Shown here: positions 1 through 64,000 of the stretch, in pieces
Position numbering within the stretch: position 1 is the first letter of the stretch
Layout: every line of letters starts with the position of its first letter
Assembly (NCBI RefSeq): GCF_000017625.1
Contig: NC_009712.1
Span: 248,001 to 312,000 of the forward strand
Origin: Methanoregula boonei 6A8
GTDB taxonomy: Archaea; Halobacteriota; Methanomicrobia; Methanomicrobiales; Methanospirillaceae
DNA length: 64,000 bases
Reading direction: 5' to 3'
Translations under genes and position numbers: made by a program
Notes under the pieces: model-generated
What the model saw: only the letters and a program-made list of their open reading frames with translations
What the model was told of the DNA's origin: nothing
The model's database searches: none

Positions 1-418
1 GCTCCTTTAATGCCTGCCGGAGCACGGTCTCGGTCTGGGGCATCGTGCCTTCGACCGCATCGACAAGGACAACTGCGCCGTCGACTGCACGCATTGCACG
101 CGTAACATCGCCACCGAAGTCAACGTGGCCCGGCGTATCAATCATGTTGATGAGATAATCCTGGCCCTCGACCTCGTGGACCATCGATACGTTACTTGCA
201 TCGATAGTAATACCCCGGGCCTGCTCTTCTGCATCCGAATCCATAAAGAGCTGTTTACCCGCAAGTTCCTCAGAGATAATACCGGCGCCCGCAAGCAGGT
301 TATCGGACAGGGTGGTTTTGCCGTGGTCGATGTGTGCCACGATCCCGATATTTCTGATGTGCTTGGGGTCCTTCATGAGCTCGACTACGCGCTCTACCGT
401 TTTTTTGCCGCGTGACAT
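1..418 (-). CDS. fusA: Translation elongation factor aEF-2, N-terminal part (cut by window edge)
   Basis: Only the first 139 codons are present; the gene runs off the left edge. aEF-2 is the GTPase that drives ribosomal translocation in the cytoplasm. Read from ATG 418, the product begins [15 protein letters not shown] and continues through the P-loop AHIDHGKTT, the switch I region with RGITI and the G3 motif DTPGHVDF, in the order expected for an EF-2 G domain. It lies 24 bases downstream of rps7 on the same strand, the usual archaeal order S12-S7-EF2. Identification is secure for the part visible. Confidence 0.96.
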
Positions 419-442
419 GAAAACAACCTCAAAAAAGATAAT

Positions 443-1057
443 TTACCGGGCGGATTTTGCGATCCGCTCCTTTTCTTCCTTTTTCCCGACCGAGTAACAC
501 TTTGCGTCGCCCTTTGAGGCGGCGATGAGTTCATCGGCAAGGATCGCGCTTGCCGGCTTCTTGCTCTTGCGCGAGGATTTCCAGACTGCCTCTGCAATGA
601 AGCCGATAGCCGAATCAACACGCCGCAGGGGTGCGGTATCGACCGATTTTGGGACGTTGATACCGCCGTACTTCAGACGGACGGTCTCTTCCCGGGGACC
701 GGTGTTGCCGATTGCCTCGACAAGCACCTCGATGGGGTTCCTCTTGGTCTTCTTGTTGATGAGCTCGAATGCATCCCGCACGATCCCTATTGCCAGCTGT
801 TTCTTGCCGGTATTATTCTCGGTCTGCATCAGGCGGTTGATCAGCCGTTCGACAATCATCATATTGGCCTTATTGAACTCCTGCCGTGAGAACTTGCCGC
901 AGGAGTGGGGGATGATCTGGGGGGTGAGATTTACATACCGGACGAGGCTCGGATCGGTCACCTTGACCTCGGATACATCCCACTTGTTAAAGAGCAATGC
1001 CTTGCTCTGGGGGGCTGCATCGCCTTCAGGCTGGGCCTTTACTTCTGCTTCTGCCAT
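443..1057 (-). CDS. rps7: 30S ribosomal protein S7
   Basis: Archaeal S7 of about 204 residues, a primary 16S rRNA binder of the small-subunit head. The core and C-terminal half carry typical archaeal S7 text such as YGGINVPKSVDTAPLRRVD and WKSSRKSKKPASAILADEL. The N-terminus has a short acidic archaeal extension (MAEAEVKAQPEGDA). Two adjacent ATG codons (1060 and 1057) follow a GGTGAT Shine-Dalgarno that overlaps the rps12 stop. I chose 1057 because it leaves more spacing, but 1060 is possible. It is co-transcribed between rps12 and aEF-2. Confidence 0.96.
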   Translation of the reverse strand: MAEAEVKAQPEGDAAPQSKALLFNKWDVSEVKVTDPSLVRYVNLTPQIIPHSCGKFSRQEFNKANMMIVERLINRLMQTENNTGKKQLAIGIVRDAFELINKKTKRNPIEVLVEAIGNTGPREETVRLKYGGINVPKSVDTAPLRRVDSAIGFIAEAVWKSSRKSKKPASAILADELIAASKGDAKCYSVGKKEEKERIAKSAR

Positions 1058-1062
1058 CATGA

Positions 1063-1491
1063 TCACCTGCGCGGTTTCTCCTTCCTGCCGATGACCATCT
1101 CGTGGAGGCAGACGTTGTTGACACTGGTCACGACGTACCGGACACCCGGGATATCTCCCATGGACCGACCCAGACGGCCGCCAATGCCTTCGATCTCGAC
1201 TTCGTCGTGCTCGTCGATAAAGTTAATAGCACCGTCACCGACCGCAAATGCGGTGACCTGCCGGCCGTTCTTAATCAGCTGGACGCGCACGCATTTCCGG
1301 ATCGCGGAGTTGGGCTGTTTGGCCTCGACACCGACTTTCTCGAGCACGATACCCCTCGCCTGCGGAGCGCCTTCCAGCGGATCCGACTTAACATCGAGGT
1401 TGAGTTCACGGCGGGCGTAATTCTTGTCACTCCACCGGAATTTTTTTGAGTCCCGAACCAGTTTTCTGGCTGCAAATTTACCCTGTCCCAT
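1063..1491 (-). CDS. rps12: 30S ribosomal protein S12
   Basis: Archaeal S12, 142 residues, a decoding-centre protein. It starts [20 protein letters not shown] and contains the conserved segment [19 protein letters not shown] around the decoding loop. The ATG at 1491 is preceded by TGAGG. It is the first gene of the S12-S7-EF2 operon. The upstream region is shared with the divergent queD gene and contains TATA-like sequences and a palindrome. Its stop overlaps the ribosome-binding site of rps7, consistent with coupled translation. Confidence 0.97.
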
Positions 1492-1519
1492 TAAAGAGCC
1501 TCATTTCAGTTTTTTTTGT

Positions 1520-1550
1520 GGTTATCGATAACCCACGCTGAGATATATAC
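1520..1550 (-). promoter_or_regulatory. Putative rps12 promoter with palindrome near the start site
   Basis: Reading toward rps12, a TATA-like stretch (TATATATC, about 1541-1549) is followed by the perfect 14-bp palindrome GGTTATCGATAACC at 1520-1533. Given the usual TATA-to-start distance of about 25 bases, the palindrome would sit at or near the transcription start, 29 bases before the rps12 ATG. It could be an operator or a leader hairpin. A second TATA-like sequence, TTTATAAAT, lies at about 1568-1576 and could serve either direction. Confidence 0.4.
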
Positions 1551-1660
1551 TAGAGCGGGGAACCGATTTATAAATTGTGGCATCCACCTGCCTGTCTAAC
1601 ACTATTATCCCTCACCTGTAATAATATTATATCCCTGCCCGGCCAATGATCACCCCAATG

Positions 1661-2059
1661 AAAGTCGGGATCTATAAAGAGGTGCAGATCGACACCAGCC
1701 ACCGTCTTCTCCATTATAACGGGAAGTGCGCGAACCTCCACGGGCACCGGTGGAAGATCGAGGTCTGGATGGAAGGTGAACCGGATCCGGCAACACAGAT
1801 CGTGATCGATTACAGCGTCATAAAGAAGATAGTGGAGAAGTACGACCACCAGATCATTCTCAATAAGGACGATCCGATGGTCCCCCGGATTGCAGAGTTC
1901 CACCCGGTCATTACGACACCCGGCGATCCGACAAGCGAACTGATCGCGTCCATTATCCGGGACGATCTCGATAGCGCCTGCCGCGATATGGGGCTCCGCG
2001 CGAAAGTAACAAAGATCCGGGTATGGGAATCCCCGACATCCTGTGCCGAGATTTCATAA
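1661..2059 (+). CDS. queD: 6-carboxytetrahydropterin synthase family protein (QueD/PTPS)
   Basis: QueD-type enzyme of the 6-pyruvoyl-tetrahydropterin synthase fold, expected to convert dihydroneopterin triphosphate to 6-carboxytetrahydropterin on the way to preQ0 and archaeosine. From ATG 1661 (132 residues) the zinc ligands are His15, His28 and His30 (HGH), and Cys24 is the likely catalytic residue. An in-frame ATG at 1646 would add MITPM, but a TATA-like sequence at about 1621-1634 would put transcription start after it, so I prefer 1661. It is followed by queE with almost no gap, which supports the assignment. Confidence 0.88.
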   Translation, partial: KVGIYKEVQIDTSHRLLHYNGKCANLHGHRWKIEVWMEGEPDPATQIVIDYSVIKKIVEKYDHQIILNKDDPMVPRIAEFHPVITTPGDPTSELIASIIRDDLDSACRDMGLRAKVTKIRVWESPTSCAEIS

Positions 2060-2060
2060 C

Positions 2061-2669
2061 ATGAAGATTGCCGAGATTTTTAAAAGTCTCCAGGGAGAAG
2101 GCGTGCGGCAGGGGACGCCCTGCATCTTTATCCGGCTCGCCGGCTGCAACCTTGCCTGCCGCTGGTGTGACACGCAGTATGCGCGGTCCGGGGGGACCGA
2201 GACTTCCTGCGACAAGATCCTCGAAGAAATCTGGAAGGAAAACCCGCGCTCGGTCTGCATTACGGGCGGTGAGCCTCTCCTCCAGACTGATGTACTCCTC
2301 CCCCTTCTTGCCTCGCTCCACAAGCGCGGGATTACGATCGACATCGAGACAAACGGCACGATCGATTTTTCTCCCGTTCAGCCGTTCGCCGCGGTCTGCA
2401 TGGATGTGAAATGCCCATCATCCGGTGAGAGAAGCGACCTTTCCCTGCTTGCCAGGATCCGCCCGACCGACAGCGTAAAATTCGTGGTGGGGGATCTCGC
2501 TGACTGCCGGTATGCACAGGAAGTCCTCGCACGCCATGCGATCGCGGGGGAGTGCTTCCTCTCACCGGTCTACGGTACTGACTGCGACACAATTGTCCGG
2601 TTCATCCTGGACAACAACCTGCCGGTCCGGTTCCAGCTCCAGCTCCACAAGATCCTCGGAGTGAAATGA
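2061..2669 (+). CDS. queE: 7-carboxy-7-deazaguanine synthase (radical SAM)
   Basis: QueE converts 6-carboxytetrahydropterin to 7-carboxy-7-deazaguanine, the ring contraction of the preQ0 pathway that feeds archaeosine in archaeal tRNA. The 202-residue protein starts MKIAEIFKSLQGEG, typical of the family. The radical-SAM cluster motif CX3CX2C is at Cys29, Cys33 and Cys36 (AGCNLACRWCDT), followed by the SAM-binding segment ITGGEPLLQ. A GTG at 2043 is in frame, but family alignment favours ATG 2061. queD ends one base upstream, and the stop overlaps the start of the next small ORF. Confidence 0.93.
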   Translation: MKIAEIFKSLQGEGVRQGTPCIFIRLAGCNLACRWCDTQYARSGGTETSCDKILEEIWKENPRSVCITGGEPLLQTDVLLPLLASLHKRGITIDIETNGTIDFSPVQPFAAVCMDVKCPSSGERSDLSLLARIRPTDSVKFVVGDLADCRYAQEVLARHAIAGECFLSPVYGTDCDTIVRFILDNNLPVRFQLQLHKILGVK

Positions 2670-2767
2670 TGATGGCGGCCTGCGGCACCTGCGGATCGTG
2701 CCACTTCCGGTGCGAGGCGTTTGCTGCGCCCGGTATACCAGATCCAATCCCGTATGGGGTGGACTAA
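2666..2767 (+). CDS. 33-residue Cys-rich small protein
   Basis: A 33-codon ORF beginning MMAACGTCGSCHFRCEAF that overlaps both neighbours. Its ATG overlaps the queE stop (ATGA), and its TAA shares a base with the Nudix ATG (TAATG). Four cysteines (CXXCXXC, then a fourth four residues later) sit in the first 14 residues, so metal or Fe-S binding is conceivable. I recognise no family. Perfect packing between two coupled genes and the Cys pattern argue for real translation, but it could be a leader that only carries ribosomes into the next gene. Confidence 0.55.
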   Translation: MMMAACGTCGSCHFRCEAFAAPGIPDPIPYGVD

Positions 2768-3264
2768 TGGAGATCTTTCGGGGCGGAAAACTCTGGATAG
2801 AGAAGAAGAAAATTCAGTTACCAAACGGTGTGGAAAAGGACGCGGTGATCGTGCACCCGAAGGGTGCAGTTGCGATCCTGCCGGTGACAGAGACCGGGTA
2901 CCTGCTCTTGCGCCAGTACCGGTATGCGGTCGGGCAGTATATTTGGGAGGCGCCCGCCGGGACAATGGAGGATGGCGAGGACCCGATAGAGACCGCCCGG
3001 CGCGAGCTTATCGAGGAGGCGGGAGTGGCAGCAGGAAATCTCATTCCCCGCGGTTTCATTTACACCACGCCCGGATTCACAGATGAAAAGATCTGGCTCT
3101 TTGAGGCCCGGGATCTTACCCCGTCTGATGAATTCCAGAAAGACGCGGACGAAGTGATTGAAGTTATGGATGTCACCAGGGATAACACAGACGCGATGGT
3201 TACCGATGGCACCATCTGCGATGCAAAGACGATCTGCCTGCTCCACCAGTGCGGGGAGGGATAG
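2767..3264 (+). CDS. Nudix hydrolase, ADP-ribose pyrophosphatase-like
   Basis: A 165-residue Nudix hydrolase. The full Nudix box GX5EX7REUXEEXGU is at residues 65-87 (from Gly65, with REL and EE intact), so the Mg2+-binding helix looks functional. Upstream LLLRQYRYAVGQYIWEAPAG is the pattern of ADP-ribose/NDP-sugar pyrophosphatases. The C-terminal part has the expected acidic segment and ends in DAKTICLLHQ. The ATG overlaps the stop of the preceding small ORF. The exact substrate cannot be fixed from sequence. Confidence 0.9.
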   Translation: MEIFRGGKLWIEKKKIQLPNGVEKDAVIVHPKGAVAILPVTETGYLLLRQYRYAVGQYIWEAPAGTMEDGEDPIETARRELIEEAGVAAGNLIPRGFIYTTPGFTDEKIWLFEARDLTPSDEFQKDADEVIEVMDVTRDNTDAMVTDGTICDAKTICLLHQCGEG

Positions 3265-3267
3265 CCC

Positions 3268-4164
3268 GTGCGCACACTCCTGATCGCAGCGGGCCTTGCC
3301 TGCCTTGTCGTGCTTGCAGCCTGTGCCGGGTGCATGAGCTCAACAACCCCTCAACCCACATACACTGTGGATAACAATGGCGTCCTCTCAGTCACCTGCG
3401 CACCGGTCACCACCAACGAGACCGTCCTTTTTTCAAACGAGACCTACACCGAATCAAAGATCATTCTCCACACTCAGACCGGCGATGTGACCACCTACCT
3501 GAGCTACCCCGAAGATCCCAAGGCAGTTCTGCTGTATCTACCGGGAGCAGGGGAGAAGATTTCCGGTCACGCAGGGCGGATGGTCCAGTACGCAGCGGAC
3601 GGTTATGCCTTCATGTTCCTCGATTACCGCGGCCGTGGCGGGGAAACAACCGGGTACCCCTTCAACCCCAACACGGATTACGCGCTCTTTGAGAACAAGG
3701 AATGGCCCGAGTACTACCAGACCATCTGCGACATCTCATCGGCCCAGGCCCTGCTCTCATCCCGGTTCAATGTCCCGGTCTATGCAATGGGGGGCAGTAA
3801 CGGCGGCCGGTATGCAGCGGTAGCAGCAGGGGTTGATAAGAACTTTGCCGGGTATATCGGTATTTCCACCGCAGACTGGGGATTGAAGGATCAGGTACTC
3901 TCACAGGGAGGGTCGGGAGATATCCTCCGGTTTGCCGAATCGCTGGAGCCCAGTACGTACCTCCCCACAATCTCGCCGCGCCCGGTCTGGATGTACCACA
4001 ATGCAACCGACCCGATTATCCCGTTCGCAGATGGGCAGGCTCTGTACGCAACCGCAAACAAGCCCAAGAACTTCACCGAATTTAACGGGGACCATGGGAT
4101 CAACCCGGATGTAGACAACCGGCTTATGGCCCTCTTGGCGCAAATTTATGGCACGCAAGCGTGA
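3268..4164 (+). CDS. Secreted lipoprotein with alpha/beta-hydrolase domain
   Basis: A 298-residue exported protein. The N-terminus is a signal peptide ending in a lipobox-like LAAC (Cys19; a second Cys at 22), suggesting membrane anchoring. The rest is an alpha/beta-hydrolase of the dienelactone-hydrolase or peptidase S9 type. It has an early strand-turn (LYLPGAGEKISGHAGR), the nucleophile elbow GGSNGG with Ser177, an aspartate-bearing stretch near the C-terminus (HNATDPIIPFADG) and a terminal NGDHGIN supplying the histidine. The start is GTG, 3 bases after the Nudix stop. The substrate is unknown. Confidence 0.82.
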   Translation: MRTLLIAAGLACLVVLAACAGCMSSTTPQPTYTVDNNGVLSVTCAPVTTNETVLFSNETYTESKIILHTQTGDVTTYLSYPEDPKAVLLYLPGAGEKISGHAGRMVQYAADGYAFMFLDYRGRGGETTGYPFNPNTDYALFENKEWPEYYQTICDISSAQALLSSRFNVPVYAMGGSNGGRYAAVAAGVDKNFAGYIGISTADWGLKDQVLSQGGSGDILRFAESLEPSTYLPTISPRPVWMYHNATDPIIPFADGQALYATANKPKNFTEFNGDHGINPDVDNRLMALLAQIYGTQA

Positions 4165-4203
4165 ATATGTATTAGCTTTACTTTCAGAGGCTGAAATCCG
4201 CTC

Positions 4204-5475
4204 ATGACAGAACCCGTAGAGATGGACGAGGCGCGCAGGCGCTACGAGTTCAAAAAGACGCTCGAAAAACTGGAGGCTCAGGAAGGGGACGGGACGGAGC
4301 TTATCACACTCTACATCCCCCCGGATAAACAGATCTATGATGTGACAGGCCAGCTCAAGGATGAGTTTGGCCAGTGCGCAAACATCAAGAGCAAGCAGAC
4401 GAGAACGAACGTCCAGAGCGCTATCTCCTCGATCCTCTCCCGGCTCAAGTACTACAAGCGCCCTCCCGAGAAAGGCATGGCGGTCTTCTGCGGCACGGTC
4501 AAACTCTACGGGGACCGTACCGATCTCCAGTGCACGGTTATCGAACCTCCCGAACCGCTCAATCTCTACATGTACCGCTGCAGCTCGAACTTCGAGCTCG
4601 AGCCCCTCAAGCAGATGCTTGAGGAAAAGTTCGTGTACGGCCTTCTCGTGCTCGACCGGCGCGAAGCATACTGGGGATTTTTGCGCGGCAACCGGATCGA
4701 GCCGATTGGTGGCTCGACCTCCACGGTTCCCGGCAAGATGCGCAAAGGCGGCCAGTCTGCAGCCCGTTTCGGCCGGCTCCGTGAGATCGCGATTAACGAG
4801 TTCTACACCAAAGTTGGGGAACGATCGAGTGCGATCTTTCTGGCCGAAAAGGACTACTTTACCCGGTTCAAGGGGCTTCTTATAGGTGGCCCGAGCCCGA
4901 CAAAGGAAGAGTTCGAGGCGGGAAACTTCCTCCACCACGAGGTACAGAAACGGATCCTCGGCCTCTTTGACGTTGCCTATACAAACGAGGACGGCCTGCC
5001 CGAACTTGTCGATGCGGCAAAGGACGTCCTCTCGGGAATGGCAGTTGTCAAGGAGAAGGCATTCATGGACCGGTTCTTAAAAGAACTGGTCAAGGATAAC
5101 GGCCTTGCTGCGTACGGTGAGGAGAGCATCCGGAAGAATCTCGAGGTCGGTGCGGTGGACAGACTCCTCCTCTCCTCAAACCTGCGAAAGTCCCGGCTTA
5201 AGATAAAATGCCAGAACTGCGACCATACCGAAGAGCGGACCGTGAACATGCCGCTGGGAAAGACCATCCGGGACATCGAACTCGGATCCTGCCCGAAGTG
5301 TACGGCACCTCTCGTGCTTGAAGAGGAGATCGATATTATTGACGAACTTGCCAAACTCGCTGACCTCTCCAGCGCAAAAGTGGAGCTGATCTCGGACGAT
5401 TTCGAAGAGGGTTCGATCCTCTACTCGGCATTCGGCGGGATAGCTGCTCTTCTCCGGTACAGGACGGGATACTGA
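4204..5475 (+). CDS. prf1: Peptide chain release factor aRF1
   Basis: Archaeal class-1 release factor, 423 residues (full length), which recognises all three stop codons and hydrolyses peptidyl-tRNA. The stop-codon recognition motif NIKS is at residues 60-63. The catalytic GGQ is at 180-182 within RKGGQSAARF. The C-terminal domain contains two CXXC pairs (QNCDH and GSCPKC), as in archaeal aRF1. It is the first gene of a compact translation cluster, and its TGA overlaps the argS ATG (TGATG). Confidence 0.97.
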   Translation: MTEPVEMDEARRRYEFKKTLEKLEAQEGDGTELITLYIPPDKQIYDVTGQLKDEFGQCANIKSKQTRTNVQSAISSILSRLKYYKRPPEKGMAVFCGTVKLYGDRTDLQCTVIEPPEPLNLYMYRCSSNFELEPLKQMLEEKFVYGLLVLDRREAYWGFLRGNRIEPIGGSTSTVPGKMRKGGQSAARFGRLREIAINEFYTKVGERSSAIFLAEKDYFTRFKGLLIGGPSPTKEEFEAGNFLHHEVQKRILGLFDVAYTNEDGLPELVDAAKDVLSGMAVVKEKAFMDRFLKELVKDNGLAAYGEESIRKNLEVGAVDRLLLSSNLRKSRLKIKCQNCDHTEERTVNMPLGKTIRDIELGSCPKCTAPLVLEEEIDIIDELAKLADLSSAKVELISDDFEEGSILYSAFGGIAALLRYRTGY

Positions 5476-7151
5476 TGGTTGTGGACACGACAGCGGCAAT
5501 AAAGAGGGCACTTTCCGAATGCACGGGACTCGCGGAGATCCCGCTTGTTGACGGTGGCGAACATGCAGACCTTGCAACGACCGTCGCGTTCGCTCTTGCA
5601 AAGACAAAAAAACAGGCACCGGTGAAGATCGCGCAGGACGTTGTCGCGGCGCTCAAAAACAACCGGGAACTCTCTGACCTTGGCGTGACGGTCGAGGCAA
5701 AAGGCCCGTATATCAATTTCGTCTTCGGGAGCGCCTACGTGACTGCGGCACTGAAGGCTGCAGTGCAGCCGGGGTACGGCTCCTTCCCGGCAAAGGAATC
5801 TCCCCGGATAGTACTTGAACATACAAGCGCAAACCCCAACGGTCCGCTCCATGTGGGCCACATCCGGAACTCGATCATCGGTGATTCGCTTGCCCGGGCG
5901 TTCAGGAAGGCCGGCTACCCGCTCGAAGTTGAATATTATGTCAACGACATGGGCCGGCAGATAGCAATTGTCACGTGGGGCTTTGACCACCTCGAACATG
6001 GGCAGCACGAGAGCGAGAAAGAGGATGCCCACATTGCGCGGGTCTACATTGCGGCCAACCGGGAGATCGAAAAGGATCCCGGGATCACAAAGCAGGTCGA
6101 CAAGCTTATGGAACTTGTCGAGAGCGGCGATCCTGAGACCGTGAAGAAATTCCGGCGCGAGGTCTCCCGCTGTCTTGACGGTTTTGCGGTTACCTTAAAA
6201 AATCTCAACGTGAAGCACGACCGCTTCGTCTGGGAGAGTGACTTTGTGAAAAACGGCGACACAAAGGCTGTCATCGCAAAGATCGAAAATCTCCCGCAGG
6301 CAACCCATGAAGGTACGCTCCTTGCTCTTGACCTTGCAGAATTCGGATTTACCAACAAGTACGTGATGCGGCGGAGCGATGGTACCTCGGTGTACGCGGC
6401 CCGCGACCTTGCCTTCCATACGTGGAAGAACCAAAACTTCGACCGTGCGATCGATGTGCTGGGCGCCGACCACAAGCTGATCGGGGCGCAACTCCAGTGC
6501 ACTATGCAGCTGCTCGGCGAGAAGGCCCCGGAGATCGTGCACTTCGAATTTGTCTCGCTTCCTGAAGGCTCGATGAGCACCCGGGCCGGGAAGTTCGTCT
6601 CGGCCGATGAATTGATCGATGAAGTGACCAAACGTGCCTTTGACGAGGTCACCACACGGAGGCCGGAGCTGGATGAGGCTACCCGCAGGAATATCGCAGA
6701 CTCCGTTGCCCGGGCCGGTATCCGGTACGATATCGTGAAGATCTCGCCCGAGAAGAGCACGGTCTTTGACTGGAAGCAGGCGCTGGACTTCGAGCGCCAG
6801 AGCGGGCCCTATATCCAGTACGCCCACGCCCGTGCGTGCAGCATCCTTGAAAAAGCCGGTGCTTTTGAGGAATGCTATGATCTCGCGACCGAACAGGAGA
6901 TCATCCTCGCAAAGAAGATCGCAAAGTTCCCGAGCGTGATCGAGAAAGTGGTTACCGAGCTCCGCCCGCACCTGCTTGCCACCTATGCCCACGAACTGGC
7001 AGACACCTTCAACACATTCTACCACTACGAGCCGGTCTTAAAAAGTGAGGGCGAAGTGAGGGACCGTCGCCTTACTCTCGTAAAAGCCGTGCAGAACACC
7101 CTACAAGAGTCCCTTGAGACGCTTGGGATCGATGCCATCCACACCATGTGA
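5475..7151 (+). CDS. argS: Arginyl-tRNA synthetase
   Basis: Class I arginyl-tRNA synthetase of 558 residues. An N-terminal Add1-type domain covers roughly residues 1-100. The HIGH signature appears as HVGH at 126-129 (NPNGPLHVGHIRN). The KMSK region is degenerate (SMSTRAGK), as is common in ArgRS. The DALR anticodon-binding domain is C-terminal (YAHELADTFNTFYHYEPVL). The start overlaps the prf1 stop by one base, and the C-terminus overlaps the next gene by 20 bases, indicating one transcript. Confidence 0.97.
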   Translation: MVVDTTAAIKRALSECTGLAEIPLVDGGEHADLATTVAFALAKTKKQAPVKIAQDVVAALKNNRELSDLGVTVEAKGPYINFVFGSAYVTAALKAAVQPGYGSFPAKESPRIVLEHTSANPNGPLHVGHIRNSIIGDSLARAFRKAGYPLEVEYYVNDMGRQIAIVTWGFDHLEHGQHESEKEDAHIARVYIAANREIEKDPGITKQVDKLMELVESGDPETVKKFRREVSRCLDGFAVTLKNLNVKHDRFVWESDFVKNGDTKAVIAKIENLPQATHEGTLLALDLAEFGFTNKYVMRRSDGTSVYAARDLAFHTWKNQNFDRAIDVLGADHKLIGAQLQCTMQLLGEKAPEIVHFEFVSLPEGSMSTRAGKFVSADELIDEVTKRAFDEVTTRRPELDEATRRNIADSVARAGIRYDIVKISPEKSTVFDWKQALDFERQSGPYIQYAHARACSILEKAGAFEECYDLATEQEIILAKKIAKFPSVIEKVVTELRPHLLATYAHELADTFNTFYHYEPVLKSEGEVRDRRLTLVKAVQNTLQESLETLGIDAIHTM

Positions 7152-8043
7152 CGCCCGGATACGGCAAGGGTATCTTTTTTTTTCACCAAAGTCGTCCGCT
7201 GCACTCAAGCCCTGCCTCTGGTGCAAGCGGGCGCTTACCGGCGGGGATATGTGCTACAAGCACCAGTTCTACGGAATTGACAGCCACCGCTGCGTCCAGA
7301 TGACGCCCACCCTCCGCTGCAACCAGCGCTGCCTCTTCTGCTGGCGTTCGTTTGAGCACGAAGTGGAAGAGGAGGAAGAGTGCCCTCCGGAAACGATCCT
7401 CGCAGGAGTGCCCAAGCTCCAGAAAAAGGCTCTCGCCGGCTACAATTCTGTACTCGGCAACACCGTGACGGATGAGCGCTGGCAGGAGGCGCTCAAACCC
7501 CGGCATGTTGCGATCTCCCTTTCGGGCGAGCCCACGCTCTACAGCCGGCTCCCGGAACTGGTCGACCTCTTCAACGCGAACGGGTACACGACGTTTGTGG
7601 TCAGCAACGGCACAAACCCGGATATGATTGCTCGGTGCCGGCCGTTTCAACAGTATATTTCGCTCGATGCGCCGGACTGTGAAACCTACGAGAGGGCCTG
7701 CCGGCCCATGGGTAATGCCGAAGCGTTCTGGGATCGGATCCGGGAGAGCCTTGGCAAGCTCCGGGCAAAAAGATCTGCGGTACGGATAACGCTTGTTGCC
7801 GGCGTCAACGATACGGACCCGGAAGGATATGCCCGGATCATACAGGACTCAGGGGCCACCTATGTCGAGGTAAAAGGATACATGTATCTGGGATACAGTA
7901 GAAACCGTTTGCAACGGAATAACATGCCGGAACATGCACAGGTGCGGGACTTTGCAGAGAGGGTCTCCGCATCGTGCGATTATACCATCCGGGATGAAAA
8001 CCCCTTAAGCAGGGTCGTCTGCATGGAGCGCGAGGAACAATGA
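7132..8043 (+). CDS. taw1: S-adenosyl-L-methionine-dependent tRNA 4-demethylwyosine synthase (TYW1/Taw1)
   Basis: Radical-SAM enzyme that makes the tricyclic 4-demethylwyosine at G37 of tRNA-Phe from N1-methylguanosine and pyruvate. The 303-residue protein has the CX3CX2C cluster at Cys63, Cys67 and Cys70, followed by the family WR motif. Extra N-terminal cysteines (28, 31, 41, 54) correspond to the second Fe-S cluster region, in the context [19 protein letters not shown] typical of archaeal TYW1. SLSGEPTLY is the SAM-binding motif. ATG 7132 was chosen over an upstream TTG (7114). It overlaps argS by 20 bases and sepS by 4. Confidence 0.93.
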
Positions 8044-9692
8044 GATTCAACCCACAGGACTGGAAAGAGAAATCCCATACGAATTTCGAAGGCGCATGGC
8101 ACGATGGCCCGTCGGTAATTACGCCGCCGGGGGAAGACAAAAAATATCCCCGCCTCCGGTACACGCGTGCACAGCCGCACCCGATCTTTGCAACCATCAA
8201 CCGGCTGCGCGAGATCTACCTCTCAATGGGATTTGACGAATGTGAGAACCCGGTGATTGTGGAGGAGAGCGACATCTACCGACAGTTCGGTCCCGAGGCA
8301 ATGGCGGTGCTGGACCGGGTCTTCTACATTGGCGGACTCCCGCGCCCGAACGTCGGGATCTCCAGAAAACAGCTGGACGAGATCAACGATATCCTCCAGA
8401 GTCACCGGAGCCCGCTTGTCCATGGACATGAGATCCCGGCAGGCGATAGCGGGAATAAAGAACCGTTCCGTCCGATGAGCAGGGAAACCGAAGAGCAACT
8501 CCGCGAAACCCTCCATGCGTACAAAAAATCAGAGATCGACGGGGACGAACTCACCCATGAGCTGGCAAAAGTCCTTGGGGTCGATGACGGAATTGTCGTA
8601 CATATCCTCGATTCAGTCTTCCCAGAATTCAGGTCGCTCGTGCCCGAGTCCTCGCGCAGCACGCTGCGCAGCCACATGACCAGCGGCTGGTTCATGACCC
8701 TTGGCTCCCTCTGGGAGCGCACGCCACTCCCCATAAAACTCTTCTCGGTAGACCGCTGCTTCCGGCGCGAACAGGCAGAAGGTCCGACCCGGCTCATGAC
8801 TTACCACTCCGCGTCCTGTGTTGTGGCAAGAGAAGATGTCACCATCGAAGATGGCAAAGCGGTAAGCGAAGCGCTCCTCTCTGCATTCGGGTACGAGGAC
8901 TTCCGGTTCCAGCCCGATGACAAACGCTCCAAGTACTATATGCCGGATTCTCAGACTGAAGTGTACGCAAAACATCCGGTGCACGGCTGGGTCGAGGTAG
9001 CAACCTTTGGCATGTACTCTCCGTCGGCCCTGGGGGAGTACGGGATCGGTGTCCCGGTCATGAACCTCGGCCTTGGGGTCGAGCGGCTCGCGATGATCGC
9101 GTACAATGCAAACGATGTCCGGCAGCTCTCGTATCCCCAGTTCTTCCCGCGCCTTGCGGGGGACCGGGAGATCGCATGCGCCGTGCACCTCAGGGAGGAG
9201 CCTGTTACCGTCGAGGGGAAAGCACTTGCGCTCGCAATTGCCCGGGTGGCCGCGGCACATGCCACGGAACAAGGCCCCTGCTCCTTTACCGTATGGGAAG
9301 GTACCCTCTATGGCAGGAACGTGAACGTGATCATTGAGGAGACCGAAGCCAATGCAAAACTCTGCGGTCCTGCATGTGCAAACGAGATCTTTGTCCACGA
9401 GGGAAATATCCTTGGCGTCCCTGACAACGAGAAATGGAAGGACGTGCGCATAAAAGGTATCCCGACCGGAATCTCCTACCTGAGTGCGGTCTCCGCTCTG
9501 GCTGCGGCAAACATTGAACATGCGGCCCGGTGCGGTACCGGCACCCAGGTCCAGGTCAAGATGGCAAAGCATCCCGGTGATATTAACCTTAAGATCGAAG
9601 AGTACGCGATGAGGACGATCACGGATACCAAAAAGAAAGTCGATGTCCGCGGCCCGGTCTTTCTGGCAGTCCGATCAGAGATCGCGGAATAA
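8040..9692 (+). CDS. sepS: O-phosphoseryl-tRNA(Cys) synthetase
   Basis: SepRS, 550 residues, a class II synthetase that charges tRNA-Cys with phosphoserine. SepCysS then converts this to Cys-tRNA, the pathway found in methanogens and some other archaea. The N-terminus [17 protein letters not shown] is characteristic, as are the motif 2 region [20 protein letters not shown] and motif 3 [14 protein letters not shown]. The ATG overlaps the taw1 stop (ATGA). SepCysS is not in this window. A C-terminal anticodon-recognition domain of about 170 residues is intact. Confidence 0.96.
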
Positions 9693-9732
9693 TTTTCCCC
9701 CGGTACCAATAAGGGGAATCGGACGGTATTTC

Positions 9733-11151
9733 CTAGACCCGAGTCCCGTATGATCCTTTCGGGACAAAGATCTCAAACCGGGCACCCTCACCCGGGATGC
9801 CGGTCTCCTGGATCTCCATCTTGGTAATCGCCAGGATCTCCCGGCTCAGGTACAGGCCAAGACCGGTATTCTGGAAGTACTCTCGCCGGAAGATCTTCTC
9901 TTTTGCACCGGCCGGGACACCTATGCCGTTATCCTCGTACACAACCATAAGGCCGTGGTCATCCTCACGTGAGAATACCCGGATAACGGAGACCCTTTCC
10001 CCATGACGCAAGGAGTTTTCCAGGAGGTTGAAAAAGACCTTCTCTATTAAGGGATCCGCATAGACCCAGAGATTATCGAGGTGAATTTCGAGCGTCATAC
10101 GGGAAAGGGCGAGGCTGCCTGCAGCCCGGGAGAAGATCTCCTCCGCATTCTGCCAACGGGGCGCAGCGTTCCCGATCTCCTGGTAGTCCCGGGTAAAGAG
10201 GATCTGGGTCTTCATAGTCTCTGCGGTCGAGATCGCCTTACCCAGGGATTCGCGGACCCGGGGATCTGTACTGGCATTGAGGCAGGACTCCAGGTACCCG
10301 AACATCCCGGTGAGCTGGTTGAGGATGTCATGGCGGGTGATCGAGTTCATTATCCCAAGGTTCCTGAGGGCTTCACGGAGTGCAAATTCCGCAGTCTTCC
10401 GCTCTGTGATGTCCCTTCCTACGGACTGGTATTCGATGATCTTTCCTTCGGCATCAAAGATCGCCCGGTTTTCCCAGTTCTGCCATGCCACCCTGCCATC
10501 GGGAAGGATCCACGGCAGTTCCAGGGTACTGGTCGGGGCATCCGGGGAAAGTGCGCGGAGGTCCTGTAAAAAGAGGTCCTTCTGGCCGAATGGCGGCAGA
10601 TCGACCGTTTTCCCAAAGATTAATTCTTTCTCATTCAGGGAGACGTAACGGCAATAAGCCCCGTTTGCAAAGACCAGTCTGCCGTCAGGCCGGAACCGGA
10701 CAATAAATTCAGACTGGTCCTCCACAACGCTCCGATACCGCTTCTCGCTTTTTTCAAGTTCCTCCTTGATCCGGTGCTGATTTACGGCCTGCGTGACATA
10801 ATGCCTGAGTACCGGAAACACTTTTTCCGGATCCGTCCCTTTGAGAAGGTAATAGGTTGCACCGGTGTTGAGCGCCCGGATGGCGTCATTATGGCTGGAT
10901 TTTTTTGCAAAAATAATAAAGGGGGTTGATTCCTTACGCCCCAACCGTAAGACCTCAAGGAAAGCCTGCCCATCCGTCACCGGCAGGCAGGACTCGGACA
11001 CAATGACATCGAACCGGCGTTCCCGGATAAGATCCAGGGCTTCGTACGCAGATCCGAGCGTCACTACCCGGATCCCGGGGTCAGACTCAAGGAACCCGCG
11101 GACCTCTTCCTGCATACGGGCATCCGGCTCAACGTACAGAACGGAAATCAT
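9733..11151 (-). CDS. Histidine kinase with degenerate receiver, PAS domain
   Basis: A 472-residue cytoplasmic kinase with three parts: a receiver-like domain (about 1-120), a PAS domain with PAC (about 140-260, ending VGRDITERK), and a histidine-kinase core with H-box SITRHDILNQL, N-box FFNLLENSLRHG and G-boxes NGIGVP and NTGLGLYLS. The receiver is abnormal. The phosphoacceptor Asp is Glu53 (VSES), the acidic pair after the first strand is Glu-Pro, and the conserved Thr is Ala82. Lys104 is kept. The two relatives at 31493 and 47637 have intact Asp53. The start was set at MISVLYVE by comparison with them; an in-frame upstream codon would add 11 residues. Confidence 0.88.
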   Translation of the reverse strand: MISVLYVEPDARMQEEVRGFLESDPGIRVVTLGSAYEALDLIRERRFDVIVSESCLPVTDGQAFLEVLRLGRKESTPFIIFAKKSSHNDAIRALNTGATYYLLKGTDPEKVFPVLRHYVTQAVNQHRIKEELEKSEKRYRSVVEDQSEFIVRFRPDGRLVFANGAYCRYVSLNEKELIFGKTVDLPPFGQKDLFLQDLRALSPDAPTSTLELPWILPDGRVAWQNWENRAIFDAEGKIIEYQSVGRDITERKTAEFALREALRNLGIMNSITRHDILNQLTGMFGYLESCLNASTDPRVRESLGKAISTAETMKTQILFTRDYQEIGNAAPRWQNAEEIFSRAAGSLALSRMTLEIHLDNLWVYADPLIEKVFFNLLENSLRHGERVSVIRVFSREDDHGLMVVYEDNGIGVPAGAKEKIFRREYFQNTGLGLYLSREILAITKMEIQETGIPGEGARFEIFVPKGSYGTRV

Positions 11152-11267
11152 ACTTTTGCTGCAATAAGATGGTGGTACTATCACTTACATGTTGGGTTTG
11201 GCGAATTTTTTCCCAAAAAAAATTCCATTTGCCGCACAATGGCAGAATATTTTACAAAAACAAAAAA

Positions 11268-12233
11268 TTATCTGTGGTCCTGCAGGAAAATCCGCCGGTT
11301 GATGATCCGCCACGAGAGGAGCAGCTGGACAATATTGGTCGGGGTCACAACCTTTCGCCCGGCAAACATCTCTATAGGGTGGATTCCGGTCTGGTGCTCG
11401 ATTGAGAGTTCCAGATTACGGACCGTATCGTAATTCATCTCCCCGTCAAAGGTGAGTGAGCGCAAAAAAGAACATTCGATCCTCTGCGTTGAAAATTCAA
11501 TAGAGAACTCACTTTCATGGAAGGCAAGCAGGGAGGTGAGATCGATAGAGAGGGATGTATTGCGGACTGCCTGGTCCATCGGGTTCTGGAGCAGGGAGAT
11601 GGAGTATACATTTTTTGCAGGCCCGAGATCCTTCCCGTACTTCGAGTACCCGATCCGAATAATTGCATCGGCATTGCAGCGCTGAGGTTCGATATATGTC
11701 GCATAATCTGCTTCGCGCCGGGCAATCTCCCCGTTGACCTCGTCCGGGGAATACCCCCGCTGCCCGGTATCGCGCTGCCGTTTCCATGCATACTTGACCT
11801 CCCGGTCCGGATCGACAAAGACGGAGAAATCCACAAGATCCCGGAGAGCCGGCGTAAAGAGGGTGTGGAGGCCTTCAAGGATCAGGATCTTTTTTGAAGG
11901 AAACGGGATGGGTGGATCGAATGTGCCTGTTGCATGATTGTATACCGGTTTTTCAATCGCGTAGCCTTGTTTAAGGTGTGCCACGTCTGCTTCAAGCCCT
12001 GAGAGATTATTTGCATCGGGATGGAGCGGGGTAATATCGAGGTGGTGGCGCTCCTCCCGGTCATACGTGTGATAGTCATCCAGCGTGATGGTGGCAACAA
12101 GGTCAGGGCCGAAGATCTCGCGGATGGCGTTGGTGAATGTGGTTTTTCCCGATCCGCTGTCACCTGCAACGCCGATGACAAAGACAAGTGGAGAGCGGGC
12201 GATGATCTCCTTGAACGGGGGAGTACGGGGCAT
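11268..12233 (-). CDS. prk: Phosphoribulokinase, archaeal type
   Basis: A 321-residue P-loop kinase of the phosphoribulokinase/uridine kinase family. The P-loop is GDSGSGKTT (residues 24-32). Segments diagnostic of phosphoribulokinase follow: LDDYHTYDREERHHLDITPL, then PDANN, then KPVYNHATGTFDPP, LILEGLH and YIEPQRCNADAIIRI. These match PRK rather than uridine kinase. The reaction is ATP-dependent phosphorylation of ribulose 5-phosphate to ribulose 1,5-bisphosphate, the RuBisCO substrate. In Methanomicrobiales, PRK works with RuBisCO in the reductive hexulose-phosphate pathway (literature knowledge). RuBisCO is not in this window. Confidence 0.85.
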   Translation of the reverse strand: MPRTPPFKEIIARSPLVFVIGVAGDSGSGKTTFTNAIREIFGPDLVATITLDDYHTYDREERHHLDITPLHPDANNLSGLEADVAHLKQGYAIEKPVYNHATGTFDPPIPFPSKKILILEGLHTLFTPALRDLVDFSVFVDPDREVKYAWKRQRDTGQRGYSPDEVNGEIARREADYATYIEPQRCNADAIIRIGYSKYGKDLGPAKNVYSISLLQNPMDQAVRNTSLSIDLTSLLAFHESEFSIEFSTQRIECSFLRSLTFDGEMNYDTVRNLELSIEHQTGIHPIEMFAGRKVVTPTNIVQLLLSWRIINRRIFLQDHR

Positions 12234-12316
12234 GGTGTACCCGGTACCTGAAACGTTATCCCAGATAAGCGTACAGGAGTTGCCGGCCCCTGATTATAAT
12301 GGTTGACGTGTCAGCG

Positions 12317-12359
12317 TATGTTAGAAAAAGATAACTTTATCATTCATCATATGTTAGAA
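12317..12359 (+). promoter_or_regulatory. Direct repeats upstream of the membrane protein/XRE pair
   Basis: TATGTTAGAA occurs at 12317-12326 and again at 12350-12359, start to start 33 bp, with AT-rich sequence between. This lies just upstream of the gene at 12388, whose operon encodes a small XRE regulator, so an autoregulatory binding site is plausible. The spacing of about three helical turns puts both sites on the same DNA face. Confidence 0.4.
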
Positions 12360-12387
12360 TAATGTAACAAAAAGTGGGGTAAATCTC

Positions 12388-12774
12388 ATGAAACCGAGAA
12401 ACATTTACCGGATTGTTATCGGGCTCCTGTTTATTCTGACCGGGGCAGTTGCCGGCCTGTCCTCATCAGGGAACATCGTCCTCCCGGTGATCCTCCTTGC
12501 AGCCGGTGCCGCATTTCTTACTACCGGCCTTATCCGGCACAACCGCTATGGCGATGACCCGGAATCGGACGAGCGCTCAAAAAAGATCGGGGCGTACGGG
12601 CTTTCGTATGCATGGATGACCGGTGCTGTGGGGATAACCCTGCTCTTCTGGGGAGAGTACGCCGGAATCGGACACCTTGGAGGGACGGAGGCACTGGAGC
12701 TGTCCGTGCTCCTGCTGGTAATCCCGGCGGTTGTCTTCCAGGCCTACCTTTTCCGCAAAGGGGATGTAGAGTGA
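12388..12774 (+). CDS. Small integral membrane protein, four predicted TM segments
   Basis: A 128-residue hydrophobic protein with membrane segments near residues 8-28, 31-50, 70-90 and 100-120, and a charged loop ([18 protein letters not shown]) in the middle. It resembles the DUF2178-type membrane proteins often encoded next to small XRE regulators; the assignment is by pattern only. The last bases overlap a possible GTG start of the downstream regulator (GTGA), so the two are co-translated. A role in sensing for the regulator is inference. Confidence 0.75.
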
Positions 12775-12797
12775 GACTGAATGGCAGGATTGCATTC

Positions 12798-13031
12798 ATG
12801 CAGACGAAAATAAAGGAATGCCGGGCCCGGTACTCCCTCACTCAGGATGAACTCGCCAAAAAGGTGGGCGTGCGGCGCGAAACGATCGTCTTTCTCGAAC
12901 AGGGGAAGTACAACCCGTCGCTCAAACTTGCGCACGATGTGGCAAAAACCCTGCATACGACCATCGACGAGCTCTTTATCTTCGACGACGATGAGCCCGG
13001 GCCCGAGAGCAGGGTCGTGCTTGTGGACTAA
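12798..13031 (+). CDS. XRE-family helix-turn-helix transcriptional regulator
   Basis: A 77-residue stand-alone HTH_3 protein: [20 protein letters not shown], then [20 protein letters not shown], then [20 protein letters not shown]. All helices of a Cro/C1-type fold are present and there is no effector domain. Residues match the short archaeal and bacterial regulators paired with DUF2178-like membrane proteins. An upstream in-frame GTG at 12771, which overlaps the stop of the membrane protein, would add nine residues. I chose ATG 12798 because family members start there. The gene ends 10 bases from the convergent mrfA-like gene. Confidence 0.85.
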
Positions 13032-13033
13032 TC

Positions 13034-13040
13034 TTTTTTT
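13034..13040. terminator. T-tract between convergent genes
   Basis: A run of seven T residues lies between the stops of the XRE regulator (plus) and the helicase (minus). Archaeal terminators are T-rich without an obligatory hairpin, so this fits termination of the plus-strand transcript. Confidence 0.35.
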
Positions 13041-13041
13041 C

Positions 13042-15363
13042 TTATTGTGCCACCGGCCCGGCGCCCGGGATGATGCCGGCCTGTCCGGGCATGGTAATAT
13101 TTCCGGCCCCGGCCGCTGCAAGCCCGGCAAGGATCATGACCGTTGCCTCCTTGTCGAGCGGGATATTATCGTTCCCGCACTTGGGGGAGTAGATGCAGGA
13201 CGGGCAGCCTTTCTTGCACGTACAGTCGCGCACCATCTCGTGCGTGCGGGTGAAAAGCTCCGGAAGCAGCGTGTATGCCTTCTCTGCAAGGCCGATGCCG
13301 CCCTCGTACCCATCGTAGATAAAGATCATCGGCTCGCCGCTCTCCCCAAATACAGGACACGAGAGGCCGCCGATATCCCAGCGGTCGCAGAGAACAAAGA
13401 AGGGCATGAGCGCGATGAGTGCATGCTCGGCCCCGTGCAGCCCGCCCGCAAGGTCGAGGCCGCTGGCACAGACCGGTGTGGCAAGAGTCTCGGGGACAAC
13501 CAGCCAGAAGGCTTTGGTCCGGAACGTGATCGGCGGTAGATCGAGCGGTTCGACGCCAAGGACCGTATCGCCCTTCTTAATCTTGTACGCGGTGTACCGC
13601 TCGGTCACTTCCACGTTGCCGAATGCACAGGTGACACCGTGTATCTCCCGGGTTTCAAGCGTTTCGAGAACCTTCAGGCTTGTGTCCTTGAGCGGCTGCG
13701 TATAGTAATCGACATCCGTTTCACTCACCCGGACAGTGTGGTTCTCAAGGTCCATCTCATTTACCACGTACGTGATGCCCTGGTGGAGCATGATCGCCCC
13801 CTTGTGCGCCTCGCGGTATGCCTGCGCCCGGTCCATGGTTTCAAGCACCCGGCCCTCGCAGAGGATCCGGAAGCTCTCCGCGGCCATCCCGTCAAGTGTG
13901 ACCGCCTCCGCGGCCCGGCCTCTCCCGGCATACACAAAGCCCCGGGAGGTGCGGGAGAGAAGCCCGCTCCCGGCAAGATCTGAAAGCACCGGGGAGAACC
14001 GGTCACCGAAAAATTCCCGGTCCTTTTCTTCATGGAGGGGAAGTTCCGCTGCTGCGCACAGGAGGTGACCGGAGACGATGTACGGGTTTTGCGTATCGAT
14101 GATCGCATGCTCGTGGGGCCGGGAGAAAAACTCTTCCGGGTGGTGCATGAAGTACTGGTCGAGCGGGTTTGCCTGCGCAACGAGCACCGCAAGCGACTCA
14201 CCGGCCTTTCTCCCCGCCCGGCCGGCCTGCTGCCGGGTGGACATCATCGTGCCCGGGTAACCGTCGATAATCACCGCATCGAGCGACCCGATATCAATCC
14301 CGAGTTCGAGCGCGTTTGTCGAGACAACTCCCCTGATCTCCCGGCCTTTGAGCCGGCTCTCGATCCAGCGGCGCTCTTCGGGGAGGTAGCCGGCCCGGTA
14401 GGCAAGGACACTTTCTGCGAGCCGGGGGGAATTGCGCCGGAGGTCCTCTTTTGCCCAGAGCGCAACGAGCTCCGCGATCTTTCGGGAACCGGCAAAGCAG
14501 AGCGCCTGGAGGTCGCCTTTGACACAGGAAACGAGAAGATCCTTTGATTCCTGATGGGCGGAGCGCTCGCCAACGCCATCGAAAAATGGGTTATAGAGGA
14601 CAAAGTGTCGTCTGCCCCGCGGGGAACCATCGCTTTCCACCTGCACGAAGGGCAGGCCAGCAAGTCTTTTTGCAAATTCCTCCGGGTTTGCGAGCGTTGC
14701 ACTCGAAAGCACGAACTGTGGATCGGTGCCATAATACCGGGCAAGCCGGCGGAGTCTTCGAACGAGAAGCGCGATTTGCGAGCCGAAGATCCCCCGGTAC
14801 CGGTGGGCTTCGTCCAGCACAACGTACTGGAGGTTTGAGAAAAACGGGCTCCATTTACTGTGCCAGGAGAGGACCTGGTGGAGTTCGTACGGGTTCGAGA
14901 TCACGATCCGGGCGTGCTCCCGGATCGCGGACCTTTTCGACTGCGGGGTATCCCCATCGTAGATCGCGGATTTTACCGGGATACCGGTGAACTTTTCCAT
15001 TGCAAGGAGCGTTGCGAGCTGGTCGTTTGCAAGCGCTTTTGTGGGGTAGAGGTAGAGCGCCCGGGCATCCGGGTCTGCTGACATACGCTCAAAGACCGGG
15101 AGGTTGAATGCAAGGGTCTTCCCACTCGCCGTCGGGGTTGTGATGATCACGTTCCTGTGTTCGCGGAGGAGGTTGACTGCCTCGCACTGGTGGGTGAAGA
15201 GCCGGATACCGGCATGGGCCAGGTATGCATCAAGCGCATCGGGAAGAGGCCGGTCGAGCTTCCCGTACGCTGCCGGTTCCGGGTCCGTAACGTTGTGGCA
15301 GGCGACCCGGCTGCGGTACACGGGATTGGTGCTGATGAAGTGCACCACATCAGCAACGGCCAC
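13042..15363 (-). CDS. DEAD/DEAH helicase with C-terminal DUF1998 and Cys cluster, MrfA/YprA family
   Basis: A 773-residue SF2 helicase. Walker A is TPTASGKT, the DEAH box VVLDEAHRYRG, motif III SSATLANPEEF, and motif VI QQAGRAGRKAGESL. The C-terminus is the MrfA/YprA type with the four-Cys cluster CTCKKGCPSCIYSPKCGN (about residues 726-743). In Bacillus subtilis, MrfA works with the exonuclease MrfB in repair of mitomycin-induced DNA damage (established there). Here the upstream gene is an MrfB-like nuclease overlapping by 14 bases, so the same partnership is likely. Confidence 0.88.
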   Translation of the reverse strand: MAVADVVHFISTNPVYRSRVACHNVTDPEPAAYGKLDRPLPDALDAYLAHAGIRLFTHQCEAVNLLREHRNVIITTPTASGKTLAFNLPVFERMSADPDARALYLYPTKALANDQLATLLAMEKFTGIPVKSAIYDGDTPQSKRSAIREHARIVISNPYELHQVLSWHSKWSPFFSNLQYVVLDEAHRYRGIFGSQIALLVRRLRRLARYYGTDPQFVLSSATLANPEEFAKRLAGLPFVQVESDGSPRGRRHFVLYNPFFDGVGERSAHQESKDLLVSCVKGDLQALCFAGSRKIAELVALWAKEDLRRNSPRLAESVLAYRAGYLPEERRWIESRLKGREIRGVVSTNALELGIDIGSLDAVIIDGYPGTMMSTRQQAGRAGRKAGESLAVLVAQANPLDQYFMHHPEEFFSRPHEHAIIDTQNPYIVSGHLLCAAAELPLHEEKDREFFGDRFSPVLSDLAGSGLLSRTSRGFVYAGRGRAAEAVTLDGMAAESFRILCEGRVLETMDRAQAYREAHKGAIMLHQGITYVVNEMDLENHTVRVSETDVDYYTQPLKDTSLKVLETLETREIHGVTCAFGNVEVTERYTAYKIKKGDTVLGVEPLDLPPITFRTKAFWLVVPETLATPVCASGLDLAGGLHGAEHALIALMPFFVLCDRWDIGGLSCPVFGESGEPMIFIYDGYEGGIGLAEKAYTLLPELFTRTHEMVRDCTCKKGCPSCIYSPKCGNDNIPLDKEATVMILAGLAAAGAGNITMPGQAGIIPGAGPVAQ

Positions 15364-16435
15364 AGGTCTCCCCCAGCAGGTAAAAGAAGAGGTGCGCCGT
15401 TGATATCACGTCCTGCCGGTTGTGGTGGACGATGGGGACGAGCGGGCCGCAGTTATTTGTCCGCAGGTAAGTCTCGTAGAACTCGGGGACCATCTGGCCC
15501 GGCACATCGTTTTCCCGCCCGACACCGAGAATTGCGGATTCGAGTTCCCCGAGACGGCAGGAGGGATACTGCCCCTTCCACCGGCGCCGGGCAAAGTGCA
15601 GGACATCGAAGTGCGGGACCCGGGAAACCGGGGGGATGCCATAGTATGCAAGCCGGTCCTGCACGTACGGGAGGTCGAACGCTTTGCCGTTGAAGGTGAC
15701 AAGCGCTTTTTTCTGTCTGGCAAAATGGCCTGCCAGTGCCGTGAGTGCGGCTGCCTCCTCGCCGATGTCGCGGAGCAGGTACTGGCGGACAACGAAGTTC
15801 CTTTCTTCAACGGTCCCGACCCCAAAGAGGATGATGGGCCGGGAGAAGAGGCCGAGCGTCTCGATATCGAGGAATACGAAATCTTGAGGTGAAAACGCAC
15901 CGGCCGCCCCGAGCACGAACGGGTGGGACTTTGCATGCCGGTTGCCGGCAAGGTCCATGATCTCACGGGGATCGGCACGGCTAAGGCGTTCGAGCACCTC
16001 ACGTGCCGCGTACCGGAACCGGGGGTGGTTTGCGAGGTCGGCTATCGTTTTCCAGCCCCGGGCCCTGAGCCGGGCTGCAGAGCGCTCCCCGATCCCCCGG
16101 ACCAGCGTGAGGTCGGCAAGCATCTCCGCACTAAGACGCTCCCCGTCAAGGGGAGGGGCAGCAAATGCCTCGCGGTGTTCGAGGGCAAGGCAGGTCCCGT
16201 TTTCTGTTTCGATCTCGCTACCGGGAAACAGGGATTCAAACGAGACATTGTCGTACTGTGATACCAGTCTCCCCAAAAGGGCCCGGGCCCGGTCGTATTC
16301 GGAAGAGAACAGGCAGGAACCGGCAAGTCCCGCTCCAAAGACGTTCCCGTCGCGGACCACGCTGTACTCCCGCAATGCAGCCATCCTCTGCTGCCAGATC
16401 TCCCCTATCCTGCTTTCAGCCTGCATGCCGGCCAT
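15350..16435 (-). CDS. RNase H-like 3'-5' exonuclease, MrfB/YprB family, with helix-hairpin-helix
   Basis: A 361-residue protein. The C-terminal half is a DEDD-type exonuclease: FVFLDIETLG supplies DxE, VTFNGKAFDLPYV the second Asp, and HHNRQDVIST the last acidic residue. This is the YprB ribonuclease H-like fold. The region before it has a helix-hairpin-helix (VRGIGERSAARLRARG) followed by a helical segment. It directly precedes and overlaps the MrfA-like helicase, so the two form an operon. Bacterial MrfB has a different accessory region (TPR), so the HhH arrangement is worth noting. Confidence 0.83.
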   Translation of the reverse strand: MAGMQAESRIGEIWQQRMAALREYSVVRDGNVFGAGLAGSCLFSSEYDRARALLGRLVSQYDNVSFESLFPGSEIETENGTCLALEHREAFAAPPLDGERLSAEMLADLTLVRGIGERSAARLRARGWKTIADLANHPRFRYAAREVLERLSRADPREIMDLAGNRHAKSHPFVLGAAGAFSPQDFVFLDIETLGLFSRPIILFGVGTVEERNFVVRQYLLRDIGEEAAALTALAGHFARQKKALVTFNGKAFDLPYVQDRLAYYGIPPVSRVPHFDVLHFARRRWKGQYPSCRLGELESAILGVGRENDVPGQMVPEFYETYLRTNNCGPLVPIVHHNRQDVISTAHLFFYLLGETCGRC

Positions 16436-16535
16436 CCGTATGTACCTGATCCCAAAATCTCCTGTTTAAACTCCCGCCGCGGGGAGTGAAAGTGATAAGA
16501 AACCTCATCAGCATGCCCGGTACACCATTCCGGCA

Positions 16536-17192
16536 ATGATCACGATCCTCCGGCACGGGGAACACGAACCCGCGGGTACTATCGAAGATACCCTGAATGC
16601 GAAAAACGAGCCTTTCACGGTCATCAGGCTGTACGAAAGCGATCCCGTTCCGGCCGACCCGCCGGAACGGCTTATCGTCCTTGGCGGCCAGATGAGCGTG
16701 AACGATGAGCGGGAATTCCCATTCCTTGTCGATGAAAAATCGCTCGTAAAAAAGGCCGTGGCCCGCGGTTCCACGGTGTTTGGGATCTGCCTTGGCGCCC
16801 AGATGATTGCAGCGGCCTGCGGGAAAACCGTGTATGCCGGAGAGAAGGAACTCGGCTGGCGGACGCTCACCGGCTGTAACTCCCCCGGCCATCGCTTCTT
16901 CCCAGGACAGTTCAACGTGTTCCACTGGCATAAGGAGACATTCGATCTCCCGGAAGGAGCCCGCCTCCTTGCAACCGGGACTGCGGTGAAGAACCAGGCG
17001 TTCATGCTCAATAACGCGCTCGGTGTCCAGTTTCACACGGAGGTAACAAAGGAGATCATTACCTTCTGGGCAAAGGATCTTGGCGCGGACGAGCGGGATC
17101 TGATCCTGAAAGACTCCGAAGAAAAACTTATCGAGAACAGGATCCTGTGCGACGCGATCGTCAGCGTGTTCCTTGCCGGCTGGAAATGGTGA
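16536..17192 (+). CDS. Class I glutamine amidotransferase-like protein
   Basis: A 218-residue stand-alone GATase1 domain. The nucleophile elbow GICLGAQ carries Cys85, and the His-Glu pair is His167 and Glu169 (QFHTEVT), so the triad is complete. The sequence resembles the GMP-synthase-like amidotransferases of unknown partner rather than carbamoyl-phosphate or GMP synthetase subunits. It is followed by a HAD phosphatase 8 bases downstream. What amide acceptor it serves is not evident. Confidence 0.83.
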   Translation: MITILRHGEHEPAGTIEDTLNAKNEPFTVIRLYESDPVPADPPERLIVLGGQMSVNDEREFPFLVDEKSLVKKAVARGSTVFGICLGAQMIAAACGKTVYAGEKELGWRTLTGCNSPGHRFFPGQFNVFHWHKETFDLPEGARLLATGTAVKNQAFMLNNALGVQFHTEVTKEIITFWAKDLGADERDLILKDSEEKLIENRILCDAIVSVFLAGWKW

Positions 17193-17200
17193 GGGGAGTT

Positions 17201-17977
17201 ATGCCGGACCGGAAGATCAGGGGTTTTTTAATCGATCTCGACGGCGTGCTCTATACCGGGGACACCCCGGTCCCCGGAGCTGTTGAGGCAATTGAATTCC
17301 TGACAGAAAACGGCTACCCCTTCCGGTGCCTCTCCAACTCTACCCGGAAATGTCGGGCAACGATCGCGGCCCGGCTGGAAAAAATGGGTTTTGATATTCC
17401 GGAACACTCGATCTTCACTCCACCCCTTGCCGCGGTCCGGTACATGGAGGCGGCAGGAAAAGACAAGGCCTTCCTGCTTGTGACCGGCGATGTTGACCGG
17501 GACTTTTCCGGCGCCTGCACAGATGACGGTTCGGGGCACATGGACTATGTGGTGGTCGGCGATGCGGGGGATAATGTAACCTATGCAAATCTCAACCACG
17601 CCTTCCGCTGCCTGATGGAGGGGGCGGGACTTATCGCACTCGAAAAAGACCGGTACTGGATGGACCGGGACGGGCTTTCGCTCTCGGCCGGGCCGGTAGT
17701 TGCGGCCCTTGAAATGGCCTCTGGCACGACTGCAACCGTGGTCGGGAAGCCATCAAAGGAATTTTTCGGCCTTGCACTCCGGGACATGGGGCTTGCGGCC
17801 GGAGAGGTCGCCATGATCGGCGACGATATCTTCACCGATATCGGCGGGGCACAGGCTGCCGGTATACGGGGTGTCCTTGTCAGGACAGGTAAGTTCAGAA
17901 AGGATGTATGCGAAAAAAGTACTATAATTCCAGTGGCAATTATAAACTCTATCCGCGATATCGGAACGCTCCTGTAA
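17201..17977 (+). CDS. HAD-superfamily hydrolase, class IIA
   Basis: A 258-residue phosphatase of the NagD-like IIA subfamily. Motif I is DLDGVLYTG, motif II CLSNSTRK, the cap domain sits between, and the motif III/IV region is GKPSKEFF then MIGDDIFTDIGGAQAAG. Length and motifs match TIGR01458-like enzymes (LHPP type), but the substrate is not defined by sequence. The start at ATG 17201 is supported by GGTGAGGGGAG just upstream. Two earlier in-frame codons (17147, 17186) overlap the amidotransferase gene. Likely one operon with its neighbour. Confidence 0.88.
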   Translation: MPDRKIRGFLIDLDGVLYTGDTPVPGAVEAIEFLTENGYPFRCLSNSTRKCRATIAARLEKMGFDIPEHSIFTPPLAAVRYMEAAGKDKAFLLVTGDVDRDFSGACTDDGSGHMDYVVVGDAGDNVTYANLNHAFRCLMEGAGLIALEKDRYWMDRDGLSLSAGPVVAALEMASGTTATVVGKPSKEFFGLALRDMGLAAGEVAMIGDDIFTDIGGAQAAGIRGVLVRTGKFRKDVCEKSTIIPVAIINSIRDIGTLL

Positions 17978-17984
17978 CACTATC

Positions 17985-19091
17985 ATGACCCGCACCGATC
18001 GATTCCTTATTGTTGTTGTTGCCACGCTGATGGTTATTGCCATGGCTGCGGGGTACTTTTATGCAACCCGCCCGCAGGTGGTTGTTTCCCATATTGTTGT
18101 TGGCACCGATGATTCCCCGCCAATAACGACCACCCATACCTTCCCTTTTGAAAATAACCAGATCACCATTACGGTTCCTGTCGATGCAGCAGTCTACGAT
18201 GCGGCAAAATCGACAGATAAAACGGTCTCTGTTTATGGTAACGTGACTGAGAACGTCTGGGTAACGGATAGTTACCAGGAACTGATCAACGATCCCACCC
18301 AGGATCAAATGTTCACCAATCTCATTGCGCAGTTCCGCAAAATCCGGGACGAGAAGGGGCTCACCAGCGACGAGTATCTTGAACTGATGGCCACCTACAC
18401 CCAGTCCCTCACGTACGAGAACAACCCGGAGACACCAACAAAGTACCCGGTTGAAACTGTAGTTGAAGGGAATGGAAACTGTGGTGACAAGAGCGTGCTT
18501 CTTGCCGGTCTCCTCTCCCGCGAGGGGTACAAGGTATCGCTCCTGCTCTTTACACCTGAAGCGCATATGGCAGTCGGGGTCGGCTCCACCGATTCGCTGT
18601 ACAAGGACACCGGCTATGCCTATCTCGAATCGACCAACCTCTCCTACGTGGGCGTCCCTCCTGATGAGCTGGAGGGAGGTATCCGGCTCACATCCGAGCC
18701 GATGGTTATCCCGGTTGGAAACGGGACCACGCTGTATACCCGTGGTGCGGAGACTGCCTACATTTACAATGAGGAAACCCTCTCCGAACAGAAAGTGACT
18801 GCCATAAACGCACAGCTGGCACCGATCGCTTCCGATCTTACGGCAAAACAGAACCAGATCTCCCAACTCGAATCCCGGATGGAATCACTGCGGAGCTCGG
18901 GAAATATCGGGGGATACAATGCGCTGGTCTCATCCCAAAACGCGCAGGTATCGGCCTATAACGCAGAACTCTCCACCTACCAGAGGGAAGTGGCACAGGG
19001 CAATGCCTATGCCGAGGTCTACAATTACGTAATCACCCACGTGTACGACCGGAAAGGCACCTACTCCTGGGTGAAGGCAAATATGCCGTAG
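17985..19091 (+). CDS. Exported transglutaminase-like protein with coiled coil
   Basis: A 368-residue protein with an N-terminal membrane anchor (residues 8-26) and an extracellular region. A transglutaminase-like papain-fold core is visible at about 105-220: Cys166 in GNGNCGDKS, His194 in EAHMAVGV and Glu215 in YAYLEST in the third catalytic position. After it comes a helical region rich in Gln, Ser and Asn (about 265-345) with coiled-coil periodicity. Peptidase or crosslinking activity on surface proteins is possible; the substrate is unknown. It begins 7 bases after the HAD gene. Confidence 0.75.
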   Translation: MTRTDRFLIVVVATLMVIAMAAGYFYATRPQVVVSHIVVGTDDSPPITTTHTFPFENNQITITVPVDAAVYDAAKSTDKTVSVYGNVTENVWVTDSYQELINDPTQDQMFTNLIAQFRKIRDEKGLTSDEYLELMATYTQSLTYENNPETPTKYPVETVVEGNGNCGDKSVLLAGLLSREGYKVSLLLFTPEAHMAVGVGSTDSLYKDTGYAYLESTNLSYVGVPPDELEGGIRLTSEPMVIPVGNGTTLYTRGAETAYIYNEETLSEQKVTAINAQLAPIASDLTAKQNQISQLESRMESLRSSGNIGGYNALVSSQNAQVSAYNAELSTYQREVAQGNAYAEVYNYVITHVYDRKGTYSWVKANMP

Positions 19092-19118
19092 TGCCGGACC
19101 CGGACGGACCGCAAAAAT

Positions 19119-19997
19119 TCACGGTTCAGGTTCGGGAAGGCGCTGATCCGTTGCTTCCCGGAGGCGCCGTACCGCTGTGTCGCAGTACTGGTGCGAGACA
19201 TCAATCCCGATAAACCGGCGGCCGCATTTTGCGGCAGCAAGCGTGGTTGTCCCGGCCCCGTTGAAGGGGTCGATCACGATATCGTTTTTGTACGAGAAAA
19301 GTTTCATGACCCGTCGGGGCAGTTCCTCGGGAAACATTGCCGGGTGGTCGAACTCTTTCATCCGGTGCTCGGGCGGGATCTTCCAGCGGCCGATCACCCA
19401 TTCCTTGAATTCATCGGAGGTAATATCAATATCCTCGCGCCGTCCGGTCTTCTTGTGGGTCCCCTTGTCAAAGATCTCGACAAACTCCCAGGTGTACTTG
19501 ATGTAGGGCATGGAGGGGGATTTCCAGCTCCCCCATGCGGTGTACTTGGCGTTGTAGTTGTTCTTCTCCCAGAGGAATTCCGCTTTCCAGAGAAGGCCCA
19601 GCCCCAGGAGCTGGTTTGAGATGATATGGTGGGTGGGGACATAGTCCGAGAAGAGCGGCTGGACATTGACTGCCATCCTGCCTCCGGGCCGAAGCACCCG
19701 GACACATTCTGTCCAGACTGCATTGAGCGTGGCAAAATAATCGTTCCACTCCCGGGTGTCATCATGGGGATCCTGGGCATATGCGTGGCCGAAATTGTAG
19801 GGTGGCGAGGTGATGACAAGATCCACGCTTTCAGAGGGCATCCCGGAAAGGACAGAAAGCGCATCCCCGCAGAAGATCCGGTTGACAAAAGGTTCGATCT
19901 CCGGGTTTTCCCGGGAAGGGAGGGGTGCCTTGGCATCCTTTGAACCTTTACGGACCTTTGCCTTCCCGGCCTTGTCCTTTACTTTTTCCTGCTTCAA
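19119..19997 (-). CDS. Orphan site-specific DNA methyltransferase, beta class (N4-cytosine or N6-adenine)
   Basis: A 292-residue SAM-dependent DNA methyltransferase. The catalytic motif IV is TSPPYN (SPPY at 64-67) and comes before motif I, DPFNGAGTTTLAA near the C-terminus, which is the beta-class order. SPPY is most common in N4-cytosine enzymes. A Lys-rich N-terminal tail precedes the fold. The start is a TTG with GGTGAT just upstream. No restriction endonuclease is adjacent, so it looks like an orphan methylase. The target site cannot be read directly, though CTAG is a candidate because that tetramer is very scarce in this window. Confidence 0.85.
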   Translation of the reverse strand: MKQEKVKDKAGKAKVRKGSKDAKAPLPSRENPEIEPFVNRIFCGDALSVLSGMPSESVDLVITSPPYNFGHAYAQDPHDDTREWNDYFATLNAVWTECVRVLRPGGRMAVNVQPLFSDYVPTHHIISNQLLGLGLLWKAEFLWEKNNYNAKYTAWGSWKSPSMPYIKYTWEFVEIFDKGTHKKTGRREDIDITSDEFKEWVIGRWKIPPEHRMKEFDHPAMFPEELPRRVMKLFSYKNDIVIDPFNGAGTTTLAAAKCGRRFIGIDVSHQYCDTAVRRLREATDQRLPEPEP

Positions 19998-20074
19998 GGA
20001 TCACCCTGCCTGTGGAGTACTGGTGGAGCGGGGAAGGTAAAGAACGCATCTTCTTATCGGAACAGCGATCTGTT

Positions 20075-22723
20075 TCAATCGTACTTCCGGAACAGTTTCG
20101 GGTTCTGCCGCCGGATCCACCAGCGCCGGAGATACAGCCCGCACGCAGGTGCGGCACCAGCAGTGCCGATAACTGCGGCAGCCGTCCCGGTACCGGATGC
20201 CTGCGGGACGCCGTTATTTGCCGGAACAGGGGGGGTCCGGGGTACCTCAGGAGTTCTGTCTACGGATGCAGGGGTATCCGGAGCGACTGGCGGGGCGGGG
20301 GCCACAGACACCACAGGCATACTTACGGCAGGGGAAAGTGCGGCTGTATCCATGGTCCCTATGGAATTCACCCCTCCCATGGAGCTCCGCGTGGAAACAG
20401 CAAGATACGAGAAGCCCGGGGTGGTTGCCGTAAAGTAATGGGCATCCCCGGAACGGTTCAGGTATGTGGTTGGCAGTTCAGACCAGATGTCCTCCTCCAG
20501 GCGCATGAGAGTGACATGGGCCGGTGTGAGACGGTTTGCCCGGAGCCAGGTATCTGCCACGGCAAAGGTGATAGTCCCGGAGCTGATGGCAGATGGATTT
20601 GTGGCAACCGGCTCAAGGGAAACGATTCCCGCGGTGACGTGATCGTTACCCGGGGGCCGTACTGTCATGCCATATGCGACGATGAGATCGGTAGGGCCAA
20701 GAGGCTGGGACGGGACGAGGGTAGCCGCAGTGACAGTATAGGGGTACTCCGCAAATCCCCTGCTTCCCGCATTATCGAGGGCAAATGACATAATCCCTCC
20801 CGCGGGTGCGCCGGGAGATGTGGCTACAGATGATATGCCCCGACCGGATATTCCGCTCTCCGACACGCTGCCCCCAGAACCTGTTATCGCTGGCAGGGGT
20901 GTTGGTTCCGGTGGAGGAACCGGTTGAGTGTTTGTCGGAACCGTAGTCCGGGTGAGGGTTGGCACATCGGTCGGGAAAGTTGTAGGTACTTCCGTTGGAA
21001 GAGTTGTCGGTACTGTGGTTGGGGGGGTTGTTGGTACCTGGTATATTACCGAGAATCCGTTCTGGAGAAGACCTCCCCGCTCGTCGGGGTTAGTCACCAC
21101 AACGTTCCAGCTGCCGGCTTCCCGGCCGGTCAGATCGAACGTACAGGTAAGTTGCGTTGACCGGAGGGCCGTTACATTGGTGGCCAGGATGTCGGTAAAT
21201 CCGGTACGATTCAGTTTCACTGTAGGGGCAATGGTTGTGTTGAAGTTGCTCCCCGTGAGATCCGTAATCTGGATAAGGGTCGCATTGGTACCGCTGGAGG
21301 GGGTGATGCCGGTGACCGTAGGGCACGGCTGCGGAGCAGTGACGGTAAAACCTCCCGCCAGTGTTCCCGGAGGACTCCCGGGGTTAGCGACAACGACATT
21401 ATATTTCCCGGCTGCGGCACCAGTCAGGTTGAATGTGCTGGCAATCATTGTCGCAGAGCGCCACGTAACGCTGCCTGCCGGAATCGAGATCACACTCCCG
21501 ATATCAACGATCTCCAGCGAATTGCCGGTCTTACCGGTCACATACGCGTACGGGCCGGACACGGACACACCGGAGGGGACATCCAGCAGCGCACCTCCGG
21601 GCATGTTCGAAATAGTACCGAGATGAATCGGGACGGCGGGATTCGAAACATCTACAATTTCAAGCGCGTTGCTCCCGTAACTTGCCACATACGCGTAATG
21701 GTCGGACACATACACGCCCGTGGGAGCACCCAGCATGGCCTCACCCGTACCACTTACCAGGGCTCCCTTATGGATCGGGTTTGCGGGGTTTGCGACATCC
21801 ACGATCTCAAGGGTGTTGTCCCCGAAGCTTGCAACGTAGGCGAAATTCCTGATGACGAACACATTTTTGGGGTTTTTCAGGAATGGAGATTTTCCCTTTC
21901 CATCATTGATGGTGCCCTTGTGAACGGGATTGGCCGGGTTTGAGACATCTATGATCTCAAGGGTGTTGTTTCCGGAACTGGTTACATATGCATAATTACC
22001 TGAGACAAATACGCCGGTCGGATTTTTGAAGAGGATATCATCTTTCATGGTGCCTGCATGAACCGGGGCGGCAGGATCGGATATTTCCACGATCTCCAGG
22101 GAATTACTCCCGGAGCCTGCCACATATGCATACCTGCCGGAAACAGCGACTGACTGGGGGTTGTAAAGGAGCGCCCCGCCGGTTCCGTTGGTGATGCTCC
22201 CTGCATGAACCGGGTGTGCCGGGTTTGAGATATCGACGATTTCCAGGGCGTTGTTCCCGGAACTTGTTACATACGCATAGTTCCCTGATACGGCTACACC
22301 GGTGGGAGCCTTCAGGAGAGCACCCCCGGTCCCGTTGAGGAGGCTGCCTTTGTGGACCGGATGGGCCGGATCCGCGACATCGATAATTTCGAGCGCATTA
22401 CTCCCCTGGCTGGCCACGTATGCATGGGAGCCAGAAAGAAAAACCGCCAGGGGGCCGTTCAGGAACGGGGCCGTGCCTCCCCCGTCGGTGATGCTGCCTG
22501 CATGGATGGGGCGGGCGCCCACTGGCACCAGAAGTACCTGCGCCCCGGCCGCAAAACCCGAACCGGAGATGTTTGCGGTAAAAGTACGGGTCGTATTTTC
22601 TCTTGTATCCGGGGTAATGTCGGTAACCGAGGGAGCTGACGCGGCAGCACCGATCCCGATCAGGAGGGACAGGAGAAGAAGGGTGAATACGGTACGTGCT
22701 GGCAGGAGTGTGGGTTTGTTCAT
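20075..22723 (-). CDS. Large surface protein: seven LVIVD-type blades nested in an IPT/TIG domain, second TIG, Pro/Thr linker, C-terminal anchor
   Basis: An 882-residue exported protein. The signal peptide spans about 1-29. A TIG/IPT fold starts at 31 (PSVTDITP) and is interrupted near residue 70. Seven repeats of about 45-50 residues (consensus YAYVaSsGsNaLEIvDisNPA) fill 70-410, as in LVIVD beta-propellers. The TIG fold then resumes at 411-462 (YNVVVANPG). A second TIG follows at 467-561. A Pro/Thr-rich linker covers 562-611. A C-terminal domain resembling PGF-pre-PGF modules occupies about 620-790, and a hydrophobic segment with Arg-rich end (LYLRRWWIRRQ) is the likely anchor. Function is probably adhesion or envelope structure. 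Confidence 0.85.
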   Translation of the reverse strand: MNKPTLLPARTVFTLLLLSLLIGIGAAASAPSVTDITPDTRENTTRTFTANISGSGFAAGAQVLLVPVGARPIHAGSITDGGGTAPFLNGPLAVFLSGSHAYVASQGSNALEIIDVADPAHPVHKGSLLNGTGGALLKAPTGVAVSGNYAYVTSSGNNALEIVDISNPAHPVHAGSITNGTGGALLYNPQSVAVSGRYAYVAGSGSNSLEIVEISDPAAPVHAGTMKDDILFKNPTGVFVSGNYAYVTSSGNNTLEIIDVSNPANPVHKGTINDGKGKSPFLKNPKNVFVIRNFAYVASFGDNTLEIVDVANPANPIHKGALVSGTGEAMLGAPTGVYVSDHYAYVASYGSNALEIVDVSNPAVPIHLGTISNMPGGALLDVPSGVSVSGPYAYVTGKTGNSLEIVDIGSVISIPAGSVTWRSATMIASTFNLTGAAAGKYNVVVANPGSPPGTLAGGFTVTAPQPCPTVTGITPSSGTNATLIQITDLTGSNFNTTIAPTVKLNRTGFTDILATNVTALRSTQLTCTFDLTGREAGSWNVVVTNPDERGGLLQNGFSVIYQVPTTPPTTVPTTLPTEVPTTFPTDVPTLTRTTVPTNTQPVPPPEPTPLPAITGSGGSVSESGISGRGISSVATSPGAPAGGIMSFALDNAGSRGFAEYPYTVTAATLVPSQPLGPTDLIVAYGMTVRPPGNDHVTAGIVSLEPVATNPSAISSGTITFAVADTWLRANRLTPAHVTLMRLEEDIWSELPTTYLNRSGDAHYFTATTPGFSYLAVSTRSSMGGVNSIGTMDTAALSPAVSMPVVSVAPAPPVAPDTPASVDRTPEVPRTPPVPANNGVPQASGTGTAAAVIGTAGAAPACGLYLRRWWIRRQNPKLFRKYD

Positions 22724-22952
22724 GGAGCAGCCTCATTGGGAATTCAGGGATCAGGGCGATTGCCGGCCTGACAGGATTCCCGGCTCAACGTTCAGAGGCG
22801 TGGATCTCGGAAGTCCGTATTTTATCATTGAGGAGAAGACCAAATAAATATTGTTAATTGTATTCTTTATAAAAATACAGGTTTAAACCCTGACAGGGAA
22901 GATCAGGAAACCGGTCATGGCGGGGGATCCTCCCCCGCTCAGGCCCGTGTTC

Positions 22953-23093
22953 TTATTTCTTTTCTTCACTGTGCTCCATGTGGTCGAGTACCCGGTCCCA
23001 CATGACAAGGAGACCGGGGATTACCACGTAGGCCAGGAGACCGGTGCCGAGGAAGGCCCCGACAAGGATAATCTCGTTGTCCATGCGGGCCAT
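22953..23093 (-). CDS. 46-residue single-pass membrane protein
   Basis: A small ORF that starts two bases after the stop codon of the upstream gene at 23096-23599 and encodes MARMDNEIILVGAFLGTGLL plus a short amphipathic tail ending HMEHSEEKK. Residues about 8-32 form one membrane helix. The close spacing suggests translational coupling. I recognise no family, but the strong membrane pattern and third-position G/C bias favour a real gene. Confidence 0.6.
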   Translation of the reverse strand: MARMDNEIILVGAFLGTGLLAYVVIPGLLVMWDRVLDHMEHSEEKK

Positions 23094-23095
23094 CT

Positions 23096-23599
23096 TTAGG
23101 CAAGGGATGGAACGCCGTCCGCCCAGGTCTCGACCACGGTCTGGATGGAGTCGTCCTCGTAGGACGAGAGCGAAACCTGCTGCCGGGCAAACGTCAGGAG
23201 GAAAATTTCCCCGTTTGCCGCGTGGCACTTGAGGGTCACGGAGAACGTGTCGCTCTCGATTTCGTGTGCGGGGACTCCGCCGTGGGCCGCGATGTTTGCC
23301 GTGTTTGCAAGGACTGCGGCAACACCGGCCTTGTAGCCGGCCACCGTGGCGTAATTCTCCGCGGTACGACCGACGATTTTTGCCTCATTGTCCTGGTACA
23401 CGAACCGGGCCGTGTAGTTCTCCCGGGACTTCTCTACGGGCGGGTGGTTGGCGCCCGTGCTCATATACGATACACACCCGAACGGGTTGTTCAGGATGAC
23501 GGACTGGACCACTGCGTTGAGCGTGTCCACGTCCTCGAACGGTGCCGCAAGCGTGCGGACCGCACTCTTTACTGCACTCTTTGGTGCGAAGTCTGCCAT
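23096..23599 (-). CDS. Conserved-looking hypothetical protein (167 aa)
   Basis: The protein starts MADFAPKSAVKSAVRTLAAP at ATG 23599. Upstream in-frame codons exist, but that stretch does not look coding. It is a soluble alpha/beta-looking protein with a Gly-Cys turn (NNPFGCVSYMST) and a long central Ala-rich helix (ATVAGYKAGVAAVLANTANI). I recognise no catalytic motif and no family. It is followed immediately by a single-pass membrane protein, so the pair may form a membrane-associated unit. Confidence 0.7.
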   Translation of the reverse strand: MADFAPKSAVKSAVRTLAAPFEDVDTLNAVVQSVILNNPFGCVSYMSTGANHPPVEKSRENYTARFVYQDNEAKIVGRTAENYATVAGYKAGVAAVLANTANIAAHGGVPAHEIESDTFSVTLKCHAANGEIFLLTFARQQVSLSSYEDDSIQTVVETWADGVPSLA

Positions 23600-23791
23600 T
23601 TTTCTCACTTCCTTTGTTTTTGTTCTGTCGCAGGGCGCCCTTTGACATACAATCATAGTATTTGTAGGGATAAAGTCCTGAAAAAGCGGAGGAATCCGGG
23701 GCGGGAATATGACGGAATCCGGTATTTGGGCAATCCGGTGTGGAGCAGAGTTGAACGGACGCTGCAATCGAACGATAAAAGAAAAGAAGGG

Positions 23792-24301
23792 TTAGTCCTC
23801 CAGCAAGGACGGGAATTTGTGGTCGTATGCAAGACCGCCGGGGAAGACCCGGTAATATCTCCAGCCGCAGGATGGCGAATGTACCCAGATCATAATCCGG
23901 CAGCGGAGCCGGCCGGCCATCAGGCAGAGATATTCCACGGCCTCTTTGTAATCGGCGTGGAGCCGGGCCGCGCTCGGGACCGGCTTTCTCGCGCCGATAA
24001 CAAGCACGAGCAGCGGGTCATCTTTTTTGAAGGCAATGATGTTGACCGGCAGGGGTGATTCGGCGAGCCGGACCGGGACGTGCCCGTTTGCAGCAAGGAT
24101 CCGCAGTGCTTCATGGACATGGGCGCTGTTCCTGCTATACCGCTGAGCGGTACCTGCCTCATTCCCTCCCGGGGCAGTGTGCAGGATTACCGTTGTCTCA
24201 CCTGCGACTGCTTCGCAGGGGTTAATCCGGTTGCTGTACGAGGCACCGGATGCCATTGCACCCGGGGCAATCACGTCCTGTGCGGTTGTTGTTTCGATCA
24301 T
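23792..24301 (-). CDS. Hypothetical protein (169 aa)
   Basis: The ATG at 24301 follows a good ribosome-binding site (GAGGAG). The product begins MIETTTAQDVIAPGAMASGA. Its second half has a strand-rich stretch (PVNIIAFKKDDPLLVLVIGA) followed by a helix and a Trp/Tyr-rich end (MIWVHSPSCGWRYYRVFPGG). The strand-helix pattern with charged residues could suggest a nuclease-like fold, but I see no reliable signature. It is on the same strand as 23096-23599, 192 bases upstream. Family not recognised. Confidence 0.65.
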   Translation of the reverse strand: MIETTTAQDVIAPGAMASGASYSNRINPCEAVAGETTVILHTAPGGNEAGTAQRYSRNSAHVHEALRILAANGHVPVRLAESPLPVNIIAFKKDDPLLVLVIGARKPVPSAARLHADYKEAVEYLCLMAGRLRCRIMIWVHSPSCGWRYYRVFPGGLAYDHKFPSLLED

Positions 24302-24488
24302 GATACTCCTCTTTTTTTGCAACGGCCCGTGACCCGGGGCCCGGGTATTCTTATGTGCGGCAGGAAGGCAGGCGCAATCGGACCTGCCCGTACGCGAAAC
24401 AAACGCCGGCCCGGTAGAGAGAACCACGTACGATCGCTATGGCATATGCTGCAAAGCGATCACAAACCCATGACAACCGGACCGGCGG

Positions 24489-24725
24489 TCAACGACGCAG
24501 AAAAGAGATTGCGGGCGAAAAGATCCCGGCCCGGGTACCCGCAGAACGTACCCCGGCTCCGGCAATCAGGTAAGCTGGTGCTTTTTCCATCTCAAAGAGC
24601 CCGAAGAGGCCGCAGGTCAGGGTCATGAGGACAAAGCAGGTCTTCGCGAAACGGCGGGCGACCTTCTTTGGATACCCGATCTTCGCGAGCTTCCTCGTTA
24701 CCTTGGTGCAGAAATCCAGGCTCAT
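24489..24725 (-). CDS. Small hypothetical protein (78 aa) with hydrophobic segment
   Basis: ATG 24725 begins MSLDFCTKVTRKLAKIGYPK. A basic N-terminal helix is followed by a hydrophobic helix (CFVLMTLTCGLFGLF). Codons in the first 55 residues are G/C-biased like real genes here; the final 20 residues (RSAGTRAGIFSPAISFLRR) look less protein-like. It sits just upstream of the AT-rich gene's 3' boundary. No family recognised; moderate confidence that it is expressed. Confidence 0.42.
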   Translation of the reverse strand: MSLDFCTKVTRKLAKIGYPKKVARRFAKTCFVLMTLTCGLFGLFEMEKAPAYLIAGAGVRSAGTRAGIFSPAISFLRR

Positions 24726-24884
24726 ACTGATTATTCTAAAAATGATAAGGGATGTTATATGGGCTGCGGTAGATTCGGAAAATTTGGTAGTTATTGGGGG
24801 AATCGGGGGCTTAAATGGGGCCGGATGGGTGTAACCCGGAGGTTAGCTGAATGGGGGAGCGCGGGAGGAGATGATAATGAGTAA

Positions 24885-26783
24885 TTATCGTTTTTTATAG
24901 TTCCAGTGTTTTGTGATATAACTAGTGATTTCTTTACCCATCAATAATTGAGATTGATTCCCGGATCTGACAATAAATTCACTATGATTAGAATTATTTG
25001 AATTAACTAAGAATATGGGTTCAATTGTGGGTTTTACAATTACACGACAAATCTCTTTCTCACTTAATCTTTCAAAAATCACATCAATATCTAATCTGAT
25101 CCCCCGCCCAAAAAATTTATTCAGAACCTCGTTTAAACGAATTTCAAAACCATCTCTGTTTTGAACACGGCGCGCTTGTTTCAATTGGGCATAGTCTTTA
25201 TCTAATCCCACGATATTTTTATTTTTATCTACACCAATTAACAGGGTTCCACCTGATGAATTTAAAAAAGCAGCTATTGTCCTTACTACTTCATATTCTG
25301 TAGAATTGCTAATCTGATTTTTTTCATAACTCCACAAAAGAGATGATTTAAATTCAACCAATTGTGATTCCCCAAATTCAATTAATGTCTCTACAGGAGT
25401 AGTACTATCAGAAACCGAGGTTTCAGTTCGTTCTTTTAAATACCTCCTGAAAGCGTTCTCATCAATCGTGATTTCTTTTGCATCAAGAATTCCTCTTTTC
25501 TGGATTTCTCGAATACACTTTTCTGCACTGGTGTGCATAGATCCACCATGCCCTGAAAAATCTGTTCCACATGTGAGGAAAATAATCCAACCCATCCCTT
25601 GCTCATCAAAATATTGTGATTTATTCAAGATCCCATAACTATAGAAATAACCTGAAACTCCGTCCTCAGGATGCTTTATTCGCAGGATTTCAATTTTATT
25701 ATTAGATGATACATTTTCACTCGAAGTTAATCCTAATAAAAATGGAATAAAAGCGTATGTTCCAAAAGCATCATGCACCTTGCCAGAGTCAATGTATGTC
25801 ACGGGCAACCATTTAAAATGATAATCAATTTTTTTAAATCGTGCTTCATCGTTGGAATTATCAGAAAAATAATAAGGCTCATTGATATAGGTTCGATCTA
25901 ATAAAGGAAAAATTAAAGACTTACTAATATTATCTCTAACGATAAAATGTGATCTTGAAGAGGTATGATATTCTCTAAATTTTGGAGCTAGGCATTTTTC
26001 AAAAAGCGGTTGGAATAATTGATCCAATGTGGCCCACATAACAGCATTTTCCTGAAATGCAGGGTCTTCATAATCGTTGTGTGAATAAATTTCAGTTATT
26101 CTTTGAAGATCTTCAGAACTTAATCCCGTTGCAGGATTGTGAATATTTTTTGCTAAACTATGCTGAAATTCATTTTTTTCAAGTAATTGATACCAAAGAT
26201 ATTCTAATGTATATGCATATCCTTTAAAAAAGTCAGATCCTATGGAATCAATATCTAATTTAATTAATCCAACAACAGCTCCAGCGGGTTTCAACCGTGA
26301 TGTATCATTAAAAAATATGTGTGTATAATGTAGTGCGGCAAAACGCGAGATCTCTTTTTCGGGAAAATTTTCAGTCACATTTGCGTTTTTAAAAATCTCT
26401 CTAAAAATTTTTGAGATTTCCTCGGTTTGATGGATGATCGTTTTTAATTCCGCCCAATCCTTGGCATTTTTAATTGGTTCAAAATATCGCCATATATTTT
26501 TTATAACAATAACTTTTTCACAGGAGTTTGGGATTTCATCTAAAGGCAAATCGGCATTACAAGCGAACGAGAAATAATCGTCCATTTCTAAATTAAGAGA
26601 AAAATCTTCAGATATCTCATCGACTATTCTAATTCCGCAAATTTCCAAAAAATAGCGATAACCTAAAAATAGAGGCTCAAAATCCTCGATTTTGTGATAA
26701 GTTCTTATCCAACTTTGAAATTTGTCAATATCTGAAACATGATCGAATATTTGGAAGGCTGCGAGAATATCGTCAATATCCAT
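24885..26783 (-). CDS. AT-rich, probably transferred: AlbA_2/Schlafen-type DNA/RNA-binding domain protein
   Basis: A 632-residue protein in markedly AT-rich DNA, unlike everything around it. Residues about 465-600 match the AlbA_2 (divergent AAA-4/Schlafen) domain: ESQLVEFKSS, then VVRTIAAFLNSSGGTLLIGV, then IVGLDKDY. The first 430 residues are a large, mostly helical region I do not recognise; it includes GTDFSGHGGSMHTSAEKCI near 420-440. AlbA_2 domains occur in regulators and in antiviral or anti-mobile-element proteins. The base composition, isolated position and adjacent repeats suggest acquisition by horizontal transfer. No integrase or att site was found. Confidence 0.8.
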   Translation of the reverse strand: MDIDDILAAFQIFDHVSDIDKFQSWIRTYHKIEDFEPLFLGYRYFLEICGIRIVDEISEDFSLNLEMDDYFSFACNADLPLDEIPNSCEKVIVIKNIWRYFEPIKNAKDWAELKTIIHQTEEISKIFREIFKNANVTENFPEKEISRFAALHYTHIFFNDTSRLKPAGAVVGLIKLDIDSIGSDFFKGYAYTLEYLWYQLLEKNEFQHSLAKNIHNPATGLSSEDLQRITEIYSHNDYEDPAFQENAVMWATLDQLFQPLFEKCLAPKFREYHTSSRSHFIVRDNISKSLIFPLLDRTYINEPYYFSDNSNDEARFKKIDYHFKWLPVTYIDSGKVHDAFGTYAFIPFLLGLTSSENVSSNNKIEILRIKHPEDGVSGYFYSYGILNKSQYFDEQGMGWIIFLTCGTDFSGHGGSMHTSAEKCIREIQKRGILDAKEITIDENAFRRYLKERTETSVSDSTTPVETLIEFGESQLVEFKSSLLWSYEKNQISNSTEYEVVRTIAAFLNSSGGTLLIGVDKNKNIVGLDKDYAQLKQARRVQNRDGFEIRLNEVLNKFFGRGIRLDIDVIFERLSEKEICRVIVKPTIEPIFLVNSNNSNHSEFIVRSGNQSQLLMGKEITSYITKHWNYKKR

Positions 26784-27360
26784 TAGATTACTAAAAGTTT
26801 AGAGAACAAAAAAATCTTTTTATAAGATCTTGACCCTCTCTTCTTTTCCGAAGATTTACGATTTCAAGACCCCGCTCCTCAATTGGTATGAGTGATCTTC
26901 ATCTCCCCCGTTCCAAAAGAAGGGCGGCCCACCCCCCCCTCCAAAAAAATCGATCGCCTCCCTCCCCCCACTTGGCGCTCCGCAAAAAAATTGGTCGGAC
27001 CGATCGATTTCAAAATCGGTCGGGGTGACCTCTTTTCTTCCAGTATCTCCACATGTGCTTCCACTGGAGGTTTAGGCGAAGCGGGGTGATCGGTCCGATC
27101 GTTTCTGAAATTGGCCGGACCGATCAATTCCGGAATTGGTCGGGGTGACCGATCGTACAGCAGGATCGGAGGTAGCCCCCCTCCCCCAGTTTGCCGCTCC
27201 GCAAAAAAAATGATCGGATCGATCTATTTCAAAATCGGTCAGGGTGATCGCGCCCCTGGTGGATAGGTGGGGTGTCCCTCTGGACTCAAAACCGCAAAAG
27301 TGTGATTCCCCAGTATTCTCAAAACCCGAAAAAAAAGAGAAAATAATACGGGAGATCCCG
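26784..27360. other. Gene-free stretch containing a palindromic repeat cluster
   Basis: About 577 bases between the AT-rich gene and the small lipoprotein gene. It is AT-rich at its left end, then switches to C-rich and palindromic sequence with poly-A tracts. ORFs on either strand run through repeat copies and do not look like proteins. The repeats are described separately. Confidence 0.7.
26991..27249. repeat. Three 40-bp palindromic repeat units
   Basis: Units at 26991-27030, 27111-27150 and 27210-27249 share the pattern ttGGTCGGACCGATcrATTt..aATcGGTCGGGGTGAcC. Each contains an inverted repeat around an AT-rich centre; the middle copy, CCGATCAATTCC/GGAATTGGTCGG, has one mismatch. Units 1 and 3 are also preceded by a C-rich tract and the shared string GCTCCGCAAAAAAA. 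A partial, diverged copy overlaps 27083-27118, and a very degenerate one may lie near 26925-26955. Spacing is 120 and 99 bp. The units are not CRISPR-like, since intervals differ and copies diverge. Confidence 0.8.
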
Positions 27361-27675
27361 TCATGGCATAATATCGCCAAAGTCGGCGGTGTCCGGGGCG
27401 GAAGCCTGGGTCGAATTGAGCGCCTCTGCCTGCGCCACGGCATCGCTGCCATCGTCAGATACCAGTCCCTGGTCGGAGACTGCCGGGGCGGTCGCTGCCG
27501 CGGTTGCCGTGACTACGGGGGTACTCTGCGCTGTGGTCTGGGGCGTGGTGACGGTCTGCTGCCCGCCTGCCTGTCCTGCACCCGTGCCTTGGCTCTGTGA
27601 CGTGCATCCGGCACCGATCAGGAACAGGACCAGGCACAGGGCTAAAATTCCCGATACCGTGATTGTTTTCTTCAT
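27361..27675 (-). CDS. Small secreted lipoprotein (104 aa), Ala/Thr/Gln-rich
   Basis: ATG 27675 is preceded by GAGGTGA at good spacing. The product has a signal peptide with lipobox LIGAGC, so it is probably a lipid-anchored surface protein. The mature part is low complexity (Thr, Ala, Gln, Ser) with no folded domain. It lies 19 bases downstream of the larger secreted protein gene on the same strand, so they are likely co-transcribed. Function unknown. Confidence 0.72.
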   Translation of the reverse strand: MKKTITVSGILALCLVLFLIGAGCTSQSQGTGAGQAGGQQTVTTPQTTAQSTPVVTATAAATAPAVSDQGLVSDDGSDAVAQAEALNSTQASAPDTADFGDIMP

Positions 27676-27694
27676 CACTCATTCACCTCTTTTG

Positions 27695-28762
27695 TCACCC
27701 GAATTTCGGGGCAAAACCCCCGACGCTCTGGTTTGTCCTGCGCTCTCCTGCGGTCCGGTTCTCCCGGTTCTGTGCAGTCTGGTTTGCCAGCTGTGACCGT
27801 GCCTGCGCAGTAATCTGCTGGAGAGCCTGGGCATATTGCTGATCAAGTGATTCCAGCTGCGAATTCACGCTGCTGAGCGTTGACTGGTCGTGGTTCTGCA
27901 GTGCAGTCTGGAGCTGGGACTGGAGCGCTGTTATCTGGGAGAGAATGGTCTGGGCATCAGAAACATCCAGTCCCCGTGCGGTAAGATTGGTCAACCTGTC
28001 CTGCATCCGGGTTGTTGTGTTGGTAAATTGCGCGAGCCGGGCTGACTCCCGTGCCTGCCAGGACAGATTGACCACGGCCTGGGAAAGTTGCTGGCACAGG
28101 GAATCAATCTGGCTGTTTACCTGGCGGATCTGAGCCTCATCTTTTGCATCAAGTGCAGCCTTGAGCTGCGGCTGGAGGGCCTGTATCTGTGACTCGATAG
28201 CCTGGGCCGATGAGACATCGATCCCCTTTGCCGTCAGGTTCGTCAGGAGGTCTGTCCTGCGGCCGTCATTGTAACTGAACTCATCCAGACGGGATTTTTC
28301 CCGGTCGGTCCAGTAGGTGGTATCCAGATTCTGGATGTTTGCCTGATCTGCAGTCACCGAACTATTGACGGCAGCCTGCAGGGCCGACCCTGATCCGTTG
28401 CCCGCGGAAATGGCAGTTTTGAGATCCGTCCGGAACTGCGTGACCTGCTGGGTCATGGTCCCCCAGGCCTGCGTTATAGTATCATTGGAGCTCATGGACT
28501 GGACCGAAGAAACGGTTGCTAGAAACTGCTGTTCGTCATTCTGCAACGTACTGGTTGACTGGTTGAGCGTTCCGATATACTGTATCGCCCCATCCATCTT
28601 TGCCTTAAAGAGTTCACCGGCATAGGCCGTGTACGCCTGCATTGCGGCGATGTGCTCGGAATTGTCTGTCCAGGGCTGGCCGGGACTCCATGCACTTACG
28701 GCGGGAACCATCAGAACTGCCAGCACGAGCAGGCAGAGAATTATCTTGGCATGCTTGACCAA
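27695..28762 (-). CDS. Exported coiled-coil protein (355 aa)
   Basis: A signal peptide (MVKHAKIILCLLVLAVLMVP, ending AVSA) precedes a Gln/Ser-rich, all-helical protein with heptad-like patterns and an internal repeat. The segment LTNLTAKGIDVSSAQAIESQ at about 175-195 recurs as LTNLTARGLDVSDAQTILSQ about 95 residues later. The start is a TTG with GAGGTGAT six bases upstream. It is divergently oriented to another exported helical protein at 29154. A structural envelope role is plausible; no enzymatic motif. Confidence 0.78.
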   Translation of the reverse strand: MVKHAKIILCLLVLAVLMVPAVSAWSPGQPWTDNSEHIAAMQAYTAYAGELFKAKMDGAIQYIGTLNQSTSTLQNDEQQFLATVSSVQSMSSNDTITQAWGTMTQQVTQFRTDLKTAISAGNGSGSALQAAVNSSVTADQANIQNLDTTYWTDREKSRLDEFSYNDGRRTDLLTNLTAKGIDVSSAQAIESQIQALQPQLKAALDAKDEAQIRQVNSQIDSLCQQLSQAVVNLSWQARESARLAQFTNTTTRMQDRLTNLTARGLDVSDAQTILSQITALQSQLQTALQNHDQSTLSSVNSQLESLDQQYAQALQQITAQARSQLANQTAQNRENRTAGERRTNQSVGGFAPKFG

Positions 28763-29153
28763 CTGTGATCACCTCAGGAAAATTTTGGAAAATATGCTTG
28801 GCAGGCATCAATTTAAAACTTGTCAAATTTACTTTACTTTTCCGGGATGATCCGCGGGTATAGGTGTCCACATCACGTGCGGCCCCTCCGGGTAGTGTGC
28901 CCACAATTTTCCCTGTTTTCCCGCGCTCAAGCCCCTCCGGTATTACCTGCAATCCGGTCCTGGCTCAAAAAATGCCCGGATTTTTTACAGGCCAGATTGT
29001 GCCCTTTCTTTTCTTTTGGACAATCCGGAACGGTCTCTTGTCATAGCCTGTAGGCAGGGACAACCGGACTTGGACGGGACTGTGACGACACTTATGTAAG
29101 CTGCGAAAAAACAGACTGATCAGACGGCTCAAGCCGGATTTGGAGGAAATGCG
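28763..29153. other. Divergent intergenic region, no gene seen
   Basis: About 391 bases between two divergent exported-protein genes. It should hold both promoters. An AT-rich stretch around 28808-28836 could be the TATA region for the leftward gene. No conserved RNA or convincing ORF was recognised. Confidence 0.55.
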
Positions 29154-30137
29154 ATGAAACCAAGAACTGTCGTGCTCCTTGTGCTTCTTGCACTGGGGCT
29201 ATGCTGCGCCATCGGACCTGCCATGGCGGACAACAATAGTACAGTATGGGGAATGCCGTCCTCGGGTTACAATCAGTCTTATGCCCGGTCCATCGGACCG
29301 AACAGTTCGCTCTACGGTCTCCAGACCGCATTTGAGAACCTTGATGAGTCCTTTACCTTTAACCAGACCGAAAAACTGGAAAAGGAGATCCAGTATGATA
29401 ATATCCGTATTGCCGAACTGGAAGCCGCCCTTGCGGCAAACCAGAGCGATGCTGCCAACCGGGCAATGGACCAGTACAGGCTTGACCTGAACCGGACCCA
29501 GAGGACAATATCGTGGTACAATACTACCGACTCCCAGTACGCGTTTAACGGGACGGATTTGGGCACTGGTCCTCAGCAGGGGTCTTACCGGAACTCTACC
29601 GGTACCGGGCTCCCCGATGAATCGCACCGTGCCAGCTCCCCGCAGCCCCCCAATGCTGCAGCCATGATCGCCGCGCAACAGCAGATCGCCCTGCACCAGG
29701 ATATCCTGCAGCACCTTCTCGACGTGCATCCCGATAACAGTGCGCTTGCCCGTGCATACAACACAAGCGTTGATGCGGAAAAGAGGTTTGAAGACAGGAC
29801 GCTGGTCCATTTCGATCTCGAGCGTACTGCGGATCACCACGTCATCTTCCACCCCGTCGTCCTGAACCCTGTTGTTCGGAATCATATCGCCACAACGAAC
29901 TCCTGGAACCAGACCCGTAACACGGTCACCTACACCGGGAATGGCCAGAATACGGATCATACAACCCAGAACTGGGTTGACCAGCACCGGCAGGACACTT
30001 CCCAGGTTAACAACAGCAACGGACAGTATCCCGCAAACAACCAGGCATACCGGTACAGGAACACCAGCTCCACCGGTTCTGACAACCGGAACACCTACCA
30101 AAACAATGGCCGGGATGACCAGCACCGGTTCCCGTAA
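29154..30137 (+). CDS. Exported hypothetical protein (327 aa), Asn/Gln-rich C-terminus
   Basis: The signal peptide ends AMA near residue 25. The central part is helical (residues about 55-110 and 160-220), and the last 80 residues are rich in Asn, Gln, Thr and Tyr and probably disordered. Candidate N-glycosylation sequons (NxS/T) are frequent, as expected for a surface protein. The ATG follows TTGGAGGAAATGCG. No known domain recognised. Opposite to 27695-28762. Confidence 0.75.
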   Translation: MKPRTVVLLVLLALGLCCAIGPAMADNNSTVWGMPSSGYNQSYARSIGPNSSLYGLQTAFENLDESFTFNQTEKLEKEIQYDNIRIAELEAALAANQSDAANRAMDQYRLDLNRTQRTISWYNTTDSQYAFNGTDLGTGPQQGSYRNSTGTGLPDESHRASSPQPPNAAAMIAAQQQIALHQDILQHLLDVHPDNSALARAYNTSVDAEKRFEDRTLVHFDLERTADHHVIFHPVVLNPVVRNHIATTNSWNQTRNTVTYTGNGQNTDHTTQNWVDQHRQDTSQVNNSNGQYPANNQAYRYRNTSSTGSDNRNTYQNNGRDDQHRFP

Positions 30138-30221
30138 CTGCCATTCCTCCCCGCAGCCGGTTGCTGGCCGGCTCGCGTATTTTTTATATCGCACAGGACA
30201 ACGATCAACAAACGGGTTACG

Positions 30222-31205
30222 ATGGATATGCTGAAACGGTACGTGGCAATAACGATCCTGCTTCTTTTCTGCATCCTGCCGATTGCAGCAGCTGCCACCC
30301 CCTCAGATTATGCCACCACCTATACGATCACGCTGCAGCCGGATGGATCGGCGCTCTGGACCGTGGAGTACCGCACCCCACTTTCCACGGAAAGCGATAT
30401 TGCCGACTTCCAGGAATACTCGGCAAACATAACCTCCGTGTATCTCCCTCAGCTCGAAGACCTCATACAGCACTCCTCATCAGAGGCTGCAACTGCCACG
30501 TCCCGTCCTATGAGCATTGGCAATTTTTCCGGCAATGCGGTAGTCCAGACCTCCCCGACCGGGCAGTTCGGCGTCGTGACGTACACGTTTGCCTGGACAA
30601 ACTTCTCTGTACCGGAGGGCGGCCTTGTTGCCGGTGATTCCTTTGCCGGGGGACTCTATCTGGACAAGGATTCTGCCCTGATCCTCCGGTACCCGCCCGG
30701 TTATTCTGTTACTTCTGCCGACCCGGCCCCTGACCAGCAGTCGGGCAACAGCCTTACCTGGTACGGCGAACGGGAGTTTGGTGCCGGCGAGCCTCAGGTC
30801 GTACTTGCGGCCCCTTCTCTCCCGTTCCTTCCGCTGATCGCACTTATTGTCGCTGTAATCCTTGTTGCCGTGGCCGGGTTTGCGGTTTACCGCAGAAAAC
30901 GCTCTCCCCGGGAACCGGAAGCGGAACCCGATGAACCCGGTGATCTGTCTCCTGTCCTCTCCAGTGCAGATCTTGCAAGCCTTGAAGATCGGATCATTGG
31001 CCTCCTCAAAGCACATGGGGGGGAGCGGTTTCAGTCGGAGATCGTCAGGGAACTGGGCCTGCCCAAATCAACCGTGAGCTCTACGCTTAACGATCTCCAC
31101 CACCAGGGAAAGATCCAAAAAATAAAAAAAGGGCGGGAGAATCTCATCCGTCTTGCCGAAGAGGATAAAGATTCTAGGCCAGAACCGGATGCCGGGTTCC
31201 GGTAA
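30222..31205 (+). CDS. Membrane-anchored winged-helix regulator
   Basis: A 327-residue protein: signal/anchor at 1-24, an extracellular beta-rich domain to about 200, one transmembrane helix (FLPLIALIVAVILVAVAGF) with a basic stop RRKR, an acidic linker, and a cytoplasmic winged helix at about 250-310. The wHTH reads SEIVRELGLPKSTVSSTLND, then LHHQGKIQKIKKGRENLIRL. This is the layout of archaeal one-component membrane sensors with DUF7343-type C-terminal DNA-binding domains. The ligand and target genes are unknown. A kinase gene follows 290 bases downstream. Confidence 0.82.
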   Translation: MDMLKRYVAITILLLFCILPIAAAATPSDYATTYTITLQPDGSALWTVEYRTPLSTESDIADFQEYSANITSVYLPQLEDLIQHSSSEAATATSRPMSIGNFSGNAVVQTSPTGQFGVVTYTFAWTNFSVPEGGLVAGDSFAGGLYLDKDSALILRYPPGYSVTSADPAPDQQSGNSLTWYGEREFGAGEPQVVLAAPSLPFLPLIALIVAVILVAVAGFAVYRRKRSPREPEAEPDEPGDLSPVLSSADLASLEDRIIGLLKAHGGERFQSEIVRELGLPKSTVSSTLNDLHHQGKIQKIKKGRENLIRLAEEDKDSRPEPDAGFR

Positions 31206-31492
31206 TTTTTCCACTTACGTCTCTTTTAGGGAGCCACGCTTCCGCCGGCGCCGAAGTTAGCGGGCTGCGATCGGCACGATACTTACTTCCATTGTAATCC
31301 CGGCCAGGTGCAGGAATTCACCTGCGGAGTTGCCGATCCATACCTGGTACCTTACAGGAAAGATGCAGGATTTTTCTAAAAACCGATCATTTGCGGCGAT
31401 ACCGGGTATTTGGCAGCACCCGTGTACCAGAACCCTTAAATTTGCCAGATGGAAATTATTCAATATCTACTTTCTGACGGGTCCTGCTTTCC

Positions 31493-33085
31493 ATGATCTC
31501 TGCACTCTACGTGGATGATGATCCCGACCTGCTTGAGGTAGGCAGGCTCTTTTTGGAGCGATCAGGGAATATCCGGATTGAAACTGCATTATCCGCAGAA
31601 GAAGGCCTGAACAAACTCAGGACCACACCTTATGATATCGTCATCTCTGATTACCAGATGCCCGGGATGGACGGGATCGCATTTTTAAAAGTCGTCCGTA
31701 CCCGGTATCCCAAACTTCCCTTTGTCATCTTCACCGGCCGGGGACGGGAAGAGGTTGCTATTGAAGCCCTCAACAGCGGAGCAGACCGGTATATCCAGAA
31801 AGGCGGCGACCCCCGGTCCCAGTTTACCGAGCTTATCCATACTGTAAAGGACTCTGTGGAGAAGAGGCGGACACAGGAAGAGATCATTCACCTTAACCGT
31901 CTGTACTCGGTGATCTCGCGGACCAACCGGGCGACCATCCACATCCGGGACCGGCAGGCGCTCCTTGACGAGGCCTGCAGGATCGCGGTGGAGGAAGGAA
32001 AATTCCTGATGGCCTGGATCGGTATCGTGGATCCGGCAACCCGCGAGGTCCGCCCGGTTGCAGCCTGCGGGTACGAGGCGGGGTACCTGAGCCTGCTTTC
32101 TATTACCGTAGACAATGTGCCGCAGGGAATGGGGCTGACCGGCTCCTGCATCCGCGAAGGGTGCCCGATGGTCTGCAACGAGATCCTGTCCGATCCGCGG
32201 ATGGAAGACTATCGCGAGGAAGCTGCACGGCGCGGGTACTGCTCGTCGGCCTCGTTTCCGCTCCGGGACGGAAACGAAATTATCGGTGCCATGCGGTTTT
32301 ACTCGGGAGAGTGTAACTTCTTTAATGATCGCGAGCTGGCACTTTTGCGGGAGCTCACCGATGATATCTCATTTGCGCTTGAGATGATGGAGCGCGATTC
32401 CACGCTCGCAGAGCTCGCGCTCTCCAACCGGAAACTCAACCTGCTCAATGACCTTATCCGTCACGATATCCTCAACACGCTCACCGGTCTTCTGGGCCTT
32501 GAGGATATGGCCGCAACCCGGTTATCGGATCCAACCGCAACCGGTCAGATTCTTGACGAGATCAGGGAGAGTACAAAGCGCATCCAGCAGCAAATCACCT
32601 TTACCCGTGATTACCAGAATATCGGGGTGCATGCACCGCAATGGCAGGACCTTCATGCTGTGGTAACAAGGGCGGCGGACCCGGCAAATCCCGGACCGGT
32701 GGCTCTCAAAATAACAATTGACAAGGATCTGGAAGTCTACGCTGATGCGATGCTTGAAAAGGTCTTCTTTAATCTCATCGACAACGCACTCCGGTACGGC
32801 GGCGGGGATCTCACCAGGATCGCTCTTTCTGTCCGCACGGAGTGTTCCTGCATCATCATCACCTGCCAGGATGACGGGCCGGGGATTCCGGATGCAGAAA
32901 AAGAACGGATATTTGATTCAGGGTTCGGGAAGAACACCGGTCTTGGCCTCTTTTTGGCCCGGGAGATTCTTGGAATCTCCGGGCTCTCGATCCGGGAAAC
33001 CGGGATATCCGGCAAAGGCGCCTGCTTCGAGATTACTGTGCCGGAACAGGCATGGCGGCGTAAGCGTGTTCCCTCCTTGAAGTGA
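31493..33085 (+). CDS. Receiver-GAF histidine kinase (530 aa)
   Basis: The domain order is receiver (1-120; Asp53 in VISDYQMPGMDG, acidic pair DD at 8-9, Thr in IFTGRG, Lys in YIQKGG), then a GAF domain (about 145-300, ending FALEMMERD), then the kinase core (H-box NDLIRHDILNTLTG, N-box FFNLIDNALRYGG, G-boxes DDGPGIP and NTGLGLFLA). All key residues are intact. It is a cytoplasmic hybrid with N-terminal REC, a layout common in Methanomicrobiales. No cognate output protein is adjacent. Confidence 0.92.
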   Translation: MISALYVDDDPDLLEVGRLFLERSGNIRIETALSAEEGLNKLRTTPYDIVISDYQMPGMDGIAFLKVVRTRYPKLPFVIFTGRGREEVAIEALNSGADRYIQKGGDPRSQFTELIHTVKDSVEKRRTQEEIIHLNRLYSVISRTNRATIHIRDRQALLDEACRIAVEEGKFLMAWIGIVDPATREVRPVAACGYEAGYLSLLSITVDNVPQGMGLTGSCIREGCPMVCNEILSDPRMEDYREEAARRGYCSSASFPLRDGNEIIGAMRFYSGECNFFNDRELALLRELTDDISFALEMMERDSTLAELALSNRKLNLLNDLIRHDILNTLTGLLGLEDMAATRLSDPTATGQILDEIRESTKRIQQQITFTRDYQNIGVHAPQWQDLHAVVTRAADPANPGPVALKITIDKDLEVYADAMLEKVFFNLIDNALRYGGGDLTRIALSVRTECSCIIITCQDDGPGIPDAEKERIFDSGFGKNTGLGLFLAREILGISGLSIRETGISGKGACFEITVPEQAWRRKRVPSLK

Positions 33086-33119
33086 CAGATCTTCTTTTAA
33101 AAAGTGGATGATGATCCTC

Positions 33120-33518
33120 TTACAGGATCTTTTTTCCTGCATCCGGGCCGGGCTTGATGGTGTACACGCCGGTAATTTTCATGACTATTGCCGACTTGGG
33201 CTCAAGCGTGGCCTTAAGCGACTTGACCCATGCAACATCCTCGGTGAAGATCGTTCCGCTGGTGTGGATAGTAACGGTGCCCTTGATCTGGTAGCCTCCT
33301 TTCTCGCCCCAGAACGTGAGGGCGACCCTCGGGTTCTCCTTTATGTTGGCAAGTGTCTTGTTGAAGTACTGGTCAGAGACCAGGATCGTCTCATCGTCCA
33401 GGAGCTTGTATGCCCCGATCGGGACGGCATTGGGGGTGCCGTCTTTTGCAGCTGTGGCAAAGTAAGCGGTTTTTGTAGCTGCAAGCGATTCTTTGATTTC
33501 TGCGGTGAGTTTTGCCAT
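33120..33518 (-). CDS. Pyridoxamine 5'-phosphate oxidase-family FMN-binding protein
   Basis: A 132-residue split-barrel protein. It starts MAKLTAEIKESLAATKTAYF and contains the typical PPOX pattern: a first strand ATAAKDGTPNAVPIG, then YFNKTLANIKENPRVALTFW, then a barrel strand with GYQIKGTVTI. Such small proteins bind flavin or F420 and often have no known substrate. It is alone between a kinase and a FIST gene and is oriented opposite to both. Confidence 0.87.
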   Translation of the reverse strand: MAKLTAEIKESLAATKTAYFATAAKDGTPNAVPIGAYKLLDDETILVSDQYFNKTLANIKENPRVALTFWGEKGGYQIKGTVTIHTSGTIFTEDVAWVKSLKATLEPKSAIVMKITGVYTIKPGPDAGKKIL

Positions 33519-33653
33519 ATAGGGTTCCTCACTTCATAATCTCCAAAAGGACTCTTAATGGTTTTGCCGTCCGTTTTTTTTTGGACTCTGCAGTGAAAAC
33601 CTGTTGCCTGCCACCAACAGGTTAATGAAGGGCCCAAGAATAAAAAAGGACAT

Positions 33654-34781
33654 ATGCATACCTTCATGTTCACGGCGGACTCTCCGGATGAGCTCTCGCA
33701 TGGGATCCGTGAGCAGCAATCACGTTTTACCCCGACTCTTGCGATTGTTTTCTCTTCTCCGTCGCTCGATATGGGGGCCTGTGTCCGGGCCCTTGAAGGA
33801 TCAGGATGTGATGTTTTTGGTGCATCAACTGCAGGGGAGATCCTGACCGGTGCCGGGGCTTCAAAGGTCTTTGAGCAGTCCGCCACCTGCTGCCTGCTCG
33901 ATCCGGACCCGTCGATCTTTGCGGTCCGTCTCTTTCCTCGCAACGACGTCCCCCCATTTGAACTGGGGGAGCAGGCAGGCCGCTGGGCAGCCGGCTGTTT
34001 TGCACAGCCGGCTATTCTTTTGGCGGTTTCGGGGCTTACCAATAACGCCGAGGCGATTATCCGTGGGATGGAAAAACATCTCCCGACAGGCACGGTGATT
34101 GCCGGGGGCGTTGCCGCTGATGACACGGCGTTTCTTGAAACTACGGTCTTTACGGCAACCTCCCTAACAAGCGATGGTATTGTAGTGCTGGCATTTGACA
34201 CCGCCCGAGTCTCCCTTTCCAGTTTTACCACGAGCGGGTGGACCGGTATTGGTGTGGAAATGACAGTTATGTCTTCCGCCGGCAACATTGTCCGGCAAAT
34301 CGACGGAAAAAACCCGCTCGATCTCGTTGCAGATTACCTCAATATCAGTAAAGAGGTTGTGGTCAGCACGGCGCTGAATTTTCCGATGCTGGTACAACGG
34401 CCCGATGGAAGCGAAGTGCTCAGGACTGCACTTTCCGCAGATTACACAACCGGTGCCCTGATCTATGCCGGGAGTGTCCCTGAAGGATCAAAGATCCGGT
34501 TTTCGAGCTCCTTTGGTACTGAGACCATTGAAAAAACTATCCGTGAAATGATCGCGTACTATGAAAAGAATCCCGAGGCTGATCTGGTCATCCTCTTTGA
34601 CTGCTGTGCCCGCCACCAGGCCGCCGGTGCCTACGTAAACGACGAGATCTCCGCCATCGCCGATCTCTGGAAGGTACCGGTCATCGGTTTTTTCACGTAT
34701 GGCGAGATCGGGCATTCACCTTCAGGGAAATGCGATCTTTTTAACGAGACGCTCTCCCTTGCCCTGCTCAAATTCAGATGA
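33654..34781 (+). CDS. FIST sensory domain protein (FIST_N + FIST_C)
   Basis: A 375-residue protein made only of FIST modules. The N domain (about 25-210) shows CDVFGASTAGEI and GGVAADDTAF, and the C domain (about 215-365) shows FDCCARHQAAG and PVIGFFTYGEIGH, the standard end of FIST_C. The family is proposed to sense small ligands such as amino acids (computational proposal). Its stop overlaps the start of the histidine kinase at 34778 (ATGA), so ligand sensing is likely passed to that kinase. Confidence 0.9.
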   Translation: MHTFMFTADSPDELSHGIREQQSRFTPTLAIVFSSPSLDMGACVRALEGSGCDVFGASTAGEILTGAGASKVFEQSATCCLLDPDPSIFAVRLFPRNDVPPFELGEQAGRWAAGCFAQPAILLAVSGLTNNAEAIIRGMEKHLPTGTVIAGGVAADDTAFLETTVFTATSLTSDGIVVLAFDTARVSLSSFTTSGWTGIGVEMTVMSSAGNIVRQIDGKNPLDLVADYLNISKEVVVSTALNFPMLVQRPDGSEVLRTALSADYTTGALIYAGSVPEGSKIRFSSSFGTETIEKTIREMIAYYEKNPEADLVILFDCCARHQAAGAYVNDEISAIADLWKVPVIGFFTYGEIGHSPSGKCDLFNETLSLALLKFR

Positions 34782-36745
34782 CGCTCATGAAGCCGACTGA
34801 CGAACTCAGGGAACTCATTGGCCCGGTATTGGCGCATGTTGAAACTCGCGATGCAGAGCGTATAGAAAAGATCCTCCGCCGCATAGAAAAGCACGCCGAG
34901 CTCCAGGAGAGAAAGCTTCAGCGGGCTATCCTTGACCGTCAGGCTGTCCATTCCTTAATGAACCGGACCGCAGGTGATCTTGCAAAGCGGTACCAGACCC
35001 TCTTTGAACAGGATAGCAATCCGAAAGTGATTATAGAAAAAGACGGGACAATATCGCTTGCAAACAATAGTTTCTGCCTCCTCATCCATGAAATGCGAGG
35101 AGATGTTGAGAGTAAAAAGAACATCTGCGATTACCTCGACGGAATGATCTGCGATCCCCTGAGTGATGACGCCGCTCCCCGGGACGATCTCTCGCCCCCG
35201 GACCTCTCCTCCGGCCAGATCCACACTGCCGGTGGTGAATTTATCGATGTTCTCATAAACAAGGGCAGTTTCCCCGGGAGCACCCAGAGTATTGTTACCC
35301 TTATAAACGTCAGCGAACGAATGCGGCTGGAGCGGGAGCTCCTGGAAACTTCCGGGTTCCTCTCTGGGATCCTTCAGGCATCCCCGGTTGGGTTCCACAT
35401 GACGGACACTAAGGGAAATTACGTGTACGTGAACGAGACCTGGTCAGCCATTACCGGGTTTGCCCCGGACCAGGTGCAGGGAAAGTATTATTCCCTTATC
35501 CTTCACCCTGATGACTGCGACCGCATCGCCGATGAGATCGAGGAAATTGCCAAAAGAAGAGTATCCCGCGAGATCGAGACCAGGATTATCAGGCCCGATG
35601 GCACCGTCCGCTGGATTTTCAATCATTCCGTACCTGTTATCGATGATGGGGGGCAGCTGACCGGCTGGGTGGGAGCGGTCAGTGATATCACGGAGCGAAA
35701 AAAGATTGAAACAGCCTTAAAAGAGAGCGAGGAAAAATACCGGGCCCTCACGGAAAACACAGGGGACGTCCTCTATTCCGTGGATATGGACGGGAATATT
35801 ACCTATGTTTCCCCGCAGGTCAGCAGGTACGGGTACACGCAGGAAGAGGTGATCAGCATGCCGCTTTCCGCATTCATCCATCCGCTGGACATTTCCCGTG
35901 TGAGAAAGTCTCTTGCCTCTCAAGCACAGGACCGGGTCCACACCATTTCCACGTTCCGGATCTTTTCCCGTAACGGAAATATCCACTGGCTGGAAGGCAA
36001 AAGTACCCTGCAGACCGATGCATCAGGAAAACCCCTGAGTTTTTTGGGGATTCTCCGGGATGTGACGGATCGGAAACACGCAGAAGATGCGATCGCGCTT
36101 GCAAACCGCAAGCTCAACCTGATGAACAATGTCACCCGGCACGATATCCTCAACACGATCACCGGTGTGTACGGTTTTATCGATATGGCAAACGCCACCT
36201 CATGTGAGGAGGAGCGGGTACAGCTGCTCCACGATGTCAAGGATCTCGTAGGCATTATCCAGCGCCAAATCAACTTCACCAAGCAGTACCAGGAAGTCGG
36301 GATCCAAGAGCCCCAGTGGCAGCGGGTGGCAGCGGTTATCGAGCGTGTGATCCCGAATTTTTCCCGGTCCGGGCTTGAGTTTGCCGTCGAACTGGACCGG
36401 CTTGAGATCTATGCAGACCCCCTGCTTGAAAAAGTGTTTTACAATCTGATCGACAATGCCATTCGGTACGGGGACACGCTCACCACCATTTCCGCCCGTT
36501 TCGATCTTTCCCCCGCCGGCCTTTCCCTTATTATCGAAGACAATGGCGTGGGCATTTCCTCTGAGGAGAAGGAGCAGATCTTTGAGCGGGGGATCGGGAA
36601 AAATACCGGCCTTGGCCTTTTTATGACCCGTGAGATTCTCGGTATTACAGGCATCACAATTACCGAGAACGGTGAACCCGGCAAAGGAGCAATGTTTGTG
36701 CTTTCTGTGCCCCGGGGAGCATACCGCCTTGCGGATAAAGATTGA
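34778..36745 (+). CDS. Multi-PAS histidine kinase coupled to FIST protein (655 aa)
   Basis: After an N-terminal helical segment there are three PAS domains (about 65-180, 190-310 and 320-435; the latter two end in PAC motifs VSDITERKK and LRDVTDRKH), then the kinase core with H-box NNVTRHDILNTITG, N-box FYNLIDNAIRYGD and G-boxes DNGVGIS and NTGLGLFMT. There is no receiver domain and no membrane segment, so this is a cytoplasmic sensor. The ATG overlaps the FIST stop; a second in-frame ATG is at 34787. The two genes very likely form one signalling unit. Confidence 0.92.
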   Translation: MTLMKPTDELRELIGPVLAHVETRDAERIEKILRRIEKHAELQERKLQRAILDRQAVHSLMNRTAGDLAKRYQTLFEQDSNPKVIIEKDGTISLANNSFCLLIHEMRGDVESKKNICDYLDGMICDPLSDDAAPRDDLSPPDLSSGQIHTAGGEFIDVLINKGSFPGSTQSIVTLINVSERMRLERELLETSGFLSGILQASPVGFHMTDTKGNYVYVNETWSAITGFAPDQVQGKYYSLILHPDDCDRIADEIEEIAKRRVSREIETRIIRPDGTVRWIFNHSVPVIDDGGQLTGWVGAVSDITERKKIETALKESEEKYRALTENTGDVLYSVDMDGNITYVSPQVSRYGYTQEEVISMPLSAFIHPLDISRVRKSLASQAQDRVHTISTFRIFSRNGNIHWLEGKSTLQTDASGKPLSFLGILRDVTDRKHAEDAIALANRKLNLMNNVTRHDILNTITGVYGFIDMANATSCEEERVQLLHDVKDLVGIIQRQINFTKQYQEVGIQEPQWQRVAAVIERVIPNFSRSGLEFAVELDRLEIYADPLLEKVFYNLIDNAIRYGDTLTTISARFDLSPAGLSLIIEDNGVGISSEEKEQIFERGIGKNTGLGLFMTREILGITGITITENGEPGKGAMFVLSVPRGAYRLADKD

Positions 36746-36988
36746 GGGTACTGGATCCGGTACGCAAGAAACAGCCGGCCTGGTGCGTTGCATCCTTGTG
36801 GCCTGCCTCCTGCACCGGTTGCCGCCGGCGCACCGGATGCATGTAGGCATCTTCTTTGTCTAAAGATCGATCCCGCCGCCTGCATGCTTAAGTCTCGGGG
36901 GTGCAATGGTTTTAGTTAAAATACCGGAAAAATAAACTTTTTACAAAACCGGCCGGGACTACAATGTACTTTGAGGAGAGAAAATAAC

Positions 36989-37843
36989 GTGCCGCAAAAA
37001 ACCAACCTGAACTACTGGATTGATTACTGGAACCGGACCAATCCCGCATCCGATCTCATGGACGAAGAGAGCCTTGTCTCCTTCTGGGACAAGCGCTCCG
37101 AGGATTTCGCAGACAAGATCGCAACAGCCGGGGGCCGGAAGCGTTCACGGGAGAACATTGCGCTGCTTGAGGCCTCCGGGTTTTGCGCAGAGGGCGCACG
37201 GGTTCTCGATATCGGTTGCGGGGCCGGGTCTCTTTCCCTGCCCCTTGCCCGTGCGGGAGCAGAGGTCACCTCGTTTGACATATCCCCGGGCATGCTTGCC
37301 CAGGTACAACGCGTTGCGGACCGCGAGGGACTTTCGGTCACCACCATTGCTGGTTCGTGGTGGACCGCGAATATCGACCGTCTGGGATTCCGTGAAAAGT
37401 TCGATCTCGTGATAAGTTCCATGACCCCGGCAATAAAGGATGCAGAGACGCTTGAGCGGATGATCACCTGTTCGCGGGCTTCCTGCTTCTACATCGGCTC
37501 GTTTCCCGGCGGCAGGGATGCGATTCTATCAGATCTGCTTTCACGGATCGGGAAAATTCCCTCACCCCGCCGTCCTCCCATGGGCTTCCTCTTCCCGTTC
37601 ATGTACCTGTACCTCAAAGGCTATCGCCCGGAGGTTACTTTTTCCCGCCGCAGGTGGAACGAAACGCTTGACACAAAAAAGGCTGCCGCCCATGCGATCG
37701 ATATCATCAGCCACGATCAGACCGTTACCCCGGCAATGAATCGGGCGATCCAGCGGTACTACAAAGAGACGGCAGTTGACGGGAAATGCATCTTTAAAAA
37801 CGAGATGTTCCTGGGCATGATGGTCTGGAAGGTCCGGCCATAA
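36989..37843 (+). CDS. SAM-dependent methyltransferase, class I
   Basis: A 284-residue protein with a class I methyltransferase fold. Motif I is VLDIGCGAGSLSLPLA, then VTSFDISPGML gives the acidic end of strand 2, then FDLVISSMTP. The N-terminal 55 residues (NYWIDYWNRTNPASDLMDEE) precede the fold, and the C-terminal part resembles substrate-binding helices of UbiE/corrinoid-associated type methylases, but the substrate is not evident. The start is GTG 36989 with GAGGAGAG upstream. Confidence 0.85.
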   Translation: MPQKTNLNYWIDYWNRTNPASDLMDEESLVSFWDKRSEDFADKIATAGGRKRSRENIALLEASGFCAEGARVLDIGCGAGSLSLPLARAGAEVTSFDISPGMLAQVQRVADREGLSVTTIAGSWWTANIDRLGFREKFDLVISSMTPAIKDAETLERMITCSRASCFYIGSFPGGRDAILSDLLSRIGKIPSPRRPPMGFLFPFMYLYLKGYRPEVTFSRRRWNETLDTKKAAAHAIDIISHDQTVTPAMNRAIQRYYKETAVDGKCIFKNEMFLGMMVWKVRP

Positions 37844-37879
37844 CCCTGGGTCGGCGGCGATAATTTTTGATTTCTGATC

Positions 37880-37886
37880 TTTTTTT
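37880..37886. terminator. T-tract between convergent methyltransferase and PII genes
   Basis: A run of seven T residues follows the methyltransferase stop by about 37 bases, and a second T5 run lies just after. Suitable as an archaeal T-rich terminator for the plus-strand gene. Confidence 0.35.
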
Positions 37887-37901
37887 GATCTTTTTGCGTG
37901 G

Positions 37902-38231
37902 TTATCCTTCCATCTCCCCGGTCCGGATCCGGATCGCCTGCTCAACCGGCAGGACAAAAATCCTCCCGTCCCCATTCGCCCCGGTCCAGGCGCTCTCCCT
38001 GATGGTCGAAACGAGATCTTCAACGTCCCGGTCATGGGACACGATCTCGATCCTGACCTTGACAAGGATATCGATAGTAAGCCTCCCGCCCCGGTACACA
38101 AGGGCGATCCCTTTCTGTGCTCCCCGTCCTTTTGCCTCCGCGGTGGTCATGCCGATGTAGCCTTTGTCTTCGAGCGCTTTTTTTACGGCGCCAAACCGTT
38201 CCGGCCGGATCAGGGCAATGACCAGTTTCAT
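37902..38231 (-). CDS. PII-family nitrogen regulatory protein (GlnB/GlnK-like)
   Basis: A 109-residue PII protein: MKLVIALIRPERFGAVKKAL at the start, the T-loop base GRGAQKGIALVYRGG, and the C-terminal signature GANGDGRIFVLPVEQAIRIR, which contains the ATP-binding loop. PII trimers sense ATP/ADP and 2-oxoglutarate. The T-loop is not the usual GlnK sequence around the modifiable Tyr. There is no amtB or nif gene in the window, so this is a solitary copy whose partner is unclear. ATG 38231 was chosen over GTG 38240 because GGTGA lies five bases upstream. Confidence 0.88.
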   Translation of the reverse strand: MKLVIALIRPERFGAVKKALEDKGYIGMTTAEAKGRGAQKGIALVYRGGRLTIDILVKVRIEIVSHDRDVEDLVSTIRESAWTGANGDGRIFVLPVEQAIRIRTGEMEG

Positions 38232-38369
38232 ATCAGTCACCGGTTAACAACTGCCTCCTCTGCTCACGATATGCGGAGAGATCCGGGGGATGGGATGTGT
38301 ACCGGAGGGACTCGTGGCAGGGAATACTCATGCGTATCCGGTATTCTCAGTTTATGTTATTAAAATATT

Positions 38370-38387
38370 ATGGAAGTATTCTTCCAT
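38370..38387 (+). promoter_or_regulatory. Perfect inverted repeat upstream of the desulfurase-like gene
   Basis: ATGGAAG-TATT-CTTCCAT is a 7-bp perfect inverted repeat with a 4-base centre, inside an AT-rich promoter-like stretch (TTATTAAAATATTA before it, TTTATACTAAATAC after it). It lies about 90 bases before the start of the gene at 38478 and on the far side of the divergent PII gene. An operator is the simplest reading. Confidence 0.5.
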
Positions 38388-38477
38388 CATGTTTATACTA
38401 AATACTTTACAATCCAACATTTTTCCGGTCATGCGGACGCACAAAGGGTATCTCATCCCCGCATCAATACCTCAAGG

Positions 38478-39641
38478 ATGAAGCCGGCCATGGAACCACC
38501 CCTCATATATCTCAACAATGCGGCCACGAGCTGGCCAAAGCCGCCTGGTGTGATCGCCGCGGTCAATGACGCACTTGCCCTGCCGTTTGGTGAGGCCGGC
38601 CGGTCTGCAGCGGGTCTCTCATCAGATTGCGTGGCCGATGCACGCGAAGCGGTGGCCCGGTATTTCCATGCACCCGAAACAGATCACGTGATCTTCTCCG
38701 CAAACGCTACCGACGCTCTCAATACGCTCATTTCGGGTTTTGCAATAAATGAGGCCGGTCCGTTCCACGCGATCATTTCCGATCTCGAGCACAATTCCGT
38801 GATCCGCCCCTTGCGCACGCTGGAAGCCGGGGGCCGGTGCAGTGTTACGGTAGTCCCTTCCACGGGAGCCCGGGTTGACCCGGATGCTGTGGCTGCAGCG
38901 CTCCGGCCCGACACCCGCCTCGCCGTCCTTTCCCACGGGTCCAATGTCCTTGGCTCGGTACAGGATATCTCCGCTATCGGGAAACTTCTGCAGGACGAGA
39001 GTGTCTTCTTTATTGCTGACGGGGCCCAGACCGCGGGCCTTGCACAAATCGATCTCGGGCGGCTGCCGCTCGACGCCTTTGTTTTCACGGGCCACAAGTA
39101 CCTTTTCGGTTTTCCGGGCACTGGCGGGTTCTACATCCGTGACCCGGAAAAATCTGCTTCAACCCGACAGGGTGGGACCGGAACGGATTCGCGGTATCCT
39201 CTCCAGCCGCAGGGGATGCCGGAGAAGTTTGAGGCCGGCACGCACAACTACCCGGGCCTTGTCTCACTTGCCGCCGGGATCGCATTTCTGGAGGAGACCG
39301 GGGCTGATGCGATCGCCCGGAGCATCACAAGGCAGGCCGGAATTTTCCTGCGGGAATTTTCCGGGACTGATACAATCCAGGTGTACAACACAAATCCTGA
39401 TCTCCCGGTGATCTCTTTTAATCTGCGGGATCTCGAAAATGAGGATACCGGTTTTGTCCTCCGGCGCATGTACGGGATCGTCACCCGGACCGGCCTGCAC
39501 TGTGCACCGCTCATCCACGACAGGATCGATGGGGGCCATGGCTGCGTCCGGATCAGCCCATCCATTTTGACTCCTGATGAAACGTGTAGGAGCGCTGCAG
39601 CAGCCATTCGCGAGGTGGCAGACAGTGTCCATAGTGCGTGA
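38478..39641 (+). CDS. Class V aminotransferase, cysteine-desulfurase-like (TIGR01977 type)
   Basis: A 387-residue PLP enzyme. The N-terminal strand IYLNNAATSWPKP is typical, the PLP lysine is in FTGHKYLFGFPGTGG, the PLP-phosphate/cofactor Asp lies in FIADGAQTAG, and the likely persulfide cysteine lies in RTGLHCAPLIHD. The latter loop is characteristic of the am_tr_V/EGC-1152 subfamily of cysteine desulfurase-like proteins. It probably mobilises sulfur or selenium from cysteine or selenocysteine; which one is not visible. A 98-residue partner of unknown family overlaps its stop. Confidence 0.87.
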   Translation: MKPAMEPPLIYLNNAATSWPKPPGVIAAVNDALALPFGEAGRSAAGLSSDCVADAREAVARYFHAPETDHVIFSANATDALNTLISGFAINEAGPFHAIISDLEHNSVIRPLRTLEAGGRCSVTVVPSTGARVDPDAVAAALRPDTRLAVLSHGSNVLGSVQDISAIGKLLQDESVFFIADGAQTAGLAQIDLGRLPLDAFVFTGHKYLFGFPGTGGFYIRDPEKSASTRQGGTGTDSRYPLQPQGMPEKFEAGTHNYPGLVSLAAGIAFLEETGADAIARSITRQAGIFLREFSGTDTIQVYNTNPDLPVISFNLRDLENEDTGFVLRRMYGIVTRTGLHCAPLIHDRIDGGHGCVRISPSILTPDETCRSAAAAIREVADSVHSA

Positions 39642-39930
39642 AAAGAATTTTAAGAACTGTGCCGATGGCCGGGTCAAAAAAGAATACCTGCTCTCGGACC
39701 CGTTTACCAAAGAGACCGCATGCAGCTTCTCCTCATTTGGATCGGCAAACGTAATGGAATTTCTCAAAAAACCCTTCTTTACCCTGGTACGCCCACCGAG
39801 CATGAACATGCGGGCGGTGCTCGGCGAGAATACCCTTGAAGTCTGGTACGAGCCGGCCGATCTGCCCTTTTCCGAGCCCGTAATCTACAGGCTTCTGGAA
39901 GGCGATCCCGTTGTACAGGATCCCTCTTGA
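39634..39930 (+). CDS. Unknown 98-residue protein coupled to the desulfurase-like gene
   Basis: GTG 39634 overlaps the end of the upstream gene by eight bases. The product (MREKNFKNCADGRVKKEYLL at the start) has two cysteines near residues 9 and 30, a middle helix and a beta-rich second half ending PVVQDPS. I recognise no family. It is not the DUF3343 or TusA type carrier often seen with such desulfurases. Genetic coupling suggests a sulfur/selenium acceptor or partner, but this is inference. Confidence 0.62.
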   Translation: MREKNFKNCADGRVKKEYLLSDPFTKETACSFSSFGSANVMEFLKKPFFTLVRPPSMNMRAVLGENTLEVWYEPADLPFSEPVIYRLLEGDPVVQDPS

Positions 39931-40029
39931 AGGAGTACCGGCATTTTTCCTGCCCGGTTTCTGGATTATCTGGCCGGTATTTAACTCCCATCTGCACACG
40001 GGATTAATGCTAAAGCCGCCACCGGGTAT

Positions 40030-40272
40030 ATGCGAGAAACATACATGGCGTTAGTCTGGAGCAGGAGACTCTCAAACGAGATCCGCGAACTGGGATAGGA
40101 CCTCGAAAAAGAACAGCTTGTTGTGGCGTTCCCTGACGGTGTGCGGAAGTATTATGCACCGGTCAGCTGGGATACGTATGCATCAATTGCCCACGCACTG
40201 AACCCGGCCCGGCTGGTCCGGCAGTCGATTGAATGCAAGGTCCTTCTCATCACGGTAACCGGGTACCAGTGA
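40030..40272 (+). pseudogene. KTSC-like domain gene interrupted by an in-frame TAG
   Basis: From ATG 40030 (or 40045) the frame reads MRETYMALVWSRRLSNEIRE, then LG, then TAG at 40096-40098, then DLEKEQLVVAFPDGVRKYYA and on to TGA at 40270. Without the amber codon it would be an 80-residue protein resembling the small KTSC domain, in which a short N-terminal strand is followed by a G-aromatic-D turn and a curved sheet with FxxG..YxYxxVP-like residues. The stop falls where relatives usually have an aromatic residue. Either a single-base nonsense mutation or readthrough. I saw no pyrrolysine genes here. Confidence 0.5.
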
Positions 40273-40727
40273 GTCCTGGAGGCAATCGCCCTCAGTTTTG
40301 TTTGCCCTCGCCTCGTGGCCTTTCCTGGTTCTCGTCATCAAACATTTTCAATTAATATTACTAAATTGTCAAATAAAAAAAGTTGATATAGATGAGGGTT
40401 CAATAGGATAGTGTCCCTTTGGAACGCACGCACCAACCGGACACATGCACACAACACAAAGAGCACACACGAGATACCGAATTCCTGAAGAGATAAACCT
40501 CGGACAGACCCGATTGGCAGGTTAGATACAACCCGGCACCGGTGCATCAGCACCATCGTCCATCCTTCACAGGGAAAGCCTGACCTCATACCCGGGGCAG
40601 GCAGCCGGTGCCGGGACACCTTCAGATTTTGCAAAGATTATTTGTTTCTTTTATCTGTCACTTCCATGGCATAAAAAAGGTGCAGGGGGCCGGTGCGATA
40701 AAACCTGCTTTCCCCGACAACGTTAGT
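40273..40727. other. Gene-free stretch
   Basis: About 455 bases between the interrupted gene and the helical protein gene. It includes an AT-rich promoter-like segment around 40350-40395 and a stretch rich in ACAC repeats at about 40428-40475. A 98-codon ORF on the minus strand lacks a plausible protein pattern. No RNA gene recognised. Confidence 0.5.
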
Positions 40728-41141
40728 TTAGGAGTCTTTTGCTATACGGCCTGCAACAGCATCCCGGGCAAGTACTACGGACTTGTTGATATGGTCGGTA
40801 GCCGAACAGACCTTCTCTGCGATGGGTTTTACCTTTTTCTTTAAGACACTGTATTCGTCGATCCACGCGATCGTGTCTGTTGCACCGGTACGCAGTTCTG
40901 CCAGTCCGCTTTCGAGCTCCAAAAGTGCGGGTTTTGCCGTCCCGGAAATCCCGGTTGCGTTCTGGATTTCGGGAAGGACTTTGTCGATATACGTGCAGAG
41001 CGTTGTTGCGACCTCGTGCGCCCGGGTATAATCGCCCTTATCCATGGCATCCCCAAAAGAATGGATGAGCGGGCCGGCACCTTTTATTACCCCGGCAATA
41101 ATCGTGAGGGCATTGTGATCTTCCTGTCGATTTGTGGTCAT
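40728..41141 (-). CDS. Hypothetical all-helical protein (137 aa)
   Basis: MTTNRQEDHNALTIIAGVIK begins a soluble, all-alpha protein of four amphipathic helices (about 12-33, 36-58, 70-100 and 103-130), suggestive of a four-helix bundle. There is one Cys near residue 48 and another near residue 113. No family recognised. It stands alone, opposite in strand to the TauE/SafE gene. Confidence 0.7.
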   Translation of the reverse strand: MTTNRQEDHNALTIIAGVIKGAGPLIHSFGDAMDKGDYTRAHEVATTLCTYIDKVLPEIQNATGISGTAKPALLELESGLAELRTGATDTIAWIDEYSVLKKKVKPIAEKVCSATDHINKSVVLARDAVAGRIAKDS

Positions 41142-41529
41142 TATAGTACTATCTCCTTGTGTCGGGATACCCTTTTTCCCCGCGTTTCTGCTATTCCTTT
41201 GAGCGCAGGAGACGAGGAGATTTTTCCGGCAGGTACTGTAGCAGCGGAATCGTTACCGTATCAGGAAAGGGATCTGATCAAGCTGTTTTTTTCCGGTCCT
41301 GCATCCATTAGGATTGTTTCTCTTCCGGACGAATATATACTTTAAGTAAAAACTCTATAATTGCGTACAGGAAATAGCGGGGTACTCGCTTACCCGGCAC
41401 CTGCAATCGCTCCCCGGCACGGATGTACCCGCATCTCAAGTTGTCTGACTGGCGCGGCATTTCCTCTAAAAAAAGAGCAGTGATCACCGGGGACTCTTCC
41501 CCTCCCCAAAAAACCGGCAGGGCCAACAG
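41142..41529. other. Intergenic region before the TauE/SafE gene
   Basis: About 388 bases of mixed composition between divergent genes. An AT-rich stretch around 41330-41365 (including ATATATACTTTAAG) could be the promoter for the plus-strand gene. No convincing ORF or RNA seen. Confidence 0.5.
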
Positions 41530-42339
41530 ATGATAGTTTCGCTTGCAGCGTTTTTGATCTCGTGCGGCATCGGTGTTATAGCTGCGGTCATCGGGCTTGG
41601 GGGCGGGTTTTTGTATGTCCCCACCCTCACCCTCATCTTCGGATTCGATCCACGCATTGCCGTGGGAACCAGTCTTGCCGTGATGGTTTTTTCCTCGTTT
41701 GCGGCAACCGTGGTGTACCGCCGTCAGGGGCGGGTCCTGTACAAGGCCGCTGCCGTGATCGCGATCCCAAGCATTGCATTCTCGATGCTGGCCTCGGTGA
41801 TCTCCAGTTACATCGACACCCGGCTTATCATCGCGCTCTTTGCGCTGGCGCTCCTTGCCATGTCGTTTGAGATGCTCATCCCTGCCCTGCACCTGATCCG
41901 GAAGATCGGGATCGGTCCCTTGATGGCCCTTTCCTGCCGGGATCTTGACGGGACAGAGAAGATTATCCAAATCCCGTACGCCCATCTTGTGGTATGGGGG
42001 GCATTTGGGGGATTTGTAAGCGGTGTGACCGGGACAAGCGGAGGGGCGTACTTTGTCCCGGCGCTTGTTGCTCTGGGAGTACCGGTGCACTGGGCGGTGG
42101 CCACCTCACTCCTTGCCGTCATTCCTACCGTGGTGACCGGGGCATCCGTGCATGCATTTCTCGGGCATGTCTCGGTCCCGTTCCTAGTCCTGTACGGAGC
42201 CGGGGCCGGGATGGGAGCATGCCTTGGTGCGTATATTGCCCCCCGGATCCACCCGGACCACATAAGGAAGTTCTTTGGAGTAATGCTGATCTTTATCGCG
42301 GTCCTGATGATCCAGCAGAAGGTGCTGACAGGGATCTAA
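41530..42339 (+). CDS. TauE/SafE-family membrane permease (sulfite exporter family)
   Basis: A 269-residue polytopic membrane protein with two TauE/SafE half-repeats: VIAAVIGLGGGFLYVPTLTL near residue 20 and VSGVTGTSGGAYFVPALVAL near 165. Each has the Gly-rich reentrant-like motif preceding a proline-containing helix. About eight membrane segments can be drawn. The family exports or imports sulfite, sulfonates or other organosulfur anions; the actual substrate here is unknown. A lipoprotein gene follows 55 bases downstream. Confidence 0.87.
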   Translation: MIVSLAAFLISCGIGVIAAVIGLGGGFLYVPTLTLIFGFDPRIAVGTSLAVMVFSSFAATVVYRRQGRVLYKAAAVIAIPSIAFSMLASVISSYIDTRLIIALFALALLAMSFEMLIPALHLIRKIGIGPLMALSCRDLDGTEKIIQIPYAHLVVWGAFGGFVSGVTGTSGGAYFVPALVALGVPVHWAVATSLLAVIPTVVTGASVHAFLGHVSVPFLVLYGAGAGMGACLGAYIAPRIHPDHIRKFFGVMLIFIAVLMIQQKVLTGI

Positions 42340-42394
42340 ACACCCCCGTACCGGATCCTTTGTCTTTATCCTGCAGCCCGGCACATCACAGGAT

Positions 42395-42859
42395 ATGCGA
42401 CTGATCGTTTCCTTCTTTGTTCTTGGCGCACTTGCCGCAGCGATCCTTGCCGGCGGCTGTATCTCTTCGGTTACGACCACAACCCCGACTGCCACCCCAA
42501 CCCCGTACGAGGTCCTCACCCCTCCGGGCAACACGCTTCTGGGGAACTGGACCGGGACAATGGTGAGCTATGACGAAGGTACGGGCTATGCAGATAATGG
42601 GAACCGGACCATGAGCATGGCAGTAACCGGTGAAAAGGACCGGCTCTTCTCCGGTACCATGGTGATCCAGGCCAACGGGACGTTGTACACGGTCCCGATC
42701 GCCGGCATCATGGCAAAGGACCGGCAGAGTTTTGTGCTTGTTGAGAAGAATTTCGGCTATGTGACCGGGACATTTGTCAACGGAAACGAGATCGAGCTTG
42801 ACTGGCATAACGATGGCCCAGAGATCGGCGTGGCAATCGATACGCTCCAGCGGGTGTGA
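42395..42859 (+). CDS. Secreted lipoprotein (154 aa)
   Basis: MRLIVSFFVLGALAAAILAG followed by Gly-Cys forms a signal peptide with lipobox LAGGC (Cys23). A short Thr/Pro linker leads to a beta-rich domain of about 115 residues (LLGNWTGTMVSYDEGTGYAD, FSGTMVIQANGTLYTVPIAG, FVNGNEIELDWHN), consistent with a small lipocalin-like or immunoglobulin-like barrel. No specific family identified. Probably anchored outside the membrane. Confidence 0.75.
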   Translation: MRLIVSFFVLGALAAAILAGGCISSVTTTTPTATPTPYEVLTPPGNTLLGNWTGTMVSYDEGTGYADNGNRTMSMAVTGEKDRLFSGTMVIQANGTLYTVPIAGIMAKDRQSFVLVEKNFGYVTGTFVNGNEIELDWHNDGPEIGVAIDTLQRV

Positions 42860-42900
42860 CCCGGGCGGCCTGCATCACAGGTTTTTCCCGGCGGCCGCAA

Positions 42901-42909
42901 TTTTTTTTT
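42901..42909. terminator. T-tract between convergent lipoprotein and RNase III-like genes
   Basis: Nine T residues on the plus strand at 42901-42909, about 40 bases after the lipoprotein stop. On the minus strand the RNase III-like gene ends near a T7 run (A7 at about 42931-42937 on plus). A bidirectional T-rich terminator region. Confidence 0.4.
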
Positions 42910-42929
42910 ACTTTGGAACGTGGGGTGTA

Positions 42930-43394
42930 TTAAAAAAACTTCAGGCCTTCGAGCAACACCTGTACTGCTGCAAGCCCGTCTTTTCCCTGCCTACGGGTAT
43001 CGAGGAAGACGGCACCAATGAGTGCCTCAAATGCGGCGTCGAACGCCTGGCTCCCCTGCTCCCAGACCTTATTTTTCTCCTCGCCTTTTCCCCAGCGGAT
43101 GAATTTGTGGAGCTGGAATTTTTCTGCGAATGCCCGGGTCTTGTCGCGGTTGACTCCCCGGATCTTTTCTGAGGTGAGTGTACCCTTGTCCCGGATGCCG
43201 CTTTCGTACAGCCGGGTTGCAACCACGGCCCCGAGCACCGCGTCGCCCACAGTGGCAAGCGGGTCCATGCAGTCATTTCCGGCTGTGGGATTTTCGTTAA
43301 TGTACGCCTGCCGGGTCAGGGCTGCATCAAGGATGGTGCGGTCTTTGATGGTGAAGCCGAGCCGGGTTTCGAGTTCGGAGAGGGGGGAGGGCAT
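42930..43394 (-). CDS. RNase III-like domain protein with partial catalytic site (154 aa)
   Basis: A single RNase III-type domain with no dsRNA-binding domain. The signature region is DPLATVGDAVLGAVVATRLY and the second catalytic helix is FDAAFEALIGAVFLD. Compared with the usual pattern (E..LGD and DAFE), the first Glu is Ala47 and the helix Asp position is Ala121 (with Asp119 two residues before). Asp51 and Glu123 are conserved. It may be inactive, Mini-III-like or use a different metal arrangement. Confidence 0.75.
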   Translation of the reverse strand: MPSPLSELETRLGFTIKDRTILDAALTRQAYINENPTAGNDCMDPLATVGDAVLGAVVATRLYESGIRDKGTLTSEKIRGVNRDKTRAFAEKFQLHKFIRWGKGEEKNKVWEQGSQAFDAAFEALIGAVFLDTRRQGKDGLAAVQVLLEGLKFF

Positions 43395-43753
43395 ATACGA
43401 TTACCTATGGTGATTACCGGTACGGGCATTAATCGTTGTCGTGTGCCGGGATCTTGCGCAAACAAGTGTGAGTCCTGTGCGAGATGGAAGTTTTTATTGC
43501 CCATATGATGGAAGTACATTTCTTGGGGAACCCCTCTCATCCGCAGATTAACACCATTTTGAGCGGGACTCCCCAAAAGAATGGGGAAGCACCATACGGA
43601 TTTCCCCTCATGGGGATCCATCAGACAACCTTCCACCACCCCACTCTTTGCAGCAACTCTTTTTTCCCGGATATTTCAGGATCGCATCCTTTTCGCAAAA
43701 GTGATATGCCGGCAGCGGCAAGGTTCGCATAACCAGAAGGAGGTGGCAGGAAC
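43395..43753. other. Intergenic stretch with consecutive short hairpins
   Basis: About 359 bases. Between 43533 and 43616 there are three short G4/C4 hairpins: GGGGAACCCC, then CCCCAAAAGAATGGGG, then CCCCTCATGGGG, with a T-rich element upstream at about 43492. An 82-codon ORF runs through the hairpins and is unconvincing. A small RNA or attenuator-like element is possible. The sixA ribosome-binding site (GGAGGTGGC) lies at the right end. Confidence 0.45.
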
Positions 43754-44248
43754 ATGGACCTTTATCTTCTCCGGCACGGTAAAGCCGGGCAGTCCCCGGG
43801 CGGATTTGACGATAACACCCGGCCTTTGACCGCGGAAGGAAAAAAGGAGATCCGGAACGCAGGCCGGTTCCTTAAGAAAAGGAAGATCCGGTTTGACGGG
43901 ATCGCAACAAGCCCCCTGCTCCGGGCCCGCGAAACTGCGGAGATCGTGGCAAAAGTGACCGGCGCAAAAGAGGACCCGGCAATCTGGGACGAGCTAGCCC
44001 CCAACGGCGACCCGGATACCTTGTGCTACCAGGCCTCGCAGTACGGCGATGATGCAGTGCTCCTTCTTGTGGGCCACGAGCCCTCGCTTGCCGGCCTGAT
44101 CTCGCGGGTCATTGCCAGGGAAGGCAGCGCTTCGGTTGCGCTCGGGAAAGGAGGCCTTGCCAAGATCCGGCACTTTTCATTCGAACACTCCCCATCCGGT
44201 GAGCTCCAGTGGCTGCTTACCTCCGGGCTGCTTTCTGAAATGGAATAA
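43754..44248 (+). CDS. sixA: Phosphohistidine phosphatase SixA family
   Basis: A 164-residue histidine-phosphatase-superfamily protein. The catalytic motif is LRHGKAG (Arg7, His8, Gly9), and GHEPS near residue 112 holds the second histidine; TSPLLRARETAE supplies the Arg/Glu. This layout and length match SixA, which removes phosphate from phosphohistidine on HPt-like proteins. In a window with several histidine kinases that would be a natural partner function, though the target is unknown. Confidence 0.88.
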   Translation: MDLYLLRHGKAGQSPGGFDDNTRPLTAEGKKEIRNAGRFLKKRKIRFDGIATSPLLRARETAEIVAKVTGAKEDPAIWDELAPNGDPDTLCYQASQYGDDAVLLLVGHEPSLAGLISRVIAREGSASVALGKGGLAKIRHFSFEHSPSGELQWLLTSGLLSEME

Positions 44249-44306
44249 GGCCCCCCTCCTGACTGCCACCTTTTTTGCTTTCCTTCACCCATCTTTTCCT
44301 GTACCT

Positions 44307-45335
44307 ATGATCGTCCTGCGTCTTCTTGCCGATGCAGATATTCCGGTGATCAAATCCTGGCCGCATTATCCGCCGGAATTTGCCGGGCTGGACTACAGCC
44401 TGCGGGACGGAGGCTGGCTGGACACGCACCGGAATGAACCCGGTACCGTGGTCTTTGCAGCAACAGAGAACGGTAAACTTGTCGGCTTCTCGCTCCTGGT
44501 GCAGGGCCTTGAAGGGGTGTCCGAGTTCATGGTGGCGCTCCACCCTGAACGGATCGGGGGCGGTCTCGGGAGAACGATCGTACGCCTGACGCTCGCACGA
44601 GGGTTTTCCTGCCCGGGGACTGCACGGATCCGGCTGATTGTAAGAAAGAACAATTTCCGGGCAAAGGCCCTCTATACCTCCCTGCATTTTGTACGGACCG
44701 GGGAACTGGTCAAGGAGATCCAGGGAGATCCTGTAGCATTCTTTGAAATGGAGATCACCCGGGAAGATTTTACCAAAGGAGAAGGGATTATGAAACAGGT
44801 ATTGCTGGTCATCGATGTGCAGAACGAATATTTCAGCGGGGCCCTGCCAGTCACGTACCCGGAGGGCAGCCTTGGGAATATCCTAAAAGCCATGGACCAT
44901 GCGCACAGCGCCCGCATGCCGGTGGTCGTCATCCGTCACACAAACCCTGCCCCGGGTGCGCCGGCATTTGGGCAGGGATCGCCGGGCGCAGATCTCCACC
45001 CGGAGATCAAAAAGCGTCAGGCAGATCTCGTAATTGAGAAGCACTATCCCGGGAGTTTTACCGGGACGGAGCTTTCCGCGTGGCTTAAGGAAAACAGGAT
45101 CACCACCGTGACGATTGCAGGATACATGACCCAGATGTGCTGCGATACGACCGCCCGACAGGCATTCCACGAAGGCTATGCCGTGAACTTCCTCTCCGAT
45201 GCCACCGGGACGCTGTCGATTACAAACACTGCCGGGTCTGTCTCCGCTGCCGATCTCCACCGGGCAATCCTCGTCACCCAGCAGATGGTTTTTTCCCGGG
45301 TGCTTTCCACCGCAGAGTGGATCGCGGAGACTTAA
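44307..45335 (+). CDS. GNAT acetyltransferase-isochorismatase-family cysteine hydrolase fusion (342 aa)
   Basis: One reading frame encodes two domains. Residues about 1-155 are a GNAT N-acetyltransferase (PERIGGGLGRTIVRLTL is the acetyl-CoA P-loop). Residues 162-342 are an isochorismatase-like hydrolase: LLVIDVQNEYFSG gives the Asp, and TIAGYMTQMCCDTTARQAF the catalytic Cys. At the join is a second start-like ATG (44790) preceded by GGAGAAGGGA, so a shorter hydrolase may also be made from an internal start. No stop separates the domains. Substrates are unknown. Confidence 0.85.
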   Translation: MIVLRLLADADIPVIKSWPHYPPEFAGLDYSLRDGGWLDTHRNEPGTVVFAATENGKLVGFSLLVQGLEGVSEFMVALHPERIGGGLGRTIVRLTLARGFSCPGTARIRLIVRKNNFRAKALYTSLHFVRTGELVKEIQGDPVAFFEMEITREDFTKGEGIMKQVLLVIDVQNEYFSGALPVTYPEGSLGNILKAMDHAHSARMPVVVIRHTNPAPGAPAFGQGSPGADLHPEIKKRQADLVIEKHYPGSFTGTELSAWLKENRITTVTIAGYMTQMCCDTTARQAFHEGYAVNFLSDATGTLSITNTAGSVSAADLHRAILVTQQMVFSRVLSTAEWIAET

Positions 45336-45439
45336 AAGAAGGATTCGTTTTCTTTGGCCGGAAAAATCCGGCCGACACTAAAAAACACCTGAATTACGGC
45401 GGGGAACTTCGGGCATTTACCCTATAAAAGAGGTTTACT

Positions 45440-45598
45440 ATGCAATCTTATGTCTGTCAGGCCTGTGGCCACAAGTACGTACCGAAGAAAGGGGACGCAG
45501 CAGGGAATATCCCGGCGGGAACCTCATTTGAGGCCCTGCCCACGGACTGGACCTGCCCGGCCTGTTTTGCCGGAAGGGACGAGTTTTGGCCCGTGTAA
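45440..45598 (+). CDS. Rubredoxin
   Basis: A 52-residue single-iron redox protein. Four cysteines ligate iron: Cys6 and Cys9 in YVCQACGHKYVPKKGD and Cys39 and Cys42 in WTCPACFAGRDEF. The usual Gly after the fourth cysteine is Phe43. The aromatic core residues Tyr4, Tyr13, Trp37 and Phe49 are present. The start ATG follows GAGGT. Rubredoxins in methanogens pass electrons to oxidative-stress enzymes such as rubrerythrin or flavodiiron proteins, none of which is adjacent here. Confidence 0.9.
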   Translation: MQSYVCQACGHKYVPKKGDAAGNIPAGTSFEALPTDWTCPACFAGRDEFWPV

Positions 45599-45616
45599 GG
45601 GGGGTCACCCGGGATC

Positions 45617-45641
45617 TTTTTTTTTAAAGTTTACTTTTTTT
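45617..45641 (+). terminator. T-rich terminator after rubredoxin
   Basis: A run of nine T residues at 45617-45625 and another of seven at about 45635-45641 lie 18-45 bases after the rubredoxin stop, fitting archaeal U-tract termination. Confidence 0.5.
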
Positions 45642-45728
45642 GTAGCCTGCGGATCGCACTTTCCAGCGTGATTTCCCCCGTATTATCATTTCGGAATATT
45701 TATTTTGGTTTAAATAAATTATTCATCT

Positions 45729-46637
45729 ATGAAAAAAACGGGAATTCTCCTTGTTCTGGCGTTTATCCTTCTTTTTTTTGTCGTTGCTGCCGGGTGTATG
45801 AACCTTGCAATGACTGAGAAATACACCGTGAGCCAGGATGCACAGATCACCCATGCGGAATATGACCTGAACATGGATCGTTCAACGTATAACCTTCTTA
45901 AACTCGGGGCAGAACACGAAGGCTATGATTCGGTACAGGCACTTCTGGAGAGAAATCTCACAAAGACCCTTGGCCCGGGGAATGTGTCCTACACTGAAAC
46001 ATGGGATAACCAGAACAACAAGGTAACGCTCTCGTTTTCCAGTACGGATACCTATTCCCCTCCTTCCGATTCCAAAATAAGCATCCGGAAAGATGGCGAC
46101 AATCTCGTGTACCAGGATGATACCTTTTATTCACCACAAGCCTTGCAGTCCCTTGGGGCAGGAGAATCCGCCGCGTCTCTTACAACTCCTGTACCAACGC
46201 CGGCCCCTACCTCGGCGCTGGTGTATAATGCAACGACCCATGGTTATGATCTCATTACTATAACCCCGACCCCGGTACCTACCAAATGGATTTGGAACAG
46301 CTCCCTCCAAAAGTATGAACAGGTCGAGATTACCCCGACACCGGCAGTCCCGCTGTTCAATGCCTCTGAGGAGCGGGAGATGATGGGGGCGATGCTTTCC
46401 GGGGTCTCGGTGGACTATTACCTGGAGATGCCAGGAAAGATCGTCAACACCTCGGCCACAGTCGTAAATAACAACAAGGCGGAGTGGCATTTTGGCGGCG
46501 CCGATCTTATGAATACTTCAATCTACGCCGAAAGCCAGCCGCCCTCACTTCTGCCGGGCTTTACCTCGTTCGTTGCGGTTGCCGGGTGTGCCCTGGTCGT
46601 CCTGTTCCTTGGGCGCAGGAAAAATAAATCCCGGTAG
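45729..46637 (+). CDS. Surface lipoprotein with C-terminal PGF-CTERM-like anchor
   Basis: A 302-residue exported protein. The N-terminus has a signal peptide and lipobox (VVAAGC, Cys22). A domain of about 120 residues follows, with many NxS/T sequons. Then comes a Thr/Pro-rich stretch including TITPTPVPTKW and EITPTPAVP. The C-terminus reads LPGFTSFVAVAGCALVVLFL then basic residues, the tripartite PGF-CTERM pattern recognised by archaeosortase A. Having both a lipobox and a PGF-CTERM-like tail is unusual. Confidence 0.8.
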   Translation: MKKTGILLVLAFILLFFVVAAGCMNLAMTEKYTVSQDAQITHAEYDLNMDRSTYNLLKLGAEHEGYDSVQALLERNLTKTLGPGNVSYTETWDNQNNKVTLSFSSTDTYSPPSDSKISIRKDGDNLVYQDDTFYSPQALQSLGAGESAASLTTPVPTPAPTSALVYNATTHGYDLITITPTPVPTKWIWNSSLQKYEQVEITPTPAVPLFNASEEREMMGAMLSGVSVDYYLEMPGKIVNTSATVVNNNKAEWHFGGADLMNTSIYAESQPPSLLPGFTSFVAVAGCALVVLFLGRRKNKSR

Positions 46638-47636
46638 CCGGGCGGGGGTTATCCGGTTTTTTTTTCTTTTTTTTAGGATGCTTATGTTTTACCGCAGCAA
46701 GAGCGAGTTTGCCGGTGCCGGTGAAACAGCAGATGACAATCATCGTTATTCTTACACCGCGCCACCGGTGATTGCGCCAATGCGTGCTTGATCCCGAACA
46801 TGATCCGAGCCTCCCGGCTTACCCGAATGTCCCCGGTGCAGGCCGCTTCATCCGCGGGCCAGTCATATGCGTTCCATCTTGGAAGACCTCATCCCATCCG
46901 GGCCCATATGGGGCTCTGATTTCCCTTCCCGGACCTAAAAAAAGCCCGTATCGGGCTCCGTTTAAAAATAAGCTCATATCGGCCTTATTTTGGCAATCGG
47001 ACAAAATAAAAAGTTCTCATAAACGCGTTTTACGGCCCGATCTCATGCCCGTATGGGTTTTTGGTCGAGAATGAAAAAAGGGGCCATTCCCGGGGCCTCT
47101 GCGGCCCGCTAATGGGCATTATATGGTGCTCAATTTTGGCGTATTTTTTAAAACAGGGGCATTTATGGGCACGGATTTCCAGGCAGGACAATCGGACGGT
47201 TTTACGGACGTATTTTGGAAGAGAAGTTCAGGTTGGCATCCCCATGTTGCGTGGTATTACCCTGAAAAATTATCCAAAACAATCCTGTCCGTTACGCTAA
47301 ACGAATGAGGATATTTCCGTCTTTGCCGCATCATCCTGATAACAGTTATCCAGTTTCCTTCCTGTGCCCCGGTGTATGTACCTGAAATCCGCTCACCTGT
47401 GGAGTGTCATTTGGGAATTATTTCAAGATCATAATCAGCTCTCCGTCAGGAATGGTCATTTTCTTTTTTTGGAAGGTTCTGATATCTTCCCGGGTTCATG
47501 GCGAGGTAATGAGGGAGGAAACCGGCTCGCACATTTGTGCAGAAACTGTTCGTTCCAAAAAATGAAACATGTAGTACCTAATTTTAACTGTGACATGCAT
47601 TCCCCATAAAAGGTATATTTCCCGCAGATGGTTCTT
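46638..47636. other. Gene-poor region of about 1 kb with short inverted repeats
   Basis: After a T-rich terminator this stretch has uneven composition and several hairpin-like elements: AGCCCGTATCGGGCT at about 46943-46957, GCCCATATGGGGC near 46904-46916, and CCCGTATGGG near 47048. Small ORFs exist on both strands but none has a recognisable signal, domain or codon pattern. The right end should contain the promoter of the kinase at 47637. I cannot say whether it is a decayed gene or non-coding RNA. Confidence 0.5.
46657..46674 (+). terminator. Long T-tract terminator after the surface lipoprotein
   Basis: Nine T, one C, eight T at 46657-46674, about 20 bases after the stop at 46637. Strong candidate for archaeal T-rich transcription termination. 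Confidence 0.55.
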
Positions 47637-49601
47637 ATGATACCCATTCTTTATGTGGATGATGAGCCTTCCCTGCTCGAGCTTGGCAAGCTGTATCTTG
47701 AGCGGACAAACGAATTTACCGTCACCACTGCACCATCCGCGTCTGTTGCACTCGATCGGTTAAAATCCAACAGTATCAAAGCCATTGTTTCCGATTACCA
47801 GATGCCGGACATTGATGGCATTGAATTTTTAAAACGGGTGAGGGAAAAGGACAAGACCATTCCGTTCATTTTGTTTACCGGCAAGGGCAGGGAAGAGATC
47901 GCGGTCAAAGCCTTTGAAAACGGTGCTGACTCGTATATCCAGAAAGGGGGGGATTCAAAATCGCAGTTTGCCGAGCTGGTGCAAAAGCTCAAGGTTGTCG
48001 TTGACCACCGGCGGGCGGAGGTCCAGGTCACTACCCTCCACCGGCTCTATACAACGCTTTCCGCAACCAACAAGGCGATCATCCATATTCATGACAAAAA
48101 GGAATTACTGAGCGAGATTTGCCGGATTGCTGTTGATACCGGTGGCTTTTCCCTGGCCTGGGCCGGCATTGCCAATACCCAAACCCACAGCATAGAACCC
48201 GTTGCGATAGCAGGTTCGGATAAGGGCTTCCTTGGTACGATCACCATATCGACCGATGACACACCAACCGGGAGGGGCCCGACCGGAACTGCATTCCGCA
48301 AAAAATCATTCAATGTCTGTAATGATATCGAACGTGATTCAAAGAAGGCGAATCCGTGGCGCAAAGGTGCACTCGAATGGGGCTATCGCTCGCTTGCTGC
48401 GTTCCCCTTTGCAACCGGTTCCCGAAATGCAGGTGTGATTACCTTCTATGCTTCTGAACCGGGATTTTTTAACGACCAGATCATCCGGCTTCTCGAAGAA
48501 CAATCCGGGGATATCTCGTTTGCTCTCCAGACCCTTGACCACGAAGAGCAGCGAAGAGCAGCCGAAAACCACTTAAAAAAATCAGAACTCCAGTACCGGC
48601 GGCTGTTTGAAACTGCGCAGGATGCGATTCTGATCCTTGACGGGGATACCGGTGAAGTTATCGATGCAAATACCTTTATTCTCGATATGCTGGGATACCC
48701 GCTTGAGTATTTCCTCGGAAAGCACCTCTGGGAACTCGGGTTTCTTAAAAACAAATCCCTTGCACAGGATGCGTTTGTGAGATTGAAAACTCAGAAGTAT
48801 ATCCGGTATGAGGATCTGCCCCTTGAAACACAACAGGGCACGCCTATGCACGTGGAATTCATCAGTAATGTCTATGCCGTTGGTGAAAAGAATATCATCC
48901 AGTGCAACATCAGGGATATCACCGAACGGAAACGTGCTGAAGATGCACTCGCCCTTGCCAGTAAGAAACTCAACCTCCTCTCCTCGATAACCCGGCACGA
49001 TATCAATAATCAGCTCCAGGCCCTGAGTGAATACCTGGAACTCTCAAAAGAGGTACTTGCTGACCCTGCTGCGCTCTCCCGGTATATTGCAAATGAGGAG
49101 CGTATAGCCGCAACCATCGGCCACCAGATCGCGTTTACCCGGGAATATGAGGATCTCGGGGTCAGGGCGCCGGTCTGGCAGCAGTTACCGGAGATTATTC
49201 GCTTGGCGGGATCGCAGGTTCCAGATAATACCATCGCCTTTGAATTTTCCACCGATCATCTTGAAATTTATGCAGACCCGCTTCTGATAAAGGTCTTTTA
49301 TAACCTGTTCGATAATGCCCGGCAGCACGGCGGAGGAGTGACCCGGATAACTATATCCCCCCATATAAGCGGCGCCGGACTCATTATCACGGTTGAAGAT
49401 AACGGAAAAGGAATACCCGGGGAAGACAAACCGCACGTGTTTGAACGCGGTTTTGGGAAAAATACCGGGCTTGGCCTGTTTCTCGCCCGTGAAATCCTGT
49501 CGATTACCGGTATTTCCATCAGTGAGACAGGTGTCCCGGGCACCGGAGCGCGGTTTGAGATTGCGGTCCCAAACGAAGCATTCCGGTTCATGGATCCGTA
49601 A
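47637..49601 (+). CDS. Receiver-GAF-PAS histidine kinase (654 aa)
   Basis: The domain order is receiver (1-120; Asp53 in VSDYQMPDIDG, intact acidic pair), GAF (about 145-300), PAS with PAC (about 320-435; YRRLFETAQDAILILDGDTG to CNIRDITERK), then the kinase core (H-box SSITRHDINNQLQAL, N-box FYNLFDNARQHGG, G-boxes DNGKGIP and NTGLGLFLA). All critical residues are present. An in-frame ATG nine bases upstream (47628) is an alternative start; 47637 gives the same N-terminus as its relatives. Isolated, no adjacent output gene. Confidence 0.92.
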   Translation: MIPILYVDDEPSLLELGKLYLERTNEFTVTTAPSASVALDRLKSNSIKAIVSDYQMPDIDGIEFLKRVREKDKTIPFILFTGKGREEIAVKAFENGADSYIQKGGDSKSQFAELVQKLKVVVDHRRAEVQVTTLHRLYTTLSATNKAIIHIHDKKELLSEICRIAVDTGGFSLAWAGIANTQTHSIEPVAIAGSDKGFLGTITISTDDTPTGRGPTGTAFRKKSFNVCNDIERDSKKANPWRKGALEWGYRSLAAFPFATGSRNAGVITFYASEPGFFNDQIIRLLEEQSGDISFALQTLDHEEQRRAAENHLKKSELQYRRLFETAQDAILILDGDTGEVIDANTFILDMLGYPLEYFLGKHLWELGFLKNKSLAQDAFVRLKTQKYIRYEDLPLETQQGTPMHVEFISNVYAVGEKNIIQCNIRDITERKRAEDALALASKKLNLLSSITRHDINNQLQALSEYLELSKEVLADPAALSRYIANEERIAATIGHQIAFTREYEDLGVRAPVWQQLPEIIRLAGSQVPDNTIAFEFSTDHLEIYADPLLIKVFYNLFDNARQHGGGVTRITISPHISGAGLIITVEDNGKGIPGEDKPHVFERGFGKNTGLGLFLAREILSITGISISETGVPGTGARFEIAVPNEAFRFMDP

Positions 49602-49943
49602 TAAAAAAACCGGCTCTCGCAGAGTGCTGGTGCATTTCCGGAATTTTAACAGAAATGATCCCCTTGTGCCAGCGTCCCCATGGGCGTTAGGAGACAGTTT
49701 GAATTTTTTTCCTGAACCGGTCCCCCCCCGACATTACATCACCGTTCCCCAAAATTAATACATTATCTGTCGGGCATCACGCGTTATTCCCGGAGGGAGA
49801 AGTGCCTGAACTGAACGGGGATCCCCTATGCTCCACCACCTTTTTGCACAGCATCTTCGCTTTTTACCCTGAATGATAGGATATAAAAAATCTGGATATA
49901 TTTATAGCACGGGACGTGTAGTATACAACGAAGTGGAACGTGT
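49602..49943. other. Intergenic region between kinase and surface protein gene
   Basis: About 342 bases without a convincing ORF. An AT-rich block near 49875-49910 (GGATATAAAAAATC, then ATATATTTATAGC) is the likely promoter of the gene at 49944. No repeat or RNA recognised. Confidence 0.5.
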
Positions 49944-51317
49944 ATGAAACCCCGGTTTGAAAAACGTCTGGCAGTCGGTATGATCATTGCGGCCCTTGCC
50001 TGTCTCATACTCCTGCCTGTCCCCATTGACGGCCTGAAAGTGATCGGTTCCATTTATACCGGTAACGTCTCGCCCGGCCAGACCGTTATCTTTCCGATGA
50101 CCATAAGCCTGGGTGCAAATGATCCCCCCATGGATATGGTAGTGGATGTCATGGGATTCGGGCAGTCCCCGGATAAGAGTTATGTGGCCCTTGATCCGTC
50201 TTCTGATACCAGTCCCTACTCGGCCCGGAGCTACATCTCAATCGATAACCGGACATTCCATCTTGATCCCGGTGCTTCGGAAACGGTTGATGCGACGATC
50301 TCCGTGCCGGGTGATGCCGGTCCCGGCGGGAGATATGCAATTATTTCCATCCACGGTCTGCCGAACGGTACAGGATCCACACTCGTTGTTACAGCGATAA
50401 ATGTCCCGGTGATGATGACGATCGACAGTCCCGGTATTACCCAGACAGGGACGATAACGGGTTTAACTACGGGAACTATTGTTGCAGGCCAACCGCTTGC
50501 TCTTATAACCTCATTTAAAAATACCGGCAATCACCACTATGCAAATACCATCAACAATGTGCAGGTCACTGACGGCAGCGGAAAACAGGTTGCCCTCTTG
50601 TCAACCGATCCTACACTGTACTCGATTATCCCCGGTAACACGGTCAATTTTGTCGTGAATCTCAATGCTGCATTGTCGCCGGGAACGTACACGATGCTGT
50701 CCAACGTATCCCTAAAGGACGGTACACTCCTCGATTCAAAGACTGCCAGCTTTGAAGTGAACAGCAGCTACACTGCTCCTGTGCAGGAAACAAGTGTCGC
50801 CCTGACCCCGAAAAACCCTGCGGTACTGGCATCTTCTGACGGGAGGATAGCGGTTAGTTTCCCGGCCGGTGCGGTCATATCGGATGTCACGGTTACGTTA
50901 AAACCGTTCTCACTGGATCAGCTTCCCGGACTGCCTGCCGGAACAACAGCCGGTGGCACGTGTTTCGAGATAGACGGGTTGTCCGGACTTCTCTCAAAAG
51001 ATGCGATGATCAGTGTCAACTACTCCAGCTCAGATCTTGATGCTGCCGGGGGAGACGCATCGAAACTTGTTCTTGCACGGTACGACCAGTCCGGCAGCTC
51101 GTGGACCCTGCTCCCGACAACCGTGAACAAGGATACAACGACCCTGTCTGCAACAACAAACCAGTTCAGCACCTGGGCAGTCATCGCGTCTTCCACACCG
51201 GGTACACAAACCGGTGGACAGTCCAAAGGTATCCTTGCCCCGGATGTAACAACGGTCTTTCTCTCTCTTTGCCTGACTGTCGTAATCTTCGGGGCATGGA
51301 AGAGAAGAGAACGGTAA
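49944..51317 (+). CDS. Large exported surface protein (457 aa) with C-terminal membrane segment
   Basis: A signal peptide (VGMIIAALACLILLPVPID) precedes a long extracellular part. Residues about 30-160 resemble the immunoglobulin-like DUF916/WxL-interacting fold (YTGNVSPGQTVIFPMTISLG). Residues about 175-275 are a further beta domain (SFKNTGNHHYANTINNVQVT). The C-terminal region (about 285-415) has the pattern SSDGRIAVSFPAGAVISDVT, then WTLLPTTVNKDTTTLSATTN, resembling PGF-pre-PGF-like modules. A TM helix (TVFLSLCLTVVIFGAW) ends in KRRER. No enzymatic motif. Likely a membrane-anchored envelope protein. Confidence 0.8.
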   Translation: MKPRFEKRLAVGMIIAALACLILLPVPIDGLKVIGSIYTGNVSPGQTVIFPMTISLGANDPPMDMVVDVMGFGQSPDKSYVALDPSSDTSPYSARSYISIDNRTFHLDPGASETVDATISVPGDAGPGGRYAIISIHGLPNGTGSTLVVTAINVPVMMTIDSPGITQTGTITGLTTGTIVAGQPLALITSFKNTGNHHYANTINNVQVTDGSGKQVALLSTDPTLYSIIPGNTVNFVVNLNAALSPGTYTMLSNVSLKDGTLLDSKTASFEVNSSYTAPVQETSVALTPKNPAVLASSDGRIAVSFPAGAVISDVTVTLKPFSLDQLPGLPAGTTAGGTCFEIDGLSGLLSKDAMISVNYSSSDLDAAGGDASKLVLARYDQSGSSWTLLPTTVNKDTTTLSATTNQFSTWAVIASSTPGTQTGGQSKGILAPDVTTVFLSLCLTVVIFGAWKRRER

Positions 51318-51326
51318 TTTTTTTTT
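51318..51326 (+). terminator. T-tract terminator after the surface protein
   Basis: A run of nine T residues right after the stop at 51317, followed by further T-rich sequence to about 51333. Confidence 0.5.
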
Positions 51327-51472
51327 AATTTTTGTTAAAATATGTATGTACGGGAACACCTCCCGCATTTTTTTATTTGGGGGCTGCTGCCGGCATACTC
51401 CCCGCTGACTTCGCGATCAACCCTGCAGGAGAGCACACCGTGTTTATTGCAGGAGAAAAAAAAGAGACGCGA

Positions 51473-52705
51473 TTACAGGGTTGTACCCGTCAACGTCACA
51501 ACAATACGGTACACATGGGGGCTGGGAAGAACCGGATTGGCATAGGTTACCTCCTGCCGGAATCCGAGAGGATAGGTTTGTGACGCACCGGCCGTCCCGG
51601 TGAGGATAGATCCGCCGGACGGTAAGGTAACATACGGTCCTGCATTTGCATTAACCTGTAACGCGTGTGCAAGTTTGGTACCAGGTACGTATGCACTCCC
51701 GCTCCAGTCTGTCATAAAACCATTCGTATTCGTTGTATCTGCATCACTGGCGTCGACCGCCCAATCCGCCGTGCTGTTGACAACGACTTGTAATACGTTA
51801 TTCTCCGTATAGGTGGTTCCGGGAGAAAGAGCCCATGGCAATTCTGTTCCGGTAATTGATATTTCAATAGATGAAGTCTCTGTTACCGTTGGTGTGGGTG
51901 TAGGGGTAGGTGTTGGAGTTGGCGTTGGTGTAGCTGTTGGTACTGACAGGGTATCCCCGTCAAGGGTAACCGCGGTCTGTGCCAGTGCACGTCCGTTTAA
52001 TGTTGCGCCATTGTTGAGCGTAACCGCGGTGAAATCCAGGATATTCCCGTTGAAAACAGATGTTGTTCCCAGTGTCGTGGCGCCACCGACCACCCAGAAG
52101 ATGTTCTTTGCCTGTGCACCGCCACTCAGGATAACGTGTTTACCGGAGCTGATACCAAGAGCACCCGGTATCTGGAAGATCCATACATCACTCGCGCTTC
52201 CATTGAGGACAAGATCGTTTGATATTGTCACGGCACCGGTGAACTTATAAAGACCCGGGGCGAGTGTCAGCCCGCCAATTTCCCCGCCGGATCCAATGTC
52301 CGTATAATCCGGGGGAGATCGTGTGGAGGCATCCGTGTACGCTGACTCCATGTTACTTACCGCTAAGGTGAGGTCAGCAGGAGTGGGAGCCGTATAGTCC
52401 GCTGCATAGACCTTTCCCGTCACCAGGGACGATGTTGAAAACTGGCCCGAGGAGTCCAGCGTCAGCCCAAATCCGGTTATGTACGTCGCAACGGCAGGGC
52501 TGATCCCCATATCCCCGCCAACTGATGTGGTTCCCGTGGTTGAGATTGCAGATTTTGCGAGGATCGTATAATTACCGGCTGCTCCAAGATTCACGGTTGA
52601 AACACCCTCTACACCGGGAATTATCGCGGCAGTCACGAGCCCGATTAACGCAAGGGTAAATACAATGGAGAAACGTTTTCCGGTATTTTTTTTTGTACCA
52701 TGCAT
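51473..52705 (-). CDS. Exported ice-binding-like protein (DUF3494) with duplicated-type C-terminal domain
   Basis: A 410-residue exported protein starting at ATG 52705 (seven residues after an upstream in-frame codon). The signal peptide is followed by a domain of about 200 residues (roughly 35-240) with the DUF3494 ice-binding protein pattern: VNLGAAGNYTILAKSAISTT, then VGGDMGISPAVATYITGF, then ASDVWIFQIPGALGISSGKH, then NIFWVVGGATTLGTTSVFNG. A (Thr-Pro)n linker follows, then a C-terminal domain of about 130 residues that is nearly copied by the next gene. Ice binding is known for the family, but some members in non-polar organisms have other or unknown roles. Confidence 0.82.
   Translation of the reverse strand: MHGTKKNTGKRFSIVFTLALIGLVTAAIIPGVEGVSTVNLGAAGNYTILAKSAISTTGTTSVGGDMGISPAVATYITGFGLTLDSSGQFSTSSLVTGKVYAADYTAPTPADLTLAVSNMESAYTDASTRSPPDYTDIGSGGEIGGLTLAPGLYKFTGAVTISNDLVLNGSASDVWIFQIPGALGISSGKHVILSGGAQAKNIFWVVGGATTLGTTSVFNGNILDFTAVTLNNGATLNGRALAQTAVTLDGDTLSVPTATPTPTPTPTPTPTPTVTETSSIEISITGTELPWALSPGTTYTENNVLQVVVNSTADWAVDASDADTTNTNGFMTDWSGSAYVPGTKLAHALQVNANAGPYVTLPSGGSILTGTAGASQTYPLGFRQEVTYANPVLPSPHVYRIVVTLTGTTL
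51672..51752. repeat. Exact 81-bp repeat, copy 1
   Basis: This stretch, inside the C-terminal-domain region of the ice-binding-like gene, is identical over 81 bases to 53207-53287, about 1.5 kb away. Flanking sequence is similar but diverged. The two genes therefore share a recent duplication or are being homogenised by gene conversion. Confidence 0.9.
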
Positions 52706-53004
52706 GGTATACTCCGGGAGGGGCATTGGTTATGCAGGGGATATATTCCCCTGATTATTTCATCTTTTGCTCTATGGAGGACCCGGCAAACTCCTTAATA
52801 GCGGGCTATTCCCCGGTTCAGTACATCATAATTTGAAGTAAACAGCATCTTGGGGTGTGGAATCACCCTGCATTTTTTGGACACTCCCGGGAATGCGTCA
52901 CTCCACAATTCAGTATATTTCCGGACACCGGTGCTCTCATTGTATACGGGATACCATCATTTTTTTTGGTTTTTTCTCGCAGGAAATACAAAAAGAAACA
53001 TGGG

Positions 53005-53520
53005 TTATATGGTTGTACCTGTTAACGTCACCACAATACGATACACATTGGGGTTGGGAAGAAGGGGATCGGTATAGGTTACCTGCTGCTGGAACCCGAG
53101 GGGATATGAGACTTGTGACGTACCGGCAGTCCCGGTGAGGAGAGATCCGCCAGCAGGTAAGGTAACATAGGAGCCTCCGTTTGCATTAACCTGTAACGCA
53201 TGTGCGAGTTTGGTACCAGGTACGTATGCACTCCCGCTCCAGTCTGTCATAAAACCATTCGTATTCGTTGTATCTGCATCACTGGCGCCGACCCCCCAGT
53301 TCGCCGTACTGTTGACAACGACCTGTAAAGTATTATTTTCTGTAAATGTGGTCCCGGGAGAAAGTGCCCATGGCGATTCTGTTCCGGTAACGGTGATTTC
53401 TATGGCTGACATCTGATCTGCCGTCAGGATTGCTGATGTTGTAGACGATGCGGCTATCGCTCCCTGCGGAAACGCAAAGATACACACAAGGATTAAAAAC
53501 AGTAAAAGGATTTTTTTCAT
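53005..53520 (-). CDS. Exported paralogue of the ice-binding-like protein's C-terminal domain
   Basis: A 171-residue protein with a signal peptide (KILLLFLILVCIFAFPQGAI) followed by only the domain found at the C-terminus of the ice-binding-like protein (SAIEITVTGTESPWALSPGT, then NTNGFMTDWSGSAYVPGTKL, then NVYRIVVTLTGTTI). It lacks the DUF3494 domain and the Thr-Pro linker. The domain is beta-rich, of unknown function, and could mediate surface association. The two genes are tandem on the same strand about 300 bases apart. Confidence 0.8.
   Translation of the reverse strand: MKKILLLFLILVCIFAFPQGAIAASSTTSAILTADQMSAIEITVTGTESPWALSPGTTFTENNTLQVVVNSTANWGVGASDADTTNTNGFMTDWSGSAYVPGTKLAHALQVNANGGSYVTLPAGGSLLTGTAGTSQVSYPLGFQQQVTYTDPLLPNPNVYRIVVTLTGTTI
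53207..53287. repeat. Exact 81-bp repeat, copy 2
   Basis: Identical to 51672-51752. It lies in the paralogous domain of the shorter exported protein. Confidence 0.9.
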
Positions 53521-53726
53521 AATTCAAACCTTCATCATCCGGACCCCCGGATGCTTTGTGATACCTCCGGGAGAATATATAATCGTTTTAATCATTGCAA
53601 AAACAACAATAAAGTATTAAATACCCACATCCTGAATTGACAACAGGGCATGATCAAAGATACGGATAATACGGGTTGATTCTGCCTGTGGATCCCGCAG
53701 CCTGCTGGGGTCATTGGTCCTATGTT

Positions 53727-54893
53727 ATGCACCCGGATACGATACTAACCAGAAGATGCGGAAAAATAATCCGTGGCATTTTTATTGTCGTTCTCATCAC
53801 TTCTCTTCTTTTCTTCTCCCCGGCGGTTGCCGGAGATCCAAAACTCACGATCGTCCTGACCGCACGAATTGTTCCTGTCTCATCAGCCTGGTTTGCCACA
53901 AACGTCACGGAGGGACCTGCACTGCTTCCGGTAGCATTTACCGACCAGTCCACAGACATGCCGGTATCCTGGAAATGGGACTTCGGGGACGGGGCTGTGG
54001 ATACCGTCCGGAACCCGGTGCACATCTTCGAGACCCCGGGCATATACACGGTTCTGCTGACCGTTGGTACAATGTCCGGCAATTCGTCACGAGCAGCACA
54101 AATTATCGATGTGGGTGCGCCGCCGGATGCGCTGGGATCCAATACCCTCAGGACATCAGCGATCGGCCCGGGAACAACAACGACTCTTGACTTTTCAGCG
54201 CAGGCCGGGACGAGTATCGATATAACGACAAACAACAGCGTACAGGCCGGTACACCGGTCACCGTGACCGAATATTCCAGCCCGCCGTTTCCAGAAATGT
54301 CACTTCCGGCATTTACTGCTGCAGGCAGGTACATTGCAATCTCCGCACAGGGGCTGGAAGCAAATGTCAGCTCGGTAACCATAACGATGCAGGAACCGGC
54401 CCCCCTCCCGGCAGGTGTCACCGAGGCAAACCTTGTAATCGAATTCTTCGACCCTGCAACCGACACCTGGACCGTTCTTCCCTGTACCCTCGATACCACC
54501 AGCCACACGATATCGACCACATCCACGCATCTGAGCGCCTACGGGCTGTTTGCATCACCAGTGACTGCAGCACCCGGGAGTGGCAGCTCTTCTGGCGCAA
54601 GTGAAGGGGGCTTTCTCTCCGGAGGGAGTTCCTCCGGCGGCAGTGGCAGTGTAGGTCTCCTGCAATTTTTCCAGCTGGCGCCTGTCCGGGCTCCTCTGAC
54701 ACCGGCAGGAATTCATGTGAACACTCCGGCAGTAGTACCTGTATCTGCCCAGAAGGCACCGGTCCAGACTCCTGCAGCGGGAACATCGGCACAGACTTCA
54801 CCCGGGCTTCCCCTCATGGGAATAGCAGTTGTCGTGGCAGTACTTGCCATAACCGGTGTTGCACTGCTGGCATTTGCCCGGAGGAACACATAA
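53727..54893 (+). CDS. PKD-domain surface protein with C-terminal membrane anchor
   Basis: A 388-residue exported protein starting at ATG 53727 (an earlier TTG is less likely). The signal anchor is near residues 15-35. A PKD domain spans about 55-128 (VAFTDQSTDMPVSWKWDFGD, then VHIFETPGIYTVLLTV), with the diagnostic WDFGDG. It is followed by a PGF-pre-PGF-like beta region (LVIEFFDPATDTWTVLPCTL), a Gly/Ser-rich linker (GSGSSSGASEGGFLSGGSSS), and a TM helix (MGIAVVVAVLAITGVALLAF) with ARRNT at the end. Probably a cell-surface or adhesin-like protein. Confidence 0.83.
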   Translation: MHPDTILTRRCGKIIRGIFIVVLITSLLFFSPAVAGDPKLTIVLTARIVPVSSAWFATNVTEGPALLPVAFTDQSTDMPVSWKWDFGDGAVDTVRNPVHIFETPGIYTVLLTVGTMSGNSSRAAQIIDVGAPPDALGSNTLRTSAIGPGTTTTLDFSAQAGTSIDITTNNSVQAGTPVTVTEYSSPPFPEMSLPAFTAAGRYIAISAQGLEANVSSVTITMQEPAPLPAGVTEANLVIEFFDPATDTWTVLPCTLDTTSHTISTTSTHLSAYGLFASPVTAAPGSGSSSGASEGGFLSGGSSSGGSGSVGLLQFFQLAPVRAPLTPAGIHVNTPAVVPVSAQKAPVQTPAAGTSAQTSPGLPLMGIAVVVAVLAITGVALLAFARRNT

Positions 54894-55204
54894 AAGAGCA
54901 TACTCTCTCTCCTCCCCCGTATTAAAAAAAATCGCCCGGGAATTCCAGAATGTGTAATACCAGAAAACATGCCTGTCCTCTGTGCCATGCTTCAGGTTCG
55001 CATCATAATTAAAAATCTGGGCAATTATGGTTTGATTCTGTATCTCCCTTGGGGGACCGGGCAGTAACCGACAATCCTCACAAAGATGAAACATCAAGGG
55101 GCCTGAAACAAACCTGACATTCCCGTTGTGATCCAAATTTTGTAAACAACAGGTAGGTCTCTATACACATAAGCCATGTACTCGCCTTATCAGGGACAAC
55201 AAAA
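54894..55204. other. Intergenic region without recognised features
   Basis: About 311 bases between the PKD protein and the nuclease-like gene. A T-poor, mixed region with no hairpin or ORF worth reporting. The AT-rich right end (about 55136-55204) could hold the promoter of the downstream gene. Confidence 0.5.
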
Positions 55205-55522
55205 ATGCCAACACCACATGAAATAGGAAAGGCCGGAGAGGGATGTGCAGTCGAATTGTTTAAAGGAAAAGGATTCACCATCGATAAATGGGATACTCAT
55301 ACTCTGGGTACAGCAAACATCGAAGCGCATAGCAGAGAGGGTAAAATCCTTGTCCAGGTAAAATCGGCGATTTTTGACGAACCCTCATATTTATCCGCGA
55401 AAGAGCAAAGGAACGTAAAAGCACTGGCTACAAGAATTGGTGCTGTTGCATGGGAAGCAAAAGTTATCTTAAATACAAATTTAGATCTCGTCGGTGATAT
55501 CCGGTTAAGACAACTGGATTAG
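55205..55522 (+). CDS. Small PD-(D/E)XK nuclease-like protein (105 aa)
   Basis: The N-terminal pattern GKAGEGCAVELFKGKGFTID followed by TANIEAHSREGKILVQVKSA resembles the endonuclease-like core of YraN/Mrr-type proteins: a helix, then a strand with an acidic residue, then (E/Q)xK as QVK. The central Asp usually found in YraN (EID) is replaced by Asn-Ile-Glu. It is AT-richer than most neighbours. No restriction or modification partner is adjacent. It could be a Holliday-junction-type, DNA-repair or defence nuclease; function unproven. Confidence 0.65.
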   Translation: MPTPHEIGKAGEGCAVELFKGKGFTIDKWDTHTLGTANIEAHSREGKILVQVKSAIFDEPSYLSAKEQRNVKALATRIGAVAWEAKVILNTNLDLVGDIRLRQLD

Positions 55523-55734
55523 CGCATGAGACTGAACTACGAATAGAATTATTTGTTTTCTCATTTTTTGCTCACCTGGCGCAGGATGAAACCGTGGCCT
55601 CTTTATTCTTTAGGAAAAATGATCAGAACAGGCAATTAAATTATTCAAATCGTTTTTGGATCCGGCATTTTTTATTTCATGGCAAGGTAACCGTGCCCGG
55701 ACCCCTGCCCCTGGAACCGGACGGACACCGGGAA
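55523..55734. other. Intergenic segment upstream of the shared leader element
   Basis: About 210 bases (part of a 342-base gap). AT-rich around 55600-55680 with no ORF of note. The right part of the gap holds the element annotated at 55735-55851. Confidence 0.45.
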
Positions 55735-55851
55735 AAAGGACTTAATAAAGTGTTCCCTGAGAAGCAAAAATTGGCACACCTTTTGCAACGTCCGCACAGG
55801 CTTAACCTCTCTCCCGTTCCATGGTAGCATGTCTGGTAGACAATAAAAAAA
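55735..55851 (+). promoter_or_regulatory. Shared promoter/leader element, copy 1 (thermosome)
   Basis: A promoter-like segment with a TATA-like CTTAATAAA at 55741-55749 and the inverted repeat GCAAAA (55764-55769) to TTTTGC (55781-55786). The predicted start of transcription, about 25 bases after the TATA-like box, falls within the inverted repeat, which makes it a good operator candidate. The entire stretch aligns almost without gaps to 59148-59266, at roughly 75-80 percent identity by eye, so it is a duplicated unit and not only a binding site. Confidence 0.7.
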
Positions 55852-55864
55852 TGAGGATTATACA

Positions 55865-57508
55865 ATGTCACAACAGCTTGGCGGACAGCCAATTATTATT
55901 CTCCGGGAGGGGACAACACGGAATCGGGGCGAGGAGGCCCAGGCAAGCAACATTGCCGCAGCAAAGGCAGTGGCAACTGCGGTCCGGTCGACCCTTGGGC
56001 CAAAAGGCATGGACAAGATGCTCATCGACGGCATGGGTGATATTGTCATCACCAACGATGGCGCAACCATCTTAAAAGAGATGGACATTGAACATCCCGC
56101 CGCAAAGATGATGATCGAGATCGCAAAGACCCAGGATGACGAGGTCGGCGACGGGACCACATCGGCCGTTGTCATCGCCGGTGAACTCTTAAAGCAGGCA
56201 GAGGGACTGCTCCAGTCGCATGTTCACCCGACCGTTATTGCGGAAGGGTACCGGCAGGCGGCCGTAAAGTCACAGGAGATCCTCGCGGGAATTGCTATTG
56301 CCGTACAACCCGCCGATACCGCGATGCTTGAAAAAGTTGCAGAGACGGCGATCAGCGGCAAGGGTGCAGAGGCCTACAAAAAACTGCTCTGTGCGATGGT
56401 GGTAAAAGCGGTCTCCTCTATTGCCGACCCTGACGGGACTGTCGACATCAAACACATCAATGTGCAAAAGAAAGTCGGCGGTGCCGTGGAAGATACCGTT
56501 CTTATCGAAGGCATGGTCCTTGACAAGGAGCGGGCAAACCCCGGCATGCCAAAAAAGGTAAAGGATGCAAAGATTCTCCTCTTAAACGCGGCAGTCGAGT
56601 TCAAAAAGACCGAGGTCAGCGCCGAGATCAACATCTCCCGTCCCGAGCAGTTGCAGGCCTTCCTTGACGAGGAAGCCCAGATGGTGCACGCCCTTGCAGA
56701 AAAGATCATTGCAAGCGGTGCGACGGTATTGTTCTGCCAGAAAGGCATTGACGACCTCGCCCAGCACTATCTCACAAAAGCCGGCATTCTTGCAGTTCGC
56801 CGGGTAAAAAAGAGCGACATGGAGAACCTTGCCCGTGCTACCGGTGCAGCGCTTGTCAACAGCATCGATGCCATTTCCCCCTCTGATCTCGGGACTGCCG
56901 GCCTTGTGGAGGAAAAGAAGTTCTCCGGTGAAGAGATGATCATGGTCGCACAATGCAAAAACCCAAAAGCAGTCTCCATTATTATCCGTGGCGGGTCCGA
57001 TCATGTTATCGATGAGATCGAGCGTGCCCTCCATGATGCGCTCATGGTCGTCAGCGTTGTCGTAAAAGACAAAAAAATCGTTGCCGGGGGTGGGGCTCCC
57101 GAGACCGAGCTTGCGCTCCAGTTGCGGCATTATGCCTCGACCATCGGGGGCCGTATCCAGCTTGCCATTGAAGCATTTGCCTCAGCAATGGATGTTATTC
57201 CCCGTGCCCTTGCCGAGAACGCCGGCCTTGATCCTATCAATTTGCTTGTTGCGATCCGGGCTGAGCATGAATCCGGGCACCGGACGTTCGGCCTTGATGT
57301 GTACGCGGGAAAACCTGTTGACATGCTTAAGGCCGGTGTTGTTGAGCCGCTGAGGGTCAAGACCCAGGCGATCACGAGCGCAACAGAAGCGGCGGTCATG
57401 ATCCTGCGCATCGACGATGTCATCTCCTCGTCGAAATCCTCAGCCCCGCATGGCGGGATGCCACCCGGCGGGATGGGCCAGATGCCCCCGGGAATGGGAG
57501 ACTATTAA
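55865..57508 (+). CDS. Thermosome subunit (group II chaperonin), copy 1
   Basis: A 547-residue chaperonin subunit of the archaeal CCT-like family. The ATP-binding signature is [14 protein letters not shown] after DDEV, the equatorial motifs [13 protein letters not shown] and [20 protein letters not shown] are intact, and [18 protein letters not shown] is in the nucleotide-binding part. The C-terminus is Met/Gly-rich ([18 protein letters not shown]), typical of group II chaperonins. It assembles into a double ring to fold cytoplasmic proteins. ATG 55865 follows TGAGGAT. It is paralogous to the divergent copy at 61498-63108 and has the shared leader element upstream. Confidence 0.96.
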
Positions 57509-57553
57509 CCCCCCTTTGTCTAGGGTGGATTTCGCAGATCACAAGAGTACATT

Positions 57554-57751
57554 ATGGCTAAACAATTATTACGATCGGTAGTTGCGGGAGCACAATCCGG
57601 ATACATCATCCGGTGGATCTGTCCCTCATGTTATGCAGAAAATAAAATTATCAACAGGACCGCCGGGGATTTTTTCAAGGCATCCCGGGACGCTTCATGC
57701 CGGCAGTGCAGGGAACGTTTAACCATTTCAACACCCTGCTTTCACGGGTAA
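57554..57751 (+). CDS. 65-residue zinc-ribbon-like small protein
   Basis: MAKQLLRSVVAGAQSGYIIR precedes WICPSC (first CXXC) and CRQCRERL (second CXXC) about 25 residues later, a two-knuckle zinc-binding pattern. It lies 45 bases downstream of the thermosome gene on the same strand and may be co-transcribed. Family not recognised. The codon use is compatible with a genuine small gene. Confidence 0.6.
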   Translation: MAKQLLRSVVAGAQSGYIIRWICPSCYAENKIINRTAGDFFKASRDASCRQCRERLTISTPCFHG

Positions 57752-57979
57752 CCGCCCATTTCCTCCTTTTTTGTCCGGGGGGCGGGGCCAGCACCGCGAA
57801 AATCCTTTTCATGGAGTATACGTACGCGTAAATCTGAATGCAGAGAAAAACCCGGAATGATAGGATAAAAATTGTGTTTTTGTAATTTTTTTACCTCAAA
57901 AGAAGGATTCACCCGGTCAGAACCGGTTCTTCCTTGCGCAGTTGCAAAAAAAAGAGTGTCCCTTTCCGGAGACCGCCGT

Positions 57980-58561
57980 TCACACGATCCTGGACAGGAC
58001 GCCCGTACTCAGGTCGTAGTAAATCCCGTAGATCTTAATTTTGCCTTCATCCGCAGCCTTTTTTACGAACGGGTACGCGGTCAGGTGCTCAACCTGGACA
58101 CGGATATTCTCCATTTCGATCTGCTTCCACCGCTCTTTCATCTCATCCTGGGTTCTCGGAGGTGCAATCCACGAATCCACCCGGTTCTTTGCCTCGCGGG
58201 CTTCATTGAGCCAGAGAGGAATATATGCGTCCTTGAGATCCTCATCAAGAGCCCGTATGGCATCACACTCTGAGTGACCACAGATGACAACATCCTCTAC
58301 TTTCAGATGAATAATTGCATATTCGAGGACGGCTGCAAAGTTCCAGTCATGATTCGGTGCAATATTGCCCATATTACGATGAATATAGAGCGTACCGGGG
58401 GGTGCATTGGTGATGTGGCCGGTCTGGATCCTTGCATCAGAACAGCCAATCCAGAGAACTTTAGGTTTTTCACCCCCGGCCAGCTCCCGGTACTGGGCGA
58501 TATTATCTTTAAAAAAGGTTTCCTGAAATTTTTTGTTCCCTGTAAAGATCTCTTCTAACAT
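57980..58561 (-). CDS. Beta-class carbonic anhydrase
   Basis: A 193-residue beta carbonic anhydrase that interconverts CO2 and bicarbonate. Zinc ligands are Cys40 in WIGCSDARIQ, His96 and Cys99 in CGHSECDAI, and the Asp42-Arg44 dyad is in SDAR. In methanogens it would supply bicarbonate or CO2 at the cell interior. Upstream of its ATG on the minus strand is a small inverted repeat near the ribosome-binding site (about 58576-58592). Confidence 0.92.
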   Translation of the reverse strand: MLEEIFTGNKKFQETFFKDNIAQYRELAGGEKPKVLWIGCSDARIQTGHITNAPPGTLYIHRNMGNIAPNHDWNFAAVLEYAIIHLKVEDVVICGHSECDAIRALDEDLKDAYIPLWLNEAREAKNRVDSWIAPPRTQDEMKERWKQIEMENIRVQVEHLTAYPFVKKAADEGKIKIYGIYYDLSTGVLSRIV

Positions 58562-58672
58562 CTGTCTCTCTCCTGCAACTCCAAAAGTTGGTCACTTTTT
58601 TTTTAATCCTTTGCCGGTGATAAAATGCGGAGAGGTTTTGATCCAAAGGACCGGTTCTCCTTTGCACGGCAG

Positions 58673-59116
58673 TTACGGGACAAACTTTATGCCCGGAAAA
58701 ATTTTACCCTGGGCATCATTGTTGGCAATCGCTACGCCAAACGTGTCCCGAATGATCGCGCTGAACTCTTTTTCACGGATCAGTTTTGGAAATCCTGAGG
58801 TCTGGCGCTGGAAAACCCGGACCCACTTACTCCAGAGCAGCATGCACTGGACAGACTGGGTACTGTTCGGCCGGACATGGGCCTCCAAAAATGCATTGAA
58901 GACCGTTAATTCGTGGAACTCCCAGGGTTCGCCTTCGATTCCTGCCAGCCGGAACTTTTCGCCAAACCGGCTTAGCGTATCCAGGCTCTCCTTATCAATA
59001 AATTCCGGGAGGGGGTGGTCTCCTTTGCCGGCGGGTTTGCCCCGGATCCGGCGGGATTGTTCAGCCACGGCAGTCCGGGAGGGGATAACGGGTCCTCTGC
59101 TTTTTATCTGGGACAT
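58673..59116 (-). CDS. Hypothetical protein (147 aa) with helical C-terminal domain
   Basis: A basic N-terminus (MSQIKSRGPVIPSRTAVAEQ) precedes a middle helix, and the C-terminal half (VQCMLLWSKWVRVFQRQTSG, then FSAIIRDTFGVAIANNDAQG, then KIFPGIKFVP) resembles the small winged-helix modules found at the ends of some phage/plasmid primases (W..W spacing, EFS..I...FG, G..PGIKF). The resemblance is by pattern only. Positioned between carbonic anhydrase and the shared leader element, on the minus strand. Confidence 0.6.
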   Translation of the reverse strand: MSQIKSRGPVIPSRTAVAEQSRRIRGKPAGKGDHPLPEFIDKESLDTLSRFGEKFRLAGIEGEPWEFHELTVFNAFLEAHVRPNSTQSVQCMLLWSKWVRVFQRQTSGFPKLIREKEFSAIIRDTFGVAIANNDAQGKIFPGIKFVP

Positions 59117-59147
59117 GAGTTTTTAATCACCAGCCGGGATTCTGGAG

Positions 59148-59266
59148 AAAGGACTTAATAGATTGTTACCTGAAAAGCAAAAATTGAAACATCTTTTGCA
59201 CCATCAGCACAGGCTTATCCGCTTTCCCGTTCTATCGGGACAGGCTCTGGCAGAAAATAAAAAAAA
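59148..59266 (+). promoter_or_regulatory. Shared promoter/leader element, copy 2 (methanogenesis marker 8 operon)
   Basis: Counterpart of 55735-55851. The TATA-like CTTAATA lies at 59154-59160 and the inverted repeat GCAAAA (59177-59182) to TTTTGC (59194-59199) at the same spacing. It ends in an A-rich stretch like that of copy 1. The leader of about 110 bases leads to a small ORF (59292) and then the DUF2099 gene. The repeat could be an operator or part of a structured 5' leader. Confidence 0.7.
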
Positions 59267-59291
59267 CTGTATACGGGAGGAAACAGGAACC

Positions 59292-59435
59292 ATGGCGACT
59301 GAGGAGCAAACAAGCAACGGTCGGGCGGTTCTGCTACGGTGCCGGTGGACCGGGGCCCTTTTCCGGGATAAAAAAATCCGGGGATCTGCCGGTTGTCCGG
59401 ACATCAGGAATGGTATTTGTGGGGAGCTGGAATAA
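59292..59435 (+). CDS. 47-residue Cys-containing small protein preceding methanogenesis marker 8
   Basis: MATEEQTSNGRAVLLRCRWT and onward to a C-terminal segment with GCPDIRNGICGELE. Three cysteines are present (Cys17, Cys36, Cys43). The start is preceded by GGGAGG and its TAA shares a base with the next ATG (TAATG), so it is translationally coupled to the marker 8 gene. Family not recognised; it may bind a metal. Confidence 0.55.
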   Translation: MATEEQTSNGRAVLLRCRWTGALFRDKKIRGSAGCPDIRNGICGELE

Positions 59436-60298
59436 TGGATAACCCTCCTGTCGATGAACATATTTTTGAGACCGTGGGAAAATGCCGTATAAAAGTGCAT
59501 AACGGGCAGGTCGTGGAGATCGGCGAACCACGGATTAGAGGCTGCCCCTTGGCGAAACGGTTTGAAATTCCCGTTGATGAAATATCCAAAGAAGGAATTA
59601 AAAAAACCATCGAGCGCAGGATCCGCTCGTTTGGGATGTGCACAGCCCGCCGGAAGGTAATTTCCGACAAGGAGTTCTTTGGTTTCGCGCCGGCGGAGCT
59701 GCTTGCATGCGGCCTGCGCAGCGGGATGATCGATGCTGCAGTTATTCCCTGCGATGGGGCAGGTACCGTTATTATCACCAACCCGTCCATGGTGCTGGGG
59801 ATAGGCGGCTTGTTGTCAGGACTTATTTTTACCACTCCCATCCCTGAAGTAATGGATAGTATTGAGGAAAACGGCGGGGTTGTTTTTGACCGGGCGACCG
59901 CCCGCCTCGATCCCGTCGGAGGTGCCCTGCTCGCACACAGGAGGGGTTTTTCCCGTATTGCCGTCCCTGTATCCGATCCAAAAATTGCAGAAACCATCCG
60001 GGCATTCTATCCCGCCGCCCTTATATTCGGCGTTCATCTGAGCGGGATTACCGGGGAAGGAGCCCGGCGGATCGTTGCGGTCTCGGATCTTGTCACCGGG
60101 TGTGCATCAAAAACCATCCGGGCAATCGGGAGAAAAAAAGCACTTCTCCAGGTGGGGGCAGTCATCCCTATCTTTGCGCTTACCCACCGGGGAATAGAGC
60201 TCATCATGAAACGGGTACTTGAAGCGGATGAAAAATTTTTCCTGGATCCGACCCGATTTGCGGTGAGCTGCAAAAAGCAACCGGAACCGCTGTTATAA
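59435..60298 (+). CDS. Methanogenesis marker 8 protein (DUF2099)
   Basis: A 287-residue protein matching the marker 8/DUF2099 family (TIGR03275), one of the families found nearly only in methanogens. Diagnostic text: FETVGKCRIKVHNGQVVEIG, GCPLAKRFEI, RSFGMCTARRKVI, FGFAPAELLACGLRSGMIDA, and PCDGAGTVIITNPSMVLGIG. Several cysteines are present (near residues 13, 34, 69, 92 and 106). Its biochemical role is not established; a role around methyl-coenzyme M reductase or cofactor maturation is plausible. The ATG overlaps the stop of the preceding small ORF. Confidence 0.88.
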   Translation: MDNPPVDEHIFETVGKCRIKVHNGQVVEIGEPRIRGCPLAKRFEIPVDEISKEGIKKTIERRIRSFGMCTARRKVISDKEFFGFAPAELLACGLRSGMIDAAVIPCDGAGTVIITNPSMVLGIGGLLSGLIFTTPIPEVMDSIEENGGVVFDRATARLDPVGGALLAHRRGFSRIAVPVSDPKIAETIRAFYPAALIFGVHLSGITGEGARRIVAVSDLVTGCASKTIRAIGRKKALLQVGAVIPIFALTHRGIELIMKRVLEADEKFFLDPTRFAVSCKKQPEPLL

Positions 60299-60555
60299 TT
60301 CCCGTCGGGTCTGCTTTACGTTGTTACCCTGTTTTGAACCCGGTAACGAAGTGAACTGACGGATACCCCGGTAAACCCCACGGACCTCACGGAACGGTTA
60401 ACCGGTAGAGAGGACTTCGTTTGAAAAAAAACCGGGAAAACCGGGAATTTTCACGCCATAATAAAGGTGAAAAAGTATGCTGCGTCCCGGGAAGGTACGA
60501 GCACCCCATTCTTTATAACTCCCCTGTTTGAAGAGATACATGATGAGGACCGGTC

Positions 60556-61374
60556 ATGGCGGACAATGAGATTTTTGTTGAATCTGTTGAGGTACTGTTA
60601 TTGTCTGAGATCGGAATGTCTTCTGCAACCATGATAAAGGATGCCTATCCCCCCGTTTCCGGGGATCCCTATCTGGAGGAGGGAGATGCGGGGCCGAATG
60701 CCCGGGTCTTTGTAACAAAAACATCAAACCGGACTCCGGACGAAGAGATTGGATCCCTGCTCGGGGAAGATCCAGACGACCCCCCGGCAACTACGGCCAC
60801 CCATGATTTTTACACAATGATACTCACGATGAGTATGCGGCTGGGCGATCCACCCACCACCCGTTTTATTAACGGAACAATCGATGTGGCTTTTCCTTAT
60901 GAGATAAAAATTCTCGACTATTCCCCAAAAGACAAGAGCAGCATTACCGCACTTATGGAAAAATGCGGTGGAACGATCTCCATCTCCCCGGGTCTGTTTT
61001 TTTTGGTACCTGAGTCCCGGAATACAAAAACTCCCGTGGCGCGTAAGGAAAACCGGTTCAGAATCCCGGTTGGTTCCGGGGAAAAAATTACCGGCACCTA
61101 CGACAAAAAAACCGGGTACTCCCTTGATATACCCGGCTTTTTTTTGCTGGAATACCAGGGCATGCTCAAAAACACCCATGATGTGTCCTGGGAAATATAT
61201 CCCCCGATGCCTCCCCGGGATAGTGTACTTACCGGGGAGAAGATGCTGGCGGTCTTCTCCCTCATTGTCCAGACTCCCAAAAACGTTCCCCCCGAACTTA
61301 AAGTCGGTATCGAATGCCGGGTGAAAGGGAATCTCTGGGGAATGATCCCCATCAGGGGTTCGACGGATTTCTGA
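60556..61374 (+). CDS. Hypothetical beta-rich protein (272 aa)
   Basis: MADNEIFVESVEVLLLSEIG begins a cytoplasmic-looking protein with no signal peptide and no membrane segment. Predicted strands alternate throughout (PYEIKILDYSPKD, GLFFLVPESRNTKTPVARKE, GFFLLEYQGMLKNTHDVSWE), with a Pro/Asp-rich loop near 70-80. No family recognised. It follows marker 8 by about 257 bases and is convergent with the second thermosome gene. A soluble structural or cofactor-binding role is possible but unsupported. Confidence 0.7.
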   Translation: MADNEIFVESVEVLLLSEIGMSSATMIKDAYPPVSGDPYLEEGDAGPNARVFVTKTSNRTPDEEIGSLLGEDPDDPPATTATHDFYTMILTMSMRLGDPPTTRFINGTIDVAFPYEIKILDYSPKDKSSITALMEKCGGTISISPGLFFLVPESRNTKTPVARKENRFRIPVGSGEKITGTYDKKTGYSLDIPGFFLLEYQGMLKNTHDVSWEIYPPMPPRDSVLTGEKMLAVFSLIVQTPKNVPPELKVGIECRVKGNLWGMIPIRGSTDF

Positions 61375-61497
61375 TAACATCGGGTAATGCCTGTTTTCCC
61401 GAAGGTCCGGGGCCGGCAGTCTCCGTTTCCGGTGAAAAGACAGAGTTGCCCTCTTTTTGGCGATCTGCCCTTTGAAAAAAGAAATCAAAAAAAGTGA

Positions 61498-63108
61498 TTA
61501 TCCCATGCCCGGCATTGACCCGGCGGAATTTTTGGACTGCGTGATCATCATGTCATCGATACGGACGAGCATGATGGAGGTCTCGGATGCACTTTTGATG
61601 GACTGGCGCTTGGACCGGAGCGGTTCGAGCACACCCTCATCAAGCATGTCGATGATTTCGCCGGTATAGACATTGAGGCCGGCCGTCTTTTTGCCCTTGG
61701 CGTGGGCGTTTTTAAGGGCCACCAGCTTGTCGATGGTGTTGAACCCCGAGTTCTCTGCGAGGGTCCGGGGAATGGTTTCAAAGGCGGTAGCATATCCTTC
61801 GATTGCGATCTGCACCCGTCCCCCGACCGTCCCGGCGTAATCCCGGAGTTTCATGAAAAGCTCGGTCTCTACCGCACCGCCACCGGCCACGTACGTGCCG
61901 TCCTCAATTGCGTCCATCACTACGCGGGTGCCGTCAACAACTGCACGCTCCAGCTCGTCCAGCAGATAGTCGCTTGTGCCCCGGAGCAGGATGCTGACGG
62001 TCTTTGGGTTTTTGCACCCGGAAATCCGCGTGATCTCCATATCGTTGTCCTCTTCGACGACCTCTGCATGGCCGAGATCCTTTGCGGTGAGGTCTTCGGG
62101 CTTGTTGACAATATTTCCGGAGAGTGCACGTGCTGCATACTTGAGATCTTTTTCCGGGACATCCTCGATTGCAAAAATGCCATGCTTTGCAAGGAAGAAC
62201 TGGACCGGGTCGGCAATGCCCTTCTGGCAAAGCACGACATTTGCACCGGCGTTGATAATGGCATCAGCCAGTTTCTTTAACGTATCCCTCTCCTGCTGGG
62301 AGAATGCAGCCATCTGCTCAGCGCTTGTAATCTTTATCTTGGCCTTTACCTGGGTTTTTGCGATCTCCATGGGCATGGCGATGAGTGCGACTTTTGCCCC
62401 GGCAATTTTCTTTGGCATATCTTCGCTTACCCGTTTTTTGTCAAGGATAACCCCGCGGACAAGTTCGGAGTCATCCATGGACCTGCCCTTCTGCTTCTTG
62501 ATGAGCACGTCGTCTTCATTCGCACTGTATTTCCCGCCGGTCTTTTCTGTAATGGCCACCACGGCCTCCACGATAATGCCGCCCAGTTTTTCCCGGATCA
62601 GTTCTATGGACTTGCCGGTGATCGCTGTGCCGGCGATCTTTTTAAGGGTCTTTTTGTCCGCCGGGTCGACCTTGAACGAGAGGGATTCGGTAATGTTGAG
62701 GGCTTTTTCCATACCCATGCGGTACCCTTCGGAGATAACGGTCGGGTGGAGTCCCATGGCGAGCAGTTTTTCCGCCTGATCCATTAAAGCCCCGGCAATG
62801 ACCACGGCAGTCGTGGTCCCGTCCCCGACCTCGTCGTCCTGGGTCATGGCCACTTCGACTACCATCTTTGCGCCGGGGTGCTGGACCGAGATCTCACTTA
62901 AGATGGTGGCACCGTCGTTTGTGATCACGATATCCCCGGTTGAGCTGACAAGCATCTTGTCCATGCCCCGGGGGCCAAGGGTGGTCCGGACCGCGTTTGC
63001 GATTGCCTTTGCGGCCATGATATTCGAATGCTGGGCTTCCTCGCCGCGGTTCCGTGTTGTCCCCTGCCTGAGAATAATTATTGGCTGTCCGCCAAGCTGT
63101 TGTGACAT
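61498..63108 (-). CDS. Thermosome subunit (group II chaperonin), copy 2
   Basis: A 536-residue group II chaperonin subunit. It begins [20 protein letters not shown], nearly the same as copy 1, and the ATPase motifs [33 protein letters not shown] and [12 protein letters not shown] are intact. The C-terminus is the shorter [10 protein letters not shown]. It diverges from copy 1 in the apical domain. The upstream region resembles copy 1 only in the last 20-30 bases before the start; the longer shared leader is not visible here. The two subunits may form homo- or hetero-oligomeric rings. Confidence 0.96.
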
Positions 63109-63180
63109 TGTATAAACCTCACTTTTTTATTTTGTTCCGGGAAGTTCCGGCAGAGCCGATCGCAATGTTGGCCCGGCTCC

Positions 63181-63203
63181 CCCGGGTACTCCTGTACCGG
63201 GGA
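63181..63203. other. Strong inverted repeat between TPR gene and thermosome
   Basis: CCCGGGTAC-TCCT-GTACCGGGG forms a stem of about nine pairs with one flaw. It lies between the end of the TPR gene (63390) and the start of thermosome copy 2 (63108) on the minus strand, so it could act as a terminator-like hairpin or a leader structure. Confidence 0.4.
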
Positions 63204-63389
63204 TTCCCCGTTCTTGTGCATCACGGTGTATCCGGGAGGGTTGTTGTGCCCGCGGACACCGGTTCCCCTGCAACACCCGTAATGGGCAGGAGTTGCTCTG
63301 TTACCTCATATGCCTGTCGGTGATCCGGGTTTTTTGTCCGGAGCAAAAAAAACCGGCCACAGGGCATCGTGCAGCCACGACAGGTTCGA

Positions 63390-63866
63390 TCAGGCGGGAC
63401 CGGGTTTGCCTTTCAATGCAGTGGCCCGGTTCTGTTTTGCCACGGTGTACCCCGGGTCGATGTCAAGTGCCCGGTTAAACGATGCGACCGCGTAGTCCCG
63501 CTGGCCGAGCCGGGCATACGCGTTCCCGCGGTTGTTCCATGCATTCGCGTATCCCGGGCTGAGGGCAATTGCCTTATCAAACGAGACCACCGCTTCAGAA
63601 TGCCGGCCAAGATGCCCGAGCGCGACTCCCCGGTTGTTCCATGTATTTGCGTACTCCGGGTTGATCGCAATCGCCTTGTCAAACGATGCCAGCGCGTCTG
63701 AATACCTGTCGAGACTGATAAGGGCGCTCCCTCGTTTTCTCCAGGCCTCGGCACAGTCCGGGCGGGCAAAAATTGCCTTGTCAAACGAGGTTACCGCATC
63801 TGAATACAGGCCGAGGTTGGCAAAATCGAGGCCTTCGTTGTAGTAGTGAACTTTCGGATTTTCCAT
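63390..63866 (-). CDS. Tetratricopeptide repeat protein
   Basis: A 158-residue protein made of four TPR units of 34 residues (for example NEGLDFANLGLYSDAVTSFD, AWRKRGSALISLDRYSDALA, TWNNRGVALGHLGRHSEAVV, AWNNRGNAYARLGQRDYAVA). TPRs are protein-interaction scaffolds. The start at ATG 63866 is backed by TGAGG; ATG 63878 is an alternative. It is upstream of thermosome copy 2 on the same strand but separated by about 280 bases. The target is unknown. Confidence 0.9.
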   Translation of the reverse strand: MENPKVHYYNEGLDFANLGLYSDAVTSFDKAIFARPDCAEAWRKRGSALISLDRYSDALASFDKAIAINPEYANTWNNRGVALGHLGRHSEAVVSFDKAIALSPGYANAWNNRGNAYARLGQRDYAVASFNRALDIDPGYTVAKQNRATALKGKPGPA

Positions 63867-64000
63867 GGAGTTCCTCATTGTTATGCAAACTCCTCACTGT
63901 CCGGAGGGCTTTTTTTCAAAGGTACCGGTAATCCTGCTCTGCCCGGGCCGGGTTGGCATGCTTTTTGTGTACCTGCCAGAGCCTCCCGAGGCGCCATAGC

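Follow-up and report, generated by a model that had tools for sequence, protein, structure and literature searches.

A conserved pseudo-receiver with glutamate at the acceptor site in a histidine kinase of Methanoregula boonei

Receiver domains lacking the phospho-acceptor aspartate have been estimated, in excerpts of two published accounts, to make up to 10% of archaeal receivers (Maule 2015, PMC4395418) or, as cited by Bourret 2025 (PMC12632262), 10–15% of them. Histidine kinases joined to a receiver (REC-HisK) account for almost 20% of archaeal REC proteins, and up to 40% of their receivers are possibly not phosphorylated, according to an excerpt of a 2018 census (Galperin 2018, PMC5847659); in that excerpt, no archaeal REC-kinase with an N-terminal REC followed by PAS and HisKA-HATPase is characterised. 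Likewise, in the excerpted text of the 2025 review, its authors are aware of no published function study for any archaeal pseudo-receiver (PMC12632262). The same text counts a Thr-to-Ala change at the switch position and the absence of the second acid among the common replacements, and states that the site is accessible when the T+1 residue is small and that Y-T coupling requires the residues at both T and K-3. As regards archaeal kinase activity, the tested H-box kinases of Methanosarcina acetivorans are true autokinases (excerpt of PMC11784639).

The REC-kinase LvrB of Leptospira provides an experimental reference. When its receiver is phosphorylated, the signalling helices assemble into a coiled coil and the catalytic domains are freed; in the excerpted study, a D56A variant stays fixed at the basal level of activity, and the response is blocked in S84A and T86A variants (PMC13269768).

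The kinase described here is encoded within 64,000 nucleotides of the Methanoregula boonei 6A8 genome (contig NC_009712.1, positions 248,001 to 312,000), hereafter the window, whose coordinates are used below. Among the papers found for M. boonei together with histidine kinase, none concerns this protein, judged by title. The features of the locus are:

8040..9692 (+): O-phosphoseryl-tRNA synthetase (SepRS; Pfam SepRS_C), converging and conserved neighbour
9733..11151 (-): REC-PAS-histidine kinase, 472 amino acids
9736..10116 (-): catalytic ATPase domain (Pfam HATPase_c), with N379, DNGIG at 407–411 and NTGLGL at 428–433
10330..10332 (-): His274 in TRHDILNQL, predicted autophosphorylation site, invariant in the kinase and its six orthologues (7 of 7)
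10396..10740 (-): PAS domain, about residues 138–252 (Pfam PAS_4 147–252, PAS 138–248)
10717..10830 (-): predicted long helix, residues 108–145, alpha5 extended as a signalling helix toward PAS (AlphaFold2, low-confidence full-length model)
10798..11151 (-): pseudo-receiver, residues 1–118, (beta-alpha)5 fold (Pfam, AlphaFold2, and receivers as the closest solved folds)
10840..10842 (-): Lys104, conserved active-site lysine, kept (residues and alignment)
10903..10908 (-): Ala82-Lys83, at the switch Thr and the adjoining small residue (alignment)
10993..10995 (-): Glu53, codon GAG, at the phospho-acceptor Asp site (residues and alignment)
11125..11130 (-): Glu8-Pro9, the metal-binding acidic pair without its second acid (residues and alignment)
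11268..12233 (-): phosphoribulokinase/uridine kinase family protein (PRK; Pfam PRK), upstream and conserved neighbour

The ATG at 11151 was preferred as the start to the GTG at 11184, which would give a longer reading frame (9733–11184, minus strand), as this ATG is common to all six full-length orthologues. From it the protein has the layout of a REC-HisK in one chain, with an N-terminal REC (Response_reg at residues 4–111, 56.7 bits against a cut-off of 30.2), a PAS domain, and C-terminal HisKA and HATPase_c (residues 369–465); the HisKA match lies below its cut-off (20.0 versus 26.9 bits), and the H-box is invariant. By sequence, all motifs of an active histidine kinase are present, namely the H-box (with its His), the N-box, DxGxG and G2, and N379, D407, G409, G411 and N428–L433 of the ATPase domain are invariant in the seven group members, that is, the window kinase and its orthologues. 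The role of His274 is our reading of the H-box motif. The preliminary description of this gene as a histidine kinase with a pseudo-receiver is upheld. In NCBIfam, the general PAS-domain model TIGR00229 scored 44.8 bits (cut-off 22.9), and the other matches, among the 25 of 118 matches listed, were partial and below cut-off. The kinase is predicted to be cytosolic. A promoter and terminator scan, in which the promoter models were bacterial, gave no excess over shuffled sequence.

Orthologues were sought among 80 relatives and then in 39 genomes of the genus, yielding six full-length, syntenic sequences at 54–56% identity, with the next full-length relative at 42%. Five of these six have SepRS, PRK and a small gene beyond PRK around the kinase, arranged as in the window; the sixth (L005, genome G013) has the same neighbours, with SepRS cut by the contig end. 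A further relative (L018, genome G032) ends at a contig end before the receiver and was left out of all receiver counts. At 12388–13031 (plus strand) the small gene, which is hydrophobic by eye and also conserved beside the kinase orthologues, is followed by a short HTH_3 regulator, the two being divergent from the PRK-kinase pair.

The receiver of the window kinase reads Glu8-Pro9, Glu53, Ala82 and Lys104 at its pocket positions. For comparison we used a canonical set of 44 relatives, not including L201 and L185, whose receivers are degenerate and lack Glu; the out-of-frame L194 was left out of both the tree and the residue counts. The acceptor site is Glu in 7/7 group members versus Asp in 44/44 canonical relatives, the switch Thr site is Ala in 7/7 (Thr in 42/44 of the canonical set), and position 83 is Lys in 7/7 versus Gly in 44/44. 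At the second acid, canonically Asp9, four group members have Pro and three have Ser, and the first acidic position is Glu in the window protein and Asp in the six orthologues. The group retains Lys104, Gly61 and an aromatic residue at K-3, the lysine and the aromatic in all seven. Outside the pocket, the clade differs by further fixed changes (Leu14 to Gln, Lys66 to Glu, Gln103 to Leu and Ser/Ala110 to Lys, among others), and clade-specific conserved residues are found in the beta5-alpha5 region, at 99, 103, 110, 111 and 114. The fold of a receiver is recognised, the acceptor Asp and other catalytic residues are absent, and we class the domain, from its residues and fold, as a conserved pseudo-receiver.

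Glu53, Ala82 and Lys104 are common to all six full-length orthologues, whose second acid is replaced by Ser or Pro; in L008 and L021, the full-length relatives that come next, the acceptor is Asp, the Thr is kept and the acidic pair is complete. The preliminary description had allowed that Glu53 might be a lone mutation or a sequencing error, with Asp in the orthologues; this is ruled out by the presence of Glu in all seven sequences, six of which encode it differently (GAA in 6/6 orthologues, GAG in the window). It had correctly described the window relatives at 31493 and 47628 as intact (D-D, D, T, K). Its reading of the Glu-Pro acidic pair was right as to the residues, but Glu8 is ordinary, Glu occupying the first acidic position in 19 of the 63 other host receivers, and the true loss is that of the second acid. 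Lys83, which stands in place of Gly beside the lost Thr, was absent from that description, as was the strand of the gene.

To place the group among its wider relatives, a profile of the seven receivers was searched against 232 genomes of the order. The group members scored 203–231 bits and the next match 119.6 bits. The next matches were read at 23 loci, with Asp at the acceptor in 22, Ser in one (L201) and Glu in none, and Glu53 as a trait of a wider family was rejected among these loci. A tree of 30 REC-kinases unites the seven in a single clade (100/100 support), and the other 23 all have Asp; clade support and the single change on the tree indicate one origin for the Glu53 state. L201 (G178:C2:76993-77337), the top match to the profile outside the clade, lies in a 1532-residue ORF of another genus and has Ser at both the acceptor and the Thr position, with Gly at the second acid. 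When genome contigs were scanned with the kinase protein alone, only one distant relative was found, on an Omnitrophota contig, and a plasmid search returned seven records, all below 60% identity.

The host genome has 64 receivers that match PF00072. Glu is found at the acceptor in two of the 64 aligned sequences, the window kinase and a 131-residue REC-only protein, and the Thr column of the other 63 holds 53 Thr, 7 Ser, 1 Val, 1 His and 1 Ala. The REC-only protein (L166, G000:C1:1003220-1003528, outside the window) has Asn at the second acid and keeps Thr and Lys, which makes it a better phosphomimetic candidate than the window kinase. Three host receivers, L172, L173 and L174, are short or truncated and lack either the switch Thr or, as far as can be told by eye, the Asp of the acceptor site; in L173, which carries an insert, visual inspection suggests Tyr at that site.

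Selective constraint was estimated as pairwise omega (Nei-Gojobori, NG86) among the six orthologues, and the values are rough because dS is often >1. For the receiver, omega was 0.09–0.24 in 14 of the 15 pairs, those with defined dS, the remaining pair being saturated; for the DHp and ATPase domains it was 0.10–0.23 and 0.09–0.22, respectively (15/15 pairs each). In pairs with the window protein, for which dS is high or saturated, receiver omega was 0.10–0.32 in five of six. Purifying selection acts on the receiver, which evolves about as fast as the kinase domains and so appears to be retained for some purpose.

The gene itself is dispensable, being absent at the locus in several close relatives. 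In G029, G020 and G017, SepRS and PRK are direct neighbours and the kinase is missing, and in G009, which has a gap of roughly 330 bases, nothing matches the kinase. In G015, a 33-residue kinase remnant (L131, G015:C1:668400-670600) lies between SepRS and a broken phosphoribulokinase-family gene, which is in two shifted pieces with one TGA reported. In a SepRS tree of 30 genomes, six of them with the kinase gene (midpoint root, quick search without bootstraps, G030 and G013, which both have the kinase, not included), the gene turns up in both halves of the genus as divided by that root, interspersed with genomes that lack it, the absences having been checked base by base only in part. This distribution fits one early gain followed by several losses, that is, an old gene with repeated loss, and therefore Glu53 has been kept wherever the gene survives.

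An AlphaFold2 model of the receiver, made with the two window relatives as alignment input, has a mean pLDDT of 88.5 and a pTM of 0.86, with five strands, five helices and a final helix at 108–134; in the full-length model, which is poor (mean pLDDT 58), this helix spans 108–145. Glu53, Ala82 and Lys104 stand in the sequence as originally described, and Pfam and the model bear out the receiver fold. Structural matches found with Foldseek and VIA-align are ordinary receivers, including the Methanospirillum receiver 3crn and the BeF3-bound dual-sensor kinase 6oaq; they are silent on the state of the receiver, because active and inactive forms are mixed among them.

We favour, with a probability of about one half, a fixed pseudo-receiver that would act as a dimer or docking module and leave the PAS domain mainly in control, because the clade joins an activating Glu, a disabling Thr-to-Ala change, a Lys at the access position and a lost metal ligand. 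Phospho-transfer to the receiver would have been lost; Glu53 would be held by Lys83 and Lys104, through putative salt bridges, in a fixed, non-switching pocket; and the receiver would remain, on the long alpha5 signalling helix, as a module for permanent dimerisation or docking. A former two-input kinase, responding to phospho-REC and a PAS ligand, may in this way have come mainly under PAS control, or under that of a partner binding the receiver surface. This reading is supported by the intact REC fold and the continuation of alpha5 as a long helix in the AlphaFold2 models, an arrangement through which LvrB signals (PMC13269768), and the clade-invariant Q14, E66, L103 and K110 outside the pocket fit a retained interaction surface. 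The fixed pocket replacements, the single origin of the clade, the purifying selection on REC and the invariant kinase motifs also speak for it. With Lys83 at T+1 and Ala at T, the domain does not look like a phospho-switch by the review's two criteria given above. The preliminary description had instead suggested a phosphomimetic lock, in which Glu53 would mimic phospho-Asp and hold the receiver active and the kinase constitutively on, with PAS only tuning it. This is possible but not favoured: D56E does make LvrB constitutively active (excerpt of PMC13269768), Asp-less receivers most often carry Glu in place of the Asp (26%, excerpt of PMC4395418), and Lys104 and the aromatic K-3 are kept throughout the clade. 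However, a Glu mimic is thought to work via Thr and Lys (excerpt of PMC12632262), and of these only Lys104 is retained, Thr82 being Ala, and Gly83 being Lys, in all seven; moreover, S84A and T86A in LvrB lower basal activity and abolish the response to pseudo-phosphorylation (PMC13269768), and the activity of ChxR is independent of its natural Glu (PMC4395418).

The receiver may instead bind another signal, as also suggested originally. A domain sensing a small molecule or a partner, and thereby inhibiting or releasing the kinase, would have parallels in ShkA (cyclic di-GMP) and CikA (quinone, KaiB), which are pseudo-receivers within histidine kinases (excerpt of PMC12632262), and the clade-specific residues of the beta5-alpha5 region could be read in its favour; we consider it rather unlikely, since no ligand or partner is indicated for the window receiver, which is N-terminal and ahead of PAS, whereas the excerpted review describes ShkA and CikA as hybrid kinases. 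It is doubtful, too, that Glu53, Lys83 and Lys104 replace the metal and phosphate chemistry in a self-contained ionic switch whose pocket a partner or metabolite would open; were this true, the receiver of this archaeal kinase would take its input without phosphate. That the receiver has lost its function and is drifting is largely refuted: in its favour, the gene is missing in close relatives, with a short remnant in G015, but the replacements at 53, 82 and 83 are the same in all seven members, omega is low and kinase-like, and Glu has been retained across a codon change. Finally, phosphorylation of Glu is possible in principle (excerpt of PMC4395418), but continued phosphorylation of the receiver, on Glu53 or another residue, is highly improbable, as the second metal-binding acid and Thr are both lost and Lys83 occupies the site where a small residue gives access (excerpt of PMC12632262). 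Judged by residues only, receiver phosphorylation would not be the input here as it is in LvrB, the acceptor, second acid and Thr being replaced in 7/7. The fixed-module reading remains the one we prefer.

Seven orthologues with one fixed set of replacements in a 472-residue kinase offer a handy case in which to ask whether Glu, where it occurs naturally at the acceptor, switches the receiver on, locks it or makes no difference.

Among known systems, the dual-sensor kinase of PDB entries 6oaq and 6ob8, probably that of Shin et al. 2019, resembles the window kinase in having a receiver within a sensor histidine kinase, and is among its structural matches; unlike the window kinase it is, by the entry titles, light-sensing with a BeF3-bound receiver. 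LvrB, too, carries its REC at the N-terminus and connects it to the kinase through a long signalling helix, but possesses a phosphorylatable Asp56 and lacks a PAS domain (PMC13269768). ShkA and CikA share a pseudo-receiver within a histidine kinase, but bind known ligands and inhibit the kinase (excerpt of PMC12632262). The Asp-to-Glu change, the loss of the second acid and the Thr-to-Ala change are each common in Asp-less and pseudo-receivers; the studied pseudo-receivers, as far as the excerpts extend, are bacterial, plant or fungal, whereas the window kinase is archaeal (PMC4395418, PMC12632262). Closest in layout are the archaeal REC-HisK proteins of the 2018 census (PMC5847659), in which an N-terminal REC is likewise followed by PAS and then HisKA-HATPase; unlike these, none of which is characterised in the excerpted census, the clade described here has one fixed Glu/Ala/Lys pocket. 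The kind is therefore already known, archaeal REC-kinases with unphosphorylatable receivers having been surveyed, and what is new is one more such clade.
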